From the NCBI GenBank assembly GCA_022447665.1, contig JAKVAQ010000015.1:62001-126000 (forward strand): DNA of 64,000 nt. Direction: 5' to 3'. This DNA comes from Crocinitomicaceae bacterium (GTDB taxonomy: Bacteria > Bacteroidota > Bacteroidia > Flavobacteriales_D > Crocinitomicaceae). The notes beneath the pieces were generated by a model that saw nothing but the letters and a program-made list of their open reading frames with translations, was not told the origin of the DNA and ran no database searches. Shown piece by piece: positions 1 through 64,000 of this stretch; position 1 is the stretch's first letter, and every line of letters starts with the position of its first letter. A program made the translations under genes and the position numbers.

Positions 1-348
1 AATAAGAGTAGGTAAAATTGAGATTAAAACCAGCGTTACACCAGCTAGGTACTTTGCTAAAATAATAGTCAAGTCACTTACAGGTTTTGTGAAGAGTAAT
101 TCTATTGTACCGGTTCTCTTCTCCTCAGAAAAAGAACGCATGGTAATCGCAGGTATTAAGATGATCAGGATAATTGGGCTAATTCCAAAAAAAGCACGTA
201 GGTCGGCTACGCCACCATCTAAAATGTTGGTTTCATAAGCGAATACCCATAAGAATAAGCTATTAAGTACAAGGAAAATACCGATAAAAATATACCCGAT
301 AATTGAACTTAAAAAACTGCGGAGCTCCTTTAAATAGAGTGCTTTCAT
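1..348 (-). CDS. gldF: GldF, gliding-motility ABC transporter permease (N-terminal 116 residues, cut by window edge)
   Basis: The reverse strand from the ATG at 348 reads open to base 1 for 116 codons. It begins MKALYLKELRSFLSS and runs into a long hydrophobic segment (about residues 14-38), then a motif TMRSFSEEKRTGTIELL typical of ABC-2 type permeases. This N-terminus matches the GldF family, the membrane part of the GldA-GldF-GldG ABC transporter linked to gliding in Flavobacteriia. The rest of the protein, and gldG which normally follows, lie outside the window. The start is supported by the conserved MKALYLKE opening. The family assignment is from memory of GldF sequences; a generic ABC-2 permease is the alternative. 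Confidence 0.85.
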   Translation of the reverse strand, partial: MKALYLKELRSFLSSIIGYIFIGIFLVLNSLFLWVFAYETNILDGGVADLRAFFGISPIILIILIPAITMRSFSEEKRTGTIELLFTKPVSDLTIILAKYLAGVTLVLISILPTLI

Positions 349-567
349 AATCTAACTTCAAAAATAACGGTTATGGATCGTTTGGTTAACAAATTGCCAT
401 CAATTTTTATTCATATTTTAATGTGTCTAAGTTCTAAGGGAGTTCGAGGAAATCCGAGATTCTCCGCTTTAAGGTGATTGAGAATGATATCTTAACTTCG
501 TTACTCGTCCAAACCCTCATTCAAAAATCTAGTTCAAAATTTGCTAATTGAACAATGCGATTTGTGA

Positions 568-575
568 TATCTTTG
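568..575 (+). promoter_or_regulatory. -7 promoter box TATCTTTG for the DUF4293 gene
   Basis: TATCTTTG matches the Bacteroidota -7 consensus TAnnTTTG. It ends only 4 bases before the ATG at 580, so the transcript should begin at or next to the start codon (leaderless). A TTG at 548-550 could serve as the upstream element, with somewhat short spacing. Confidence 0.6.
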
Positions 576-579
576 CGTT

Positions 580-1083
580 ATGATTCAACGTATTCAAACA
601 ATTTATTTAGGATTAGCATTTGTATGTATGGTGCTACTCTTAGTTTTTCCCATTTTTTCCATTTCAATTACGAGTGAAATTGTAGAAGACTCGAGCGCAG
701 TATTTGGTCCGTATGGCATCATGTCTGCAGAAGGTAGTCAAGATGAATTTCCAATGTATCTGGTGTATATATCGCTATCCCTAATTACGTTGATGGGTAT
801 TCTTATGTTTAAGAATAGAAAAAGGCAATTGGCCATTACCCGCTTTAATTTTATTCTTCACCTAATTTTAGTTTTTGTGGTATATGCGGTTTATTTCTTG
901 GGAAGAAGTGGATTGGAAGAAGGTCTGAAAGAAAAAGATCCTTTATTGGCCGATATTCAGGTGAAATTTGGCATGGATGTTGGCTTTTTTTTGGTAATAC
1001 CGGCGATGGTTTTTGTTTACCTGGCCATTCGCGGAATCAAAACCGACATTAAGTTAACTCAAATGACAGAGAGGTTACGTTAG
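580..1083 (+). CDS. DUF4293 family membrane protein
   Basis: This 167-residue protein has four predicted membrane helices (about residues 7-28, 60-78, 88-110 and 132-150) and the opening MIQRIQTIYLGLA, which is characteristic of the Bacteroidota-specific DUF4293 family. The molecular function of the family is unknown. The helices place it in the inner membrane. A TAnnTTTG box lies 4 bases upstream of the ATG. One base separates its stop codon from the start of the ABC-F gene, so the two are probably cotranscribed. Confidence 0.85.
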   Translation: MIQRIQTIYLGLAFVCMVLLLVFPIFSISITSEIVEDSSAVFGPYGIMSAEGSQDEFPMYLVYISLSLITLMGILMFKNRKRQLAITRFNFILHLILVFVVYAVYFLGRSGLEEGLKEKDPLLADIQVKFGMDVGFFLVIPAMVFVYLAIRGIKTDIKLTQMTERLR

Positions 1084-1084
1084 T

Positions 1085-2959
1085 ATGAATTATCTCTCAG
1101 TAGAAAATCTAAGTAAGAGTTTTGGTATTCGTACCATTTTTAAGGACATCACCTTTGGTATAGACAAAGGAAATAAGGTAGCTATCGTCGCGAAAAATGG
1201 TCAAGGAAAGACAACGCTACTAAATATTTTGTCGGGCTTAGATGCAGCAGATTCTGGAAGATTGGTGTATCGAAATGGTATAAAGGTTGATCATTTAGAA
1301 CAGGCAGAAAATTTCAAAACTAATCGAAGTATTTTCGAAGAGGTTGTAGACACGGATACTGAAGAAACAAGAGCCATTTCAATGTATGAGAAAGCGCTAC
1401 TTAACCCTGAAGATACTGAAGCTTATGAAGCCGCGTTTGAGAAAATGAATGCTACGAATGCTTGGGATTATGAGGTTAAGGTGAGCACGATTCTTTCCCA
1501 ATTGGGTTTTACAGATAAGCATCAGAAATTAGACGAGTTATCTGGAGGTCAAAAAAAGAGGGTAGCTCTAGCCAAGGTCTTGATCAATGAACCGGATATC
1601 ATGATTCTCGATGAGCCAACGAATCACTTGGATTTGGATATGATTGAGTGGTTAGAGGCTTATTTGTCTAAGTCAGAGGCTACGATTATTATGGTAACGC
1701 ATGATCGTTACTTTCTTGAGGTGGTTTGTGATACGATTCTTGAGTTGGAAGATCATACTTTGTACAAATACGAAGGAAATTTCTCTTACTATTTGCAGAA
1801 GAAAGCAGAACGAGAAGAAATTTTGAAAGCCACAATTTCAAAGGCCAAAAACCTTATGCGTACGGAATTGGAATGGATAAGACGTCAACCTAAGGCACGA
1901 GGAACCAAGCAGAAAGCGAGGGTAGATGCATTTGATGGTTTAAAGGCTACTGCTACTCAAAAGATTAAGAAGGATGAGATGGAGATCCCAGTATTGATGG
2001 AGAGGCTGGGGACTAAAATTGTAGAATTACATAGAGTAGGGAAGTGGTTTGATGATAAGAAATTGATTAATGATTTTGACTACACCTTTAAGCGAGGCGA
2101 AAAGATTGGAATTGTAGGGAAAAATGGTTCAGGAAAATCAACTCTCTTAAACATGATTGTAGGTAAGGAAGCGCCGAGCAAAGGAAAGATTGTAATTGGA
2201 GATACAGTGAAATTGGGCTATTACCATCAAGATGGAATGAAGTTCAAAGAGGGGCAGAAGGTAATTGAGGTGATCCGGGAAATAGCAGAATACATTCCTT
2301 TGGAAAAGGGGAGAAAAATGTCTGCAGCACAGTTCCTAGAAAAGTTCCTGTTTCCGCGCGATATGCACTACAATTATGTAGAAAAACTGAGTGGAGGAGA
2401 GAAGAAACGCTTGTATTTGATGACGGTCTTAATGGCGAATCCTAACTTTTTAATATTGGATGAGCCTACAAACGACTTGGATATATTTACACTTGGTGTG
2501 TTGGAAGATTATTTAGCTGGTTTTGGAGGCTGTGTAATTATAGTTTCTCACGACAGGTATTTTTTAGACAAGTTAGTTGATCATACTTTCTATTTTAGGG
2601 GAGATGGAGAAATCAAAGATATTTTAGGTAATTATACGGCCTATCGTAATTATCTCAAGGAAGAGGTGAAGCAGAATCGAGCGAAGGAAAAAGCCCAAAA
2701 AGAAAAAATAGAGCAACACACACCTAAAGAGGCGGAGCTTGAAAAGAAAAAATTGACCTATGCAGAGCGTTTAGAGTTTGAAGCACTAGAAGGTGAAATG
2801 GAAGCTTTGGAAAATGAAAAAGTCGAAATTGCTGAGGCAATGAATGCTGGCGAGTTAGATGGAGATGCATTCCAAGAAAAATCAATACGATTAGGACAAA
2901 TCGATAAGGAACTCGCTGAAAAGGAGGATCGTTGGTTAACGCTTTCTGAGTTTGCTTAA
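1085..2959 (+). CDS. ABC-F family ATPase (Uup/EttA-like, ribosome-associated)
   Basis: The 624-residue protein has two ATP-binding cassettes and no membrane segment, the ABC-F arrangement. Cassette 1 has Walker A AKNGQGKT (residues 36-43), signature LSGGQKKR (about 152) and Walker B ILDEPTNHLD (about 174). Cassette 2 has GKNGSGKST (about 345), LSGGEKKR (about 434) and ILDEPTNDLD (about 457). A charged coiled-coil tail after about residue 535 resembles the Uup C-terminal domain. The first Walker A has Ala instead of the usual first Gly, which I recall as common in Bacteroidota homologues. ABC-F proteins act on the ribosome in translation or antibiotic protection; which role applies here cannot be told. 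Confidence 0.9.
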   Translation: MNYLSVENLSKSFGIRTIFKDITFGIDKGNKVAIVAKNGQGKTTLLNILSGLDAADSGRLVYRNGIKVDHLEQAENFKTNRSIFEEVVDTDTEETRAISMYEKALLNPEDTEAYEAAFEKMNATNAWDYEVKVSTILSQLGFTDKHQKLDELSGGQKKRVALAKVLINEPDIMILDEPTNHLDLDMIEWLEAYLSKSEATIIMVTHDRYFLEVVCDTILELEDHTLYKYEGNFSYYLQKKAEREEILKATISKAKNLMRTELEWIRRQPKARGTKQKARVDAFDGLKATATQKIKKDEMEIPVLMERLGTKIVELHRVGKWFDDKKLINDFDYTFKRGEKIGIVGKNGSGKSTLLNMIVGKEAPSKGKIVIGDTVKLGYYHQDGMKFKEGQKVIEVIREIAEYIPLEKGRKMSAAQFLEKFLFPRDMHYNYVEKLSGGEKKRLYLMTVLMANPNFLILDEPTNDLDIFTLGVLEDYLAGFGGCVIIVSHDRYFLDKLVDHTFYFRGDGEIKDILGNYTAYRNYLKEEVKQNRAKEKAQKEKIEQHTPKEAELEKKKLTYAERLEFEALEGEMEALENEKVEIAEAMNAGELDGDAFQEKSIRLGQIDKELAEKEDRWLTLSEFA

Positions 2960-3011
2960 TACAATATTCTAATTTTTCCTGCGTTTTAATTGGGAATCTA
3001 AATCCCAAAAC

Positions 3012-3416
3012 GTGAAGTCATTATCTATTTTTATCTGCTTTTCTACTTTTCTAGTTTCCTGTTCCAAAAAAGAAGAGATCAATAATAAGACCGGGACTTA
3101 CATTGGAAATCAAACGATAACTTATGGTTTGGTGCCAAATGATACGGTAGTAAATATCTCTTTAGTAGAATATTTTATCAGCTATAATAACTCCGAAAAA
3201 GAGTATTATTTCTTTTCAGATGACTGGAGCTATGCTTATGAAATCAAATATGATGAATTCACGGACGACAAACATACATTTAGTTGGGGAGATCATGATA
3301 GAGAATCCTATAGCATAAGTATTTACAATAATGGACAAATGTCTTATGGTTATACAAGAACTAGTGATATTGATCAGGCCAATCTAAGGCTTGAGTTTTT
3401 CGGGCAAAAAAAATAA
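3012..3416 (+). CDS. Small putative lipoprotein, unknown function
   Basis: This 134-residue protein starts with GTG and has a short signal peptide ending in LVSC, a lipobox, with the acceptor Cys near residue 17 followed by SKKEE. It should therefore be a membrane-anchored lipoprotein. The mature part is rich in Tyr, Ser and Asp and looks like a small beta-strand protein. I do not recognise the family. A hairpin TTGGGA-N7-TCCCAA (2990-3008) ends three bases before the GTG and could limit ribosome access. It lies 52 bases after the ABC-F gene. Confidence 0.7.
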   Translation: MKSLSIFICFSTFLVSCSKKEEINNKTGTYIGNQTITYGLVPNDTVVNISLVEYFISYNNSEKEYYFFSDDWSYAYEIKYDEFTDDKHTFSWGDHDRESYSISIYNNGQMSYGYTRTSDIDQANLRLEFFGQKK

Positions 3417-3426
3417 AATTTGCCTT

Positions 3427-3434
3427 TATCTTTG
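3427..3434 (+). promoter_or_regulatory. -7 promoter box TATCTTTG before the 3442 gene
   Basis: It matches TAnnTTTG and ends 7 bases before the ATG at 3442, giving at most a very short leader. Confidence 0.5.
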
Positions 3435-3441
3435 AATAGTA

Positions 3442-3867
3442 ATGATGATGCCAATCATACTAAAACAGAATTCAAATCCTTATTGGGGAGCTGTTTTGGT
3501 CGTAATGCTTCTTGGTTTTATCGCTGCAGGTATTGTTAATAAGAGTTATATAGCGACAGCTGTTATACTGGTGTTTGCGATAAGTATTTTTCTATTACAA
3601 AAATCAAAATCCTGTTTTTATGAGGATCATTTTGAAATTCACTATAAATTGAACGTTAAGTCCAGGGAGTGTTTTTCCTTTGAGCACATCCATAAAGTTG
3701 CTTTGGTGGCTATTTCTCGAGCCGGAATTAGGCTCAAAATTGAATTCTATGATAAGAAGAGTAATTTAAAACGAACACATCTGGAATTTCGGAACGATGG
3801 CGATATCTACAATATATTTGCAATTCTAAAGAACCATAGGGTAAATATTGTATATACTCCAGAATAG
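3442..3867 (+). CDS. Two-helix membrane protein with cytoplasmic PH-like tail, unknown function
   Basis: The 141-residue product has two hydrophobic helices (about residues 15-31 and 36-53) followed by an 85-residue soluble domain with alternating strands (YEDHFEIHYKL, FSFEHIHKVAL, RLKIEFYD). This layout resembles small bacterial membrane proteins with a PH-like domain, but I cannot name a family. Three consecutive Met codons make the exact start uncertain by two residues. It has its own promoter box and is followed by the convergent end of the minus-strand pilus-like locus. Confidence 0.7.
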   Translation: MMMPIILKQNSNPYWGAVLVVMLLGFIAAGIVNKSYIATAVILVFAISIFLLQKSKSCFYEDHFEIHYKLNVKSRECFSFEHIHKVALVAISRAGIRLKIEFYDKKSNLKRTHLEFRNDGDIYNIFAILKNHRVNIVYTPE

Positions 3868-3933
3868 ACACGCTTGAAAAAAGGGGTAGAGGATAACCTT
3901 AAAATTAAGGAAGTACGATAGAGTTTTTTCTAC

Positions 3934-6900
3934 CTAGAACTGTTTTATTTTCACGGTACGCGCTTTCTCACTGATAAAGAAAGATACATATACGTCACTC
4001 TGGCCGAACATAAGACTGACCGGAATGTTGTTAGTACTCATCGTGAATTTTGTGCCAAGAATGGATTCATCCATTGTGATAACATAATCACCATTAGGAA
4101 GATAAAATTCGAATTTACCATCAACATCAGTCAATGTATGATAAACTTTACTATTTGTAGCTGTAATTTGAATTCGCGAAAGGTCTATTTTTTTGTCTTT
4201 GTCAACAACAGCAATTTCTTGTCTTCCTAAAATTACTTCACCATAAACTTTGACACCACGCACGTAAGGAATGAATACTTTTCCACCGTGATCTACAGTA
4301 ATTGAATCACCAACATTCGGGAACCAACCTGGAACACCTTCTAATCGCATTAAACTTATACCATGAGTTCCAACTTCTACATTTCTGAATTTTCCAATTC
4401 CATCAGCATCAGTAATCAACTCTGAAGTCTTGTCTAAATTAATTACTACATTCTCAATTACTGGTTCATTATCGTCTTTTACGCCATTTCCATTAAGATC
4501 ATAAAATGTTACAAAGTCACAATCCACGGACTTTGCTTTAATAAACGGAATAGGTACGTTTAGTACTTTACGAACGGAGAATCCAAAGTTGGTGTTGAAG
4601 GTTTGAGTGGTAGTATTTTCTTCTGTAATGATTGGGAGTGTATTCAAACCTGAATAAATTGATCCAAAGTCGTTCGAGTTATAAATTACGCTAGCATTAA
4701 TAGCAAATCTCCATCCTGAATTAGTGAAGTAAAAAAGTTGAGGGAAATAGGCTACAGAATGACTATTGAAGACATTGTTATAGTTATAGGTAAGTGAGTT
4801 TTCTAAAACAAAATTCTTCTTCCTGAACTGGTATTGGTTTTGAAGATTGAAGCGGACATTTTGAGGAACTACACCAGTTGCTAGCATCCTATCTAGGACC
4901 ACGCGCGAATTAGGACCATAGATGTATTGAAAGCTCATGTTCCATGTGCGGTAGCGCAGTATTGTAGTGTTTATTAAAGAGAAAAAGTCTTTTACGTCTG
5001 GCAGGTCAATAGGATCATTGTAACCGGCTTTAAAGAATGTAGAAACGATGAAGTTACGTTTAAAATCACCTGCTGAGAAACGGAATAAAAGTCCTCTGTA
5101 ATGAACATTATAGTTCGCTATATCTAAATAATCATAGAAAATTCCTGGTTGATAACTACCAGTTTTATGACTGTTCATGAAGAATAAGGAATTCGTTAAA
5201 ACGCGCTGTGTATAGAGTAGCGTATCTGCAAAAATATTGTACGCGTTGTTGTCCGAGAAGAAGTTAGTCATTACTGCACTCCATTTCTCTGTGATTTTAG
5301 CATTGGTTAAATGGTTGATTTGAAACCTTTCTAGACCAGTGTTTGAGAAGAAACGATCATTGTACCGAGCATTTAAGCTTGTTCTAATTCTTCTTTCCCA
5401 GTAGTTTGTCGAATAATTTAATCCTGCAACGAAACCATTAAAGGTTTCTGGAGCAGTACTGAAGTTCCTAATGGTATTTGAACCTCCAAGTAAAAGAGAA
5501 AAATAATGTCTGTTGAAAAGAGCGAAATTAGAGTTCAGATTAGCTGCATTTGTTCTAGAATCTAAACTGAAATTAGCCGATCGCCCTCCTGATACTCTAA
5601 AATTTAAACTGTTTTTAGGCGCATATCTATAAAAAGCTCCATAGCCTCTCGTAGTTGGAGTTCCAAATAAAATCGGATTCTGCACATAAAAGGCTCCTGC
5701 TCTATGTTTGTCATTGAATCTGTAGGAATATTTTGCTCCTTTACCAAAGCTGTTCAGTCCAATAATATTTCCACTAACCTGCCCAATTTCCGCTTGCATT
5801 TTTGAATCAAAGTATCCTACATACCAAGGCGCATTTACAAAGGCAGCATTATCAATAAATACTGAGCTATAATTTAATTGGGTGTAATAAATAAGGCTGG
5901 CGTCACGGTTAATTTGCTTCATGCCTCTCATGTTTAATGTGGAAATTACATTTTCATTTAATACATTTTGGACATTTAATTCTACTTCTAGCGGTAATTG
6001 TCTGCTACTTACAGTAGATGCATAAACTTCATTTGGTAGCTTAATAAAGTCAATTCGATTGCCTTTTACATTTGTTCCTGAGATTTCACCGGGATCACGG
6101 CTTTGTAAAAACAAAGTGTACTTCTTCTGTGCAAATTGATAGTCTGGAATGTAGTTAAGCGTTGATATTCGGTTAATGTTTCGCTCATCACCATCGAACG
6201 TATTGAATTTATAAGTTAACGTGGTGTCCTCTCCGGATTCCATTGTAAGTGTAGTATTCAGATCTATAATTCTATCACTAGTATCGGTAATGATCATATT
6301 AGACCCCATAGGTTTTAACTCAACAAAGAAATCTTGTTCGTAAGGACCTGTATTTATAAGGCTATAGTCAATAATTCCTGTTGTTTCATCATTTTTTAAA
6401 TACACTTTATCTCCTGGTTCTATGCGAGTTTCCCAGCTTATTCTCTTGTCGCTATAAACGGTGAAAAAATGACTTCCTATAGCTTGGTCATTTGTGTCAG
6501 TTAATATAGAGTTGATGAGGATATTTGATCCGGGTCTAAATCCTTTTGAAGGAACGAGAATTATAGGGTAGAATAGGGTATCGTTGGGTTGAACCGGTAG
6601 TATTTCGGAATCTAGTAATGATATGAGATTCCATCCTGCCGGGTATATGTTTTGAAGCTTAATAGATTGAACTTCTGAGGATTTGTTTACGATATAAAGA
6701 AGATTGGATACTACTTCTTTTTTGTTCAGTTTTAGACTGTCTAAACGGTAAAAGAGTTTAAAATCTTCATTTTCAAATCCGTGGTAAGATTTTGTAGCTG
6801 ATGAGTCTGCCTTGACTATCTCTGTAGAGAGCGTGTCGTTCGTTGTGACATTAGTAGAATCATCTAATGTTTTTAAGGAATCGTCTTGAACCAGGACGTA

Positions 6901-6999
6901 TTCGAAAGAATGTTCAAAATCAGGACTACTAAAAGCAATAGTAGATCCGAAGATTGCACAAAGCAAGGTGAGACGATATAGTATTGATTTAAAAATCAA
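3934..6999 (-). CDS. Large outer-membrane beta-barrel protein with usher-like architecture
   Basis: The 1021-residue protein starts with a signal peptide (about 1-25). Residues about 60-310 look like beta-sandwich domains. Residues about 320-820 show amphipathic alternating strands rich in Tyr, Phe, Asn and Arg, typical of a large outer-membrane barrel. Around 825 comes FYDLNGNGVKDDNEP, an SdrD-B/Cna-B-like motif, then a second carboxypeptidase-regulatory-like domain (about 915-1000). N-terminal periplasmic domain, long barrel and C-terminal sandwich domains is the order seen in fimbrial ushers, where a similar D-NGNG--D-E motif follows the barrel. It is last in an apparent operon after a chaperone-like and two subunit-like genes (9 bases after 7009). 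The usher role is inferred from architecture and context. Confidence 0.75.
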   Translation of the reverse strand: MIFKSILYRLTLLCAIFGSTIAFSSPDFEHSFEYVLVQDDSLKTLDDSTNVTTNDTLSTEIVKADSSATKSYHGFENEDFKLFYRLDSLKLNKKEVVSNLLYIVNKSSEVQSIKLQNIYPAGWNLISLLDSEILPVQPNDTLFYPIILVPSKGFRPGSNILINSILTDTNDQAIGSHFFTVYSDKRISWETRIEPGDKVYLKNDETTGIIDYSLINTGPYEQDFFVELKPMGSNMIITDTSDRIIDLNTTLTMESGEDTTLTYKFNTFDGDERNINRISTLNYIPDYQFAQKKYTLFLQSRDPGEISGTNVKGNRIDFIKLPNEVYASTVSSRQLPLEVELNVQNVLNENVISTLNMRGMKQINRDASLIYYTQLNYSSVFIDNAAFVNAPWYVGYFDSKMQAEIGQVSGNIIGLNSFGKGAKYSYRFNDKHRAGAFYVQNPILFGTPTTRGYGAFYRYAPKNSLNFRVSGGRSANFSLDSRTNAANLNSNFALFNRHYFSLLLGGSNTIRNFSTAPETFNGFVAGLNYSTNYWERRIRTSLNARYNDRFFSNTGLERFQINHLTNAKITEKWSAVMTNFFSDNNAYNIFADTLLYTQRVLTNSLFFMNSHKTGSYQPGIFYDYLDIANYNVHYRGLLFRFSAGDFKRNFIVSTFFKAGYNDPIDLPDVKDFFSLINTTILRYRTWNMSFQYIYGPNSRVVLDRMLATGVVPQNVRFNLQNQYQFRKKNFVLENSLTYNYNNVFNSHSVAYFPQLFYFTNSGWRFAINASVIYNSNDFGSIYSGLNTLPIITEENTTTQTFNTNFGFSVRKVLNVPIPFIKAKSVDCDFVTFYDLNGNGVKDDNEPVIENVVINLDKTSELITDADGIGKFRNVEVGTHGISLMRLEGVPGWFPNVGDSITVDHGGKVFIPYVRGVKVYGEVILGRQEIAVVDKDKKIDLSRIQITATNSKVYHTLTDVDGKFEFYLPNGDYVITMDESILGTKFTMSTNNIPVSLMFGQSDVYVSFFISEKARTVKIKQF

Positions 7000-7008
7000 T
7001 GGAATGAT

Positions 7009-7620
7009 TTATGGATTTTCTTCCAGTCTAAACTTTATGTTTAATTGAAAGATTCCTGGATTTACTGCGAACCCTGGGTTAATTCTGACGTCGATGTCAA
7101 AATTGTATTCGTCATAGTTGGAGATGTAATCACCTGGACCATTTACGTTAGTTACACAAGATCCTGCTGGTGTAACAGGAAGCAAAGGTGAAATAATATC
7201 AATGACATCTCCGTGATTGGTAAAATTTTGAAAAACACCGTTAATTGGTGATGTTGCGCATGCATTTCTTACTCGAATTTGCAGCATGTCTATAGTCGGG
7301 TTTGCTGCAGATCCAGAACCATATGTAGCGAGTTCTTCCCATTCATTTGCTGGTGTTCCGGCAATTGGATTGTTTTCTACTGACATAATAAGACTCCAAG
7401 AACAAAGTGGATCTGGAATAGCCTGATCTGTAACTCGAACTCTTACTCTAGCTACGCTATTAATGGTGTAACCAGCTTCATAATAAGAGAAGTTATTGAA
7501 TGTTGCTAAGGCGTTTGTCGTAGTATTCGGAACTAATTCTACCGTTCCGCAATGAATTTGAGCGGAAGAACCGAAAGTAAAGGCCAAGAGAGCGAAAGCT
7601 GAGGTAAGAAATCTTTTCAT
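7009..7620 (-). CDS. Secreted subunit-like beta-sandwich protein (possible minor or tip subunit)
   Basis: This 203-residue protein has a signal peptide (MKRFLTSAFALLAFTFGSSAQ) and a mature part of predicted beta strands with four Cys. It shares features with the preceding gene product: FSYYEAGYT here against NEYYAGIT there, NFDIDVRI against YYSIDYRI, and the same ending, PGIFQLNIKFRLEE against PGVYTMYVQYILLED. I read the two as distant paralogues. It follows the intergenic terminator, so it should be made in smaller amounts than the 7680 product, fitting a minor subunit. No named family is recognised. The barrel gene begins 9 bases downstream. Confidence 0.7.
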   Translation of the reverse strand: MKRFLTSAFALLAFTFGSSAQIHCGTVELVPNTTTNALATFNNFSYYEAGYTINSVARVRVRVTDQAIPDPLCSWSLIMSVENNPIAGTPANEWEELATYGSGSAANPTIDMLQIRVRNACATSPINGVFQNFTNHGDVIDIISPLLPVTPAGSCVTNVNGPGDYISNYDEYNFDIDVRINPGFAVNPGIFQLNIKFRLEENP

Positions 7621-7636
7621 GGCTAATAATTAAAAA

Positions 7637-7667
7637 ACGGAGTTATCCTAGTTAAGAATAACTCCGT
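7637..7667 (-). terminator. Intrinsic terminator between the two subunit-like genes
   Basis: A perfect 10-bp stem (ACGGAGTTAT with ATAACTCCGT) with an 11-base loop is followed on the minus strand by six T residues. It lies after the 7680 gene and before the 7009 gene. Partial read-through would leave the downstream genes less expressed. Confidence 0.8.
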
Positions 7668-7679
7668 CACTTTGAATTT

Positions 7680-8462
7680 TTACTGATCTTCTAATAAGAT
7701 GTACTGTACATACATAGTATATACTCCTGGCTCAGCATAAGTACCAGGACCGTTCACTGTTACAAGATCTTCTGGAGTAACTCCATCAGCGTCATGCGCC
7801 ATTGGGAAGATAGCCGGAAGACTAGGTAAAATTCTATAATCAATAGAATAGTAATAGTCAGAAGCTGTACCAGCAGAAGTCAAGTAACTACCGCCTGGTA
7901 AGAAATCTTGACCAGGTGTACCTGATGTACCAGCATGTCCACCAATGTACTTATCGTTTGTAGTTGGAGGAGTGTTAGTACCACCATTTACATATAAGCT
8001 GTTTCCACCAGAAGCGGCTGTTGAAGCAGCAAATGCCTGGCTGTAATCTGGGAATGCACCACCAGCTGCTAAGGCACCGTTGTTTGGTTGGTTCTGTCTT
8101 AGCTCTAATAAACTTAGTGGTAAGTCACCAATAGCGTTAGGGTTGGCAGACGTTCCGTAGCTAATTTGTTGATCCCAGAATTCAGGACCATTAGTACCAG
8201 TGGAACGACCTACAGCATAAAGGTCCCAACTTACTGTTGAGCTCACCTTTAAAATTGTCGCACCATACTGTGTAATACCAGCATAGTATTCGTTAATCTC
8301 GTCGAATACAAATTCGATCTGATTTGGCGTAGTCATGTCCAGTTGAAGAACAGGCTGTAAATCCATTGTAATTGTCACATCCTGCTCGTCAATCAATTGT
8401 CCAAAAGACGTAAGTCCTAGACCAAGAGCTACTGCCGTTGAAAGGAGTTTGTTCGTGTTCAT
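7680..8462 (-). CDS. Secreted fibre-subunit-like protein (possible major subunit)
   Basis: The 260-residue protein has a signal peptide ending near SFGQ (residue 22). The mature protein has alternating hydrophobic strands (ITMDLQPVLQLDM, IEFVFDEINEYYAGIT, ILKVSSTVSWDLYAVG), a Gly/Asn/Pro-rich middle and a C-terminal strand VYTMYVQYILLED. This reads like an Ig-like fimbrial or spore-coat-U-type subunit, although no family signature is unmistakable and no Cys is present. It lies 22 bases after the chaperone-like gene and just before a strong terminator, a position like that of major pilin genes. Major-subunit status is inference. Confidence 0.7.
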   Translation of the reverse strand: MNTNKLLSTAVALGLGLTSFGQLIDEQDVTITMDLQPVLQLDMTTPNQIEFVFDEINEYYAGITQYGATILKVSSTVSWDLYAVGRSTGTNGPEFWDQQISYGTSANPNAIGDLPLSLLELRQNQPNNGALAAGGAFPDYSQAFAASTAASGGNSLYVNGGTNTPPTTNDKYIGGHAGTSGTPGQDFLPGGSYLTSAGTASDYYYSIDYRILPSLPAIFPMAHDADGVTPEDLVTVNGPGTYAEPGVYTMYVQYILLEDQ

Positions 8463-8484
8463 AGTATATATATTTAGTTAATCT

Positions 8485-9399
8485 TTAATCTATTTTAAAA
8501 CTTGTTTTGGCTGCCTGTATTTCCTCAGCATTTTTGAAGTCTACAACCCCAATGGCAACATAATCACCTTTAGGGAGGTCAGGTGGTAACCTAAACTTAA
8601 ATACACGCTCGATTCCTGGAACGATCGTGAATCTTTTTACTAATAATCGCGTTTGAAAACCCGTAGAAATATTTGTTAAATCAATGTATGAAGTACAATA
8701 AGCTATTCCGTCGCCAATGTTTTCAGCGGTAATATGCATTTCGCTTAAAGAGTCGGCCTCAATGTATTGGAAGTTGTTGATCTCAACTTTATTATTGTCT
8801 ACATTAGGTGGGTTTTGGTATGTGTAAATACCGAAGGCATATAATGGAACTACACCAAATGCTACTGACTCGCTAGTATTTCCATCTACGGATAATTCTT
8901 CTCTGGGAACTTGTTGTTCTACCATAACTACAGTCCAGGCCGCTTTTCTTCCTTCAGGACCTTCAGGTATTGAAACTCGCAAAGAGATTTTTTTCTTTTC
9001 GAAAGGTGCTAATGTTACGAAAGTAGGTGCCAATGTAGCCCATCTTGAAAGGCTATATTCTCGACTTGAATCAGGTGGAAGGAAAAGTGGTTTACCCATT
9101 TCATTCATGTCAAAATCAACGAAACTAATTTTAAACGAATTCTCTTTGTCTGTAGAGTTTGTAATTGTGATTTTTACTTCTTCTTCTTCCCCGGGGGGAA
9201 CAGATAAGTGAAAGTGAGATGGCGATACTGCAACGCCAGTAACTGAAGGCAATCCTTCAGAAGCATTGTTTTTAAGAGAGTCGGTTGGATTTTCAGTAGG
9301 AACTATCGTGTTTGAACTATCTCTTGAAGTACTATCTGCTTGTCCAAAAACCTGTGAAGCAAATAATGTAAAAAGTGAAAAAAGTAAAATTCTTCTCAT
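8485..9399 (-). CDS. Periplasmic fimbrial-chaperone-like protein
   Basis: The 304-residue protein has a signal peptide (about 1-20), a low-complexity Ser/Thr/Asp stretch, then VAVSPSHFHLSVPPGEEEEV and VKITITNSTDKENSFKI, the pattern of the first Ig domain of PapD-like chaperones and of COG1470/DUF916-type proteins. KKKISLRVSIPEG and the second half (LPPDLPKGDYVAIGVVDFK) fit a second sandwich domain. It is first in the cluster, with subunit-like genes and the barrel gene behind it. It is longer than classical chaperones (about 230-250), largely because of the N-terminal spacer. The chaperone role is inferred; a structural pilus-associated protein is the alternative. Confidence 0.65.
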   Translation of the reverse strand: MRRILLFSLFTLFASQVFGQADSTSRDSSNTIVPTENPTDSLKNNASEGLPSVTGVAVSPSHFHLSVPPGEEEEVKITITNSTDKENSFKISFVDFDMNEMGKPLFLPPDSSREYSLSRWATLAPTFVTLAPFEKKKISLRVSIPEGPEGRKAAWTVVMVEQQVPREELSVDGNTSESVAFGVVPLYAFGIYTYQNPPNVDNNKVEINNFQYIEADSLSEMHITAENIGDGIAYCTSYIDLTNISTGFQTRLLVKRFTIVPGIERVFKFRLPPDLPKGDYVAIGVVDFKNAEEIQAAKTSFKID

Positions 9400-9400
9400 T

Positions 9401-9439
9401 AAGTGTCGGGTTAGTTACACTTAATAATACGCATTATTA
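9401..9439 (-). promoter_or_regulatory. Inverted repeats upstream of the chaperone-like gene
   Basis: AAGTGT-N10-ACACTT (9401-9422) ends one base before the start codon at 9399 and could fold in the mRNA leader. It abuts a second palindrome, TAATAAT-ACGC-ATTATTA (9422-9439), which could be an operator. No convincing TAnnTTTG box is seen in 9400-9676; that 277-base gap holds nothing else I can name. Confidence 0.35.
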
Positions 9440-9676
9440 TTGGATTGGTTGCAGGATTTAAAGGAGTTTATAAGAAGCATGTTGCGAATTTTTATTGTTG
9501 ATAATCACAAAGAAATGTTAATAACTTAGCGAGGCTTTTTGTTCGAAAACCTTAATAATCAATGAGATATAAGCGTCTATGTTCGTGAAATATCGACGAA
9601 AAATGGGGTGAAATGAAGTGAGCTAAAAAATCTAAAAACTCAACTAAATCGTTAATATCATAGGCGGAAAGCTTGT

Positions 9677-10213
9677 TTATCTTTTGCTTCTAACCTTGCC
9701 AAGTTTTAAATCACAGGTTTTTATGGCGTATTCATAATTGTTTCGTAGCTCATCTGTGCAAGGACCCCAGCGCTGATGATTCATGTCAGTTGTGTAGGTA
9801 TTTACCGCTGACTCAAGTGTAAAATGTGTCAGAACCTCATTGTCTAAATATCCCTTGTATTCATCGACTATTTCTTTGTTTAGCAGTTTAAGCGTATTGG
9901 TTTGTAAAATGTGTATATAGGTGATAATCAAACCTACTTTAACAATTCGAAGGGTTTTCTCTGTTAAAGTAGAGTCCTGGAAGGTCCGCATTTTGTCCTC
10001 CCTAAAATACTTGTTGATGAGATTGAAATTGTAAAGAATCAAAGTGTCACGAACCTCATTGTTTCTTACATTCGATTGATCTCTTTTTTGGATTGCTTTA
10101 AATTCTTTACGCAACCATTTGTCATACTCAGTTCTCGAATGAGAATTCGTGCTGTTAAAAAGTAATAAGGCGAATAGAGTTATTCCTAAGCCTCTTGCTT
10201 TACAAGTACCCAT
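9677..10213 (-). CDS. Secreted protein of unknown function, overlapping the secA 3' end
   Basis: This 178-residue protein has a short charged N-terminus (MGTCKARGLG) followed by a hydrophobic segment (about 10-20), consistent with a signal peptide. The rest is helical and charged (KEFKAIQKRDQSNVRN, LKLLNKEIVDEY), with two Cys near the C-terminus. The start overlaps the last 28 bases of secA, so it depends on secA transcription or a promoter inside secA. No later Met gives a signal peptide, which supports this start. I do not recognise a family. Confidence 0.6.
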   Translation of the reverse strand: MGTCKARGLGITLFALLLFNSTNSHSRTEYDKWLRKEFKAIQKRDQSNVRNNEVRDTLILYNFNLINKYFREDKMRTFQDSTLTEKTLRIVKVGLIITYIHILQTNTLKLLNKEIVDEYKGYLDNEVLTHFTLESAVNTYTTDMNHQRWGPCTDELRNNYEYAIKTCDLKLGKVRSKR

Positions 10214-13200
10214 CCGGCTTTTAATAGTGGTTCAGCCTGCTTGAACTTAACTGTTTTAGTTTCGCCAGTTTGCATGTTTCTAATCTCTACCTTTTCATTT
10301 CTGCCAATTTTAGGGGTAGAAATTACGGGCTGCTTCTTCGGACGTTGTCCTTGAGGAGCTGAATTTTGAATTGCCTGCTGGTTCGCTTCTTGCGAAGAGT
10401 TTAGAGCAGAGTTTTTTAGCTCTTGTGCTTGGTCATAGGCACTTTGCTGACTGAACTGTCCTTCGCTAGTAGCACGTTGGCCACCCTGTTGTTGTGGAAA
10501 GTTTGATTTTGCTAAGAACTCTACTGATTCTTGACTCAGTTTTACCAACATCTTCTTGAATAGCTCGTAAGATTCTTTCTTATAAATAACCAAAGGATCT
10601 TTTTGTTCAAGTGAGGCATGCTGAACAGCCGTTCTTAAATCGTCCATTTCTCTTAAATGCTCCTTCCAAGATTGGTCAATATGAGCCAAAGTAGTAATCT
10701 TCTCTAATTGTTTTTTGATGATTTGACCTTCAGTCTTCTGACCTTCTTCTAAATCAACAATTACTTGAATATTTTTAACACCATCCGTTAATGGGAATGC
10801 CATATTCTTGTACTTGTTTCCTTCGTTGGCAAGTACTTGTTCTATTGCTGGCTTAGCCATTAAAGCTAATCTTTTTGATTTCGCTTGATATGCGTTATAT
10901 GCTTTATCAAATAAATCATCAATTAGGTTGCTCGGGTTAGCGTTTTCGTATTCATCTTCCGATAGCCATGATTCTAATTTGAAGTAGCGTAGCAGGTCTA
11001 ATTCAAATCCTTCATAGTCCTTGTTAGGGAAGTTATTGTTTACGATTTCTTCGGCTACATCATAGAACATATTAGAGATGTCTAATTCAAGTCTATCTCC
11101 ATAAAGTGCATTTCTACGCTTACGATATATAGCATTACGTTGAGCATTCATTACATCATCGTACTCCAATAATCGCTTACGAGAACCAAATGCATTCTCT
11201 TCTACTTTCTTTTGAGCTCGTTCAATTGATTTTGAAATCATCGGGTGCTGAATAACTTCACCATCCTTAAGTCCGAACATTTTACTGTCCATTACCTTGG
11301 CAATTCTATCCGAACCAAAACGTCTCATTAAATTATCTTCAAGAGATACAAAGAACTGAGAAGATCCTGGATCTCCCTGACGACCAGCACGACCTCTTAA
11401 CTGTCTATCTACTCTTCGTGAATCGTGACGCTCTGTACCAATAATTGCTAAACCTCCTGCGGCTTTTACTTCATCCGTCAACTTAATATCAGTACCACGA
11501 CCTGCCATGTTCGTTGCGATTGTTACATTACCAGCCTTACCCGCTTCTGCTACAATTTCTGATTCTTGCTTATGTTGTTTCGCGTTCAATACGCTATGCT
11601 TAATACCTTTCATTTTAAGCATACGGCTTAGTAGTTCAGAAATCTCAACGGTTGTTGTACCTACTAGAACTGGTCTGTTTTGGGCAACAATTTTTTCTAC
11701 TTCCTCAATTACAGCGTTGTATTTTTCACGCTGTGTTTTAAAGACCATGTCTTGTTGGTCATTACGAGCAATAGGTCTGTTTGTCTTAATCACAACCACA
11801 TCCAATTCGTAAATATCCCAGAATTCTTGTGCTTCTGTTTCAGCAGTACCGGTCATTCCGGACAGTTTATGGTACATTCTAAAGAAGTTCTGTAAGGTTA
11901 CTGTCGCGTATGTTTGAGTTGCAGCTTCTACTTTAACATTTTCTTTCGCCTCAATTGCTTGGTGTAACCCATCAGAATAACGGCGCCCATCCATTATACG
12001 ACCAGTTTGCTCATCTACGATAAGTACTTTGCCGTCCATGATCACGTAATCCACCTCTTTCTCAAAAAGTGAATAAGCTTTTAGCAATTGGTTCAAAGAG
12101 TGAATTCTAGCTGATTTAACTGTGAATTCTTGACTTAAAGCATCCTTCTTTTTAAGGATTTCTTGCTTTTCGGTAGTTGAAGCTTCTATTTCAGCAATTC
12201 TCGTTCCTACATCGGGAATGATGTAGTAATCTGCATCTTCTCCTTTTGCTAGTAGGTCAATACCTTTCTCCGTAAGTTCAATTGTGTTATGTTTCTCGTT
12301 GATAACGAAGTATAGCTCCTTATCAACTTTAGGCATTTCACGCTCACGATCCTGTAAATAATAGTTTTCAGTTTTTTGAAGTTGTGTTCTAATACCAGGC
12401 TCTGATAAAAACTTAATTAGAGCCTTGTTTTTAGGAAAACCTCTGAATGCTCGTAGCAAGGCCATTCCACCTTCTTCAAGTTGTTCTTTTGTTACCTCAC
12501 CTTCGTTTAATCCTTTTAAGTTTTTCTTCGCTTCAATAAGCAATTCGTTCATCAACTTTTTCTGAGCCGCTACTACACGTTCAACACGTGGCTTTAACTC
12601 ATGGAATTCATGTTGGTCACCTCCTGAAGTAGGTCCTGAAATAATTAAAGGCGTTCTCGCATCATCAATCAACACTGAATCAACCTCATCCACAATAGAG
12701 AAATGATGTTTTCTCTGCACAATTTGATCTGGATTGGATGACATGTTATCACGCAAGTAATCGAAACCAAACTCATTGTTAGTTCCAAATGTGATATCCG
12801 CCATATAGGCGTGCTTACGCTGAGGTGAATTTGGTTGGTGACGATCGATACAATCTACAGTCAAACCATGAAATTCGTAAAGCGGTCCCATCCATTCACT
12901 GTCACGTTTTGCTAAGTAATCGTTTACCGTAACTAGATGCACTCCTTTTCCTGCCAGAGCGTTAAGGTAAACCGGTAATGTTGCTACCAAGGTTTTACCT
13001 TCACCTGTTTGCATTTCAGCTATATTTCCTTTGTGAAGCACTGTTCCACCATATAACTGAACATCATAATGGACCATATTCCAAGTAACCTGGGTGCCGT
13101 AAGCGTCCCATGAAGTTTGCCAAATGGCTTTGTCGTTCTCAATGTTAATATGGGTTTTCCTATCTGCTAGATTTCTATCAAAGTCATTGGCTGTAACTTC

Positions 13201-13584
13201 AATTGCGTCATTTTCTGCGAATCGTCTTGCAGTTTCTTTGATTACTGCGAAGGCTTCGGGAAGTATTTTATCCAACACTGTTTCTATAGTGTTGTCAATA
13301 TCTTTTTTGATTTTGTCAACAGAAGAATAGATCTCTTCCTTTTTTTGGAAATCCATTGAAGGATTTTCTTCAACTTCTTTTTCCAAACGAGCAATCTCGT
13401 CCTCTTGATCTTGAGTTGCTGCTTTAATTTTCGACTTAAAGGAATTTGTTTTCTCTCTTAGCTCATCATTCGAAATAGACTTTAATCCTTCTCCGAATGA
13501 AAGTGTCTTATCTACGTAGGGTTGATATATCTTATCGTCTTTCTTGTCTTTATTTCCAAAAAGACCTTTAAGTGCGTTTAACAT
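10186..13584 (-). CDS. secA: Preprotein translocase ATPase SecA
   Basis: SecA drives proteins through SecYEG by ATP hydrolysis at the inner membrane. The 1132-residue protein has MQTGEGKTLVATLP (Walker A, about residue 190), the DEVDSVLIDDARTPLIISG segment (about 300), TGRIMDGRRYSDGLHQA, and helicase motif ATNMAGRGTDIKL with RQLRGRAGRQGDPGSS. It is longer than E. coli SecA (about 900), as usual for Bacteroidota. The C-terminus is a Gln/Ser/Ala-rich linker ending GWVLVKQEA, without the Cys-rich zinc/SecB-binding motif. A promoter box TATTTTTG lies 20 bases upstream. Confidence 0.97.
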   Translation of the reverse strand: MLNALKGLFGNKDKKDDKIYQPYVDKTLSFGEGLKSISNDELREKTNSFKSKIKAATQDQEDEIARLEKEVEENPSMDFQKKEEIYSSVDKIKKDIDNTIETVLDKILPEAFAVIKETARRFAENDAIEVTANDFDRNLADRKTHINIENDKAIWQTSWDAYGTQVTWNMVHYDVQLYGGTVLHKGNIAEMQTGEGKTLVATLPVYLNALAGKGVHLVTVNDYLAKRDSEWMGPLYEFHGLTVDCIDRHQPNSPQRKHAYMADITFGTNNEFGFDYLRDNMSSNPDQIVQRKHHFSIVDEVDSVLIDDARTPLIISGPTSGGDQHEFHELKPRVERVVAAQKKLMNELLIEAKKNLKGLNEGEVTKEQLEEGGMALLRAFRGFPKNKALIKFLSEPGIRTQLQKTENYYLQDREREMPKVDKELYFVINEKHNTIELTEKGIDLLAKGEDADYYIIPDVGTRIAEIEASTTEKQEILKKKDALSQEFTVKSARIHSLNQLLKAYSLFEKEVDYVIMDGKVLIVDEQTGRIMDGRRYSDGLHQAIEAKENVKVEAATQTYATVTLQNFFRMYHKLSGMTGTAETEAQEFWDIYELDVVVIKTNRPIARNDQQDMVFKTQREKYNAVIEEVEKIVAQNRPVLVGTTTVEISELLSRMLKMKGIKHSVLNAKQHKQESEIVAEAGKAGNVTIATNMAGRGTDIKLTDEVKAAGGLAIIGTERHDSRRVDRQLRGRAGRQGDPGSSQFFVSLEDNLMRRFGSDRIAKVMDSKMFGLKDGEVIQHPMISKSIERAQKKVEENAFGSRKRLLEYDDVMNAQRNAIYRKRRNALYGDRLELDISNMFYDVAEEIVNNNFPNKDYEGFELDLLRYFKLESWLSEDEYENANPSNLIDDLFDKAYNAYQAKSKRLALMAKPAIEQVLANEGNKYKNMAFPLTDGVKNIQVIVDLEEGQKTEGQIIKKQLEKITTLAHIDQSWKEHLREMDDLRTAVQHASLEQKDPLVIYKKESYELFKKMLVKLSQESVEFLAKSNFPQQQGGQRATSEGQFSQQSAYDQAQELKNSALNSSQEANQQAIQNSAPQGQRPKKQPVISTPKIGRNEKVEIRNMQTGETKTVKFKQAEPLLKAGWVLVKQEA

Positions 13585-13603
13585 TAATTTTGTATTTAAT
13601 CTT

Positions 13604-13611
13604 CAAAAATA
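13604..13611 (-). promoter_or_regulatory. -7 promoter box TATTTTTG for secA
   Basis: On the minus strand this reads TATTTTTG, a perfect TAnnTTTG, about 20 bases before the secA ATG. Confidence 0.55.
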
Positions 13612-13731
13612 ATCAGTATTGACGAGATGTGTCGATATGATTGTAATCTTTTTGGTCAGAAATTGTGCCAATAGAATTTAAGGTGCCAACTTGTCAAGTT
13701 TACACGAAGACGAACCCTTAAATGGCAGGGT

Positions 13732-14187
13732 TTAATGACACTTAAAGTAGTTAAACGGCTCTGAACAGCTGTTGCAAGTATGAAAGGATTGGCAAGGTGT
13801 AGTTCCAAATCGAGAGACCATTTTTGTGTCTGTTGATCCACAATGAGGACAAGTAATTACCCGATCTCCTGCGACTGGAGGTGAAATGCCTTCATCCATG
13901 AGCTTTTGCTTAGTCTCTTCCGAAAGCCAATCCGTAGTCCAGGCTGGGTATAGCGTAGAGGTAATAGAAAAATTCTTATATCCGTTTTCCTCAAGCTTTT
14001 CTTTGATTAAATCGTTGAAAAGTTGTTTCGCAGGACATCCAGTATAGGTGGGTGTAATGGTTATTTCGAGATTGCTTTCTTCTCCCTCAATTTTTCTCAC
14101 TACACCAAGCTCTACTAAATTAATTGCAGGAATTTCCGGGTCTGGAATTTCCCCCAGGAGTTTCCATATTTTACCGTGTGGCTCCAT
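13732..14187 (-). CDS. paaD: Phenylacetyl-CoA epoxidase subunit PaaD
   Basis: The 151-residue protein has an N-terminal MIP18/DUF59-like domain (LGEIPDPEIPAINLVELGVV) and a C-terminal Cys cluster (CPHCGSTD and CNSC) that can bind metal. PaaD is needed to mature the PaaABC(E) oxygenase, probably through iron-sulfur delivery. It follows paaC by 8 bases and is the last gene of the operon; secA starts 147 bases downstream and paaE is absent. Length and motifs are normal for the family. Confidence 0.93.
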   Translation of the reverse strand: MEPHGKIWKLLGEIPDPEIPAINLVELGVVRKIEGEESNLEITITPTYTGCPAKQLFNDLIKEKLEENGYKNFSITSTLYPAWTTDWLSEETKQKLMDEGISPPVAGDRVITCPHCGSTDTKMVSRFGTTPCQSFHTCNSCSEPFNYFKCH

Positions 14188-14195
14188 TTATTTTT

Positions 14196-14951
14196 TTACC
14201 ATTTCGCTTCGGGGTATGCTCTAGGCAAGTACTGCATTATACTCAACAAGTGCCCAATGTGCTCCGAGTGAAATCCATCTCTATAGTCACGCATTGAAAG
14301 CGCTTCGTATTCTTTTCTTTCAATATTAATTTCTGAAAGAACACGATTTACTTCTTTGTTCCATTGCGATTGAAGTTCTCCACAGTTAGGCAGATATTCC
14401 TTATCTAAATCATCAAAGGCAAAGATTTCTTCCACGAATTTAAATAGGTGATCGAACGCCTCCTGTAATCTTGCGTTAGATTCTTCAGTACCTAACCCTA
14501 ATCGATATAGCCAGTCTCTTGAGTGCAATAAGCTATATTCAATTTCTTTCAACGCTTTTTGCGCAAGACCTTTAATTTCATCGTTCTTGCTTTCAAGAAG
14601 TTGCGTATATAAAAACTCGGCGTAAACGTCATGCATAAACTGTCTAGCCATTGTCCAAGCGAAGTCTTCGTTTGGTTGCTCAACAAGTTTTATATTGAAG
14701 AACTCGCGTTCATTTCTGAAAAAGACGTAATCATCCGCTTCGTGCGTTCCTCCTTCAATTTTCGAAATGATATTATAAATTTCTTCAGCTCTTCCAAATA
14801 GGTCGAGAGAAATATTTGAAATGGCAATATCCTCTTCTAAGAAAGGTCCATTACTGCAGAGCTCAGCATTACGCTGTCCTAAAATTAAAGAAGTATCCGC
14901 TATTCTTGTTAAGAACTTAGCCTCTTTATTTTCAATATTAATTTTTTTCAT
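14196..14951 (-). CDS. paaC: Phenylacetyl-CoA epoxidase structural subunit PaaC
   Basis: The 251-residue protein belongs to the ferritin-like PaaC family: LILGQRNAELCSNGPFLEED near the N-terminus, LARQ-type helix equivalent ARQFMHDVYAEFLYTQL, and a C-terminal SEHIGHLLSIMQYLPRAYP. PaaC pairs with PaaA in the oxygenase core but normally lacks a functional di-iron centre and serves as a structural partner. It begins 5 bases after the paaB stop and precedes paaD by 8 bases. Confidence 0.95.
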   Translation of the reverse strand: MKKINIENKEAKFLTRIADTSLILGQRNAELCSNGPFLEEDIAISNISLDLFGRAEEIYNIISKIEGGTHEADDYVFFRNEREFFNIKLVEQPNEDFAWTMARQFMHDVYAEFLYTQLLESKNDEIKGLAQKALKEIEYSLLHSRDWLYRLGLGTEESNARLQEAFDHLFKFVEEIFAFDDLDKEYLPNCGELQSQWNKEVNRVLSEINIERKEYEALSMRDYRDGFHSEHIGHLLSIMQYLPRAYPEAKW

Positions 14952-14956
14952 GGGAA

Positions 14957-15241
14957 TTAAAGATGTTTAACTCCATCAGGAATTTCATAAAAAGTAGCGT
15001 GTCTGTATGCTTTATCATCCGCAGGATCAAAGAATGCATCAGAATTATCTAGAGGTACAGATACAATTGCTTCGGTTGGCACTACCCACATTGCTCTTCC
15101 TTCACTGCGTCTAGTGTAAACATCTCTGGCATTTTGAATTGCCATTTTTTTATCGAATGCACGCACGCTTCCTGCGTGTTTAAATGCAAGGCCAGCTTTT
15201 TTCTGAATAAATACTTCCCAAACTTTATCTGTTGCTTCCAT
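14957..15241 (-). CDS. paaB: Phenylacetyl-CoA epoxidase subunit PaaB
   Basis: This 94-residue protein matches PaaB: WEVFIQKKAGLAFKHAGSVR at the start, then QNARDVYTRRSEGRAMWVVP. PaaB bridges PaaAC heterodimers in the complex. It sits 10 bases after paaA. The usual length is about 95 residues, so the gene is complete. Confidence 0.96.
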   Translation of the reverse strand: MEATDKVWEVFIQKKAGLAFKHAGSVRAFDKKMAIQNARDVYTRRSEGRAMWVVPTEAIVSVPLDNSDAFFDPADDKAYRHATFYEIPDGVKHL

Positions 15242-15251
15242 AGGTCTTATT

Positions 15252-16181
15252 TTATGCTACTTGAGTTTCAGTTTTAGCTGCATATGCTGCAGCTGCTTCT
15301 CTAACCCATTTGTTATCGTTGTGTGCTTTTTTGTGATGGTCTAATCTTTCCTTATTGCAAGGTCCGTTTCCATTCACCACGTTCCAGAACTCATCCCAAT
15401 TGAACGGGCTATGATCGTAATGTCCTGTTTCCTCATTCCATTTTAGATTTGGATCTGGAATAGTTAGTCCTAAATATTCTGCTTGAGGAACAGTTCTGTC
15501 AATAAATCTTTGTCTTAAGTGATCATTAGATTCTCTTTTGATTTTCCATTCCATTGACTGTCCTTTGTGAACAGAGTCCGCGTCATGTGGACCAAACATC
15601 ATTAACGCTGGTTCCCAGAATCTATTTAAGGCATCTTGTGCCATTTCTTTTTGTTCTGGAGTTCCAAATGCCATGCGGCACATGATTTCGTATCCTTGTC
15701 TTTGATGGAAAGATTCTTCTTTACAAATTCTAATCATGGCTCTTGAATATGGTCCATAACTAGTTCTTTGTAATGAAACTTGGTTTACAATGGCAGCTCC
15801 GTCTACTAGCCATCCTACTGCTCCCATATCTGCCCAGGTTAACGTAGGGTAATTGAAAATTGAAGAGTACTTCGCTTCTCCGCTGTGTAATTGCTCGATC
15901 ATTTCAGAACGAGAAATTCCTAAAGTCTCTGCTACACTGTATAAGTACAATCCATGTCCAGCTTCGTCCTGAATTTTTGCTAGTAATACTTGCTTGGCTC
16001 TTAGGGAAGGGGCTCTTAATAGCCAGTTTCCTTCAGGTTGCATTCCGATAATTTCAGAATGCGCATGTTGTGATATTTGACGGATGTTTGTTTTTCTGTA
16101 TTTTTCTGGCATCCAATCTCTTGGTTCTACCTTTGAATCTGCTTCGATAATCTTGTCAAATGCTTCTTGAAATTTTTCCAT
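15252..16181 (-). CDS. paaA: Phenylacetyl-CoA epoxidase catalytic subunit PaaA
   Basis: PaaA is the di-iron oxygenase that turns phenylacetyl-CoA into its ring 1,2-epoxide, the entry step of aerobic phenylacetate breakdown. The 309-residue protein carries the carboxylate-bridged di-iron motifs DEAGH and EESFH (both ExxH) plus [14 protein letters not shown]. It is the first gene of paaABCD, with 5-10 base spacings. A TATATTTG box lies about 23 bases upstream. No paaE reductase, paaK ligase or paaG/Z genes are in the window. Confidence 0.97.
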
Positions 16182-16204
16182 AAAAAAAACGCTTTCTATG
16201 ATAA

Positions 16205-16212
16205 CAAATATA
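16205..16212 (-). promoter_or_regulatory. -7 promoter box TATATTTG for the paaABCD operon
   Basis: On the minus strand this reads TATATTTG, a perfect TAnnTTTG box about 23 bases before the paaA ATG. No clear -33 TTTG was found at the expected distance. Confidence 0.55.
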
Positions 16213-16255
16213 CGGTTTTAAAGTTTATTATAAGCCTTGTAAAACCTGATATAAA

Positions 16256-17287
16256 TCACTTCTTGTACTTCAATACCATAGACCTACCTTTATGGTAAAT
16301 TCTATTGCTATTATCCTGTCCCTTACGAAGTTCCTTTTGCTTTGCTTCAGGTAATGACACAATTTCTTTACACTCATCACAACATGTATTGTTCATTTTT
16401 TCACGACATGAATCACATTGGATAAATAATAAATTACAAGCCACATTTGCGCAGTTTGTATGCGTGTCGCATGGAGCACCGCATTGATGGCATTTAGAAA
16501 TAACATCTTCTGATACTCTCTCAGACATTCGGTCGTCAAAGACAAAGTTCTTTCCGATAAATTTGTTCTCAATCTTCTCATCCTTTGTTTGGCGCACATA
16601 ATTAATGATACCCCCTTCAAGTTGGTAAACATTCTTGAAGCCTTGATGCTTAAAGTATGCTGATGCCTTCTCACATCGAATACCTCCTGTGCAGTACATG
16701 ACAATATTCTTGTCCTCTTGATTCCCATCTATTTCATCGAGAATTATAGGTAATGAATCTCTAAACGTATCTACGTCCGGTGTCCAAGCTCCTTTAAAAT
16801 GTCCAATTTCACTTTCGTAGTGATTTCTCATGTCAATAAGGACCGTATTGTCTTTTTCAATGATTTCATTAAAGTCCTTCGCTTTGAGATGCGTTCCAAT
16901 ATCGGTAACATCAAATGTGTCGTCGTTCAAGCCATCAGCAACAATTTTGTCACGGATTTTGATCTTAAGTTTTAAGAATGATTTATTGTCCTGTTCAACG
17001 GCAATGTTCAGTCTAATTCCATTTAAGAAATCAATGCTGTCCAAATGTGCTTTAAATTCATTGAATCTCGGTGCAGGAACAGATAACTGAGCATTAATTC
17101 CTTCATCAGCAACGTAGATACGTCCCAATACGTCAAGCTCGTTCCAAGCGACAAAAAGGTGATTCCTAAAGATTTCAGTGTTATCAATATGATGGTACGC
17201 ATAGAAAGAGATAGTCAACCGGTCTTCTCCGGCTACGTCAATTAGAGCTTCTCTTTCTTTCGCACTTAATTTGTTGTACAGTTGCAT
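16256..17287 (-). CDS. trhO: tRNA U34 hydroxylase TrhO (rhodanese-domain, YceA family)
   Basis: TrhO makes 5-hydroxyuridine at tRNA position 34 using oxygen. The 343-residue protein has the N-terminal acylphosphatase-like domain (FYAYHHIDN, VADEGINAQLS), a central rhodanese domain with the Cys loop YCTGGIRCEKASAYF (Cys near residue 199), and a C-terminal Cys-rich segment (CHQCGAPC, CDSCREK, CCDECKE). All are standard in the family. It lies alone between paaA and two tandem terminators; a TATCTTCG box (17317-17324) is a plausible promoter. Confidence 0.93.
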   Translation of the reverse strand: MQLYNKLSAKEREALIDVAGEDRLTISFYAYHHIDNTEIFRNHLFVAWNELDVLGRIYVADEGINAQLSVPAPRFNEFKAHLDSIDFLNGIRLNIAVEQDNKSFLKLKIKIRDKIVADGLNDDTFDVTDIGTHLKAKDFNEIIEKDNTVLIDMRNHYESEIGHFKGAWTPDVDTFRDSLPIILDEIDGNQEDKNIVMYCTGGIRCEKASAYFKHQGFKNVYQLEGGIINYVRQTKDEKIENKFIGKNFVFDDRMSERVSEDVISKCHQCGAPCDTHTNCANVACNLLFIQCDSCREKMNNTCCDECKEIVSLPEAKQKELRKGQDNSNRIYHKGRSMVLKYKK

Positions 17288-17332
17288 GCTATAAACGTTT
17301 AAGTGTAAAGTTGTCGCGAAGATACAAATAAA

Positions 17333-17358
17333 AAAGGGCCGCCAATGGGCAGCCCTTT
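17333..17358 (-). terminator. Second of two tandem minus-strand terminators
   Basis: AAAGGGCCGCC and GGCAGCCCTTT pair with one mismatch around a short loop, with a T-rich tract following on the minus strand. Together with the hairpin at 17411 it isolates trhO from the upstream adhesin gene. Confidence 0.75.
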
Positions 17359-17410
17359 ATGATATTTATTAGTTTATTACAGGCACTTAGAAAATGATCT
17401 TTCAAAAAAA

Positions 17411-17431
17411 AGCGCGCCCACTGGGCGCGCT
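17411..17431 (-). terminator. Intrinsic terminator of the 17454 adhesin gene
   Basis: A GC-rich 9-bp stem (AGCGCGCCC with GGGCGCGCT) and 3-base loop is followed on the minus strand by eight T residues. It lies 23 bases after the adhesin stop. Confidence 0.88.
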
Positions 17432-17453
17432 TTTGTATATAAGTAGTTTGTTA

Positions 17454-20400
17454 TTATTTACTCACCATAGTAACGGTACCTTGTCCAGAACCTTCTGTTC
17501 CATTGAAGGATACATACTCGTATGAGTAGAAGTAAACTCCGTCACCAAGTTGATCTCCGTTAAGATCTGTTCCATTCCATTCGTCAGTGATATCATCCAT
17601 TTCATGAACTACAGCACCCCATCTATTCACAATCACACAAGAGAATGTTTCAATAGATAAAGATTTGTACTGGAATGTAAATACATCATTAACACCATCA
17701 CCGTCTGGAGTAAAGATGTTGACAGGATTGAATCCAATTGGATCATAAACGATTAACTCTTTACAAGTAGTGTCCGTACATCCGTTTTTGTTGATGGCTA
17801 CTAAACATACTTCGTAAGTACCAGCGATACCGTAAGTAGTATCTAGTGCTTCGTTGTAATCTTCAGAGATATACCAACTGATGTTGTTGTGATCGAAATT
17901 CCAGAAGAACGTAGTATCAGCATTTGGGTTGTTTGGATTCGCGAAGTTTTCAGATAAGTTCGTGAATGTAACATCAACTGGAAGTGTACCTTCATACGTT
18001 TGACCGAATTGCGGAGAATCCATTTCGAAGTCAGCAATTGGATTCAATGAATCTACTGTTACAGTTTGAATTAAAGTACATCCATTATCATCAGTTACTG
18101 TCATTTGGTAATCTCCTGGGTTTAATCCACCCCAAGTAGTACTTGTTGTGTTATCACCAGTTCCTAAGTTTTCCCATAAGTATGTGTAATCAGGAGTTCC
18201 TCCACCAGCAGCAGCGTAAACAACACCGTTACCAGATTGGAAACCAAACTGACGACAGTAAGCTGGATCGTAACCAAACTGAGTGAAGACTAATTCATCA
18301 GGTTGGTTGATTGTAAAGTCAATCACATTTGAACAACCATTTTCGTCGTTGATAGTTAGTGTGTAATCACCAGCAGACATGTTCCACGTTGAATCAGCGC
18401 CTAATCCACCAATACCAGCAGGGTTAGGTGACCAGAAGTAAGATACAGCGTTGTTAGGGCCTTCTACATTGTAAACAGTGTCTACAACAACATAGCCCGT
18501 AGCGTCACCAAAACATAGAGGATCAACAATAGTGATGTCAGCATCAAGTTCACCTGGCGCATCTAAGAAGATTGAGTCAATTCCAGAACATCCAGAAGGA
18601 TCATCAACAAATACGTAATACCAACCTTCACCTAACGTGTTAGCTGTGTTAGTACCGCCAACATTAAGTACAGTGCCTCCAACAAGCGCATCAGTAATTG
18701 TGAATGTAAATGAACCTGAACCACCAGATGTGTTTACAGTAACTGAACCATCAGTAAATCCAAAACAACTTGGATTACTAGCAGTTACATCAAGAACTGG
18801 ATTGTCGTATAATGTAATAGGATAAGCAATTGCATCAATACAACCATCGTTTGAAGTTACTGTTAATGTGATGAAGTAATCACCAGGAACAGTATAGTCA
18901 TGAGAAGGATCAGAAGAAGGAGAAGTTCCTCCATCGCCAAATGCCCAGTTCGTTACTGTAATAGATCCAGGTGCAGCAGTTGTTGAAAGGTTTGTGAAAT
19001 CAATTGTATTCGTGATACAAGTGTTCATATCGCCATCCGCTGGAGAAGTTGTGATACCATCCGTGAAACTAAAGTCAGCAGTTGGTTGTCCTAAAATATT
19101 GATGGTGAATAAAGCTTCATCATCAGGACAAGCACCAACACCAGGTACAGTGTATTCCACAACGTAAGTACCGTCTAAACCACCAACATCAAAGATACCA
19201 GTACTTGGATTAAATGCTCCAGTAGTAGGAGTGATTACCATGTCACCAAATACGTTAGCACCAGGTTGAATCATAGTGTTTACATCAAATAATAAGTCGT
19301 CTACACCACAGAAAGTAACCGTTGAGTCATTACCAGCAGCCTCAGGAGATGAGAAGTCAAGTAATACAGGTTGAACATCGAAACATCCAGACACAGGATC
19401 CGCAATCATAACATAAACAATATCACCCGCAACCATAGTGAAAGGAGGGTCTGGCCAAAGGTCAGATAAATCCGAACCATCACTAGGGATAGAACCGTGG
19501 AAAGTAGTTGTAGTGCCAGGAGTAGAGTTAAGATCGTTTACAACAAGCGTAGAAAGATCAAAGTCACCACAAATTCCTCCTGGATCAACTATTTCAATTT
19601 GAGGACCTGCGTTAATTTCAACATAAATACTAAGCTCCAATTCAGCAGTTAAACAAGAAGCTAAAGGAGGAGTACCAGTTACAGTATATAAAGTAGAAGT
19701 TGAAGGACTTGCTACAACTGCAGGTCCAGTAGTTACATCTAATCCAGTACCTGGAGTCCAAGTCCAATCATAAGTATCAGTACCAGCACCAGAAATTTCA
19801 ATATTTACTGGAATACCCGCACATGTTTGAATTGTATCTGTAGTTGGAGAACAAGCAGTAGCAGGCGCACCTAAACCACCAGAGTAGTCAAAGAAATAAA
19901 GGTTTTCAAGCGCAGCTTCAACTTGATCAGCATCAAGAATCACAACGAATGAGAAAGTTTCCGTCGCACCAGCAGCTAAGTTATCAATCTTATGTGCTAA
20001 CGAAATTGCTTCATCAGCAGTGTTTGTAGATCCTACTGTTCCTGTGAAGGCGCCAACACCATTCCAAATATCAGAAGCGTCACGGTTTGTAAACCCACCA
20101 TAAGAAACGCGAAATTGTTCTCCAATAGCTCCAAGACCTACATAGGAATCCCAAGGAGTAGTCTGTTCAGCAGAAACTAATGCCTTGTCACATGAAGCAG
20201 AAGGTTGGTTTACTAAAGTTTGATTAGTTGTGTATGAACCAGATAGTGTTTGGTTATTGTCTGGGTCAAAGTTTCTATAGTAGTAGAAATCTGGAATATC
20301 AGCACCAGTATTATTGGTTACCGTTACTGTAGTCGTATAATACGTGTCGTCCAATTTCAATTTGTACACTACTCTATAATCAACGTCAGTTGTAATTTCC

Positions 20401-20813
20401 CCCTCAGTTGTTACATATATACAGTCACCATCTACAGTGTAATCTGTAATTCCATCTGAAGATATAGCAGTTGCGCCAGATGCAGATGATCCGTTTGAGT
20501 AATATCTAGTTCCACCAAATTCCCATCCGAATCCGTTTTCTGGAGTACCAGGAGTAAAGAAGTCTCCATCATATTCTGTCCAGCCATCCATTTGTGGATT
20601 AGCAACGAAACCAAATGGGTTTGCACCAGCACCACGTTCGTGAGAACCAGCTAAGGTAGGTGCACCTTCATGTCCGAAGTCGTTTACACCTATTTCTACA
20701 AAGTTTCCGATTAAGTAAGCATCAACACCTACTATTTGAGCATTTACATTGGATGTAGTTGCAAGAAGTGCAGCTCCACCAAGAATCCCAAAAATATTTT
20801 TAATGATCTTCAT
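17454..20813 (-). CDS. Giant cell-surface protein with PKD and SprB-like repeats, T9SS type B sorting domain
   Basis: The 1119-residue protein has a signal peptide (about 1-26), an unassigned N-terminal domain (27-320), a PKD domain (about 575-660, FGDGGTSPSSDPSHDYTVPG), SprB-like repeats (about 670-920, e.g. ASNPSCFGFTDGSVTVNTSG), a further PKD-like part, and a C-terminal sorting domain (about 1030-1119: NIFTPDGDGVNDVF, IVNRWGAVV, WNGTDLNGD). The C-terminus is the 'gliding motility-associated' type B signal for type IX secretion, so it should be exported to the cell surface. It lies 11 bases after a small secreted-protein gene and ends at a terminator. An adhesin role is inferred. Confidence 0.9.
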   Translation of the reverse strand: MKIIKNIFGILGGAALLATTSNVNAQIVGVDAYLIGNFVEIGVNDFGHEGAPTLAGSHERGAGANPFGFVANPQMDGWTEYDGDFFTPGTPENGFGWEFGGTRYYSNGSSASGATAISSDGITDYTVDGDCIYVTTEGEITTDVDYRVVYKLKLDDTYYTTTVTVTNNTGADIPDFYYYRNFDPDNNQTLSGSYTTNQTLVNQPSASCDKALVSAEQTTPWDSYVGLGAIGEQFRVSYGGFTNRDASDIWNGVGAFTGTVGSTNTADEAISLAHKIDNLAAGATETFSFVVILDADQVEAALENLYFFDYSGGLGAPATACSPTTDTIQTCAGIPVNIEISGAGTDTYDWTWTPGTGLDVTTGPAVVASPSTSTLYTVTGTPPLASCLTAELELSIYVEINAGPQIEIVDPGGICGDFDLSTLVVNDLNSTPGTTTTFHGSIPSDGSDLSDLWPDPPFTMVAGDIVYVMIADPVSGCFDVQPVLLDFSSPEAAGNDSTVTFCGVDDLLFDVNTMIQPGANVFGDMVITPTTGAFNPSTGIFDVGGLDGTYVVEYTVPGVGACPDDEALFTINILGQPTADFSFTDGITTSPADGDMNTCITNTIDFTNLSTTAAPGSITVTNWAFGDGGTSPSSDPSHDYTVPGDYFITLTVTSNDGCIDAIAYPITLYDNPVLDVTASNPSCFGFTDGSVTVNTSGGSGSFTFTITDALVGGTVLNVGGTNTANTLGEGWYYVFVDDPSGCSGIDSIFLDAPGELDADITIVDPLCFGDATGYVVVDTVYNVEGPNNAVSYFWSPNPAGIGGLGADSTWNMSAGDYTLTINDENGCSNVIDFTINQPDELVFTQFGYDPAYCRQFGFQSGNGVVYAAAGGGTPDYTYLWENLGTGDNTTSTTWGGLNPGDYQMTVTDDNGCTLIQTVTVDSLNPIADFEMDSPQFGQTYEGTLPVDVTFTNLSENFANPNNPNADTTFFWNFDHNNISWYISEDYNEALDTTYGIAGTYEVCLVAINKNGCTDTTCKELIVYDPIGFNPVNIFTPDGDGVNDVFTFQYKSLSIETFSCVIVNRWGAVVHEMDDITDEWNGTDLNGDQLGDGVYFYSYEYVSFNGTEGSGQGTVTMVSK

Positions 20814-20824
20814 TTTTTCTATTT

Positions 20825-21181
20825 TTATTTATCACACTTGGTTTCCAAGTAGGCGTTCCACCAGTTAATATCTTTAGGCTCATCAGTTCTTTCTAAATGA
20901 AGTTGTAATGTTACTTTCATTTCAGAATAGAAAACATGATAAGTCAATAAATTGTCTGAGATGTAATTAAAGTAATCCCAAGTATCGTTTTCATTTGTCA
21001 ACCCTAAGTGAGAAATATTAATTACATAATAGTTCTGTACTTCAGTCTTGTTGTCAAGTGTTACACATTTGTTAAGGTCGATCTCTGCCGATCCTTGTTC
21101 ATCGAATGTCGGAACATCAGTCTGAGCTATTCCTGCTGTAGTCAGAAGAAATATTCCGACGAATAATAGAAGCTTTTTCAT
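20825..21181 (-). CDS. Small secreted protein paired with the 17454 adhesin
   Basis: A frame of 148 codons is open here, but the ATG at 21181 gives a proper signal peptide (MKKLLLFVGIFLLTTAGIAQ) and 118 residues, and I choose it. The mature part has two Cys and predicted strands around VQNYYVINISHLG. It is probably the first gene of a two-gene operon with the adhesin 11 bases downstream. The 47665 protein occupies the same place before the second adhesin and has a faintly similar core. A TATCTTCG box (21235-21242) and an inverted repeat ATCGTT-N7-AACGAT (21201-21219) precede it. Function unknown. Confidence 0.7.
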   Translation of the reverse strand: MKKLLLFVGIFLLTTAGIAQTDVPTFDEQGSAEIDLNKCVTLDNKTEVQNYYVINISHLGLTNENDTWDYFNYISDNLLTYHVFYSEMKVTLQLHLERTDEPKDINWWNAYLETKCDK

Positions 21182-21324
21182 GTATAAATTGTTTTGTACA
21201 ATCGTTAAACGTAAACGATGGTCAATGCGTTGCACGAAGATAAAAAAAACTTCATTATTCAGAAAAATCAAGGGGTTAGGAGCTGATTTGCTGTTATAAA
21301 AATAACCAAATATGTGAATCGGGT

Positions 21325-21332
21325 TAACTTTG
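21325..21332 (+). promoter_or_regulatory. -7 promoter box TAACTTTG for the MFS gene
   Basis: A perfect TAnnTTTG box ending 10 bases before the ATG at 21343, implying a leader of only a few bases. Confidence 0.55.
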
Positions 21333-21342
21333 CAACTTAATT

Positions 21343-22518
21343 ATGAGAAGCTATCCCCGTTCATATTGGTTAATGTGCTTCAATGTTTTGCTGTTTTTTA
21401 TCAGTTTTAACATGTTGCTACCTGAGCTCAATGCGTACATCACAACATTAGGTGGAGCAGATTATAAATGGACAGTATTGGGATTATGGACCATTACAGC
21501 GCTTTTCATGCGTCCATTTAGTGGGAAAATTGCAGACAACCTTGGTAGGAAAAAAGTAATGTACATCGGGATTTGCATCAGTATAGTGGTGTCTTTTCTT
21601 TATCCTGTTTTTCGGTTTTTAACTGGTTTTTTCATGCTGAGATTGTTGCATGGTGCATCTACAGGATTTCATCCAACCGGCGCAACTGCATTAGTAGCAG
21701 ATTATATTCCTCCGGGTAAAAGAGGACAAGCGATGGGTATTTTTTCTGCACTTGTGGCTATAGGGTTTAGCGCTGGACAAGGATTAGGTTCTCCGGTGAA
21801 ACAGGCTTTTGGAATGGATGGCCTTTTTTATACATGCGGAGGTCTCGGAATAGCTTCTTTATTGCTTCTGGCCTTTATAGATGAGGATAAGAGTAAACTA
21901 AACAAAATAGAAGGATCCGTTTGGAAGAATATCATTCCTAAGCCTAGTGAGATTATCTCACCAAATGTATTTAAACCAGCAGTAATCATGTTAATAACTG
22001 CTGCAATCGCGGGTGTTTACATGTTTATAGTTCCTGAATTTAGTGAGCACTTGAATATTGAAAACAAAGGTTCTTTCTATTTATATAATGTTCTTTTTGT
22101 AGTTATCGTCCGTGTTTTTGCTGGTAGATTGGCCGATACGTTTGGACCCACCAATAATCTATATTTTGGTTTAACACTTATCATTGTTGCTGCGTGTGTT
22201 ACTGGTACTGCAACAACTTCTGGTCAATTTTTATTTAGTTCAATTTTGTACGGAATTGCAGCTGGAGTTATATCTCCTTCTTTGTTTGCTTGGACGGCTG
22301 ATTTATCTGATCCACGATATAAGGGAAGAGGAATGGCAACCTTGTTCTTATCCTTAGAGGCAGGGTTTTTTATCGGAGCCTTTATGACCCAACAAATCTA
22401 TAGAAATGACGCTGCCAATTTCTTTAAATTATTCATGGTAGTTGCAGGGTTGAGCTTAATTGGATTAGTATATCTATTTTTGGCAAACGTATTAAGCAAG
22501 AAGAAAACGCATGAGTAA
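21343..22518 (+). CDS. Major facilitator superfamily transporter
   Basis: The 391-residue protein has about twelve hydrophobic segments and an MFS motif A (GKIADNLGRKKVMYIG, about residue 61) after the second helix; a degenerate copy (GRLADTFGPTNNLYFG) occurs in the second half. RLLHGASTGFHPTGATAL fits the fourth and fifth helices of drug/metabolite exporters. The substrate cannot be told. The gene overlaps rlmB by 8 bases, so the two are translationally coupled. Confidence 0.9.
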   Translation: MRSYPRSYWLMCFNVLLFFISFNMLLPELNAYITTLGGADYKWTVLGLWTITALFMRPFSGKIADNLGRKKVMYIGICISIVVSFLYPVFRFLTGFFMLRLLHGASTGFHPTGATALVADYIPPGKRGQAMGIFSALVAIGFSAGQGLGSPVKQAFGMDGLFYTCGGLGIASLLLLAFIDEDKSKLNKIEGSVWKNIIPKPSEIISPNVFKPAVIMLITAAIAGVYMFIVPEFSEHLNIENKGSFYLYNVLFVVIVRVFAGRLADTFGPTNNLYFGLTLIIVAACVTGTATTSGQFLFSSILYGIAAGVISPSLFAWTADLSDPRYKGRGMATLFLSLEAGFFIGAFMTQQIYRNDAANFFKLFMVVAGLSLIGLVYLFLANVLSKKKTHE

Positions 22519-23287
22519 TTATTCAGGTAGAAGAAACGGCGGATATAATAAAGAAGATGCGCAAGACATTATCTATGGTGTTCGAGCAGTTATTGAAGCG
22601 GTAAAAGATCAGCGTCCTATCAATAAGATTTTTATTCAAAAGGGAATGAATAAAGAGCTTTTCTATGAGTTAAAAGATGCTCTTGCTGACAAGAAGTATA
22701 ATCTTCAATTTGTTCCTCAGCAGAAGCTCAATAAGTTTACTCGAAAGAATCACCAGGGGGTCGTTGCTCAAATATCTCCTGTGCCTTATCAAAAAATTGA
22801 ACCAATTGTTGAGAAAATTTATGAGGAAGGAGATATTCCTATGATTCTTTTATTGGATGGGCTTACGGATGTGCGGAATTTCGGAGCTATTGCCAGAACA
22901 GCTGAGTGTCATGGGGTGAACGCTATTGTTATCCCGAACAAAGACAGCGTTTCAATAACGTCAGATGCCATTAAAACATCTGCAGGTGCTTTAGGTAGGA
23001 TTCCGGTATGTCAAACACATGATATTTCCGCAGTTATTCATTACTTAAAAGAATTCGGTATTCAAATGGTGGCGGCTACAGAGAAAGCACAAAAAACTAC
23101 CACTCAAATTGATTTTACTCTTCCAACAGCCATTGTTATGGGTTCTGAAGATAAAGGTGTTTCGAACAAAATTCTTGGACTTTGTGAGGAGAAATGTAAA
23201 ATTCCTATGACAGGGACTATTGCATCGCTAAATGTTTCTGTGGCTGCAGGTATATTAATGTACGAAGCTTTGCGTCAACGATTATGA
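22511..23287 (+). CDS. rlmB: 23S rRNA (guanosine-2'-O)-methyltransferase, RlmB type (SpoU/TrmH family)
   Basis: The 258-residue protein has an N-terminal RNA-binding substrate domain (about 18-90, IIYGVRAVIEAV) and a C-terminal SPOUT knot domain with LLLDGLTDVRNFGAIARTAE, VMGSEDKGVS and IPMTGTIASLNVSVAAGI, the three SpoU motifs. RlmB methylates G2251 of 23S rRNA; a TrmH-type tRNA enzyme is less likely given the N-terminal domain. Seven bases separate it from the glycosyltransferase gene. Confidence 0.92.
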   Translation: MSNYSGRRNGGYNKEDAQDIIYGVRAVIEAVKDQRPINKIFIQKGMNKELFYELKDALADKKYNLQFVPQQKLNKFTRKNHQGVVAQISPVPYQKIEPIVEKIYEEGDIPMILLLDGLTDVRNFGAIARTAECHGVNAIVIPNKDSVSITSDAIKTSAGALGRIPVCQTHDISAVIHYLKEFGIQMVAATEKAQKTTTQIDFTLPTAIVMGSEDKGVSNKILGLCEEKCKIPMTGTIASLNVSVAAGILMYEALRQRL

Positions 23288-23294
23288 TTTTGGC

Positions 23295-25169
23295 ATGATC
23301 GCTAAGCTTAAATATCATTGGCAATTTTTATTGATTCTTTTAGGTGGGATAATCTTAAGATTTTTAAGCAGTTCTAAACATAGTTACTCTAATGATGAGT
23401 TAAGTGCAATTACTCGTTTGCGCTATGATAATCTCTCTGAACTTCTTGAGTTTGGAGTAATGAAGGGAGATATGCATCCTGCAGGAGTTCAAGTTTTTAT
23501 GAAAATTTGGTCCGCAATCTTTGGCACTTCAGAGCTTGCAATGCGTTCTCCGTTTATTTTAATGAGTTCTTTTTCTGTGTTTTTAACCTATATTATTGGA
23601 GAAAAGTGGTTTGATAAAGCGACGGCAACACTGTCAGCTGGACTCATGGCTGTATTGTGCTTTAGCATATTGCAAGGGGAGTTGGCGAGGCCATATAGTT
23701 TCGGGCTCTTTGCGATAATGTTGACGGTATATTTCTTTGATAAAGTACTTTTTTCGGAATTAAGAAAATGGAAGTACTCGATCGGATTGGGGATTGCTAT
23801 AGCACTTGCTTTTTATTCGCATTATTTCGCTTTGTTATTTGTTGGTTTCATTGGGTTTATCGGACTCATTTTTCTTAATAAAATCAACTATAAGCAATAC
23901 CTTCTTGGATGTGTGCTGGGAGTGATGTTATTTTTGCCGCATGTCTCAATTACCTGGTATCATTTAAGCGTTGGCGGTCTTGGCTGGTTAAAAGTTCCAG
24001 AGAATGATTGGTTGTTTCAGTTTGTTTTTTACGCATTAAACAGTTCATTTTTGTTAGTTGTGCCATTGTTGGTGCTTATGGTGATTGGACTGTTTCGTTT
24101 TGTAAGGGAAGTTGAAATTTCCAAGGGATTGTTTTTGAGTTTCATCTTCTTTATTGGTATTTATTTGGTCGGGCATGCTCTTTCATATTTGGTAACGCCA
24201 CTGTTAAAGTTTCCAGTGATGTATTTCGCATTACCCTTCATGCTTTTTACGTTTTCATTTTTTGTAGTGCAAGCTGGGTTAAAAAAAATATCAATTCCAG
24301 TCTTGTTGGTTCTCGCACTCACAACAACTATTTATGAAGCTAATCTTTTAGGCAATAAGCATTTTGCAACCTTTAAGGAACTTGGAGATAAACTTGATGA
24401 GTGGAAAGCGGATTATCCCAATCAAAAAATCACTGTTTTTGGAAATATCAATAACGAGGACTATATTAATTTTTACACCACCGAGGATGTTGAATTTGTG
24501 AAATCAAATTTTGAGTACGGAGACGAGGCTATGTTAAGGGGTTTATTGAAAGAATCGAAAACTTTTTATTGCGCCTTTGTATTTGCGTCACGAAATACAC
24601 CAGTACAATTTTTTGAGACTGCTTTGGAGGCTTATCCAGGTATAGTCGATGGTTATGAAGGATTTAATTCGGCAGTATACCTTTTGCATCGAAGGGAATC
24701 GAATATCAAGCCTAAAACAAGACTACTGCGTCAATACAACTCAAGACAGGTGATTGGGGATTGGGAAATGAATGATGCAGCAATTGTAAAAGAGGTTTAC
24801 TTAATGGATGAATGGGATCCATATGGTCCTTCAACACTTATTAATGTTAGTGAAATACAAGAAGGAGAATATCTAATAGTTGATGTAACGGGTAGTTTTA
24901 GGGAAGAACCGAAAATTACTGTAGGTGTAAATATTTTAAGAGACAATCAATTATTGGAAAAAGATGGGGAGATTTTCTGGATGGGGTTTGATCTTGATGA
25001 TGCTTTAGAGGAAACAGGAAAAGGTTATTTTGCCTTTAAAATCCCTGCCTTTGGTAATTATACGGATCAGCTAAAGATTTCACTCTGGAATAGGGGAGAG
25101 CAACCGTTTTACTTGACTTCTATTGGGATAACGGCTAAAGAAAATATTTGGAATTCTTATACTCCTTAG
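23295..25169 (+). CDS. Integral membrane glycosyltransferase, GT39/ArnT-like (PMT_2)
   Basis: The 624-residue protein has an N-terminal multi-helix half (about 1-350) and a soluble C-terminal half (about 360-624). Early in the first outer loop is HSYSNDELSAITR, matching the acidic catalytic position of GT-C enzymes, followed by GVMKGDMHPAGVQVFMKIW and FGTSELAMRSPF, the pattern of the ArnT/PMT superfamily. Such enzymes transfer sugars from polyprenyl-phosphate donors on the outer face of the inner membrane. The C-terminal half with strands such as GEYLIVDVTGSFREEP looks like a beta-sandwich and is unusual. Donor and acceptor are unknown. Confidence 0.82.
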   Translation: MIAKLKYHWQFLLILLGGIILRFLSSSKHSYSNDELSAITRLRYDNLSELLEFGVMKGDMHPAGVQVFMKIWSAIFGTSELAMRSPFILMSSFSVFLTYIIGEKWFDKATATLSAGLMAVLCFSILQGELARPYSFGLFAIMLTVYFFDKVLFSELRKWKYSIGLGIAIALAFYSHYFALLFVGFIGFIGLIFLNKINYKQYLLGCVLGVMLFLPHVSITWYHLSVGGLGWLKVPENDWLFQFVFYALNSSFLLVVPLLVLMVIGLFRFVREVEISKGLFLSFIFFIGIYLVGHALSYLVTPLLKFPVMYFALPFMLFTFSFFVVQAGLKKISIPVLLVLALTTTIYEANLLGNKHFATFKELGDKLDEWKADYPNQKITVFGNINNEDYINFYTTEDVEFVKSNFEYGDEAMLRGLLKESKTFYCAFVFASRNTPVQFFETALEAYPGIVDGYEGFNSAVYLLHRRESNIKPKTRLLRQYNSRQVIGDWEMNDAAIVKEVYLMDEWDPYGPSTLINVSEIQEGEYLIVDVTGSFREEPKITVGVNILRDNQLLEKDGEIFWMGFDLDDALEETGKGYFAFKIPAFGNYTDQLKISLWNRGEQPFYLTSIGITAKENIWNSYTP

Positions 25170-25201
25170 ATTTCTGTAATTTTGGGAGAAATTTTTATCC
25201 C

Positions 25202-26569
25202 ATGAAAAAATCACTTTTTCTTATTCTAGGCTTGGTTATAGGCTCGAGTGCCTTTAGCCAAAAAGAAGACTCCTTATTTATTCGTAAAATTTATGATGAG
25301 GCATTGGTGGAAGGTGAGGCCTATGATAATCTGAGATACTTGTGTAAAGAAATTGGAGCTAGAATTACCGGTTCAGCTGAAGCCGAAATGGCTATTCAAT
25401 GGGGCAAATCTGTTCTCGATGAGGCTGGTTTAGATAATGTTTACTTGCAAGAGGTTGAAGTGCCTCACTGGGAGAGAGGGACAAAGGAAGCAGCATGGAT
25501 TCAACAAGGTGATGATAAACCTATTAAGCTTGATATTATTGCACTTGGCGGATCTATAGGTACGGACGGAATAATGAGTGGTGAAATTGTTAGACTAGAT
25601 GCACTTGAAGATATTTATGATACTCCGGAAGAAGATGTAAAAGGGAAGGTTGTTTTTTATGACAAGGCATTTGATCAACGCTTTCTTTCTACTGGGATGG
25701 CTTATGGAGGTTGTTATATCCAGCGTTATAAAGGAGCTATAGAAGCAAGTAAAAAAGGGGCGATTGGAGTGATCATTCGTTCTTTGGCATCAAGTACAGA
25801 TGATCATCCCCATACAGGCTCAATGGCTTATGAAGATTCGACAAGGAAAATTCCTGCCGCTGCAGTAAGTACTGAAAATTCAGATTTGATTCGTTCAATG
25901 CTGGAAAAAGGACCAGTTACCCTAACAATGGAGATGGATTGCAGATGGTATGGAAATATCAAATCGCATAATGTGATTGGAGAGTTGAATGGTTCGGAAG
26001 ATGATAAGATCATTACTTTTGGAGGTCACTTGGATTCTTGGGATGTAGGCGAAGGAGCTCATGATGATGGTGCTGGAATAGTGCATTGCATCGAAGCAAT
26101 CCGAATACTTAAAAAGTTAGGGTATCAACCAAAACATAAGTTGAGATGCGTGCTGTTTATGAATGAAGAAAATGGCAACTATGGAGGAAAAAATTATGCT
26201 TCTATTGCTGAGGAGAAAAAAGAAGAGCATATAGTTGCTTTAGAAACAGATGCTGGCGGCTTCCTTCCTGTTGGATTCAATATACGAGGTAATGAAGAAC
26301 AAATAAAATGGGTGCAGGAAATTTCGGCAGTACTTGAAGATTTTGAATTATTACGTTTTAAACCTGGTTTTTCAGGTGTAGATATAAGTCCACTTAAAGA
26401 CTATTTTCCTGGAATGCTACAGTTGGGTTTGGCTATAAATACCCAACGTTATTTCGATTATCACCATTCAGAAACGGATGTTTTTGAAAATGTAAATAAA
26501 CGAGAATTAGAATTAGGAGCAGCTGCAATGGCTGCAATGGTTTACTTAATTGATAAATATTACGAATAA
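25202..26569 (+). CDS. Secreted M28-family zinc aminopeptidase (carboxypeptidase Q-like)
   Basis: The ATG at 25202 gives a signal peptide (MKKSLFLILGLVIGSSAFSQ) and 455 residues; an in-frame ATG at 25148 would add a non-signal leader and lies inside the preceding gene. Metal ligands typical of M28 are visible: His276 (GGHLDSWD), Asp288 (AHDDGAG), Glu322/323 (MNEENG), Asp350 (ETDAGG) and His421/422 (YHHSETD). An insert at about 95-230 is a PA-type domain. The enzyme should hydrolyse peptides in the periplasm or outside. A bidirectional terminator follows. Confidence 0.92.
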   Translation: MKKSLFLILGLVIGSSAFSQKEDSLFIRKIYDEALVEGEAYDNLRYLCKEIGARITGSAEAEMAIQWGKSVLDEAGLDNVYLQEVEVPHWERGTKEAAWIQQGDDKPIKLDIIALGGSIGTDGIMSGEIVRLDALEDIYDTPEEDVKGKVVFYDKAFDQRFLSTGMAYGGCYIQRYKGAIEASKKGAIGVIIRSLASSTDDHPHTGSMAYEDSTRKIPAAAVSTENSDLIRSMLEKGPVTLTMEMDCRWYGNIKSHNVIGELNGSEDDKIITFGGHLDSWDVGEGAHDDGAGIVHCIEAIRILKKLGYQPKHKLRCVLFMNEENGNYGGKNYASIAEEKKEEHIVALETDAGGFLPVGFNIRGNEEQIKWVQEISAVLEDFELLRFKPGFSGVDISPLKDYFPGMLQLGLAINTQRYFDYHHSETDVFENVNKRELELGAAAMAAMVYLIDKYYE

Positions 26570-26573
26570 AAAA

Positions 26574-26592
26574 AGCCCCGCCTGGCGGGGCT
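26574..26592. terminator. Bidirectional terminator between the M28 peptidase and dnaK genes
   Basis: AGCCCCGC and GCGGGGCT form an 8-bp stem with a 3-base loop. A tract of A before and T after makes it work for both converging genes. Confidence 0.9.
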
Positions 26593-26613
26593 TTTCATTT
26601 GTATTAGAAAGGT

Positions 26614-28530
26614 TTATTTTTCTTCTTCTTCTACTTCTTCGAAGTCTACATCTTCCGCTTCATCTGCACCGGCATTTTCAGCACTACCTTCGTTAGGTTG
26701 AGCTTCTGCTCCTGCCGCTCCTTCAGCTCCTTGTTGAGCATACATCTCTTGAGATGCTGCTTGGAATACAGTATTTAACTTCTCCGTTGCTGTTTCAATT
26801 GCAGCTAAGTCTTTTGCCTCGTGAGCCGCTTTTAGCTCAGTTAAAGCTTCTTCAATTGGCGCTTTTGTTTCAGCTGAAAGCTTATCACCATATTCGTTTA
26901 ATTGGCGCTCAGTTTGGAAAATTAATCCATCTGCAGCATTTAATTTCTCTATGGTTTCTTTCTTTTGCTTATCTGCATCAGCGTTCGCTTCAGCATCTGC
27001 TTTCATTTTTGCAATTTCTTCCTCAGTCAATCCTGATGAAGATTCAATCTTAATTGATTGTTCCTTGCCAGTATTCTTGTCCTTAGCCGAAATATTCATG
27101 ATACCATTCGCATCGATGTCAAAGGTCACTTCAATTTGTGGTTCTCCTCTTCGAGCTGGTGGAATATCTGCTAATTGGAATCTACCTAAAGTTTTGTTAT
27201 CAGTAGCCATAGGACGTTCACCTTGTAGTACGTGAATGTCAACTGCTGTTTGATTATCTGCTGCAGTAGAGAATACTTCAGATTTCTTTGTAGGAATTGT
27301 AGTGTTTGCTTCAATAAGTTTTGTAAATACGCCACCCATTGTTTCAATACCTAATGATAAAGGAGTTACATCTAAAAGAAGAACGTCCTTTACCTCACCT
27401 GTTAATACACCACCTTGAATTGCAGCTCCGATTGCAACAACTTCATCCGGGTTCACACCTTTAGAAGGTTCTTTTCCGAAGAATTTCTTGACAGCATCTT
27501 GAATCGCTGGAATTCTTGTAGAACCACCTACTAAAATAATTTCGTCAATATCTCCAACGCTTAATCCTGCATTTTCAATGGCCGATTTACATGGAGCAAT
27601 AGTACGCTCAACTAAATCTGCAATTAACTGCTCGAATTTTGCTCTGCTTAATGTTTTAACCAAGTGTTTTGGAACACCATCAACCGGCATAATATAAGGT
27701 AGGTTGATTTCTGTAGACTGTGAACTAGATAACTCAATCTTAGCTTTCTCTGCAGCCTCCTTCAAACGTTGAAGTGCCATCGGATCTTTTCTTAAATCCA
27801 ATCCTTCATCACTTTGAAATTCATCCGCTAACCAGTTTATGATTTTATCATCTACGTCATCACCACCTAAGTGTGTATCTCCGTCCGTAGAAAGTACTTC
27901 AAAAACGCCGTCACCTAATTCAAGTACAGAAACGTCATGCGTACCTCCACCAAAGTCAAATACTGCAATTTTTTGTTCAGTACTTTTCTTGTCTAATCCG
28001 TACGCTAAAGCAGCCGCTGTAGGTTCGTTAATTATACGCTTAACAGTAAGTCCAGCGATTTCACCTGCTTCTTTTGTCGCTTGTCTTTGAGAATCGTTAA
28101 AGTAAGCTGGAACAGTAATTACTGCTTCGCTCACCTCTTGTCCTAAGTAGTCTTCTGCCGTCTTCTTCATTTTTTGAAGAATCATTGCTGAAATTTCTTG
28201 AGGACTGTATTGACGATCGTCAATCTTTACGCGTGGTATATTATTGTCTCCCTTTACTACTTCGTATGGTACTCGATCTACTTCTTTCCCTACATTATCA
28301 AACGTAGTTCCCATGAATCTTTTAATCGAGTAAATGGTTTTAGTAGGATTGGTAATTGCTTGACGTTTTGCCGGATCACCAATTTTTCTTTCTCCACCAT
28401 CAACGAATGCTACAATCGATGGAGTTGTTCTTTTTCCTTCTGCATTTGTAATTACTACGGGCTCATTACCCTCCATTACAGATACACAAGAGTTCGTTGT
28501 TCCTAAATCGATACCTATAATTTTTCCCAT
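26614..28530 (-). CDS. dnaK: Chaperone DnaK (Hsp70)
   Basis: DnaK binds unfolded protein segments in an ATP cycle with DnaJ and GrpE in the cytoplasm. The 638-residue protein starts [18 protein letters not shown] (phosphate loop 1 at residues 7-15), has [32 protein letters not shown] and [16 protein letters not shown] in the ATPase domain, [14 protein letters not shown] at the linker/substrate domain, and ends [15 protein letters not shown] replaces the more frequent GGGTFD, a conservative variant. dnaJ and grpE are not adjacent. Repeated TGACA/TGTCA elements lie upstream. Confidence 0.98.
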
Positions 28531-28577
28531 ATCTTATTTTGTATTCGTATTTGTCTAATTGTTACTGACCTCCTATG

Positions 28578-28687
28578 GTCAATCTCTGTGCCATCCAAAA
28601 TATTGGCTGAATGACACATAATATTGTCAGTTTACTGGTAAATAGGGCGTTTTTTTGTGACATAAAGTCATAAATCTTGTCAGTTTA
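28578..28687 (-). promoter_or_regulatory. Repeat-rich dnaK/dnaN divergent control region
   Basis: The region holds two TGACA...TGTCA pairs (28612-28629 with an 8-base gap; 28658-28682 with a 15-base gap). Each right arm is part of the 11-base direct repeat TTGTCAGTTTA (28624-28634 and 28677-28687), 53 bases apart. On the minus strand TGGCACAGAGATTGAC (28593-28578) resembles a sigma-54 -24/-12 promoter with A for C at the -12 position. No CIRCE element is visible. The regulatory meaning is inferred. Confidence 0.4.
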
Positions 28688-28748
28688 AGGTGGTTCTTAA
28701 TGTTAATAAGTTTGAATAAGTTGAATTTTAAACTCGCGCGAACTCGGT

Positions 28749-28756
28749 TATATTTG
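28749..28756 (+). promoter_or_regulatory. -7 promoter box TATATTTG for dnaN
   Basis: A perfect TAnnTTTG box, 26 bases before the dnaN ATG. Confidence 0.55.
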
Positions 28757-28782
28757 TTGTTCTAAAATTTTATTGATTCCGA

Positions 28783-29901
28783 ATGAATTTTATCGTATCA
28801 AGCTCAACTTTAAGAAAAGGACTACAGCAAATTGGTGGGGTCTTAAATGCAAGCAACTCACTTCCCATCTTAGATAATTTCTTATTTGAATTATCAGGAC
28901 AAGACTTAACTATATCAGCTTCAGATATTGAAAATACAATGCGAACTAAAGTAGTTGTAGACGAAGGTAAAGAAGATGGTAAGGTTGCTGTGCCGGCAAA
29001 GTTGCTAATGGATATTCTTAAAAACTTTGCTGACCAACCTCTATCCTTTTCAATTGATACTGGAAATTTTGGGATTGAGATTTCGTCTGATTATGGTAAG
29101 TATAAATTAGTAGGACAAAATGCTGGTGACTTTCCAAAAGGTCAGGAATTAGAAAATGCAAATGAAATTACAATTAGTGGAGACATTATTGTAAATGCTA
29201 TAGATAAGTGCTTGTTTGCAACAGGAAATGATGATTTACGTCCGGTAATGAGCGGTGTATTCTTTGAATTTTCAGAAGACAAATTGAATTTTGTTGCTAC
29301 AGATGCTCACAAACTAGTGAAGTATACCAGAACAGATGGTGTTGCAAATAAATCTGCAGATTTTATTTTGCCTAAGAAGCCCCTTAACTTATTAAAGCAG
29401 AATATTACTTCTGAGGATTCAATATCAATTAACTATAACGATACTACGGTTAGGTTCTCGTTCAACGAGATCGAACTTACATCACGTTTAATTGATGGGA
29501 AGTACCCGAACTATGAGGCTGTAATTCCTGTAGAAAATCCTAATGTTTTAACGGTTGATAGAATTTCATTCTTAAACTCATTAAAACGTGTATCTATTTT
29601 CTCAAACAAAACAACCCATCAAGTTCGTTTAAAGGTTGCCGGATCTGAACTGAGCATTTCGGCCGAGGATTTAGATTTCTCAAATGAGGCTAAAGAGCGT
29701 TTAACTTGCAACTACGTGGGAGATGACATCGAGATAGGTTTTAACTCAAAGTTTCTCTTGGAAATGCTGAATCACTTGACGTGTAATGAAGTTATTCTTG
29801 AGATGTCTGAACCGAACAAAGCAGGTATCCTTTTACCTGTTGATAAGGAAAATGACAGTGAGAAAATCTTAATGCTGGTAATGCCAGTTATGATTCGTTA
29901 A
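28783..29901 (+). CDS. dnaN: DNA polymerase III sliding clamp (beta subunit)
   Basis: The 372-residue protein forms the ring that holds the replicative polymerase on DNA. It has three clamp domains of about 120 residues; recognisable segments are MNFIVSSSTLRKGLQQIGGV, RPVMSGVFFEF, ATDAHKLVKYTR and SRLIDGKYPNYEAVIP. The C-terminus ILMLVMPVMIR matches the usual MPMR-type ending. It is divergent from dnaK and is not next to dnaA, recF or gyrB here, as is usual in Bacteroidota. Confidence 0.97.
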   Translation: MNFIVSSSTLRKGLQQIGGVLNASNSLPILDNFLFELSGQDLTISASDIENTMRTKVVVDEGKEDGKVAVPAKLLMDILKNFADQPLSFSIDTGNFGIEISSDYGKYKLVGQNAGDFPKGQELENANEITISGDIIVNAIDKCLFATGNDDLRPVMSGVFFEFSEDKLNFVATDAHKLVKYTRTDGVANKSADFILPKKPLNLLKQNITSEDSISINYNDTTVRFSFNEIELTSRLIDGKYPNYEAVIPVENPNVLTVDRISFLNSLKRVSIFSNKTTHQVRLKVAGSELSISAEDLDFSNEAKERLTCNYVGDDIEIGFNSKFLLEMLNHLTCNEVILEMSEPNKAGILLPVDKENDSEKILMLVMPVMIR

Positions 29902-29945
29902 ATTGGGTACATTATTTGATGTAAATTCTGTGTTACATTAAACAA

Positions 29946-30869
29946 ATGATCCAAAAATTTCTCCTAATTCTTTCATTGCTCTTGTTACAAGGTTGCTTCG
30001 TAGCAGATGCCATTTTTCTCGATTCGTACGATGAAACAGAGTCGCTTCAGAAGAGAAGTGAGGATGCTGTATATAACTATTTACTCATGGAGTTTGGTTG
30101 GGACTATACACCTTACGGCTATAGTGAAATCACGATATTTAAGCCCAAACAAATTGCAGAAAGAGACAGTTTAATAGAGGTTTACAATAGAACGCAGGAT
30201 CAAAAAACACGTAAAAGTATTGAATCAATATCTGATACTATTAATAAGTACGGTATTGAACGGACGGTAAGTCTGACTCATTTTTATTTAGTGGAAGATT
30301 CATCGAATACGTTTGATGTTTATGAAGGTGTTTTCACGCTTTCAGATACCTTAACCGTCAAGGGTTATAAGCCTACGCTTTACAAGGAACTAGACGATTC
30401 AAAAAGAACAATTTTGTACAACTTCTTTTTTGAACAAACAATATTTGTTGCTAGAAGCTACTCCGAGAGCGCAAACCTCAGTCAAAGTTTTTATGCCTTC
30501 TATAAGAGCCGTTTGGAAAGCTTTGATCTTATGACTGATAAATCAAACTTTTTGGAACACAGTTTGATAATTACAGAATTAGTGAAAAAGATAGGAGACT
30601 ACAAACCTCATGAAATTGCTAAACAGTTGATTTCTACAAAACTAAAAATCGAGCTGGGAAAAGAGAATTATATTCCTGCTCAGTGGAGTGTCTTAAACGA
30701 AGTTAGTAGCGAAGAAGCAGGATTGCAAGGCTACTATTTTTTTCATAAATTTACTACCCTTGATGCTAGTCCGGGAGATACTACTGTAAAAGTATTTGAA
30801 TTTGATCCATTCCTGCAGTTAAACTCGGAAATAGTCATGGGGAAACCCTACAACCAATATTTCGAGTAA
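29946..30869 (+). CDS. Putative lipoprotein, unknown function
   Basis: The 307-residue protein has a signal peptide with lipobox LLLQGC (Cys near residue 17). The mature part is mixed alpha/beta with many charged and aromatic residues (EFGWDYTPYGYSEI, TLYKELDDSKRTILYNFFF). No family is recognised. One base separates it from the next gene (30871), whose product also mentions no known domain, so the pair is probably an operon. It starts 44 bases after dnaN and may be transcribed with it. Confidence 0.7.
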   Translation: MIQKFLLILSLLLLQGCFVADAIFLDSYDETESLQKRSEDAVYNYLLMEFGWDYTPYGYSEITIFKPKQIAERDSLIEVYNRTQDQKTRKSIESISDTINKYGIERTVSLTHFYLVEDSSNTFDVYEGVFTLSDTLTVKGYKPTLYKELDDSKRTILYNFFFEQTIFVARSYSESANLSQSFYAFYKSRLESFDLMTDKSNFLEHSLIITELVKKIGDYKPHEIAKQLISTKLKIELGKENYIPAQWSVLNEVSSEEAGLQGYYFFHKFTTLDASPGDTTVKVFEFDPFLQLNSEIVMGKPYNQYFE

Positions 30870-30870
30870 T

Positions 30871-31416
30871 ATGAAACTATTTTACATTCTACCAGCTCTT
30901 TTGTTAATGAGTATTGGTAATCCCTTTCAAGATCAAGAGATCGATAGTTCTGAGGATGAGAAAAAAGTGGAAGAAGCTGTCATAAAATGGGCGGATGAGA
31001 CTTTTTATAAGCATACCGAGTACAAGTTTGAAAATTTCCATGCTTTTTATACCGATGAATATTTTATCGCAGTGATGCGAACAGACATGTTTAAAGACAG
31101 ACTTGCATCACTAGAGAGGCGCAGAGCTGCGGGTTCTTACAAAGGGAGTGATGCCGACTATGAAGCCGAACATAAGGACCTTCAAGAAAAGTATGATGCG
31201 GGTAAAAAAGAGGTTGATGAATTTGAGAACAGAGTATTGTACTATCAAGTGAGTTTTTGGTCTAACATTCAAACTACCGATGGATTAACGGTATACTATG
31301 AGTATATTGTGAAGCTTGATAGTGACTATAAAGTAACCGAGTACGAAGAGAATTCGGCCATCGGTAAAAAAGATGGTAATACGAAGCCTTTATTCAAGAA
31401 AGACGTTAAGGAGTAA
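30871..31416 (+). CDS. Secreted charged protein, unknown function
   Basis: The 181-residue product has an N-terminal hydrophobic segment (MKLFYILPALLLMSIGNPF) that looks like a signal peptide. The rest is highly charged, with a helical stretch (about 70-115, KDRLASLERRRAAGSY) and strands (VLYYQVSFWSNIQ, LTVYYEYIVKLD). It follows the 29946 lipoprotein gene by one base and precedes the GNAT-like gene by 15 bases. No family is recognised. Confidence 0.65.
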   Translation: MKLFYILPALLLMSIGNPFQDQEIDSSEDEKKVEEAVIKWADETFYKHTEYKFENFHAFYTDEYFIAVMRTDMFKDRLASLERRRAAGSYKGSDADYEAEHKDLQEKYDAGKKEVDEFENRVLYYQVSFWSNIQTTDGLTVYYEYIVKLDSDYKVTEYEENSAIGKKDGNTKPLFKKDVKE

Positions 31417-31431
31417 CCTTATCTATAACTT

Positions 31432-31848
31432 ATGATGGATTTAGAAATAATTAAAGTTCCCGCTAATGATGAAGCGTTTGTGAACTTCATGACGGAGAGG
31501 GAAGATGATATTGATGAGATTTTTCCGCATTTTGATAAGGATAACCTAGACATGACAGAGATATCTTTTTTAAAATCTTCGAATCGTGGTATTGGAGTCT
31601 TTATTTCTGAATACAAAGGTGAAGAATTACATGTTATGGTAGATTATGTGATTCCTGAGTTTAGAGATATTGGAATAGGAGAGGAGTTTTTTTCGCAGAA
31701 CTTGAGTTATTTCAAAGAAATGGGATTCAAAAGCATCGTTGCTTTAACGGATAACGAAAGACATAAAAATTACTTGAAGCGCTGCGGTTTCAAGAATGCG
31801 GAGAAACATGACGACCTTTTCGAAATGAATTTGTTCACTAACTCATAG
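31432..31848 (+). CDS. GNAT-like N-acetyltransferase domain protein
   Basis: The 138-residue protein resembles the C-terminal half of GNAT acetyltransferases: a strand VMVDYVIPEFR, then RDIGIGEEFFSQ corresponding to the acetyl-CoA-binding RxxGxG/A motif, and FKSIVALTDNERHKNYLKRCGF, the usual final strand-helix-strand. The N-terminal 55 residues are acidic and do not match well. The substrate is unknown. Its last six bases overlap the 3' end of the convergent comEC. Confidence 0.65.
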   Translation: MMDLEIIKVPANDEAFVNFMTEREDDIDEIFPHFDKDNLDMTEISFLKSSNRGIGVFISEYKGEELHVMVDYVIPEFRDIGIGEEFFSQNLSYFKEMGFKSIVALTDNERHKNYLKRCGFKNAEKHDDLFEMNLFTNS

Positions 31849-33867
31849 GTTTAGCACTAAGGCGTCGTCAGATTTTAAGTAATGTACATCCGAAAAATTT
31901 GAATTAACGAACTTCCAAAATTTATAAGAACAAGAGTTGCCAAGAACTATCTTGCTCTTACTTCGTTTGATTTTATTTTGTATTTCCTCTGTAATAAAAA
32001 TATCTTCTTTAAAGTAAATATAGTCGGTGTCTAACGTCTTCGTTTTCGAAGAGAAAAAGGTGATCTCTACTCCGTTAAAATCTAAGCTTTTAATTTTATT
32101 TAGGTTGTATTCCGTTTTAGGTAAGGAGTTGTCATACGCATGTAGCCAATGGGAAGCAATGTTGTATTGAAAGTCCAATGTTGACAAATTCTCATGAATT
32201 AATATGTGTGATTTTTCTTCACCAACTAAAATTGCGGAGCCTTCTTTTAAATTATAAAAAACAATTTCTGATTTGTTTTCAAGGCGGAGTTCATGGTTTA
32301 TATCTATGATTATGAATCCAAAAAATATTGCTGTACTCATTAAAAGAGTTCTCTGTATTCTATAAATCCAGAACAAGATTATAGAGCTAATGAATCCATA
32401 AAGGAGTAGGACTTCGACTCGCAATAAATAAAAGCCGTCTAGAACAGCACCGGGCAAATGAGATACAAAAGAAATAAATTGGTTCAAAGCAAAAGTAGTG
32501 TAATGGAGTGAAAGCATTATTCCATCACTCAAAATAGGTATCCAAGACAAACTTAGGAACACAATCCCAAAGAATAGAATTAGAAATGCCGCTGGTATGA
32601 CAATAAGGTTGGTGAGTAAAAAATAGGTGGGGAACTGATGAAAGTAATACAAACTAATTGGTGCTGTAGCTATTTGAGCAGCAATAGAAACAGCCATTAT
32701 TTGCCAGAAGTAGTTTAGAAGCTTGTTTTTAATTAACCAATAGGAAGCAATTTTCGGTTGCAAGAAAATGATACCAATAACAGCTGCATAACTGAGTTGA
32801 AATCCTACATCAAAAATGATAAAGGGATTAAATAGAATTAAGAAAAATGCAGAGACAACTACAGCGTGAATTGTGGATTGACTTCTCTCAAGATTAAGCC
32901 CGATTGAAATTAATGAAAACATGAAGGCGGCTCTGAGAACAGAGGAAGAAGCGCCAGTAATAAATGCATAAAGCCAAATAGCCATTACGATTAATATTGA
33001 AAAATAGATTTTACCATGTTTAATTCTCTTTATTGGTTTGAAAAGGAAGGTTAGAATCAACAATACGATTCCCACATGAAGGCCAGAAACTGCAAGAATG
33101 TGCATTGCTCCTGCGGCGGCATAATTATTTCGTGTAGCATCATCTAAATCAACTTTTTCGCCTAAAACTAAAGCTTTAATTACTCCTAATTCTTCTGCAG
33201 GAATACCTGAATTATCTAATTTCTTTTCGAAGTGCGTTCGAATACTGCTGGTTAATGAATAAAGGTTCGAAGTTTTTGATGATACTATTTGCCAGTCACC
33301 TTCCTTGATGTAGGCTTGGTGATATATCCCATGGACACGACTGTAAGTTGAAAAATCAAATGCATGCGGGTTAGAATTTGCCTTAATTTTGTTGAATTGA
33401 CAGCGCGACTGTATAACATCGCCTGATTTCAACTGGAAAGCTAAATCTGACTTTTCAAGGTAAAGCTGGACCTTTCCTTTACTGCCGATTTTATTTACCT
33501 GAGAGACTTCCGCTGTAACTCCTATTGAGTTTCTTTTTTCTTGAGGATTTGAAGTGATTTCTAATGTGTAAATCGGGCTCTCTTCCGTATTAATATTGGA
33601 AAAATAATCCTGACTCTGAATTGATTCTAAGTTAATAGCGTTTCGATTACCTAAAGAAATTAATAGTAGATAAGTACTTGCTAAGAATAGCCATTTAGAA
33701 AATTTAATATTCTTACTGAGAAGCAGTGAAATGCATACCAATAAAAACAGACTAACTTGTATTCCAACGTTTGAAACTTGGATATGATAAAACTGCAGTA
33801 TAGAACCCGCTATTAGAGCTAATACAGCGAGTAATACGTAAGATATATTATTGATTTGAGGCGTCAA
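31843..33867 (-). CDS. comEC: ComEC/Rec2 family DNA-uptake channel protein
   Basis: ComEC is the inner-membrane channel that imports single-stranded DNA during transformation. The 674-residue protein has two or three N-terminal helices, a soluble OB-like DUF4131 region (about 60-200), and the Competence domain with ALVLGEKVDLDD and MHILAVSGLHVGIVLLIL (about 250), plus roughly eight further helices. The C-terminal 150 residues are short and lack the HxHxDH motif of the metallo-beta-lactamase domain, as is common in Bacteroidota. The gene starts 2 bases after the 33870 gene stop, so they share a transcript. Confidence 0.88.
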   Translation of the reverse strand: MTPQINNISYVLLAVLALIAGSILQFYHIQVSNVGIQVSLFLLVCISLLLSKNIKFSKWLFLASTYLLLISLGNRNAINLESIQSQDYFSNINTEESPIYTLEITSNPQEKRNSIGVTAEVSQVNKIGSKGKVQLYLEKSDLAFQLKSGDVIQSRCQFNKIKANSNPHAFDFSTYSRVHGIYHQAYIKEGDWQIVSSKTSNLYSLTSSIRTHFEKKLDNSGIPAEELGVIKALVLGEKVDLDDATRNNYAAAGAMHILAVSGLHVGIVLLILTFLFKPIKRIKHGKIYFSILIVMAIWLYAFITGASSSVLRAAFMFSLISIGLNLERSQSTIHAVVVSAFFLILFNPFIIFDVGFQLSYAAVIGIIFLQPKIASYWLIKNKLLNYFWQIMAVSIAAQIATAPISLYYFHQFPTYFLLTNLIVIPAAFLILFFGIVFLSLSWIPILSDGIMLSLHYTTFALNQFISFVSHLPGAVLDGFYLLRVEVLLLYGFISSIILFWIYRIQRTLLMSTAIFFGFIIIDINHELRLENKSEIVFYNLKEGSAILVGEEKSHILIHENLSTLDFQYNIASHWLHAYDNSLPKTEYNLNKIKSLDFNGVEITFFSSKTKTLDTDYIYFKEDIFITEEIQNKIKRSKSKIVLGNSCSYKFWKFVNSNFSDVHYLKSDDALVLNL

Positions 33868-33869
33868 TC

Positions 33870-34607
33870 CTAGAAAGTAAGGAATGCGGTACGTCTACCA
33901 CATGATGCTGTTACAAAGTAGCCCAAAGAGTAATTTAATTCAAATACGAATTGCGCTCTAAGAGGGTTTGAGGAATTGTTTGCGGTGATATCTGAATAAT
34001 TCGTGAATGGAAAATTGGACCCGTTCCATGTGTCTGAAATAAGATTTCCGAGCGTGTAAGAGAAACGTAATCCAGCCATCAAAGAAATAACCTCATTACC
34101 AATCATATGTCCACCAAACCCAAAAATTAAGCGAGTAGTATTTCTGCTAATGTATTCTTCTGGGTTAGATGGTGTGTTGTTCCAAGGTGACTCGTCCTCA
34201 AAATTTGCTTTAGAGTTAAATGAAAACATCGGGCCAACTTCAAGATAGGAAGCTTCCTTTGTGTATCTAAATAGCGGAGCAACTTCCAAAGCGTTATAAT
34301 TCACGAAATATTTATACGATAACTGGCTAGCATCTACCTCGCTTTGAATGTAGCCGAAGGAATTATTGCTTAAGGTTATATCAACAGCTAAACCCAACAT
34401 TTCCCCAAAATTCACTCCTACTTTTCCTCCGTAGAAATAGTTGAATCCAGGGCTAATTCCGAGTCTTGTATCCTCAGAAATCGTTTTATTCAAAAGTAAT
34501 CCTGTTCCCACTCCACCTTTAATGCCTAGATCAAACCAAGTCTGACTTTTTCCCGATAGGCAAGTGAATAATGCAAGAGAAATTAGAATAATTCGTACTC
34601 GAAACAT
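33870..34607 (-). CDS. Outer-membrane beta-barrel protein (PorT/OmpA-barrel-like)
   Basis: The 245-residue protein has a signal peptide (to about residue 21, GKSQ) and eight or so amphipathic strands: LGIKGGVGTGLLLN, ALEVAPLFRYT, LEVGPMFSFNS, LIFGFGGHMIG, and LMAGLRFSYTLG. This is the style of Bacteroidota 'outer membrane beta-barrel' families. It is the first gene of an apparent pair with comEC, 2 bases apart; the functional meaning of that pairing is unclear. Function unknown. Confidence 0.8.
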   Translation of the reverse strand: MFRVRIILISLALFTCLSGKSQTWFDLGIKGGVGTGLLLNKTISEDTRLGISPGFNYFYGGKVGVNFGEMLGLAVDITLSNNSFGYIQSEVDASQLSYKYFVNYNALEVAPLFRYTKEASYLEVGPMFSFNSKANFEDESPWNNTPSNPEEYISRNTTRLIFGFGGHMIGNEVISLMAGLRFSYTLGNLISDTWNGSNFPFTNYSDITANNSSNPLRAQFVFELNYSLGYFVTASCGRRTAFLTF

Positions 34608-34723
34608 AAGCTAGTTTTAAGATTGCGTGCGGGGTAAAAGTAAAAAAACTCCTTTTATTAAAGGTGAATTCAAAAATCATTTTCTATTTTAGCATGTAAG
34701 AACATAACTTATAACAAGCAAAT

Positions 34724-35608
34724 ATGATGAAAAGAAGATTTTTATTGGTGAACAGCATGATAGGGCTGGCTTTTTTAGCTGGGTCTTGTGGTGGTGAAGA
34801 ACCAGTTGATGAGGTAAACGAAATTGTACAAGACACTGTCTTTGCAGAAGATCAATTTGCTGCGTTATTTGAAGAGTCGCCAGAGGTAGATTATCACTTG
34901 CCTTCACCTCTTCAAGTTGCAAGTATTTTTAAGAAATCAGGGTTAGACTATAACGCTGGTTCTACAAACCTAACAGACAACGCTGATAACTATACAGATA
35001 AGCTAAAGCAAAAATTAAACTTTGGTGTTTACAGTGCTGATATGGCTTACTGCGTAATGAATGATCAATCAAACGAAGGTCGTAAGTTCTTAACTGTGAT
35101 TACTGATTTATCAGAAGAAATCGGAATGGAAGCTGTTTTCGAAAACAAAGATTTGATGGATAGATTTGATGCGAATCTTGAAGACAAAGATTCAATCGAA
35201 ATCTTAATGATTGATATTCACGAGAGAACAGAAATGTACTTAGAAGACAATGATATGCAGAATGAAGCTGCAATTCACTTCGCTGGTGCTTGGACTGAAG
35301 GAATGTACCTTGGTGTATATGATTTCGAGAAAAATCCTGGTAAAGAAGGTGTAGGTGCACAGATTACTGAGCAGATGTCTATCCTTAACAATATTATCAA
35401 GGGACTCAAGGATCCGAAAAATGATGGCACAGATCTTGGATGGTTAATTTTAGATATGGAAGAAATCCAAGCAGCATTTGATGAGTTTGACTCTGTTATT
35501 GCTTTTGAAGCTGATGAAAATGCATCTGAACTAGAACTTACTGATGAGGAATATTCATCTTTAGGTGAGCTAGTAAAAGCATTAAGAGAAAAAATCATTG
35601 CGGTTTAA
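34724..35608 (+). CDS. Putative lipoprotein, unknown function
   Basis: The 294-residue protein has a lipobox LAGSC (Cys near residue 22) followed by GGEEPVDE. The mature protein is acidic and mostly helical (DNADNYTDKLKQKLNFGVYSADMAYCVMNDQ split across helices; LTVITDLSEEIGMEAVFEN). It resembles a family of Bacteroidota helical lipoproteins that I cannot name. The next gene starts 29 bases downstream and is probably cotranscribed. Confidence 0.75.
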   Translation: MMKRRFLLVNSMIGLAFLAGSCGGEEPVDEVNEIVQDTVFAEDQFAALFEESPEVDYHLPSPLQVASIFKKSGLDYNAGSTNLTDNADNYTDKLKQKLNFGVYSADMAYCVMNDQSNEGRKFLTVITDLSEEIGMEAVFENKDLMDRFDANLEDKDSIEILMIDIHERTEMYLEDNDMQNEAAIHFAGAWTEGMYLGVYDFEKNPGKEGVGAQITEQMSILNNIIKGLKDPKNDGTDLGWLILDMEEIQAAFDEFDSVIAFEADENASELELTDEEYSSLGELVKALREKIIAV

Positions 35609-35637
35609 TTCCAAATAACTAACTATAAAAGACTGAG

Positions 35638-36162
35638 ATGAAAAGGGGATTTATTTTACTATTTGTATTTGGTTTCGCAATCCTGTTTGCACAAACAGCA
35701 GCTAACCTTACTGAATTTAAAGAAAACATTGCAAATCAAAAAGTTGAAGCAAAGGATGCGCTTAAGCCATACAGATTTGACGGATCTAAGATTACTTACT
35801 TCAACTTCAAAACTTATAAGCAAACGAAAGAAGTAGAAATCTATCTATTTAATAATACTGATTATAGATTTTCATTTAATGGTAAATCATTACCGAATGA
35901 TGTGACTGTAGAGATCTACGATAAAGACAAAACGCAATCGAATAGAATTCTATTAAAAAGTTTCAGTGGAATTCAAGGAGAAAACATTGTTGTTGAGTCT
36001 TCAGAGTTAAATGACACTTACAAGAATAAGAAGTCTAACGCTACTCGTTTAAAAAGAGTATTCGTTAACTATCAAATTCCTGGAATCCCAGGTGCTCAAA
36101 ACAAAACACCAACCATGAAAGAAAGAGCAGCGGTGGTGTTAGTTATGGGATACAAAAACTAG
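35638..36162 (+). CDS. Secreted protein, unknown function
   Basis: This 174-residue product has a signal peptide (MKRGFILLFVFGFAILFAQ) and a mature beta-rich domain with KTYKQTKEVEIYLFNNTDYR, DVTVEIYDKD and LKRVFVNYQIPG. It follows the 34724 lipoprotein gene and ends at a strong terminator, so the two form an operon. I do not recognise the family. Confidence 0.75.
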   Translation: MKRGFILLFVFGFAILFAQTAANLTEFKENIANQKVEAKDALKPYRFDGSKITYFNFKTYKQTKEVEIYLFNNTDYRFSFNGKSLPNDVTVEIYDKDKTQSNRILLKSFSGIQGENIVVESSELNDTYKNKKSNATRLKRVFVNYQIPGIPGAQNKTPTMKERAAVVLVMGYKN

Positions 36163-36182
36163 AAAGTATATAACTCAATATG

Positions 36183-36208
36183 AAGCCCCGGTTGATCGAC
36201 CGGGGCTT
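36183..36208 (+). terminator. Intrinsic terminator of the 34724-35638 operon
   Basis: AAGCCCCGGT and ACCGGGGCTT form a perfect 10-bp stem around a 6-base loop, followed by T residues to 36213. The ATG of the next gene begins at the base after the T-run. Confidence 0.92.
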
Positions 36209-36213
36209 TTTTT

Positions 36214-36951
36214 ATGAAGGTATTAGGTGCAATATTAATTTTGGGGTTATCTCTTTTTTCCTACTCGCAAAACAGAGAAGTTAAGGTTGGATTGCGCATA
36301 AATTCAGGAAAACAGGTCTTTTACAAAGGATATAAAAATGAGCTAGAAATATATAATTCTGAAAATTATGACACGCTGTTTTTTCAAACTGATATCAAGG
36401 AGTATGTCGAGATAAAAGACTCACTAGGTTATAAGCTATTCTTTGAAAATTCTGATCGTGATAGTTTGAACTCAGTTCTTTATGGGGTTTTGAAAGAGGA
36501 TACTGTAGAGATTAGTCGAGCTTCATATCCAATTAAGGAGTTGCCACTACCTGAATTATACATTAACAATGTTGAAGTCTATACCGGTGATTCATGTAAA
36601 AGGTGCAAAACTGAGCTTGAATTCTATTTTGGTTCTGGAAGATTAATTTTTGTAAGACACTTTCCAAATTATCGAATTAATGAAAAATTTGAAGTTTTAG
36701 AGTGGGAATTCACAATTGATGATAAAAGCTATTATGGTAGCGGTAAATTTTTCAGCGAGGAAGTTTTAGAAGCTATTTACAATTCAAAAATTGGGACCGC
36801 GTTTATCCTAAAATCGGTTACTGCACAATCGGAGTATAGGACAGTACTCCTAACGAGTGATTTTGTCATGATTAAAACATTTATGGAACAAACTTTTAGA
36901 CCTGGAGATTGCGGCCCCATCATATGCACTGGCTGGGAATATAATGAATGA
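36214..36951 (+). CDS. Secreted protein of unknown function (faintly GldM C-domain-like)
   Basis: The 245-residue protein has a signal peptide (MKVLGAILILGLSLFSYSQ) and several beta domains (LYINNVEVYTGDS, EFYFGSGRLIFVRHFPNYR, FSEEVLEAIYNSKIGTAF). The last part reminds me of the C-terminal sandwich domains of GldM, but this is weak and no membrane helix of GldM is present. The ATG touches the upstream terminator T-run, leaving no room for a leader unless transcription reads through. The Cys pair CKRC (about 129-132) is distinctive. Confidence 0.6.
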   Translation: MKVLGAILILGLSLFSYSQNREVKVGLRINSGKQVFYKGYKNELEIYNSENYDTLFFQTDIKEYVEIKDSLGYKLFFENSDRDSLNSVLYGVLKEDTVEISRASYPIKELPLPELYINNVEVYTGDSCKRCKTELEFYFGSGRLIFVRHFPNYRINEKFEVLEWEFTIDDKSYYGSGKFFSEEVLEAIYNSKIGTAFILKSVTAQSEYRTVLLTSDFVMIKTFMEQTFRPGDCGPIICTGWEYNE

Positions 36952-37130
36952 TTTAGAACGTACGCTGAGGAAAAGAGAACTAAAGATGACCTACCCCGGA
37001 TAGGAACGGCAGCTTGATGAGTTTGCGAAATCAACTACAGTGGATAGCCGGATTAAGGTTCAAAAAAACATGCATCCAAAAAGACTGATTAATTAATTTA
37101 AGAACAACAATAAGGCAAAAGAAAAACAAT
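36952..37130. other. Unexplained intergenic segment of higher GC before thrS
   Basis: Bases about 36975-37055 are richer in G+C than other spacers and hold CCTA-N7-TAGG (36991-37005) and TTGAT-N11-ATCAA arms (37015-37035). No open frame, known RNA or mobile-element remnant was recognised. It could be a structured small RNA or decayed coding DNA. Confidence 0.25.
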
Positions 37131-37138
37131 TAAATTTG
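37131..37138 (+). promoter_or_regulatory. -7 promoter box TAAATTTG for thrS
   Basis: A perfect TAnnTTTG box, 19 bases before the thrS ATG; likely drives thrS-infC-rpmI-rplT. Confidence 0.55.
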
Positions 37139-37157
37139 CCTTCGAAATTATTGAATC

Positions 37158-39095
37158 ATGATAAAGATTACACTCCCTGATGGCTCTGTTCGAGAAGTAG
37201 AAAAAAACACTACTTCATTAGACGTTGCCAAGAGTATTTCAGAAGGACTTGCTAGAAATGTTTTAGCAGCGGAAGTTAACGGTGAAGTTATTGATGCTAC
37301 GCGTCCAATAACAGAAGATGCAGAACTTAAGCTATTAACCTGGAACGACGAAGGAGGGAAGTCAACCATGTGGCATTCTTCAGCTCACCTTATGGCAGAA
37401 GCTATTGAGGCGCTCTATCCAGGTGTTAAATTGGCTATTGGGCCTCCAATTGAGAATGGATTCTATTATGATATTGACTTAGGAGAACACTCAATTTCTG
37501 ATTCGGACCTACCTGCTATTGAAAAGAAAATGAAAGAGCTTGCGGGTCAAAAGAATGAATACATCCGTAAAGATATTTCTAAAGCCGATGCAATAAAGTA
37601 TTTCACTGAAAAGGGAGACGAGTATAAGCTAGAGTTAATTGATGGATTGGAAGATGGTGATATTACCTTTTACACGCAAGGTGAGTTTACAGATTTATGT
37701 AGAGGGCCACATGTTCCTCATACAGGATTTATTAAAGCAATAAAGCTTACTTCCATTGCGGGTGCATATTGGAGAGGAGATGAGACACGTCAACAGTTAA
37801 CGCGTATCTATGGAATTACATTTCCAAAGAATAAAGAGTTAACTGAGTACCTAGAAATGATTGAAGAAGCGAAAAAACGCGATCATAGAAAACTAGGAAG
37901 AGAATTAGAGTTATTTATGTTCTCTCAAAGAGTAGGGCAGGGCTTACCTTTATGGTTGCCAAAAGGTGCTGCACTAAGAGAAAGGCTAGAGAATTTTCTA
38001 AAAACTGCACAAAAAAAAGCAGGGTATGAAATGGTAATTTCTCCGCACATCGGTCATAAGGATCTATATGTTACTTCAGGTCATTATGCGAAATACGGTG
38101 AAGATTCTTTTCAACCAATTAATACACCTAATGAAGGTGAGGAATTCTTGTTAAAGCCCATGAACTGTCCGCATCATTGCGAAATATATAAATTTAAGCC
38201 AAGTTCCTACAAGGATTTGCCAAAGCGTTATGCCGAATTCGGAACAGTTTATCGTTATGAGCAATCTGGAGAATTACACGGTTTAACGCGTGTACGATCA
38301 TTTACTCAAGATGATGCGCATATTTTCTGTACCCCCGAGCAAGTGAAAGACGAGTTTAAAAATGTTATTGACTTAATTCTTTACATTTTTAGAACATTGA
38401 AATTTGAAAATTTTAAAGCGCAGATTTCTTTAAGAGATCCAGAAAATCCAGATAAATATATTGGAACAGAGGAGAACTGGGAAAAAGCGGAACAGGCTAT
38501 AATTGAAGCTGCGGAGGAAAAAGGCTTAGATACCGTTGTTGAATATGGTGAGGCAGCGTTCTACGGACCGAAATTGGATTTCATGGTAAGAGATGCCTTA
38601 AACCGTGAGTGGCAGTTAGGTACAGTGCAGGTGGATTATAGTTTGCCAGAAAGATTTGAGCTTGAATATACTGGTGCAGATAATGAAAAGCACAGACCTG
38701 TAATGATTCACCGTGCGCCGTTTGGATCCATGGAAAGATTCGTGGCAGTATTGATTGAACATTGTGGTGGTAAGTTTCCACTTTGGTTAACAACTGAGCA
38801 AATAGCAGTGTTACCGCTAGGTGAAAAACATACGGAATATGCCCGAAAAGTTTTGAATTACCTAAATAATTACGATATTCGCGGGTTCGTTGACGATAGA
38901 AACGAAAAAGTAGGGAAGAAAATTCGCGATAACGAAGTGAAAAAGATCCCGTACATGCTTGTTGTAGGCGATAAAGAAATGGAAGAAGGCAAGGTTGCTG
39001 TAAGGCGCCAGGGTGAAGGTGATATCGGTACAATGACTATGGAAGATTTCGCAACATTTATTAACGAAGAAGTGGCTAAAGAAATAGCCGATTAG
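37158..39095 (+). CDS. thrS: Threonyl-tRNA synthetase
   Basis: The enzyme charges tRNA-Thr in the cytoplasm. The 645-residue protein has a TGS domain (1-62), the editing domain with [10 protein letters not shown] (about 73), and the class II catalytic core with [27 protein letters not shown] (zinc-binding Cys), [20 protein letters not shown] (motif 2) and [20 protein letters not shown] (motif 3). The C-terminal anticodon-binding domain ends the protein. infC follows after 20 bases, the conserved thrS-infC-rpmI-rplT order. Confidence 0.98.
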
Positions 39096-39115
39096 TATTA
39101 AATAAAAGTAAAAAT

Positions 39116-39664
39116 TTGAACAACAGAGGTAGGAGAAATAATTTTAGAAAGCGTCGCGAAGATCCGCATCGCATTAACGAAAAAATACGTACTGAAGAGG
39201 TACGTTTAGTACATGATGATGGAGCTGAAATAGTTTCACTTCAAGTAGCACTAGGTAAAGCCAGAGATGCTGAGCTTGATTTAGTTGAGATTTCTCCAAA
39301 TGCTAAGCCACCTGTATGTAAGATTATAGATTACAAAAAGTTCTTGTTTGAGCAAAAGAAACGTAACAAGGAACTTAAGGCAAAGCAAACTAAAGTTGTT
39401 GTAAAGGAAATTAGATTTGGACCGAATACGGAAGATCATGATTTTAACTTTAAATTGAATCATGCTAAATCATTCCTTGAAGATGGAGCTAAGGTAAAAG
39501 CTTACGTTTTCTTTAAAGGACGTACAATCGTATTTAAGGAAAGAGGTGAGATTTTACTTTTAAGATTTGCACAGGAGTTGGAAGATTACGGAACTGTGGA
39601 GCAAATGCCTAAACTAGAAGGTAAGAAGATGATCATGATGATCAACTCTAAGAAAAAGAAATAA
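39116..39664 (+). CDS. infC: Translation initiation factor IF-3, TTG start
   Basis: IF-3 binds the 30S subunit and checks the initiator tRNA-start codon match. The 182-residue protein has the N-domain ([32 protein letters not shown]), the linker, and the C-domain ([32 protein letters not shown]). No ATG or GTG lies upstream of the conserved INEKIR; TTG at 39116 gives an 18-residue basic leader like that of other IF-3 proteins. A rare start codon is typical of infC, where IF-3 represses its own mRNA by rejecting non-standard starts. A Lys-rich tail ends the protein. Confidence 0.95.
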
Positions 39665-39699
39665 ATAGTAGAAGTAGGAATAATTTAAAAAAGAGGAAG

Positions 39700-39894
39700 A
39701 TGCCTAAAATGAAAACAAAATCTAGCGCTAAGAAGAGATTCAAGGTGACTGGAAGTGGGAAGTTAAAGCGTAAGCACGCTTTTAAAAGCCACATTTTGAC
39801 AAAGAAGTCAAAAAAGAGAAAAGCGAGATTAACAAAGGCTGGATTAGTACACAAGTCTGACGAGAAATCGATCAAACAACAGTTATTAATGTAA
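39700..39894 (+). CDS. rpmI: Ribosomal protein bL35
   Basis: The 64-residue basic protein starts [20 protein letters not shown] and has [19 protein letters not shown], the L35 signature. The length matches the family (about 65). It lies 35 bases after infC; a structured 88-base spacer separates it from rplT. Confidence 0.98.
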
Positions 39895-39930
39895 GACCAT
39901 TGTTGGTTTATTAAGTTTAACCCGGACATG

Positions 39931-39958
39931 AGTACCTAAGATTCCCGTAGGGAGCACT
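39931..39958 (+). promoter_or_regulatory. Possible L20-type autoregulatory hairpin in the rpmI-rplT spacer
   Basis: In the 88-base spacer, CCTA (39935-39938) pairs with TAGG (39948-39951) and AGT (39931) with ACT (39956) across a bulge. Ribosomal L20 controls its own operon in other bacteria; that it does so here is inference. Confidence 0.3.
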
Positions 39959-39982
39959 TTATGACTAAAAAACAAATTAATT

Positions 39983-40327
39983 ATGCCTAGATCAGTAAAT
40001 GCAGTAGCATCCAGAGCAAGAAGAAAAAAAGTAATGAAGCTTGCTAAAGGATATTTCGGACGTCGTAAGAACGTTTGGACTGTAGCAAAAAACGCAGTGG
40101 AAAAAGGGCTAGTATATGCCTACACTGGAAGAAAACAAAAGAAAAGACAATTCCGTTCATTGTGGATTGCGCGTATTAACGCCGGTGCACGTCAACATGG
40201 AATGTCATACTCACAATTTATGGGTGCGGCTAAATCTAAAGGGATAGAGTTGAACCGTAAAGTATTAGCAGATTTGGCAACAAATCATCCTGATGCTTTT
40301 AAAGCTGTGGTTGACGCCGTAAAATAA
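39983..40327 (+). CDS. rplT: Ribosomal protein bL20
   Basis: The 114-residue protein has [31 protein letters not shown] and [20 protein letters not shown], the conserved L20 segments. L20 is an early 50S assembly protein and in other bacteria represses this operon. It is the last gene before a strong terminator. Confidence 0.98.
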
Positions 40328-40351
40328 ATTTTAAAATATTTCTACTATTTG

Positions 40352-40379
40352 AACCCTGGCCATTTGGTCAGGGTTTTTT
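40352..40379 (+). terminator. Terminator of the thrS-infC-rpmI-rplT operon
   Basis: AACCCTGGCC and GGTCAGGGTT pair with one mismatch around ATTT, followed by a run of T. It lies 25 bases after rplT. Confidence 0.88.
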
Positions 40380-40429
40380 GTTTTTAAAAAGATTTGGTTC
40401 TATCAAAATGTCATAAGTTCCAGAAAATT

Positions 40430-40450
40430 TTGAAAGTTCAAAACTTTCAA
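40430..40450. repeat. Inverted repeat TTGAAAGT-N5-ACTTTCAA
   Basis: Perfect 8-bp arms with a 5-base gap lie between the rplT terminator and the yceI terminator. It could be a protein site or a weak extra hairpin. Confidence 0.4.
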
Positions 40451-40475
40451 GGGTTTCTAAATCGAAAACGAAAAA

Positions 40476-40499
40476 AGCCCGCCAAGGCAAAGGCGGGCT
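40476..40499 (-). terminator. Terminator of the YceI gene
   Basis: AGCCCGCC and GGCGGGCT form an 8-bp stem with an 8-base loop, followed on the minus strand by six T residues, 28 bases after the YceI stop. Confidence 0.85.
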
Positions 40500-40527
40500 C
40501 TAAATTAAAAGTAAACTACCAGGTATT

Positions 40528-41055
40528 TTATCCCTGCTTCACAAATTGTGCATCAATGTGTAACTTCACTTTATCCGATACAACAATGTTTCCTGCTTCC
40601 GTCACAGCGCTCCACTGTAAACCAAATTCTTTTCGGTCAATTTCTCCAAAAATTTCAAATCCTGCTTTTGTTTGTCCATACGGATCAACTGCTTTGCCAT
40701 TGTATTCAACGTCCAACACAACTTCTTTTGTAATATCTCTTATAGAAAGCTCACCGTGAAGTTTGTCTCCTTCAAATTTTGTTGACTTAAAAGTCATTTT
40801 TGGATATTGAGCTGAGTAAAAAAAGTCATCCGATTGCAAATGACCGTCTCTATCGCTATTCTTAGTGTTTACAGATGCGGTATCAATTGCTACATGGACT
40901 TCTGCGTCTGAAAAGTCTTCTTTTTCTGATTCTACTGTTGCTTCAAAAGAATCAAAATGTCCTTTCACTGTTGAAATCATCATGTGACGTACTTTAAATC
41001 CTACTTCTGAATGTGTTGGGTCAATCGCCCATATCGTTTTAGTTACTGTTTCCAT
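40528..41055 (-). CDS. YceI family lipid-binding-fold protein, no signal peptide
   Basis: The 175-residue protein matches YceI: WAIDPTHSEVGFKVRHMM, DGHLQSDDFFYSAQYPKMTF, GELSIRDITKEVVLDVEY and EIDRKEFGLQWSAV. YceI proteins are lipocalin-like barrels that bind isoprenoid-type lipids. Many are periplasmic, but this one has no signal peptide and should be cytoplasmic. A TAAATTTG box ends 5 bases before the ATG, implying a leaderless mRNA, and a second box TATATTTG lies further upstream (41115-41122). Confidence 0.93.
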   Translation of the reverse strand: METVTKTIWAIDPTHSEVGFKVRHMMISTVKGHFDSFEATVESEKEDFSDAEVHVAIDTASVNTKNSDRDGHLQSDDFFYSAQYPKMTFKSTKFEGDKLHGELSIRDITKEVVLDVEYNGKAVDPYGQTKAGFEIFGEIDRKEFGLQWSAVTEAGNIVVSDKVKLHIDAQFVKQG

Positions 41056-41060
41056 TTTAT

Positions 41061-41068
41061 CAAATTTA
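41061..41068 (-). promoter_or_regulatory. -7 promoter box TAAATTTG for the YceI gene
   Basis: A perfect TAnnTTTG box on the minus strand, ending 5 bases before the ATG at 41055. Confidence 0.55.
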
Positions 41069-41142
41069 GGTTCTTATGAATTATATAAATATGTTTAAAC
41101 ATATAGTGTTGTAACAAATATATGGAAGTTTCGTCGTTTTCG

Positions 41143-41150
41143 TAAATTTG
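41143..41150 (+). promoter_or_regulatory. -7 promoter box TAAATTTG for the 41155 gene
   Basis: A perfect TAnnTTTG box ending 4 bases before the ATG at 41155. Confidence 0.55.
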
Positions 41151-41154
41151 TAGT

Positions 41155-41370
41155 ATGAATTTTAAATTAATTTTTCTGAATATCCTTGTATTCCTGACGA
41201 GTCTTTCTAGTTTTACTCAAGACAGTATTATGGTCGAATCTTCGAATACAGGAAACCCGTTTAAAGCCCCAAAAAAAGACTTTGGAATGTTTTATTGGGG
41301 CGTTGGAATAGGGCTGTTACTTCTTCTGGTAGCTTTGATCTACCGTTGGCGAACTCGAGAGCGAGAATAG
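41155..41370 (+). CDS. Small secreted/membrane protein (71 residues), unknown function
   Basis: A signal peptide (about 1-22, ending FTQ) is followed by a short polar stretch and one membrane helix (about 45-64, FYWGVGIGLLLLLVALIY) ending in RWRTRERE. This predicts a single-pass inner-membrane protein with a short periplasmic part and a basic cytoplasmic tail. A promoter box 4 bases upstream supports it as a real gene. No family recognised. Confidence 0.7.
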   Translation: MNFKLIFLNILVFLTSLSSFTQDSIMVESSNTGNPFKAPKKDFGMFYWGVGIGLLLLLVALIYRWRTRERE

Positions 41371-41371
41371 A

Positions 41372-41548
41372 TTATTTCTCGGCTTTCTCCAGTACTTCGA
41401 TTTCTTTTAGCAAATCATCTGCTTCTTTAGCCTTGGCATCACTAGCCGATCTATTACTTGTAGAAAGTTTATGCGATTCAGCCATTAAAGCTTCATACCG
41501 CTTATACATCTTATCTATTGGATTTTTCTTTTTGAAAAGTGAAAACAT
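41372..41548 (-). CDS. Lacal_2735-like small cytoplasmic protein (58 residues)
   Basis: A 58-codon frame on the minus strand starts MFSLFKKKNPIDKMYKRYEA, continues LMAESHKLSTSNRSASDAKA and ends LLKEIEVLEKAEK. This is the pattern of the short Flavobacteriia proteins annotated as Lacal_2735 family (MF-LFKK..., ...HKLST-NR-ASD-KA). It should be a small two-helix cytoplasmic protein of unknown function. It converges on the 41155 gene with one base between the stops. Confidence 0.82.
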   Translation of the reverse strand: MFSLFKKKNPIDKMYKRYEALMAESHKLSTSNRSASDAKAKEADDLLKEIEVLEKAEK

Positions 41549-41596
41549 AACTGCTCTTTATTAAAGAACAATAATGTTCTGAACAGGTTCGGAAAA

Positions 41597-42055
41597 TTAG
41601 CTTAATTTAAAACTAATCGGAATAGTGAATCGAACATTCACCATAGCGCCATTTTGTTTTCCTGGGGTCCAATTAGGCATTTTACGAATTACTCTTTTAG
41701 CTTCGCTGTCAAGTGCTGGAGACACACCTTTAATTACAGATACGTTATTAATCTCGCCCTTTTTGTTCACAACAAATTGAACATATACAATTCCTTCTTC
41801 GCCTCTTTCAATGGCCTGTTGAGGGTATTCAACATTGTTCTGAATAAATCGATTCATTTCGGTTTCACCTCCAGGGAACGAAGGATCTTCCTCAGCAAAA
41901 TCGAGAAGTTCATTTTCATTGAATTCAATTTTTTCCATAATTACCTCCTCATTATCATAGTCTTGATTTACTCCTTCTGAGCTATCTTCTCGAACTCCTT
42001 CACATGAGACTGACACTACAGAGACTATTGAAAGTAGGATAAGTATTGATTTCAT
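41597..42055 (-). CDS. TonB C-terminal-domain lipoprotein
   Basis: The 152-residue protein has a lipoprotein signal (SVVSVSC, Cys near residue 18), an acidic spacer, and a TonB C-terminal domain (about 75-152): NNVEYPQQAIERGEEGIVYV, FVVNKKGEINNVSVIKG, and NWTPGKQNGAMVNVRFTIP. Typical TonB has an N-terminal membrane helix and Pro-rich linker; here a lipid anchor replaces them, so it cannot contact ExbBD in the usual way. Comparable proteins are widespread in Bacteroidota; their partner is not known to me. Confidence 0.85.
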   Translation of the reverse strand: MKSILILLSIVSVVSVSCEGVREDSSEGVNQDYDNEEVIMEKIEFNENELLDFAEEDPSFPGGETEMNRFIQNNVEYPQQAIERGEEGIVYVQFVVNKKGEINNVSVIKGVSPALDSEAKRVIRKMPNWTPGKQNGAMVNVRFTIPISFKLS

Positions 42056-42164
42056 GGGCTCAATTTAAGCAAACCATTCAACAAATTCCTTTAGGTGCTG
42101 TTACTTTAATAAATGGTTATCATTAAAAAAGTATAATACTTATTTTAGTCTTTAGAAATACCCC

Positions 42165-43052
42165 GTGTCTAAGCTAAAACCATATTTCGACGTTCTTGGT
42201 ATTCCACCAACTGAGAATAGAGCCCAAATTAAAAAGGCTTATAGGAAACTTGCGTTTCAATATCATCCAGATTATAATGATAGTCCCGAAGCCGAAGCTG
42301 AGTTTGTAAGAATTCATGAAGCGTATGAAATAGTAACAGGGATTAGGACTGCTACGTCAAGGAGTAGGCAAAAAGCTTCTGCGGCTAAGACAGAAGAAGA
42401 GCTTTTCAGGGAAAAAATGGAATATGCTCGAGCTCAATATGAGCGAATGAATGAAAGGGATAAGGCTCGTGACGAAGCTTATTTTAAAAAGTATTTTGAA
42501 GGTTGGCGTTGGGCCGTTTTTAAGTGGATTGCAGTTTATGCTGTGATTTTTAATTGCTTCATTATAGCCGATTTTTTTATCCCTTCAGAGGAGATTACCA
42601 TAGAACCACATGAGTTTGTCCCAGATTATTGGGCAGGTGTAATTCATATCGATAATAATCGGTTTGCGATAGAACATTATGAGTTTTGGGAAATTGGTTA
42701 TCCGGGAGTTAGGGGGAATCGAACGTTCTTTTTTGATGACATAAAATCAATATCATATGTTGTTGGGGGAACGCCTAACTTTAAAGAAGGATCGCCAAGT
42801 TATCGAATGAGAGAAAATGCTTCTTTCGATCAATATAATTTGCATACTTCCTATTGTGATCTCTCTATTTATTCAGCTTTTCCTTACATGAATGTTGTGA
42901 TGTGTATACCCTTAGCACTTGTTTTTCTGAAACGGAAAGCTTTCTGGTTAAATATTGTGAGGTTACTTTCGGTTTATGTGATCTTCTCTTACACCGTAGC
43001 AGTGACATTAGGGAATTATCGAATTCTGCATTTACTACAGATTTTAGACTAG
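42165..43052 (+). CDS. Membrane-anchored J-domain protein, GTG start
   Basis: The 295-residue protein begins with a J domain (about 6-58) including the HPD motif (residues 34-36) that stimulates DnaK. A charged helix (about 75-105) leads to a membrane helix (about 118-140), a soluble domain of about 90 residues, and two further helices (about 242-258 and 266-287). No Gly/Phe or zinc region of DnaJ is present, so this is a class III J protein that would recruit DnaK to the inner membrane. Client unknown. The last bases overlap the convergent 43049 gene by 4. Confidence 0.82.
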   Translation: MSKLKPYFDVLGIPPTENRAQIKKAYRKLAFQYHPDYNDSPEAEAEFVRIHEAYEIVTGIRTATSRSRQKASAAKTEEELFREKMEYARAQYERMNERDKARDEAYFKKYFEGWRWAVFKWIAVYAVIFNCFIIADFFIPSEEITIEPHEFVPDYWAGVIHIDNNRFAIEHYEFWEIGYPGVRGNRTFFFDDIKSISYVVGGTPNFKEGSPSYRMRENASFDQYNLHTSYCDLSIYSAFPYMNVVMCIPLALVFLKRKAFWLNIVRLLSVYVIFSYTVAVTLGNYRILHLLQILD

Positions 43053-43657
43053 TCTTTACGCTTAAGTTGTTTACGAACGCGATCATCGATAAGCCGTTGT
43101 AATAGGCGTCCTTCTTTCATTTCAACTCTTCTTCCAAAAGTTTTCACCTTTCCGAAGTAATCGAATGTTAGGATATCAGTTCCAAGAGCCCAAAAAGAAT
43201 TCTCAAAGAAGTTACCGAAGTTGGTCTTTTCTTCTTTAATTAAGCTAAACTTTTTCATGTTTTCGAGAAGGTAGCTTTTGGCTTTACCATAACCGAATAT
43301 AGATTTTTTGATGCTTAAGCCAGTTCGGTCTATTTTGATAAGTTCCTTTCCAAATCGATACCAGAGCCAAGCGCGTGCCACTTTGAACCAGAAATAAAAC
43401 CAAAAGCCAATAAATACGATTAAATAGATTCGTTGTTTATCGAAATCTTCTGCTGTAGCTCCTGGAGCAGCATTTAATAATTCAACTCCGGTTGCAAGAA
43501 TATAAATGGCAACAAACCCCACAAATGTAAATCCCCCAAGCCACAAGGTTAAGAGTATCTCTTTCCAAAATACGCGTTTAGGTAAAATGACAATGGTGGT
43601 TGTTTTATCCTCGTGATCTAATGCTGAAATTCTATCTCCAATTTCAATTGGCTTCAT
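43049..43657 (-). CDS. Two-helix membrane protein, unknown function
   Basis: An ATG at 43675 abuts a terminator T-run; I prefer the ATG at 43657 (MKPIEIGDRISALDHEDK), giving 202 residues, because TAATTTTG, a perfect promoter box, overlaps the extra codons. Two membrane helices (about 37-58 and 80-100) are followed by a basic cytoplasmic region with strands (GLSIKKSIFGYGKAKSYLL, DILTFDYFGKVKTFGRRV), like a PH-type domain. The C-terminus is basic. No family recognised. Confidence 0.65.
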   Translation of the reverse strand: MKPIEIGDRISALDHEDKTTTIVILPKRVFWKEILLTLWLGGFTFVGFVAIYILATGVELLNAAPGATAEDFDKQRIYLIVFIGFWFYFWFKVARAWLWYRFGKELIKIDRTGLSIKKSIFGYGKAKSYLLENMKKFSLIKEEKTNFGNFFENSFWALGTDILTFDYFGKVKTFGRRVEMKEGRLLQRLIDDRVRKQLKRKD

Positions 43658-43660
43658 AGC

Positions 43661-43668
43661 TACAAAAT
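43661..43668 (-). promoter_or_regulatory. -7 promoter box TAATTTTG for the 43049 gene
   Basis: On the minus strand TAATTTTG lies between the terminator and the ATG at 43657, with an ATTG about 19 bases further upstream. It ends 3 bases before that ATG. Confidence 0.45.
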
Positions 43669-43680
43669 TAATCATAAAAA

Positions 43681-43705
43681 AAGCCCGATCAATTTGATCG
43701 GGCTT
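43681..43705 (-). terminator. Terminator of the 43727 adhesin gene
   Basis: AAGCCCGATC and GATCGGGCTT form a 10-bp stem with a 5-base loop, followed by T residues on the minus strand. Confidence 0.9.
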
Positions 43706-43726
43706 AAATATTAAATATTAGTTCGT

Positions 43727-46700
43727 TTATTTAAGAACAGTTACATGTCCTCTAAACTCGTAACGTTTGTCGTTATAGCTGTCTTTCGCTTCAATTATCC
43801 AAACATAAGTTCCATCAGGCACGAGTCCTTGTGAACCATATGTTCCGTTCCATTCAGCAACTGAGTTGAATGACTCCCAAATCATTTCACCCCAACGGTT
43901 GAAAATAGTTAAGTGAAAGTCATAGATATCGATTCCTTCAATATATACTCTCCACGTTTCGTTAAACTCATCTCCATCAGGAGTGAATACGTTAGGAGCA
44001 TATATAATTACGTCGTTAACAATATTTACAGTCGCTTGTACTGAGTCAGCACATCCTTCTTCGTTCACTACTGTCAAGTAAATAGGGTATGCTGCTGCTA
44101 CTCCTTCTGGGAATAGTACAACCGGATTCTGTTCATTGCTCACGGAAGGTGTAGCTGCACCTCCAAAGTTCCATGCCCATCCAACTACATCATCGCTAGA
44201 TGCGTCCGTGAAAGTGATTTCAGGATCGAAAATAGTTGCTGGGATTGGAGCATGAGAGAATGCTGCTTGAGGGTAACCATATACTTCAATGTATTCAGTG
44301 AACGTTTCTGTTGAAATACATCCAGCTGCAGAAGTAATCGTCATTGTAACATCATATGAACCTGGAGTTTCGAAAACATAACTAGTTCCTCCTGCTCCGG
44401 CAGATATGATTGAACCACCATCTGAGAAAGTCCATTCTGTGCTCGCAACATCTGTAGGGTCTGTCAAGTTTGTGAACTGAACAGTAACAGGGAAACATCC
44501 ACTCGTCACATCCGATGTCATTGCAGGCACGATTGGTGGCTCAACATTAATTGTCATACATTCTGTATCAGTTGGAGAAGGACAAGCTTCACCCATAGTT
44601 ACACAAACTGTCATTGCAGCTGTTGGCTCAAGTGTAATTGTTTCGCCAGTTCCAAGAGGAATTCCAGCATTGTCCCAAGTGTAATTGTAAGGACCAACTC
44701 CGCCTCCGCCTGTAACCGTTAGCGTAACTGTTTCTCCTGAACATATCGTCATATCACCAGTCAATGAAGTTATATCAACCGGAGTAGGTTCAGTAATTGT
44801 GAATGTTCCAACTTCAGTACATCCGAAACCATTGTCAACAAGTACATCATAATCTCCAGGACAAAGTCCAGTGAATGAACCAGTAGTATTAGTTGTAGAT
44901 GCTCCCAGTGGATCCGTAATTGTAAAGTCAGTCACAAAATCTCCAACAATTGTTACAGAACCATCACAAACGGTGTTACAGGTTGCATCAACAGGTGTGA
45001 TTGAAGTGATAGTCGGGAAGTTCGTGTCGTTAACAGTTGCGTCAACTGTTCCTTGACATCCATTATCATCCATTAAGATAAAGCTATATACTGCTCCAGC
45101 ACCACAAAGGCCAGTGAACGTATCGCCAGGTACAAATGTAACCCCTGCATCATCACTAAATGTATAAGGTGCGGTACCTGTTAAAGGAAGTACTTGAATT
45201 TCACCATTACATGCGCCACAATCAGCATCTGTCACGGTAACATCACCAGTTACTTCAATAACAGTTACGTCAACAAAAGCATTATCAGTACAACCAGCAC
45301 TATCTCTTACATATTCGTAAAGTCCAGCTGGCATTGTTGCAGGATCAAAAGGCATAGCCACAGGAGCGCCTGAAGGATCGAACCAATTTCCACCCAACTG
45401 AGGAGTTCCTAATAAGTAAGGGAATAAATCCTCAGGAGCACCTTCTAAACAGATCGTTGCAGTACCATCATCACCAGCATCCATTCCACCACCTATTGAG
45501 ATAGTAACATCATCAGTTGTTACACAAAGCGGATGACCTGTTGGCCATACAGATAGTGTATAAGTCGTTGTTGTAGATGGTGATGCAGTTGGCATTGGAA
45601 TAGTAGCATCATCTAAAGATCCATCATCCGGCGTCCAAGCGAATTCAACTCCTCCAAAACAATCAGCTGTAAATGAAACTAAAGCCGTAGATGGTTCAGT
45701 GAATCCCATGCCGTCCTCGTGAATAATAGCACCATCAGGATCAAATAATGTGAACTCACACTCTGAAACCCAAGCACCATCATCGTTGAACTGTAATTCA
45801 ATTGTAGCTCCGTGAGTAACAGGAATGTCAATAGAAAGGAAATCACCTCCTGGAGGAATAGTGTAGTTAGTTAACACACCATCAACCCAAACATCGATAG
45901 TGTTACCGTTCCAACCATCACCGAAGGTGTCAACCAATTCAAGTACATATGTACAACCAGCTGATCCACCTAAATCATCAGATCCAATCATTACAGGTGT
46001 ACCGTCACAAATAGAAGTGTCTAAACCAGCATCCATTGTAATTGGATCATCAACTGAAATAGTAATTGTTGTATCGTAAGTACATCCAAAATTATCAATT
46101 ACTGTATATGTGTAATCAAAGTCTCCCGGTGCAGAAGGAGTCACCGTAATTTCGTCTCCATCTGGTGTACTACTCGAAATATCGGCGCCAGTTAAATCCC
46201 AGAACGAAGAGTCCGCTCCAGCACCAATGTATGGAGTAAATACAGTAACGTCTGGTGTTAAATAATCAGCAAATGTAATTGACCATCCTGGGATAGAACC
46301 ATCATCGCCTCCCCACAAGTCGGTGAATAATAGAGTCCATGTACCATTAATCGGACAACCATCTAAAGCTGCAAAACCTGTTGGCTCAACCATTGCATAA
46401 TCACCCGCAGGCAAAGTTGCCACTGCATCAGCCGCTTCTTCCCATGTTTCAGGAGCGGTAGCTGTAAAACAGTAGTTGTATGGTGTTCCAAAAGTTGAAG
46501 GATCATCACAATCTATAGATCCAAATACAGGTTCTCCTAAATCTGTACCACCACCTAATTGCTCGTGTAATGTTACAATTTCACCTGTAGGACATTGAAC
46601 TTGAAGCACAAAGTCTCCCATAAATGAGTGCTCAATATCTACACAAATCTCAAGGATATCTGGTGTAAGGTCTGATAATGTATGCGTTGGGTCATAACCA

Positions 46701-47662
46701 GTAATGGTCATAGGAGTCGATTTTACAATCCCCACGTCATCTTCCATACAGTTATCATCAATAAATACTCCTAACGGGAAACCAGACCATTCGACTTCAT
46801 AAGCATCTGGCGTTGCTGAGAATGTTACTGATTCTCCAATACATAATGTTGTATCGCCAGGGAAAGGATCAAAATTTGGCTCAGGAGCTACGTATACTCT
46901 AATGTTGGTAGCATTCGTATTTGAACACCCATTGTCGTCAATAACTTCTAATTGAACTACATATTCTCCCGGCTCAGTATAAGTATGAGTTGCGTCGAAA
47001 GGTCCAGCTAAAGTGTCATCATCCGTACCATCTAACCAATGCCAAACCCAATCTTCAATGGTGAACAAAGGATCTCCCGGAGTTGATCCGTTATCTGTAA
47101 ATGTTACTTCTTCTCCAATGCATACAGCAATTGAATCACCAGAAGGGCTATCCGCACCTACAATAATTCCATCTGCAAAAGGAGGCGAACAGGGTGTTTC
47201 ACAACTAAAGGTGGCATTAAAATTACCTGTACCAGTTGCATTTGAAGTAAATTCAATTGTCAGACATCCTGTTGGGTTAAATGGTGATGCACCAATTACA
47301 GAACCAACACCAAAACCTCCTGCATAATAATCTCCTAGAGAAGGAGCGGTCACATCATCACCATCGTAAATAGTTATATGATCTGCATCTGTTCCTGGGC
47401 CAGGAACAAGGTCTGTTGGATCTAAATCAAAAATTGTCCACACTATCGCGATGAAGTCACCGGGAGTATCTGGACAAATAGTTACGACATAACTCTCATC
47501 GTTATCATAGTCTGCAGCGGCACCTGTTCCTCCAGAATCAAATAAGCCACCTAGACATGAGGTAACTGTAGTTCCGTCTGTTCCTGGTCCCATAACAACG
47601 GTTGTTGATTGACCAAATAACCAGCTCGTCGATAAAAGTGCTAATAATAATATCTTTTTCAT
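43727..47662 (-). CDS. Giant cell-surface protein: CUB-like, P-domain-like, PKD and SprB-like repeats, T9SS type B sorting domain
   Basis: The 1311-residue protein has a signal peptide (1-17), a CUB-like domain (about 20-155, HITIYDGDD), a PKD domain (about 160-265), a region like the kexin P-domain (about 300-480: DLTPDILEICVDIEHSFMGD, NGTWTLLFTDLWGGDDGS), an LVDTFGDGWNG motif (about 575), SprB-like repeats (about 800-950), a PKD domain (about 1120-1210) and the C-terminal sorting domain (NVFTPDGDEFNETW, IFNRWGEMIW, WNGTYGSQG). It should be exported by T9SS to the surface. No protease catalytic triad is visible. A small secreted-protein gene precedes it by 2 bases. Confidence 0.9.
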   Translation of the reverse strand: MKKILLLALLSTSWLFGQSTTVVMGPGTDGTTVTSCLGGLFDSGGTGAAADYDNDESYVVTICPDTPGDFIAIVWTIFDLDPTDLVPGPGTDADHITIYDGDDVTAPSLGDYYAGGFGVGSVIGASPFNPTGCLTIEFTSNATGTGNFNATFSCETPCSPPFADGIIVGADSPSGDSIAVCIGEEVTFTDNGSTPGDPLFTIEDWVWHWLDGTDDDTLAGPFDATHTYTEPGEYVVQLEVIDDNGCSNTNATNIRVYVAPEPNFDPFPGDTTLCIGESVTFSATPDAYEVEWSGFPLGVFIDDNCMEDDVGIVKSTPMTITGYDPTHTLSDLTPDILEICVDIEHSFMGDFVLQVQCPTGEIVTLHEQLGGGTDLGEPVFGSIDCDDPSTFGTPYNYCFTATAPETWEEAADAVATLPAGDYAMVEPTGFAALDGCPINGTWTLLFTDLWGGDDGSIPGWSITFADYLTPDVTVFTPYIGAGADSSFWDLTGADISSSTPDGDEITVTPSAPGDFDYTYTVIDNFGCTYDTTITISVDDPITMDAGLDTSICDGTPVMIGSDDLGGSAGCTYVLELVDTFGDGWNGNTIDVWVDGVLTNYTIPPGGDFLSIDIPVTHGATIELQFNDDGAWVSECEFTLFDPDGAIIHEDGMGFTEPSTALVSFTADCFGGVEFAWTPDDGSLDDATIPMPTASPSTTTTYTLSVWPTGHPLCVTTDDVTISIGGGMDAGDDGTATICLEGAPEDLFPYLLGTPQLGGNWFDPSGAPVAMPFDPATMPAGLYEYVRDSAGCTDNAFVDVTVIEVTGDVTVTDADCGACNGEIQVLPLTGTAPYTFSDDAGVTFVPGDTFTGLCGAGAVYSFILMDDNGCQGTVDATVNDTNFPTITSITPVDATCNTVCDGSVTIVGDFVTDFTITDPLGASTTNTTGSFTGLCPGDYDVLVDNGFGCTEVGTFTITEPTPVDITSLTGDMTICSGETVTLTVTGGGGVGPYNYTWDNAGIPLGTGETITLEPTAAMTVCVTMGEACPSPTDTECMTINVEPPIVPAMTSDVTSGCFPVTVQFTNLTDPTDVASTEWTFSDGGSIISAGAGGTSYVFETPGSYDVTMTITSAAGCISTETFTEYIEVYGYPQAAFSHAPIPATIFDPEITFTDASSDDVVGWAWNFGGAATPSVSNEQNPVVLFPEGVAAAYPIYLTVVNEEGCADSVQATVNIVNDVIIYAPNVFTPDGDEFNETWRVYIEGIDIYDFHLTIFNRWGEMIWESFNSVAEWNGTYGSQGLVPDGTYVWIIEAKDSYNDKRYEFRGHVTVLK

Positions 47663-47664
47663 GG

Positions 47665-48081
47665 CTATTTCTTTTTATAGTTTTCTTTTACTTCTTTCAG
47701 CGTGTAGAAAACTAAATATCTACCATCTGACAGTTCGTATAATACACGGTTGTCATGTGTTCTTTTGAAATTGTATGCTTTGAAGTTGAATGTCTCGGAA
47801 TTTTCTAGTACCGACTCATTAAATTCGTTCCCTTCAGCATCTTTAATCCTTGAAATGCTATACACTTCTTGTTTTACACCAGGATCGGGGGTTTCTGATG
47901 TGACAAAATAGGATTCGTTAAGTTCGTAGATTAAAAAATTGTAATAATCTGGATTGTTTTCTTTGAGTGTAATGGCTTCTGCGCCAATATTTGCCTCTAA
48001 ACGAGGGTCGACACTCGAATCTTGCGCTAGCGTAACTGCTTGTAAAGCAATTGCTAAGATCGCTGTAGCGACTGTTTTCAT
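47665..48081 (-). CDS. Small secreted protein paired with the 43727 adhesin
   Basis: The ATG at 48081 gives a signal peptide (MKTVATAILAIALQAVTLAQ) and 138 residues; the longer frame adds a leader that does not look like a signal peptide. The mature part has AITLKENNPDYYNFLIYEL, faintly like VTLDNKTEVQNYYVINISHL in the 20825 protein, and strands LYELSDGRYLVFYTL near the end. It lies directly before the adhesin gene (2-base gap). Function unknown; a secretion or anchoring partner is possible. Confidence 0.72.
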   Translation of the reverse strand: MKTVATAILAIALQAVTLAQDSSVDPRLEANIGAEAITLKENNPDYYNFLIYELNESYFVTSETPDPGVKQEVYSISRIKDAEGNEFNESVLENSETFNFKAYNFKRTHDNRVLYELSDGRYLVFYTLKEVKENYKKK

Positions 48082-48201
48082 GGTTATAACTACGTTTTTT
48101 GTTGTTTGAGATATACTAAGATAGACGAAAACTAAATGAAAGGGTTGTGTAAAACCTAACAAAAAATCAAACTTTTTGTGTAAGGTTTGGATCACAGTGA
48201 G

Positions 48202-50055
48202 TTAGTTCATCTTTTCTAGCTCGTAGCCGCTATATCGAACGATAATTGTCCCTTTATTTTCATAACCACCATCATCGGCAATTTTTTGAAAATTAAAGGC
48301 GTTTTGAACTTGATTTATTTCATTCAAATGAAGGTAAGACTGAAATTGAGTTCCGTATAATTTAAGGGCCGCCATGAAATACATTCCTACATCAAAACCT
48401 TGAGTAGAATATACTGTTGGATCAATGGCAAATTTTGAGCGGAATGAACGTACAAATCCTAACCCTTTAGCTTTGTTGAAATCTGTATGGCGATAAGAAG
48501 CGTAATGATGGTTAAGTCTTACCTTGTGAAGAATGTCAAGATCATCCATTTTGTTCCAGTCTTCCACCCCGAAAACAACAATTTTCAGTTGTTTGGCTCT
48601 GGAATTGATATTCATAACTTTATTTAGTCGGTTTAAACACCCACTAACAATTTTTACATCCGTTGAAGGCACAATGACTACGTTTACAGTGTCTTTTGCA
48701 ATATGAACGTTTATGTCTCTGCCTCCGGAAGACCCCATTGGAATATCAGTGATTTGAGAAGCGTAAGCATTAGGCTTTTCCTTAATTAACTCGTTGAAAC
48801 GATCTCTTACGCGATTATATAATGTAAGGTCGCCATATTGCGGTTTGAGCAGAATTACCTTATGCTGGGTATGGTTTTCCACAATGTAATCAACCATTCC
48901 GTCATACAAAGTCATGTTGCTTGTTACGGTAGAGAAGACATGAGGATTTTGATGCAATACTTTTGCATTTGCTTTGAAAGGTAGAATAATATTTATTTCT
49001 TTTTCCTCACATTTCGCGACTGCCGCGTTGATTGTTTTTTGGTACAACGGACCTACAACCAAATCAACGTTCTCCATTTCTGTTTTGGCAAAAATCCTTG
49101 CAACCTCTCCTGAGTCATTTTTAGTATCATACACCAAAAGCTCCACATTCAATCCTGCTTGAGCAAGCGAATCTGCTGCAAGTTTAAAGCCTTGGTAAAA
49201 TTCAAAGCAAATCTTTGTCAGAGGGTACATTTCTCGCTCTTCCCCAATCTTAAGAGGTTTGTTCATTAAGGCGTCGTTTTTAGCGAACATGAATGGCATA
49301 AGAAGTGCTACTTTGTAAGATTCTTTCTTAACGGTTTGGTTAGTTAGGGCTAATGAAAAGTCTTTAATAGTCAATTGAGTAATATCTTTTTCAAGGATGG
49401 TATAATTAACCTTCTTGATTGGGATTTTTATTGTTTGACCTGGCTTAATTTTATTGTTACGAATACCGTTCAATGTTCTAATGGTATCCATACTAACCAT
49501 GTAACTTTTAGAAATTGAATAAAGAGTCTCGTGGTCAAGTACCACATGATTGACTATTGAGTCTTGATATGAAACATTATAAGTGTTATTCGTTTCAGTC
49601 ACTTCAGGGTCAGTTGTTACTCCTTCACCGTTGTTTTCTGGAATTACTTCAGTTTTGCCCGGAACTATAATTTCTTGACCTGGCTTAATACCGGCATTCA
49701 GACCTTTATTTAGATTTTGAAGATCTTCTACACTGCAATTATACTGCTTAGAAATTCCGTAAAGAGTTTCTCCTTCTTTGACCACATGTTTATTGTAAAA
49801 AGAAGCATCATCGGTAGAGATAGGGATAAGGATTTTTTGACCTACGCTAAGATTATCTGTAAGTCCTTCATTTGCATTTAGAATGCTTTCTAATGGTGTG
49901 TTGTACAATTTGTGAATCCCGTATAGGGTGTTTCCTTCTTGAACAAAGTGCACATAATATTTCTTTCCATTGATGCTCGTTACTTCAGCACCATCTGGTT
50001 GAGCAAAAGCTGCGAAACCAGCAAGAAATACTATGAGGTATAAAAATCTTTTCAT
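48202..50055 (-). CDS. LysM-repeat protein with type I periplasmic-binding fold
   Basis: I start at the ATG at 50055 ([19 protein letters not shown], a signal peptide), whose A is the last base of the guaA stop (TAATG), giving 617 residues. Three LysM repeats follow (about 27-74, 82-127 and 160-205: EGNTLYGIHKLYNTPLESIL, EGETLYGISKQYNCSVEDL, HETLYSISKSYMVSMDTIR). From about 240 the protein resembles LivJ-type binding proteins (YKVALLMPFMF, VDLVVGPLYQ, NIILPFKA). The LysM part should bind peptidoglycan. It follows guaA closely, a pairing I recall from other Bacteroidota. Confidence 0.9.
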   Translation of the reverse strand: MKRFLYLIVFLAGFAAFAQPDGAEVTSINGKKYYVHFVQEGNTLYGIHKLYNTPLESILNANEGLTDNLSVGQKILIPISTDDASFYNKHVVKEGETLYGISKQYNCSVEDLQNLNKGLNAGIKPGQEIIVPGKTEVIPENNGEGVTTDPEVTETNNTYNVSYQDSIVNHVVLDHETLYSISKSYMVSMDTIRTLNGIRNNKIKPGQTIKIPIKKVNYTILEKDITQLTIKDFSLALTNQTVKKESYKVALLMPFMFAKNDALMNKPLKIGEEREMYPLTKICFEFYQGFKLAADSLAQAGLNVELLVYDTKNDSGEVARIFAKTEMENVDLVVGPLYQKTINAAVAKCEEKEINIILPFKANAKVLHQNPHVFSTVTSNMTLYDGMVDYIVENHTQHKVILLKPQYGDLTLYNRVRDRFNELIKEKPNAYASQITDIPMGSSGGRDINVHIAKDTVNVVIVPSTDVKIVSGCLNRLNKVMNINSRAKQLKIVVFGVEDWNKMDDLDILHKVRLNHHYASYRHTDFNKAKGLGFVRSFRSKFAIDPTVYSTQGFDVGMYFMAALKLYGTQFQSYLHLNEINQVQNAFNFQKIADDGGYENKGTIIVRYSGYELEKMN

Positions 50056-51587
50056 TATTCCCATTCAATAGTTGCAGGTGGCTTAGAGCTTATATCATAA
50101 GTCACTCTGTTGATTCCTCGCACCTTATTAATGATGTCGTTTGACACCTTTGCTAGAAATTCATATGGTAAATGACACCAATCGGCAGTCATTCCATCTG
50201 TTGAAGTTACTGCTCTTAAAGCTACAGCATTTTCATAAGTTCTTTCATCACCCATTACACCAACAGATTGCACAGGAAGTAGGATTGCTCCCGCTTGCCA
50301 TACATCGTCGTAAAGTCCGTTACTTTTCAAGCCTTCAATAAATATATGATCTACCTCTTGCAAGATCCGTACCTTTTCTGCTGTAATGTCTCCTAAAATA
50401 CGAATTCCTAGTCCTGGACCTGGGAAAGGATGACGACCAAGAATATTTTGCGATATACCAAGTTCTTTTCCAACACGTCTTACTTCATCTTTAAATAGCA
50501 AGCGAAGAGGTTCAACAACTTCTAGTTTCATATAATCTGGAAGTCCGCCAACATTATGATGCGATTTAATTGTCTGCGAAGGTCCACCTGTAGCCGAAAC
50601 TGACTCAATAACATCAGGGTAAATTGTTCCTTGTCCTAACCATTTTACATCCGTAATTGCATTGGCCTCTTGATCAAAAACATCAATAAAAACTCCTCCA
50701 ATAGCTTTTCTCTTTTTTTCAGGATCAGTTAATCCTTCTAGAGCAGAATAGAACTGTTGACTTGCATCAACTCCTTTTACGTTAAGTCCCATTCCTTCGT
50801 AGGATGCTAGTACAGATTCAAATTCGTTTTTTCGAAGTAGTCCGTTGTTTACGAAAATACAGTGTAGATTATCTCCAATAGCTTTGTGCAATAGAACTGC
50901 CGCAACAGAAGAATCCACTCCTCCAGATAATCCAAGAACAACCTTATCGTTTCCTAATTTTTCTTTTAGGTTTGCAATGGTTTCGTCAGCGAAGGCTGCT
51001 GGAGTCCATGATTGAGAGCATTTACAAATATCAACGACAAAGTTTTTTAGTAAGTGCTTTCCATCTGTTGAGTGATAAACTTCCGGGTGAAATTGTATGC
51101 CGTAAGTTGTTTCATTTGCGATTTTAAAACCAGCGAACTTAACGTCATCAGTACTACACATTAGTTCAAAGCTTTCAGGAATTCGCTGAATAGTGTCGCC
51201 GTGGGACATCCATACTTGGCTTCCGTTGGAAACATTTTTCATTAATTCGAAATCTGAATTCACATATGCAAGATTCGCTCTTCCGTATTCTCTTGTATCA
51301 GATGCAGCTACTTCACCTCCGAAGTTGTGCGCCATAAATTGCGCTCCATAGCAAACGCCCAATAAAGGAAGTTTTCCGCGAAATCCAGAGAGATCGGGGT
51401 TAGGCGCGTTTTCAGCTCTTACCGAAAATGGACTTCCCGAAAGAATAATTCCTTTTACATGATCTCCAGTTTCCGGAATCTTATTCCAAGGGTGGATTTC
51501 ACAATAAACATTAAGTTCTCGTAATCTTCTGGCAATTAATTGTGTGTACTGTGAGCCGAAGTCTAGGATCAGAATCATTTCTTGCAT
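50055..51587 (-). CDS. guaA: GMP synthase (glutamine-hydrolysing)
   Basis: GuaA converts XMP to GMP with glutamine and ATP. I start at the ATG at 51587 ([20 protein letters not shown]), 510 residues; a GTG two codons earlier overlaps the promoter box. The amidotransferase domain has GVCYGAQ (Cys near 80) and FHPEVYHS (His/Glu near 168); the ATP pyrophosphatase domain has [11 protein letters not shown] (about 220); the C-terminal dimerisation domain has [14 protein letters not shown] and ends PATIEWE. A TATCTTTG box ends 5 bases before the ATG. The LysM gene is coupled by a TAATG overlap. Confidence 0.98.
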
Positions 51588-51592
51588 GGCCA

Positions 51593-51600
51593 CAAAGATA
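51593..51600 (-). promoter_or_regulatory. -7 promoter box TATCTTTG for guaA
   Basis: A perfect TAnnTTTG box on the minus strand, 5 bases before the chosen ATG. Confidence 0.55.
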
Positions 51601-51676
51601 AATACTCCTTTAAGCCCGCAAGCGGAATGTTATGAATTTTAATTATTTGTTAGTAAAAAGCGTGAAACTGCTTAAA

Positions 51677-52483
51677 CTATTCTGTAATCTGAAATTCTTT
51701 TTCTAGCCACCCGTTTAAATTATCTTCTTGAGGTTTCCCATAGAATTCATTTAGGTAGGCTGTGATTTCTTTGATTTTAGTCGGATTATCCTTGTCTGAG
51801 AACTCCTCAAGAATAATTTCTATTTCTAGTTTTAACTCCTCTGTATCTGGGAATACTGGTGTAAACGTGCTGATTTTAGAGGAGGAACCTCCGTTTCTGT
51901 AGAATAACGTCATTTCTTTTTCACTTACCTCTATCGGTCTTTCGTCTATCATGAAAATTTCATCCTTATCAAGGATTACGCTATTCCCTTCGTGACTAAG
52001 TTTCTTACGAATTTGTTCATCATTATGGTAATACGCTAAATAGAAAAAAGCATCATCATTTTGAGGAAAGGCTTCTTCACCAATTTCCAATGCAGCTTTA
52101 TCAATCACTAGATATCTTCCGGAGAAGTGGTTTTGTAAATCAATAATATTGATGAGCGCACCTGCTCTAGAGGATATGTTATTTGCCGCTGGTAATATTT
52201 TGGTTTGTCCTTTTTCTGCTGAAGATAGCACATATCTTCCCTTTAATTTTGAAATTACCGCCGCTCTGGAATCCGGAGTAGAGAAATCTAAACCTGTTCC
52301 TGAAATGAAAATATCACCAATTTTCATGTTCTCTTTTGTAGTTTGGAAAATAATTGTTCCATCTACTTTAATGACTTTGTATTCATCTGTTGCCGCTACC
52401 TTTTCGCTCTTTTTTTTGTCCAGGTTAGAAAGTAGCGTTGTTCCTAAGATTGCAAATGCGGCTAGCGTAAAAATTCTCTTCAT
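51677..52483 (-). CDS. Anchored protein with FecR-like N-terminal part, paralogue of the 52494 product
   Basis: The 268-residue protein has an N-terminal hydrophobic helix (about 4-20) as signal or anchor. KVIKVDGTIIFQTTKENMKI and GDIFISGTGLDFSTPDSRA resemble the FecR-type strand pattern. It aligns along its whole length with the neighbouring 52494 product: LPAANNISSRAGALINIIDL against LPAQNNISSRSGALLNLIDL, HFSGRYLV, EMTLFYRNGG against EMTLYYSKEG, STFTPVFPD against SKFTPVFPD. The two arose by tandem duplication. The function is unknown. It follows its paralogue by 10 bases. Confidence 0.78.
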   Translation of the reverse strand: MKRIFTLAAFAILGTTLLSNLDKKKSEKVAATDEYKVIKVDGTIIFQTTKENMKIGDIFISGTGLDFSTPDSRAAVISKLKGRYVLSSAEKGQTKILPAANNISSRAGALINIIDLQNHFSGRYLVIDKAALEIGEEAFPQNDDAFFYLAYYHNDEQIRKKLSHEGNSVILDKDEIFMIDERPIEVSEKEMTLFYRNGGSSSKISTFTPVFPDTEELKLEIEIILEEFSDKDNPTKIKEITAYLNEFYGKPQEDNLNGWLEKEFQITE

Positions 52484-52493
52484 AACAATGAAT

Positions 52494-53318
52494 TTAATAA
52501 TTAGTGTTGAACTCTTGATTCAACCATGTTTTTAAATCGTCGTCGTGAGGTGTCCCATAGAATTCATTTAAATGGGCTTTTACCTCGTTATATTTAGCTT
52601 CCTCATCCTTGAATTCAAAAATGGAAAACATTAGGGTTAATTCTTCTTTTAATGTCTCTAAATCAGGGAATACCGGTGTAAATTTACTAATTTTTGTATT
52701 ATTTCCTTCTTTTGAATAGTATAACGTCATTTCTGTTTCAAAGGTGGGTATTGGTTCTCCATCAATTTTAAAAATTTGACTTTTATCAATGATCAACTTG
52801 TTTCCATTATTTTCTAATCGCTTTGGGATTGATTCATCCATGAAGTCATAGCGCAAATAAAAGAAGTTTCGATCGTTCATTATATAGTCGGGAGAAGCTA
52901 TTTCAACTTCAGTTCTGCCTAACACCAAATACCTTCCAGAAAAATGAGATTTAAGATCAATTAAATTAAGAAGTGCCCCAGACCTAGACGAAATATTATT
53001 TTGTGCTGGCAGAATCCTAATCTTACCTTTATCATTTCCGGTTAAGACCATTCTACCTGCTGTTTTATTCATAATAGCAGCGCGAGCATCTTTAGTTTTA
53101 AAGGATAAACCAGTACCTTCCAAGTAAGTGTCTCCACGCTTCATCTCACTACCTGTTTGTACATAAAGAATATTTCCCTGAACATTGATTACCTTATATT
53201 CCAGGGGAGTAGTCTTTTCGACTCCTGAGTAAAATGCGAATAGGGCAAAACCGATTAGGGCTGCTAAGCCAAATAAAACTGCTTTTGTTTTCACAAAAAT
53301 TGAATGTTCAAATTTCAT
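52494..53318 (-). CDS. Anchored protein with FecR-like N-terminal part, paralogue of the 51677 product
   Basis: The 274-residue protein has a membrane helix at about 12-30 (VLFGLAALIGFALFAFY) preceded by a basic segment, so it is probably inner-membrane anchored with the bulk in the periplasm. It shares YKVINVQGNILYVQTGSEMK, GDTYLEGTGLSFKTKDARA and the HFSGRYLVLG core with its paralogue. It lies 8 bases after the MerR-like gene, making a three-gene operon. Family and function unknown. Confidence 0.78.
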   Translation of the reverse strand: MKFEHSIFVKTKAVLFGLAALIGFALFAFYSGVEKTTPLEYKVINVQGNILYVQTGSEMKRGDTYLEGTGLSFKTKDARAAIMNKTAGRMVLTGNDKGKIRILPAQNNISSRSGALLNLIDLKSHFSGRYLVLGRTEVEIASPDYIMNDRNFFYLRYDFMDESIPKRLENNGNKLIIDKSQIFKIDGEPIPTFETEMTLYYSKEGNNTKISKFTPVFPDLETLKEELTLMFSIFEFKDEEAKYNEVKAHLNEFYGTPHDDDLKTWLNQEFNTNY

Positions 53319-53326
53319 ACCAAAGT

Positions 53327-53647
53327 TCAGCGTCTCAACTTGTGAAGTTTTTCTTTTATTTCATTAAGTTTTTCAATCACTTTTTCGTTACTGCTTACTA
53401 GGGTTTCAGTATTTCCACCTTTAAGTTCTTTTTTTGCTCCTTCCAGGGTATATCCCTTAACTTTAACCAATTCATAGATTCGTTTAAAATGCTCGATATC
53501 CTTCGAGGTAAATTTTCTATTTCCCTTGGCATTTTTGTGCTTATGTAAAGAACCAAATTCTTTTTCCCAAAAACGTATTAATGACGTATTTACGTCGAAC
53601 ATCTTTGCTAGTTCACCTATGCTGTAGTATAGTTTTCCTTGCTCCAT
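53327..53647 (-). CDS. MerR family DNA-binding protein
   Basis: The 106-residue protein has a MerR winged-helix domain (about 6-75): YYSIGELAKMFDVNTSLIRF, WEKEFGSL, RKFTSKDIEHFKRIYELVK and KGYTLEGAKKEL. A short coiled-coil tail (about 80-105) would dimerise it. No effector-binding domain or metal-binding Cys is present, so the signal is not evident. It is the first gene of an operon with the paralogous pair and may control it. The form is common in Bacteroidota as a single-domain MerR protein. Confidence 0.9.
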   Translation of the reverse strand: MEQGKLYYSIGELAKMFDVNTSLIRFWEKEFGSLHKHKNAKGNRKFTSKDIEHFKRIYELVKVKGYTLEGAKKELKGGNTETLVSSNEKVIEKLNEIKEKLHKLRR

Positions 53648-53786
53648 GGTTTACATAAACTTCTAAAAATCAGACTAAAAATACGCTAAAAAATCCTCTA
53701 TTCTCCAGCGAAATGTAAGCATTTGCGAACAAATCTAATTGAATAAAATAGAAACATGTATTAGTCATGAAGCGTATTACTGTTGT

Positions 53787-53794
53787 TATATTTG
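53787..53794 (+). promoter_or_regulatory. -7 promoter box TATATTTG for the 53813 gene
   Basis: A perfect TAnnTTTG box, 18 bases before the ATG at 53813. Confidence 0.55.
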
Positions 53795-53812
53795 CACATT
53801 GCAAAAGAATAA

Positions 53813-54361
53813 ATGAAGACTTTAAAGTTTAGAGTATTAATTGATACCACTGAAGAAACGGATGTTTTTCGTGATATTGTTGTGAACAGCTCAGATAGTT
53901 TTGAGTCTTTCTATAATACAATAATGCTTGCATTTGATTTTGCAGGTGATCAGCTAGGTTCGTTTTATTTAAGTAACGAGAACTGGGATAAAGGCCATGA
54001 AATTACACTAATGGATATGGGCATGGGTAGCGGAGATTCTGCACCTTCTATTATGCAGGATACTCCAATTGAGTTTCATGTTGATAAAATCGGCCAAAAA
54101 CTTATTTTGGTATACGATTTCATGAAGATGTGGTGCTTCTTGATTGAGTTGATTGAAGTAGAAGAAGGAGTGGTTGAAGTTCCTGAAGTGGTGATGTCCA
54201 TAGGTGATGCTCCTCATGAAGATTCTAAAGAAGCTGATTTCAGTGCTGAAATGTTCGCAGATTCTGCTAGCCTTGATTTAGGCAATGATATCGATGACAT
54301 CTTTTCAGATTTCGATGGTGAAGACTTTGAGGATATTGATAATCTAGGAGACGAAATTTAG
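53813..54361 (+). CDS. pRiA4b ORF-3-like protein with acidic tail
   Basis: The 182-residue protein matches the plasmid pRiA4b ORF-3-like / IS1096 TnpR-like domain: LKFRVLIDTTEETDVFRDIV, SFESFYNTIMLAFDFAGDQL and GSFYLSNENWDKGHEI (about 1-120). The last 55 residues are Asp/Glu-rich (DDIDDIFSDFDGEDFEDID). Despite the family name nothing here indicates a mobile element; chromosomal copies are common in Bacteroidota. Three bases separate it from the methyltransferase gene. Confidence 0.82.
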   Translation: MKTLKFRVLIDTTEETDVFRDIVVNSSDSFESFYNTIMLAFDFAGDQLGSFYLSNENWDKGHEITLMDMGMGSGDSAPSIMQDTPIEFHVDKIGQKLILVYDFMKMWCFLIELIEVEEGVVEVPEVVMSIGDAPHEDSKEADFSAEMFADSASLDLGNDIDDIFSDFDGEDFEDIDNLGDEI

Positions 54362-54364
54362 TTC

Positions 54365-55078
54365 ATGGCATCGCGTGATGTTTTCGGAGCAGCAATTCAA
54401 GCCCATGCCAAATCTGGTGATGAAGGCAAAATCATAGTTGAAAATAATGTGGGAGATGGATATGAGATTCCATTAAATTACCTCTTCCGAGAGTTTTCTG
54501 AGATGCCTGAAATTGAAAAAAAAGCGCTGTCTGAATGCTCGGGTAGTGTATTAGAAGTTGGCGCTGGGGCTGGGGCTCATGCATCTTGTCTTAAAAAGAT
54601 GGGGAAGGACATTGAACTCATTGATACTTCCGAAGGAGCAGTTAAGCATTTGGTAGATGAGGGGTATAATGCACATTGTGTTAATTACTTTGATTTTCAA
54701 TCTCATCAAAAATTCGATACCATTTTAATGATGATGAATGGGATTGGAATAGTGGAGAAGGTAGAGCGGTTTGAGGAGTTTTTTAAAAAAGCAAAGACAT
54801 TACTCACTGAAAATGGACAAATCATCTGTGATTCTGCTGATCTGAGCTATTTGTATGAAGATGAGAATGGAGAGATTTGGATCGACTTAAATGCTAATTA
54901 CTACGGAGAGGTGGAGTTTAAAATGAGTTTTAAGGATAATGAAACGGATTGGTTTCCGTGGCTATTTGTTGATTTTCAGACGTTAGAATATTATGCTTCT
55001 GAAAATGGCTTCACTTGCGAGTGTCTCATGACCGATGAAAATTCACAATTTTTAGCAAGGCTCACTCAAATGAAATAA
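54365..55078 (+). CDS. SAM-dependent methyltransferase (class I)
   Basis: The 237-residue protein has the class I glycine-rich motif LEVGAGAGAHASCL (about 60-73), the acidic end of strand 2 (IELIDTSEGAVKHL) and motifs FDTILMMMNGIGIVE and LLTENGQIICDSADLSY. The substrate is unknown. It is cotranscribed with the 53813 gene. The C-terminal half (FPWLFVDFQTLEYYASENGF) fits the usual final helices. Confidence 0.88.
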   Translation: MASRDVFGAAIQAHAKSGDEGKIIVENNVGDGYEIPLNYLFREFSEMPEIEKKALSECSGSVLEVGAGAGAHASCLKKMGKDIELIDTSEGAVKHLVDEGYNAHCVNYFDFQSHQKFDTILMMMNGIGIVEKVERFEEFFKKAKTLLTENGQIICDSADLSYLYEDENGEIWIDLNANYYGEVEFKMSFKDNETDWFPWLFVDFQTLEYYASENGFTCECLMTDENSQFLARLTQMK

Positions 55079-55088
55079 TATCTAAAAT

Positions 55089-55096
55089 TACCTTTG
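55089..55096 (+). promoter_or_regulatory. -7 promoter box TACCTTTG for the TraB/GumN gene
   Basis: A perfect TAnnTTTG box ending 4 bases before the ATG at 55101. Confidence 0.55.
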
Positions 55097-55100
55097 TTTT

Positions 55101-56033
55101 ATGGGTAAAATATATCTACAACTGATTTCTAGTGCTTTAATCTCATTCGTTATTTTTTTCGGTTGTTCTAATGCTGGTGTAGCAGAAGTTCAAGAAGAAG
55201 AAAAAAAATGGAAAGATGTTCCTTTAGATAATGGAAACTCCTTATTGTGGAAGATTGAAGGAAACGGATGTGTACCGAGCTATATGTATGGTACTATGCA
55301 TTTAATAGAGGAGGAGTATTATAATTTTACGAACCCTATGGCTGAACGGGTTATGGGGTCTGATGCTATTATCATGGAAGTAGGTGGAATGCCTGATCCA
55401 TTCGCCGCATTAGAAATGATGACTTTGGATTCGGGTAATGTGGCAGATTATTTCACGAAGGAGCAAATGACCGAATTACTTGCCTTTATGGATTCTGAAA
55501 TGGATGTGACAACTGAGATGTTTCACAAAATGTATGGTGGAATGAAGCCATTCTACATAATGCAAAATATTACTCAACTAAGTTTTGAAGGACCAACAGA
55601 ATCTTATGACCTTACCATTATGCAATTGGCTGGTGAGAATGAGGTTCCGTTAATAGGATTTGAGACATTTGAACAACAATTAGGTTTTTTTGATTCGGTG
55701 TCTAGTGAAGATATGGCAACTATGATTATGGAATCCATTCAGGATCCAAAAGGTCAAAAAAAGGAGATGCAGAAGCTCATGAAGCTTTACTCCAAACAAA
55801 AAGTAGATAAGTTTATTCCTCTAATGACAAAGCAATCACCAGAGTTTATGCAGTTCGCTGACTTGTTTTTGTATGATAGAAATAAGGCATGGATTCCAAC
55901 ACTGAAAAAGGAAATTGCCGACAAACAATGCTTTGTCGCAGTTGGTGCAGCACATTTATTTGGTGAAGGAGGAGTAATAGATTTAATGGAAAAAGAAGGG
56001 TATACTTTAACACCAATTTCTACCGAATTTTAA
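55101..56033 (+). CDS. TraB/GumN family lipoprotein (TIKI-like metalloprotease fold)
   Basis: The 310-residue protein has a signal peptide with a lipobox-like FFGCSN (Cys near residue 22). The TraB/GumN family is shown by NSLLWKIEGNG, SYMYGTMHLIEEE (GxxH), IIMEVGGM and the C-terminal KQCFVAVGAAHLFGEGG. Family members resemble TIKI peptidases with paired Gly-x-x-His motifs; both are intact. Function in bacteria is not settled. Its last 4 bases overlap the convergent hydrolase gene. Confidence 0.9.
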   Translation: MGKIYLQLISSALISFVIFFGCSNAGVAEVQEEEKKWKDVPLDNGNSLLWKIEGNGCVPSYMYGTMHLIEEEYYNFTNPMAERVMGSDAIIMEVGGMPDPFAALEMMTLDSGNVADYFTKEQMTELLAFMDSEMDVTTEMFHKMYGGMKPFYIMQNITQLSFEGPTESYDLTIMQLAGENEVPLIGFETFEQQLGFFDSVSSEDMATMIMESIQDPKGQKKEMQKLMKLYSKQKVDKFIPLMTKQSPEFMQFADLFLYDRNKAWIPTLKKEIADKQCFVAVGAAHLFGEGGVIDLMEKEGYTLTPISTEF

Positions 56034-56950
56034 TCCGCTAAAAAAGATTCTAATTTATCTTGAAATATCTTGAATTTCTCAATATTGGGAGCGTGTCCTG
56101 CTTTTTCTATTTGAAAAAATTCTGCCCCCATATGTTCGGCTAATTTTTCTCCCTCTTTTAAAGGAAAAACATCATCTTCAATTCCCCAGATAACCAAGGA
56201 TTTCGGGTACGTGTCTATATCAATACTTAAGAGCCTGCTTTGTTCAGCAGGTAATGTGCGAAGTAATGTGGTTAGTTCTTTGTGATGCTGTGAGAAGTAA
56301 AGTTCGTAGGTTTGGTTTAGAATCTTCTTTGGTATTTTCTTGTCCTTGTAAAAGGCTAGATTCATTAATTTTTGAACTCCTTCCGGTTCTTTTACCACAA
56401 AAATATCTGCAATATCTTCTACGTCATTTTCTTTGCAAAGAATTTTCATTTCCTCTATATCATAAGTAACACCAGGGCTATCGATGAGGCAAATCTTTTC
56501 TATTCTTTTAGGGATGGTGTAATACATGGCCATGGTAACAAAACCACCATAAGAGATTCCAGCAATAGAAAACTTATCGATGTTGGATGTATTCATCAAT
56601 GCAATCATTGCTCTCACTTGTGATTCCAAATTGGGTGTCATACTGCTATTGCTTTGTCCAAACCATAAAAGATCTGGTGCAATTACAGTATAGTTTTTAC
56701 TCAGTTTTCGCATTGTTTTATGCCATGTTACTTGGGCGTCGGCTCCAAAACCATGTAGCAGTAGTACTGCAGGCCCTTCCCCACCTTTGTAATAATGAAT
56801 TGTAGATTCTGAGGTAACAAAACTTTGCTCAATAATATCTTTTTTTTTTAGTTTTTTATTGAGTCGGTTTTGATTCCAGACCATCGTATTACAAGAGGTG
56901 AGTCCAAGAACAAAAACAACTAAAAAGTGAGAATAGGTCTTTATTGACAT
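56030..56950 (-). CDS. Alpha/beta hydrolase, putative lipoprotein
   Basis: The 306-residue protein has an N-terminal signal with lipobox LGLTSC (Cys near residue 20). The hydrolase domain shows VLLLHGFGADAQVTWHK, the Ser elbow GISYGG (Ser near residue 131), Asp in VIWGIEDDVFPL (about 250) and His in AGHAPNIEKF (about 285), so the catalytic triad is complete. Substrate unknown; esterase, lipase or epoxide-hydrolase-like activity is possible. It diverges from the FKBP gene with a 49-base spacer. Confidence 0.9.
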   Translation of the reverse strand: MSIKTYSHFLVVFVLGLTSCNTMVWNQNRLNKKLKKKDIIEQSFVTSESTIHYYKGGEGPAVLLLHGFGADAQVTWHKTMRKLSKNYTVIAPDLLWFGQSNSSMTPNLESQVRAMIALMNTSNIDKFSIAGISYGGFVTMAMYYTIPKRIEKICLIDSPGVTYDIEEMKILCKENDVEDIADIFVVKEPEGVQKLMNLAFYKDKKIPKKILNQTYELYFSQHHKELTTLLRTLPAEQSRLLSIDIDTYPKSLVIWGIEDDVFPLKEGEKLAEHMGAEFFQIEKAGHAPNIEKFKIFQDKLESFLAD

Positions 56951-56970
56951 GGTGCAAGTATGTGATTTGT

Positions 56971-56978
56971 TATCTTTG
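56971..56978 (+). promoter_or_regulatory. -7 promoter box TATCTTTG for the FKBP gene
   Basis: A perfect TAnnTTTG box, 21 bases before the chosen ATG at 57000. It lies inside the longer reading frame from 56949, which argues against that start. Confidence 0.6.
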
Positions 56979-56999
56979 CATAAAATTAATTATTTCAGA

Positions 57000-57902
57000 A
57001 TGAAAAAGTCACTATTATATATCTCTGCAGTTTTTCTAGTAGCATGTGGTGGAGGTGAAGAAGTTGAAGAGCTAGACTACGTTGAAACTGCCTATGATAA
57101 AGAAATCAAAACATTCTTAGAAGATAAATCATGGAAGCCTGAACGTCAAGAAAGTGGATTGTATATCTACGTTGAAAATGAAGGTTCGGCAGAAAAACCA
57201 ACGCTAGATAGTTATTTAACGCTCTCTTACGAAGGTAGATTATTAGACGGGACTGTATTTGATGGAACAAATGGTGAAGCGATTTCATTCCCTTTCCCAG
57301 TTGCAGGGTTAATTCCTGGATGGCAAGAAGGTATCCCAAGCTTTGGTAAAGGCGGGAATGGTAAACTTGTTATTCCGCCAGACTTAGGATATGGTGAGCG
57401 TCAAGCAGGTTTGATTCCACCAAACTCGATTTTAGTATTTGATATTGAAATAGTTGATTTCTCAAATGAGCCATCTGCTCCAGAAATAGATATGTCTGTA
57501 GATTATTCGCCAGAAATTGAAGAATACATTGCTGCAGAAGGATTAGAAGGTGGAGAAAAGACAGAGACTGGAATGTACATTTTCGCGGAAGATTACGGTT
57601 CGGATGAAAAACCAGACAATAACTCATACCTAACATTAAACTACGAAGGATATTTATTAGATGGAAGTTCTTTTGATGGAACTGGAGGAACTCCAACTAC
57701 ATTTTCATTTCCACTAGGCCAAACAATTTATGGATGGCAAGAAGGGATTCCTTATTTCGGTAAAGGAGGAAAAGGTAAATTAATTATCCCTCCATATATT
57801 GGGTATGGTCCTGATGAAGCTGCTGGTGGCAAGATTCCTAGTAACTCTGTTCTAGTATTTGACATTGAAATTATTGATTGGGCGCAAGACGCTCCTATGT
57901 AG
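57000..57902 (+). CDS. Lipoprotein with two FKBP-type peptidyl-prolyl isomerase domains
   Basis: The ATG at 57000 gives a lipoprotein signal (MKKSLLYISAVFLVACGGGE, Cys near 16) and 300 residues. Two FKBP domains follow (about 75-155 and 205-295), each with the hallmarks: LSYEGRLLDGTVFDGTNGE, GWQEGIPSFGKGG, IPPDLGYGERQAG and ILVFDIEIVD in the first; LNYEGYLLDGSSFDGTGG, GWQEGIPYFGKGGKG, IPPYIGYGPDEAAGG and VLVFDIEIIDW in the second. Both active sites look complete. It should fold exported proteins in the periplasm. queD starts 16 bases after its stop. Confidence 0.94.
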   Translation: MKKSLLYISAVFLVACGGGEEVEELDYVETAYDKEIKTFLEDKSWKPERQESGLYIYVENEGSAEKPTLDSYLTLSYEGRLLDGTVFDGTNGEAISFPFPVAGLIPGWQEGIPSFGKGGNGKLVIPPDLGYGERQAGLIPPNSILVFDIEIVDFSNEPSAPEIDMSVDYSPEIEEYIAAEGLEGGEKTETGMYIFAEDYGSDEKPDNNSYLTLNYEGYLLDGSSFDGTGGTPTTFSFPLGQTIYGWQEGIPYFGKGGKGKLIIPPYIGYGPDEAAGGKIPSNSVLVFDIEIIDWAQDAPM

Positions 57903-57918
57903 TTTGAATTTAGAAACA

Positions 57919-58365
57919 ATGAAACTTAGAGTATCCAAAATATTTACTTTCGAAACTGCCCACGCTTTATGGGGGTATGATGGTAAGTGTAAGAATATTC
58001 ACGGACATTCATATGTCTTGACTGTTACGGTTACTGGCGATATTATTCAGGATCCTGACAATACCAAGCATGGTATGATTATCGATTTTGGAGATTTAAA
58101 GGCAATCGTGAATAAGAACGTTGTTGATGAATACGATCATTTCTTGCTTGTTAATGGTAATACTCCTCATAAGAAATATGCTGAGGTAGAAAATGGTCAT
58201 GCGAAAATTAGACTTTGTGATTTTCAACCTTCGTGTGAGAATATGTTGATTGATATCGTTGATAGAATTCGCACAAATCTCCCTGAAGGAATTGACTTGA
58301 AATACGCCAAACTTCAAGAAACAGCAACTGCCTATACAGAGTGGTTTTTAGAAGATAATCAATAG
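57919..58365 (+). CDS. queD: 6-carboxytetrahydropterin synthase / PTPS family (QueD-like)
   Basis: The ATG at 57919 starts MKLRVSKIFTFETAHALWGY and gives 148 residues; the longer frame overlaps the FKBP gene. Zinc-binding His residues are in FETAHAL and IHGHSY, with the catalytic Cys in GKCKNIHGHSY. Further family segments are MIIDFGDLKAIVNKNVVDEYD and PSCENMLIDIVDRI, ending LQETATAYTEWF. QueD makes carboxytetrahydropterin for queuosine; a true pyruvoyl-tetrahydropterin synthase is the alternative. The hemN remnant begins 1 base after its stop. Confidence 0.9.
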   Translation: MKLRVSKIFTFETAHALWGYDGKCKNIHGHSYVLTVTVTGDIIQDPDNTKHGMIIDFGDLKAIVNKNVVDEYDHFLLVNGNTPHKKYAEVENGHAKIRLCDFQPSCENMLIDIVDRIRTNLPEGIDLKYAKLQETATAYTEWFLEDNQ

Positions 58366-58366
58366 A

Positions 58367-59732
58367 ATGGGGCTGAGCCTTGTTCAGAAATATAACATTC
58401 CAGGGCCGAGGTACGCTAGTTATCCCACAGTGCCTTATTGAAATAAAGATGGAATTGCCCTTGAAGATTGGAAGCGAACTGCAAAACAAGCTTTCGATGA
58501 ATCTAATAAATCAGAGGGGATAAGCCTTTATATTGACCTTCCTTTTTGTGAGAATCTTTGCACGTTTTGTGGATGTCATAAACGCATTACCAAAACGACA
58601 TGATGTTGAAGAGCCTTATCAGGAAACCCTATTAAAGGAGCGGGATTTATATACAGACCTTTTCGGGGCGAAGCCGAAGATTAAAGAACTCCATTTGGGT
58701 GGAGGGACTCCAACATTTTTTAGTCCTGAAAATTTAAGAAAACACATTAAAGGAATCTTAACGAAAGCTGAACGAGCAGAAGGGTATGAGTTTAGTTTTG
58801 AAGCGCACCCTAATAATACTACCGAAGAGCATTTAAAGGTGCTTTACGATTTAGGATTCAGAAGAAATAGTTTTGGTGTGCAGGATTATGATCTTAAGGT
58901 GCAACAAACGATTAATAGAATTCAACCTTATGAAAATGTAGAGAAAACTACATTAGACTCTCGTAAAGTTGGGTATACCTCTATATCGCACGATTTAGTT
59001 TTTGGATTGCCTCACCAAACTAAGGCCGGTATTATTGATACTATTGAAAAGACCAAAACATTAAAGCCTGATAGAATTGCATTTTACTCTTATGCACATG
59101 TACCGTGGATTAAAGGAACGGGACAAAGAGGGTATGATGAAAATGATTTGCCCTCGAACGATGAAAAGCGTGAGTTATATGAAGTTGGAAAAACACTTTT
59201 AGGAAAGCTAGGATATGTAGAGGTAGGAATGGATCATTTTGCTTTAGAGTCTGACTCCCTATATAAGGCAATGAAGTCTAAAACCTTACATCGAAACTTT
59301 ATGGGGTATACAGCAGGGAAAACCAAATTAATGGTTGGTCTAGGTATGAGTTCAATTCCTGACTCTTGGTATAGTTTTGCTCAGAATGTAAAAACGGTTG
59401 AGGAGTATCAAGACATTGTGAATTCGGGAGAACTTCCTTTATTACGTGGTCACCTGCTTACAGAAGAAGATTTAGTCGTACGCCAGCATATTTTAAATAT
59501 TATGTGTCATTTCGAAACGTCATGGGAGGATGAAGCGCTGCGATTTGAAGAATTAGAGGTATGTCTTTCTCGCTTGGATGAAATGCAGGCAGATGGATTA
59601 GTGGTTATTGAAAATAATACCCTCACCGTTCCAGAGGAAGCGAGGCCATTTGTTCGAAATATTTGTATGGCCTTTGATCTTCGATTGCATGCGAACAAAC
59701 CGAATACACGGGTCTTTTCTATGACGATTTAG
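58367..59732 (+). pseudogene. hemN: hemN, oxygen-independent coproporphyrinogen III oxidase, broken by a stop codon and a frameshift
   Basis: From the ATG at 58367 the frame reads to RYASYPTVPY and meets TGA (58439-58441), where HemN proteins have Trp (PTVPYW). The same frame then continues with [20 protein letters not shown], the radical-SAM CxxxCxxC motif, to codon 76; there an AAAA (58592-58595) shifts the gene by one base, and the rest (VEEPYQETLLKERDLYTDLF, HLGGGTPTFF, DLVFGLPHQTK, DHFALESDSLYKAM) reads on to 59732 in the +1 frame. Apart from these two lesions the gene is intact, so decay is recent or one or both are sequence errors. An ATG at 58533 in the second frame would miss the cluster motif. 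Confidence 0.88.
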
Positions 59733-59741
59733 GCAATAAAA

Positions 59742-59765
59742 AAGGCGACCTAAATAGATCGCCTT
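59742..59765. terminator. Bidirectional terminator between hemN and pdhC
   Basis: AAGGCGA and TCGCCTT form a 7-bp stem with a 10-base loop, with A residues before and T-rich sequence after. It serves both converging genes. Confidence 0.7.
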
Positions 59766-59786
59766 CTCATTTATTTTCAAGTTCTA

Positions 59787-61049
59787 TTAAACTATCATTT
59801 TCACTGGATTCTCTAAGAAATCCTTAAGTGTTTTAAGGAACGCTGAACCAACAGCTCCATCAACCACTCTATGGTCACATGATAAGCTTAGTTTCATTAC
59901 GTTTCCAGGAACAATTTCTCCATTTTTCACAACTGGAGTTTGTTTGATTTGGCCTACCGAAAGAATGCATCCATTAGGAGGGTTAATGATAGACGTAAAA
60001 TCTTCAATTCCATACATTCCTAGATTTGAAACTGCGAATGTACCACCTTGCATTTCTTCAGGTAAAATCTTCTTATCTCTAGCTCTTGAAGCCAAATCTT
60101 TAATTTCGGCACCAATTTGAGAAATTCCTTTCGTGTCTGTAAACTTAACTACCGGTACAACTAATCCATCCTCTACAGCTACAGCTACACCAACGTGAAT
60201 ATGATCGTTGTAACGAATAGCATCACCCATCCAATCAGCATTTACTTTAGGATGCTTTCTCAATGCGGCTGCAACCGCTTTAATTACCATGTCATTGAAC
60301 GATACCTTAACTCCTTCGTCAGCATTAATTGCTTTACGAGCAGCAATCGCGTTGTCCATATCTACTTCCATTTTAAGGTAGAAGTGAGGAGCTGAGAATT
60401 TAGATGCAGAAAGTGCTTTCGCAATGGCTTTTCTCATTTGTGAGTTAGGCACATCCGTATAAGATTCTGTTCCAACCGGTCCAGCAAATAAAGTTCCACC
60501 AGCGGCAGGTGTATAATTCTCAATATCTCTTTTTACAATTCTTCCATCTTCACCTGTCCCTTTAACCGCGTTAAGGTTAATTCCTTTTTCCTCGGCCATT
60601 TTTCGAGCAAGGGGCGAAGCAAATATTCTACCACCTTCATTTGATGTGGTAGAACCGTTTATTGAAACTGGTTCTGCAATAGCGGCTACTGGAGCAGCAA
60701 CAGGCTCTGGCGAAACCGGAGTAGCTACAGGAGCTTCTTCTTTTGCAGGAGCCTCTTCCTCAGCAGGAGCAGCGCTTCCAGCAGATGCAAGAATCTCATC
60801 AACGTTTTCTCCTTTCTCACCAATGATGGCAAGTACCTCGTTAACAGGTGCGGCACCACCTTTTTCTACACCAACGTGTAATAAAACACCATCATAAAAT
60901 GATTCAAATTCCATGGTTGCTTTATCCGTTTCAATTTCGGCTAATAAATCACCTTCCGAAACACTGTCACCAACTTTCTTGTGCCATTCTGCAACAACAC
61001 CTTCTGTCATGGTGTCGGATAATTTGGGCATACGAACTATTTCTGCCAT
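59787..61049 (-). CDS. pdhC: Pyruvate dehydrogenase E2, dihydrolipoamide acetyltransferase
   Basis: The 420-residue protein carries an N-terminal lipoyl domain (about 1-78) with the lipoylated Lys in ETDKATMEFES, an Ala/Pro-rich linker, a peripheral subunit-binding domain (about 140-175: FASPLARKMAEEKGINLNAV), and a C-terminal acetyltransferase domain with SCDHRVVDGAVGSAFL (catalytic His and Asp). It passes acetyl groups from E1 to CoA. It follows pdhA by 23 bases. An E2 for another 2-oxo acid is possible, but the adjacent E1 favours pyruvate. Confidence 0.93.
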   Translation of the reverse strand: MAEIVRMPKLSDTMTEGVVAEWHKKVGDSVSEGDLLAEIETDKATMEFESFYDGVLLHVGVEKGGAAPVNEVLAIIGEKGENVDEILASAGSAAPAEEEAPAKEEAPVATPVSPEPVAAPVAAIAEPVSINGSTTSNEGGRIFASPLARKMAEEKGINLNAVKGTGEDGRIVKRDIENYTPAAGGTLFAGPVGTESYTDVPNSQMRKAIAKALSASKFSAPHFYLKMEVDMDNAIAARKAINADEGVKVSFNDMVIKAVAAALRKHPKVNADWMGDAIRYNDHIHVGVAVAVEDGLVVPVVKFTDTKGISQIGAEIKDLASRARDKKILPEEMQGGTFAVSNLGMYGIEDFTSIINPPNGCILSVGQIKQTPVVKNGEIVPGNVMKLSLSCDHRVVDGAVGSAFLKTLKDFLENPVKMIV

Positions 61050-61072
61050 ATCTATAGTCTTTTGAGTAGCGC

Positions 61073-62140
61073 TTAGGCTAAATATTCTTTAATGTAAGGG
61101 TAATTAGGCTCTTGATAAACATCATCGTAAATCTCTTCTGGCTTCGGTAATTCTGATTTCTCAGCGAACTCAATCGATTCTTTAACTTCGTTTTTAACCC
61201 AATTATTAACGTCTTCAATTTCTTTTGCGGTCATCCATTTGTTTTTCTTGATTACGCGCAACACATGTTCGATAGGATCTTTTTCTTGCCATTCTGCAAC
61301 TTCTTCCTTCGTTCTGTATTTCTGAGGATCGGACATTGAGTGTCCTTTGTATCTATATGTTCTAATATCTAGTAATGTTGGCCCATCACCTCTTCTAGCT
61401 CTATCCATCGCTTCTTCCATTGCCTCATGAACCGATTCAGGACTCATTCCATCAACTGCAAACGAAGGCATTTCATATGATAAACCAACTTTGGTTAGAT
61501 CAGTAACATTTGTCGTTCTTTCAACTGAAGTACCCATTGCGTAATTGTTGTTCTCAATCACAAAAATCACAGGTAATTTCCATGTCATAGCCATGTTAAA
61601 AGTTTCGTGAAGCGCACCTTGTCTAACTGCACCATCACCAAACGAAGTAACAACAACATTTTTTGTTCCTTTATACTGCTCAGCGAATGCCATACCAGCA
61701 CCCATTGGAATTTGTGCTCCAACAATACCATGCCCTCCAAAGAACCCTTTTTCTACATCAAAAAAGTGCATTGATCCACCTTTTCCTTTAGAACATCCGG
61801 TTACTTTTCCGTAAAGCTCAGCTGCTAACACTCTAGGGTCGGTACCTAAAGCTATTGGGTGTCCGTGATCACGGTAAGCAGTAATATGCTTGTCACCTTC
61901 TTGCTGCGCTGACACAGTTCCAACAGCGATTGCCTCCTGACCTATGTACAGGTGCAAGAATCCACCAAATTTCTGTTGGATATACAATTGAGATAGCTTT
62001 TCTTCGAATCGACGGATCAATAACATATCCTTGTACCATTTGAGGTAAGTCGCTTTCGAGAATTTACTCGTTGATTTTTTAGCTTTCGACGGCGTTTTTT
62101 TAGCAGTCGTAGTTTTTTTTGCTGTAGTTTTTGTTGCCAT
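61073..62140 (-). CDS. pdhA: Pyruvate dehydrogenase E1 component, alpha subunit
   Basis: E1 decarboxylates pyruvate with thiamine diphosphate. A frame opens at 62170, but a promoter box overlaps its first codons. Of the ATGs at 62146 and 62140 I choose 62140 because GGAAG lies 8 bases before it. The 355-residue protein begins with a Lys/Thr/Ala-rich tail (to about 33), then KWYKDMLLIRRFEEKLSQLY, GFLHLYIGQEAIAVG, the thiamine-diphosphate motif GDGAVRQGALHETFNMA...NNNYAMG, and YRYKGHSMSDP. The beta subunit is not adjacent, as is common in Bacteroidota. pdhC follows. Confidence 0.95.
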   Translation of the reverse strand: MATKTTAKKTTTAKKTPSKAKKSTSKFSKATYLKWYKDMLLIRRFEEKLSQLYIQQKFGGFLHLYIGQEAIAVGTVSAQQEGDKHITAYRDHGHPIALGTDPRVLAAELYGKVTGCSKGKGGSMHFFDVEKGFFGGHGIVGAQIPMGAGMAFAEQYKGTKNVVVTSFGDGAVRQGALHETFNMAMTWKLPVIFVIENNNYAMGTSVERTTNVTDLTKVGLSYEMPSFAVDGMSPESVHEAMEEAMDRARRGDGPTLLDIRTYRYKGHSMSDPQKYRTKEEVAEWQEKDPIEHVLRVIKKNKWMTAKEIEDVNNWVKNEVKESIEFAEKSELPKPEEIYDDVYQEPNYPYIKEYLA

Positions 62141-62167
62141 GGTCATAACTTCCGTTTGCAATGGGTA

Positions 62168-62175
62168 CAAATATA
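62168..62175 (-). promoter_or_regulatory. -7 promoter box TATATTTG for pdhA-pdhC
   Basis: A perfect TAnnTTTG box on the minus strand, 27 bases before the ATG at 62140. It decides against the upstream start at 62170. Confidence 0.6.
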
Positions 62176-62199
62176 ATTTTTTTTTAACTGAATGAATTC

Positions 62200-62691
62200 T
62201 TATTTATCGCCGTTTTCCTCTAAAAATTCACCACTAAACGAAAGGGGCAAAAGATCCTTAGCAGATGAGGCTTCAATAACGTTCCCTTTATAGCCAATCA
62301 ATAAAATTCTAATTGGGTGTTTTTGACGGGTTTCCGCCTCTAATAATGATTGCCTGCAGATTCCACAAGGAGGAACAACCTGATCCAAGTCTTTGTTCAC
62401 ATATATGGCAATATGTGTAAGTTTTTGATTAGGATAATTGGAGATAGCATGAGATAGAACGTTTCTCTCTGCACAAACTCCTGCTGGGTAAGAAGCATTT
62501 TCCACATTCGTTCCTCGAACAATATCGCCCGCACTCATTAATGCACAAGCACTCACCTGAAATTTAGAATACGGGGCATAGGCATTTTGTGAAAAACGTA
62601 TCGCTTCCTCGCATAAATTGCTAATGGCTTCCGGCAGTTCAGAGTAGTGTGAGGTTTCCCTCAAATTAATTTCAATCTTGATTTCCTTCAT
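62200..62691 (-). CDS. cdd: Cytidine deaminase
   Basis: The enzyme deaminates cytidine and deoxycytidine for pyrimidine salvage. The 163-residue protein has the zinc-binding motifs CAERNVLSHAI (CxE) and PPCGICRQSLLE (PCxxC), preceded by AYAPYSKFQVSACALMS and GTNVENASYPAGV. The three Cys ligands mark the small homotetrameric type. An N-terminal extension of about 20 residues exceeds the usual 130-140. It lies upstream of pdhA, 24 bases from that gene's longest possible start. Confidence 0.94.
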   Translation of the reverse strand: MKEIKIEINLRETSHYSELPEAISNLCEEAIRFSQNAYAPYSKFQVSACALMSAGDIVRGTNVENASYPAGVCAERNVLSHAISNYPNQKLTHIAIYVNKDLDQVVPPCGICRQSLLEAETRQKHPIRILLIGYKGNVIEASSAKDLLPLSFSGEFLEENGDK

Positions 62692-62756
62692 AAATATTAA
62701 ACCTATCGGAAAACAATAAGTCAGAACAGTATTTTACCAATTTAAGCAAATTAAGT

Positions 62757-62764
62757 TACATTTG
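62757..62764 (+). promoter_or_regulatory. -7 promoter box TACATTTG for the VTC-DUF4956 operon
   Basis: A perfect TAnnTTTG box. It overlaps a TTG at 62762 that would be the longest-frame start, so the true start must be downstream. Confidence 0.6.
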
Positions 62765-62782
62765 CAGGCTTTACAAGGGGTT

Positions 62783-63547
62783 TTGCGATACAACGAAGTT
62801 GAAATATTGAAAAGCTTTTCGCCGATTACTTTAGGTGAAATGGATGAGGTTCAACTAATGAATCGTACAGATACGAAGTTCGTAATGGAGCGAGGTTTTT
62901 TCAATAAAATTCTTCCAGAATTGGCCAATGATTATCGTGTGCTTAACATTAATGGAAATCTAATTTCTAACTACAAAACCTTGTATTTCGACGAACCCGA
63001 TTACGCCTTTTATTTAGCCCATCACAACGGAAAAGGGAATCGCTATAAGGTTAGAATCCGTAACTACGTTGAGTCTAATCTATTTTTCTTTGAGATTAAA
63101 AATAAATTCAAGGGAAGAACCGATAAGCGAAGAATAAAGGTGCCGGATTTTGAGATGGAGCTAGGACAAACCACTACAGCTTTTGCACAAGAGGTTATGG
63201 GAGAGAAGCGAGAATTAGAAGCAAAACTGTGGAATAGCTTCGGGAGAATTACGCTTGTAAATAAGGTTGAGAAGGAAAGATTAACGCTTGATTTGAATCT
63301 GTGTTTTTCATGGAAAGAACAAGATTTAGTCTTTAATGAAATAGTTATTGCGGAATTAAAACAAGAAAATGTGAACCGAAATAGCCTTTTCTACCGTATA
63401 ATGAAAACTAATGGTGTTCGACCTAACAGTATGAGTAAATACTGCGTGGGTGCTTTGCAGTTATTCCCGAATCTGAAAGGGAATAATTTCAAGGATAAAA
63501 TTAGAATGATAGATAAATTAAGGACTTATGAGCTTGGCGGCGATTAG
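62783..63547 (+). CDS. VTC-domain protein (polyphosphate polymerase-like)
   Basis: I choose the TTG at 62783 (reading MRYNEVEILKSFSPITLGEM), 254 residues: it lies 18 bases after the promoter box and gives the usual N-terminal length; no ATG precedes the conserved part. LMNRTDTKFVMER, YFDEPDYAFYLAHHNGKGNR, YKVRIRNYVESN, FFEIKNKFKGRTDKRRI and AELKQENVNRNSLFY are the VTC domain strands with the basic tunnel residues (R, K, E) of the triphosphate-tunnel fold. Eukaryotic VTC4 makes polyphosphate; bacterial activity is not certain. The DUF4956 gene overlaps by 20 bases. Confidence 0.88.
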   Translation: MRYNEVEILKSFSPITLGEMDEVQLMNRTDTKFVMERGFFNKILPELANDYRVLNINGNLISNYKTLYFDEPDYAFYLAHHNGKGNRYKVRIRNYVESNLFFFEIKNKFKGRTDKRRIKVPDFEMELGQTTTAFAQEVMGEKRELEAKLWNSFGRITLVNKVEKERLTLDLNLCFSWKEQDLVFNEIVIAELKQENVNRNSLFYRIMKTNGVRPNSMSKYCVGALQLFPNLKGNNFKDKIRMIDKLRTYELGGD

Positions 63548-64000
63548 CGATACTTTGAAAGTAGAAGTAATAGAAAAGGCGAAAGAAAAAGAAGAGTTAG
63601 TTGATACACTTTTTGGGCTAGAGCTTTTTAATGAGGATTTTTATTCGCTCCTTTTGCGTTTCATTTTCAACATGATAGTGCTCACGATTATCATTCGTTT
63701 TATCTATTATCCAAAAACGCTTAGAAAAGACTATCTCTTCACGTATTACATGATTAGTATTACCTCTTTTGTGCTCTGTTTTGCGCTAAAGAAACTGGAT
63801 ATTGATACTGGTATGGGACTTGGGCTTTTCGCCATATTTGGAATTATTAGATACCGAACCAATACCATGCGAATAAAGGAGATGACCTATCTTTTTGTTT
63901 CCATTGGTTTATCCGTTGTGAATGCGCTGTCGGGAGGCCAAGTGAGCTACGCGGAGGTGAGTTTTATTAACGTTATTGTAATACTTGTTCTACTTTTCTT
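63528..64000 (+). CDS. DUF4956 family membrane protein (N-terminal part, cut by window edge)
   Basis: The ATG at 63528 opens a frame to the window end (157 codons). After an N-terminal charged helix, at least four membrane helices follow. GMGLGLFAIFGIIRYRTNTM and RIKEMTYLFVSIGLSVVNAL are the DUF4956 signature. The gene overlaps the VTC gene by 20 bases. VTC-domain and DUF4956 genes are regular neighbours in Bacteroidota and other phyla, suggesting a joint membrane process, possibly polyphosphate synthesis and transport. Confidence 0.9.
   Translation, partial: MSLAAISDTLKVEVIEKAKEKEELVDTLFGLELFNEDFYSLLLRFIFNMIVLTIIIRFIYYPKTLRKDYLFTYYMISITSFVLCFALKKLDIDTGMGLGLFAIFGIIRYRTNTMRIKEMTYLFVSIGLSVVNALSGGQVSYAEVSFINVIVILVLLF

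Follow-up and report, generated by a model that had tools for sequence, protein, structure and literature searches.

A putative donor-strand surface-fiber operon in a Crocinitomicaceae bacterium with a major subunit homologous to TLP fibrils from environmental water

Four genes located on the minus strand form a compact cluster in the window, i.e., the whole 64,000-nucleotide stretch of DNA from a Crocinitomicaceae bacterium that was analyzed:

8485..9399, minus strand: ORF for the 304-aa putative chaperone, with two Ig-like domains and without a C-terminal transmembrane helix
7680..8462, minus strand: ORF for the 260-aa putative major fiber subunit (TLP-type pilin), assigned by a phmmer search against the PDB
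7009..7620, minus strand: ORF for the 203-aa second subunit, a candidate tip (first) subunit without the N-terminal strand
3934..6999, minus strand: ORF with a TTG start for the 1021-aa putative outer-membrane assembly platform (usher-like), assigned from AF2 secondary structure, a fold search, and the conservation of its family beside the chaperone

The sizes of 304, 260, 203, and 1021 aa, which the earlier note had given for four minus-strand genes, were recovered exactly as ORFs. The gaps between them are 22, 59, and 9 bases, and each of the four proteins starts with a signal-peptide-like stretch, as read from the sequence. The earlier note had also proposed a survey of how well the genes stay together. 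They were found together in 29 of 30 survey loci, and whole-genome searches of 395 Bacteroidota genomes placed a chaperone relative within 5 kb of the barrel gene in all 35 full-length barrel relatives, 18 of which had not been used in building the search model. The gene set recurs in other genera, and subunits and barrel are retained even where the chaperone gene is inverted. The four genes are a conserved set rather than a chance arrangement. Elsewhere in the family, loci have as many as five near-identical subunits in an array, and proteins of 339 to 478 aa are encoded in which the C-terminal 130 to 150 residues are a pilin domain, an architecture resembling that of the FimH tip.

Comparison of the 260-aa protein with the PDB by phmmer returned 9ikk_A (TLP-2; E = 5.5e-49) and 9ikj_A (TLP-1; E = 3.4e-47), both homologous to it over its whole mature length. 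Each of these entries comprises 16 copies of the chain in a solved 16-chain assembly. Identity to TLP-2 is 45% (102/229), a value at which the sources of the two proteins are, as judged from sequence, different species. The TLP fibrils, which we take to be the donor-strand-joined "CryoSeek" fibrils from pond water, are known only as a fiber from an environmental sample, whereas the window places their homologue in a gene context of chaperone, second subunit, and barrel. The abstract of the CryoSeek study, published in PNAS in 2024, reportedly describes TLP as a tubular fiber assembled by an n to n+4 donor strand. The corresponding segment of the window protein was located as follows:

8334..8396, minus strand: predicted N-terminal donor strand of the major subunit, residues 23-43, LIDEQDVTITMDLQPVLQLDM, assigned by identity with TLP-2

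Here, 17 of 21 residues (81%) are identical to TLP-2, in comparison to 45% for the alignment as a whole. The 260-aa subunit is the only copy in the genome. An AF2 model of its mature form, calculated from 14 sequences, reached a pLDDT of only 28.9 and could not be interpreted. In the absence of a usable model, the incomplete Ig fold that we presume for the subunits rests on homology to TLP. Neither subunit matched a Pfam pilin model. Hits of the 260-aa protein to Hax3/TAL entries in the PDB were short stretches with E values of about 1e-3 and were discarded as noise, and a link of the window subunits to DUF4402 was dropped when direct profile comparison gave none (3%).

A relationship of the 203-aa protein to the G376 subunits was detected (E = 2.5e-13), beginning at profile column 17. 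An N-terminal extension of approximately 11 to 17 residues in the first subunit is missing from the second in 13 of 15 loci, and the distance from the mature N terminus to a conserved Tyr is 26 residues in subunit 2 versus 38 in subunit 1. The 203-aa protein is a related subunit that lacks the N-terminal strand, as a tip subunit would be expected to; with no donor strand to offer, it is inferred to occupy the tip of the fiber as the first subunit.

Type V pili are known from the phylum Bacteroidota, and it is this background alone that would speak for a lipoprotein-based, protease-activated pilus of the Bacteroidia kind. Type V pili are also the only pili that we know of in this phylum. However, a lipobox is absent at the mature start of both subunits (SFGQLIDE and SSAQIHCG), no Mfa/FimA-type match was obtained in Pfam or NCBIfam, and the locus has a dedicated chaperone and barrel, both of which type V pili lack to our knowledge. 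The type V reading is already contradicted by the putative signal peptides, and we consider it hardly tenable.

Similarly to the major subunit, the chaperone could be connected to proteins of known structure, in this case only by way of a family profile. One of its domains is recognized by Pfam:

8959..9219, minus strand: N-terminal chaperone domain, residues 61-147, matching WxLIP_PGBD/DUF916 (Pfam)

WxLIP_PGBD (37.8 bits; cut-off, 27.3) was the sole Pfam family above cut-off in the 304-aa protein. Searching the PDB with the chaperone family profile identified EfmWxLIP1 across both domains (E = 8e-12) as the sole significant relative; searches of the PDB with the single chaperone or barrel sequence gave no match. 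The closest solved relative of the chaperone is, on profile evidence, a Gram-positive WxLIP. A relationship to pilus chaperones was also detected. Aligned across both domains with the PapD-type chaperones of E. coli, the family profile scored 54.7, compared to 21.4 for the best of 40 shuffles, and a distant chaperone relative cleared Pfam PapD_N (24.7; cut-off, 23). This signal was obtained only from the pooled family and from branch F16, and the branch of the window chaperone on its own had none (1.9%). The chaperone belongs to the PapD superfamily at the profile level, a relationship of superfamily rank only. The absence of a classical PapD or usher signature, already remarked upon in the earlier note, was borne out by Pfam, where neither PapD_N with the window chaperone nor PF00577 (usher) with the 1021-aa protein gave a match at E values up to 1. 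No invariant Arg or Lys that could be the counterpart of PapD R8/K112 was seen in the N-terminal chaperone domain when the alignment was read by eye. The C terminus of the protein is AAKTSFKID.

The relationship to WxLIP (DUF916-DUF3324), which extends over both domains, raises the possibility of a surface complex like that encoded by the WxL cluster of Firmicutes, in which the 304-aa protein holds two small surface proteins without polymerization and the barrel serves as an anchor or porin. Besides the Pfam and PDB results for the chaperone, this is favored by an AlphaFold prediction in which a hairpin strand of WxLIP completes the WxL sandwich (PMC10599100). However, the window chaperone lacks a WxL domain, a WxLIP_HBD match over cut-off, and the C-terminal transmembrane helix; neither DUF3324 nor such a helix nor WxL partners were found in any of the four window proteins, which belong to a diderm and include an outer-membrane barrel. 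In addition, a homologue of the 260-aa partner has been solved as a 16-chain assembly, and sister loci carry the subunit arrays and two-domain tip-like proteins described above. We therefore regard a complex of this type as unlikely.

In the 1021-aa protein, the following regions were distinguished:

6205..6762, minus strand: two N-terminal beta-sandwich domains, residues about 80-265, from predicted strands and sub-threshold NPCBM_assoc/FixG_C-like matches in relatives
4552..6000, minus strand: predicted 24-stranded transmembrane barrel, residues about 334-816, from an AF2 model and Foldseek
4339..4512, minus strand: C-terminal domain 1, SdrD_B-like, residues 830-887, with the D-NGNG motif (E = 1.2e-8)
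4072..4209, minus strand: C-terminal domain 2, CarboxypepD_reg-like, residues 931-976, from a domain match

The D-NGNG--D-E motif reported in the earlier note is present as FYDLNGNGVKDDNEPV, inside the SdrD_B domain. The predicted domain order is usher-like at both ends. The AF2 model of the barrel was based on 9 sequences (mean pLDDT, 57; pTM, 0.38) and was used only for the strand count and the fold search. It contains 24 strands of at least 6 residues in model residues 311-793, in line with the approximately 24 that the earlier note had set as the mark of an usher-like barrel, but the model is of low confidence. With this poor model, the four best Foldseek matches were FimD/PapC chains. Structural comparison gave a Z score of 14.8 for MtrB versus 12.8 for PapC (349 residues), with other large barrels performing equally or better; the absence of a family from this comparison is no proof either way. 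No plug-sized insertion was seen in the low-confidence model, the longest gap between strands being 28 residues. Profile-profile comparison of the barrel with ushers scored 21.0, which is at the null level (best shuffled control, 22.5). An hhalign connection to ushers via the F35 branch (95.9%) was rejected; it fell to 0.4% after trimming of the C-terminal domains, and the signal thus stemmed from those domains. By sequence, the barrel is not detectably an usher, and homology to ushers has not been shown.

The lack of a detectable usher relationship and of a visible plug would suit a scheme in which the 260-aa protein self-assembles after secretion by another route, with barrel and chaperone serving some other purpose, such as the export of a different polymer. 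This is opposed by the occurrence of chaperone, subunits, and barrel together in every full-length case, by the absence of a T9SS tail or lipobox from the subunits, and by the predicted usher-like order at both barrel ends. We consider such a scheme very unlikely.

True ushers do occur in a sister branch of Bacteroidota loci (G099, G207, G243, G297, G339, and G433), where the subunits are DUF4402 proteins in the two loci tested. Chaperones of this branch are homologous to that of the window (95.7%), as are the C-terminal domain pairs of the barrels (98.8%). Its barrel matches E. coli ushers with the plug segment included (92%), whereas the window barrel does not. A literature search that left out most subscription papers turned up nothing on DUF4402 or on chaperone-usher pili of Bacteroidota.

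Compared with classical, archaic, and alternative chaperone-usher pili (FimC/FimD, PapD/PapC, Csu, and Ecp), the locus has in common a PapD-superfamily chaperone in a gene cluster, pilin-like subunits with a predicted donor segment, and a large predicted barrel that is preceded by N-terminal domains and followed by two C-terminal ones. It differs in that its barrel has neither the PF00577 signature nor an observed plug, its chaperone is nearer to WxLIP, and its subunits do not match Pfam pilin models. Taken together, we interpret the locus as an operon for a donor-strand surface fiber, operating in the manner of a chaperone-usher pathway, with a probability of about 0.78. The divergent or independent chaperone-usher-like fiber system postulated in the earlier note is supported by the PapD-superfamily profile, the TLP homology, and the conservation of the set. 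Production of a fiber by the locus has not been shown; what the sequences provide are signal-peptide-like starts, the chaperone superfamily, TLP homology, and set conservation. In the proposed chaperone-usher-like mechanism, the subunits would reach the periplasm via Sec, where the 304-aa PapD/WxLIP-superfamily chaperone is inferred to cap them by lending a strand. The 1021-aa barrel, flanked on either side by Ig-like domains, would take in chaperone-subunit complexes, replace the strand lent by the chaperone with the N-terminal strand of the next 260-aa subunit to arrive, and extrude the fiber, with the 203-aa subunit presumably placed first, at the tip.

Our best reading of the outer-membrane pore is that it has strongly diverged or been replaced. 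A bolder version, in which a plugless barrel of approximately 24 strands that is not homologous to ushers, together with a chaperone linking PapD and WxLIP, constitutes a separate pathway for building TLP-type fibers, remains doubtful at present; if true, it would give a genetic and taxonomic home to fibrils that have so far been observed solely by cryo-EM in environmental water. The donor-strand fiber operon would link fibrils whose structures were obtained from environmental water, and which previously had no assigned genes, to a gene cluster and to the phylum Bacteroidota, and would extend the chaperone-usher principle to this phylum. At the profile level, Bacteroidota proteins join Gram-positive WxLIP and Gram-negative pilus chaperones in one sequence superfamily. 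The system is directly testable, being a four-gene operon with a role predicted for each gene. Relatives of the locus were found in Crocinitomix and other Flavobacteriales MAGs.

The four genes of the fiber locus, encoding a chaperone-like protein (304 aa), two subunit-like proteins (260 and 203 aa), and an outer membrane barrel protein (1,021 aa), lie on the minus strand exactly where and at the sizes that the earlier note had proposed. They are separated by gaps of 22, 59, and 9 bases, a signal-peptide-like start is present in all four proteins, and both the chaperone and the 260-aa subunit occur in one copy in the genome. The locus and its surroundings in the window are as follows.

580-2959, gene pair adjoining the locus: small membrane protein (start MIQR.QTIYL) and ABC-F ATPase
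3934-9399, minus strand, four-gene set
9677-10213, ORF of 178 aa lying between the chaperone gene and secA, with 28 bases shared with the secA ORF
13732-16181, apparent phenylacetate-degradation (paa) cluster adjoining secA, assigned by eye only

No convincing family match was found for the 178-aa ORF. The same MIQR.QTIYL/ABC-F pair flanks the barrel gene in G030, a genome from another genus of the family (L014:10323-12729), even though identity between the fiber proteins of the two genomes is only about 25%. The cassette thus appears to hold its chromosomal position as it diverges.

Within the order, the initial searches found barrel and chaperone relatives in one small, shared group of genomes, where the DNA carries a chaperone, two small secreted proteins, and a barrel, as in the window; the chaperone gene is inverted in one sub-branch. 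The genome collection supplied a further 13 named loci, including Flavobacteriales, Crocinitomix, and Cryomorphaceae MAGs. The chaperone profile had matches in 42 of the 395 genomes sampled from the phylum, and a barrel-type protein adjoined the chaperone in 29 of 30 fetched neighborhoods, mostly together with between one and five small secreted proteins. For the reverse test, the barrel profile was run against the same 395 genomes and a chaperone match was sought within 5 kb, the comparison being made by hand. The genes do stay together, since all 35 long barrel matches had such a neighbor; 18 of these places lie outside the profile training set, and one (G153:C4) is cut short. Only two barrel candidates were scored per genome, so the barrel counts are lower bounds, and many weaker matches, mostly over common C-terminal domains, were left out. 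The exceptions were split or partial barrel fragments without a chaperone match (G381:C1:472526-474525 and G153:C26:35492-36799), which are probably decaying loci with broken or partial genes; the chaperone profile search gave no match at all in G381.

Strong chaperone relatives also stand alone in genus g104 (L042, L044, L047, L050, and L082), without subunits or barrel nearby, and some of them adjoin apparent response-regulator genes. Most loci of the inverted-chaperone sub-branch have, after the chaperone gene, a secreted protein of about 390 to 420 aa that is absent from the window locus. Its short repeats look MORN-like by eye (KDTIKNG.Y.IYH).

L014:3505-4701, repeat protein
L015:3569-4786, repeat protein
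L016:3759-4952, repeat protein
L056, L058, L059, L060, L062, and L063, repeat protein also present

WxLIP_PGBD was the only Pfam family over the cutoff for the window chaperone (37.8 bits), and the chaperone family profile matched EfmWxLIP1 (9i25 and 9i1y) over both domains (E value, 8e-12). WxLIP has been proposed, by prediction, as a strand donor to WxL (PMC10599100). Against six PapD-type chaperones from E. coli K-12, the pooled chaperone family aligned across both domains with a score of 54.7 (best of 40 block-shuffled controls, 21.4; reversed, 17.9), and one distant member passed PapD_N. The window sub-branch alone did not reach PapD in the profile comparison with the E. coli chaperones; membership is therefore placed at the superfamily level.

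The AF2 model of the barrel was weak (pLDDT, 56.6; pTM, 0.38). It comprises two N-terminal sandwich domains, 24 strands at least six residues long (model residues 311 to 793), and two C-terminal domains. The largest gap between strands is 28 residues, so a plug-sized insertion was not seen in this model. Foldseek placed FimD and PapC chains on top (E values, 7.8e-8 to 1.8e-6), and a finer aligner ranked MtrB (Z, 14.8) above PapC (12.8) and FimD (11.3), while ordinary porins scored about 11, so that structurally the protein resembles a large barrel in general more than an usher in particular. Window-branch profiles of the N-terminal domains and barrel scored no better against E. coli ushers than the null did (21.0 versus a best null of 22.5). 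As the suggested usher failed this sequence test, the locus was not filed under the usher family.

In six other Bacteroidota genomes, forming a sister branch, the same chaperone superfamily adjoins a usher-matching barrel. This barrel matched E. coli ushers (92%; score, 64; best shuffle, 29), plug segment included, with TonB-dependent receptors and LptD at about 0.1%. The sister-branch chaperones matched the window branch at 95.7%, the C-terminal domain pairs of the two branches are homologous (98.8%), and the subunits are DUF4402 proteins in the two sister loci tested. These results fit a window barrel that is an usher diverged beyond recognition, its plug lost; they also fit replacement of the barrel, with the chaperone and C-terminal domains retained. 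Several usher or usher-like barrels of Bacteroidota end in SPOR domains (L086, L087, L092, and weakly L083), which are peptidoglycan binding. Similar C-terminal extensions were seen by eye in the L015, L016, and L062 barrels.

The most striking result concerns the major subunit, which is linked to an environmental fibril of solved structure. The mature 260-aa protein matched, over its whole length, 9ikk_A "TLP-2" (E value, 5.5e-49) and 9ikj_A "TLP-1" (3.4e-47), with 16 chain copies per entry. Identity to TLP-2 is 102/229, reaching 17/21 in the first strand, LIDEQDVTITMDLQPVLQLDM. These entries are presumably, from the TLP name, the CryoSeek fibrils. That study (Wang et al., PNAS 2024) reportedly described TLP-1a/b fibrils from Tsinghua Lotus Pond and proposed them as uncharacterized bacterial pili; in these fibrils, an Ig-like domain of protomer n is reported to be completed by the N-terminal strand that protomer n+4 supplies. 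When TLP-2 was searched against 399 genomes of the order, the window genome gave the best E value, and strong matches were 34 to 47% identical. According to a 2026 perspective, pond-water filaments had no conclusive identification because matching sequences were lacking in proteomics or metagenomics (PMC12967142); a later assignment is not excluded.

The locus proposed as chaperone-usher-like is real and conserved. With its homologies and gene set observed, it most likely builds a fiber and works like a chaperone-usher system. Every assembly step is inferred; in the most likely sequence, subunits would be exported by Sec, capped by a strand lent by the chaperone, and handed over to the barrel at its N-terminal domains. 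The chaperone strand would then give way to the N-terminal strand contributed by the following 260-aa subunit, and the fiber would be extruded with the 203-aa subunit first. The tip role of the latter and the gating of a plugless pore are likewise inferences. The 203-aa subunit is a distant relative of the 260-aa subunit; 38 to 40 residues precede the conserved tyrosine in the first subunit and 23 to 27 in the second (13 of 15 loci, the deviating ones being G743 and G525). Sister loci encode 339- to 478-aa proteins with a C-terminal pilin domain (E values, 1e-15 to 1e-24); FimH and other two-domain tip adhesins share this architecture.

Two loci (L071:2914-6458 and L091:7306-10530) hold four to five closely similar subunit genes of about 180 aa beside a single chaperone gene and a single barrel gene, which suggests that duplication generates subunit variation. 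ORFs of 839 to 1,597 aa in genus g23 (G526, G564, G569, G655, G659, and G718) weakly matched TLP residues 20 to 98 and are possibly long surface proteins with a TLP-related domain.
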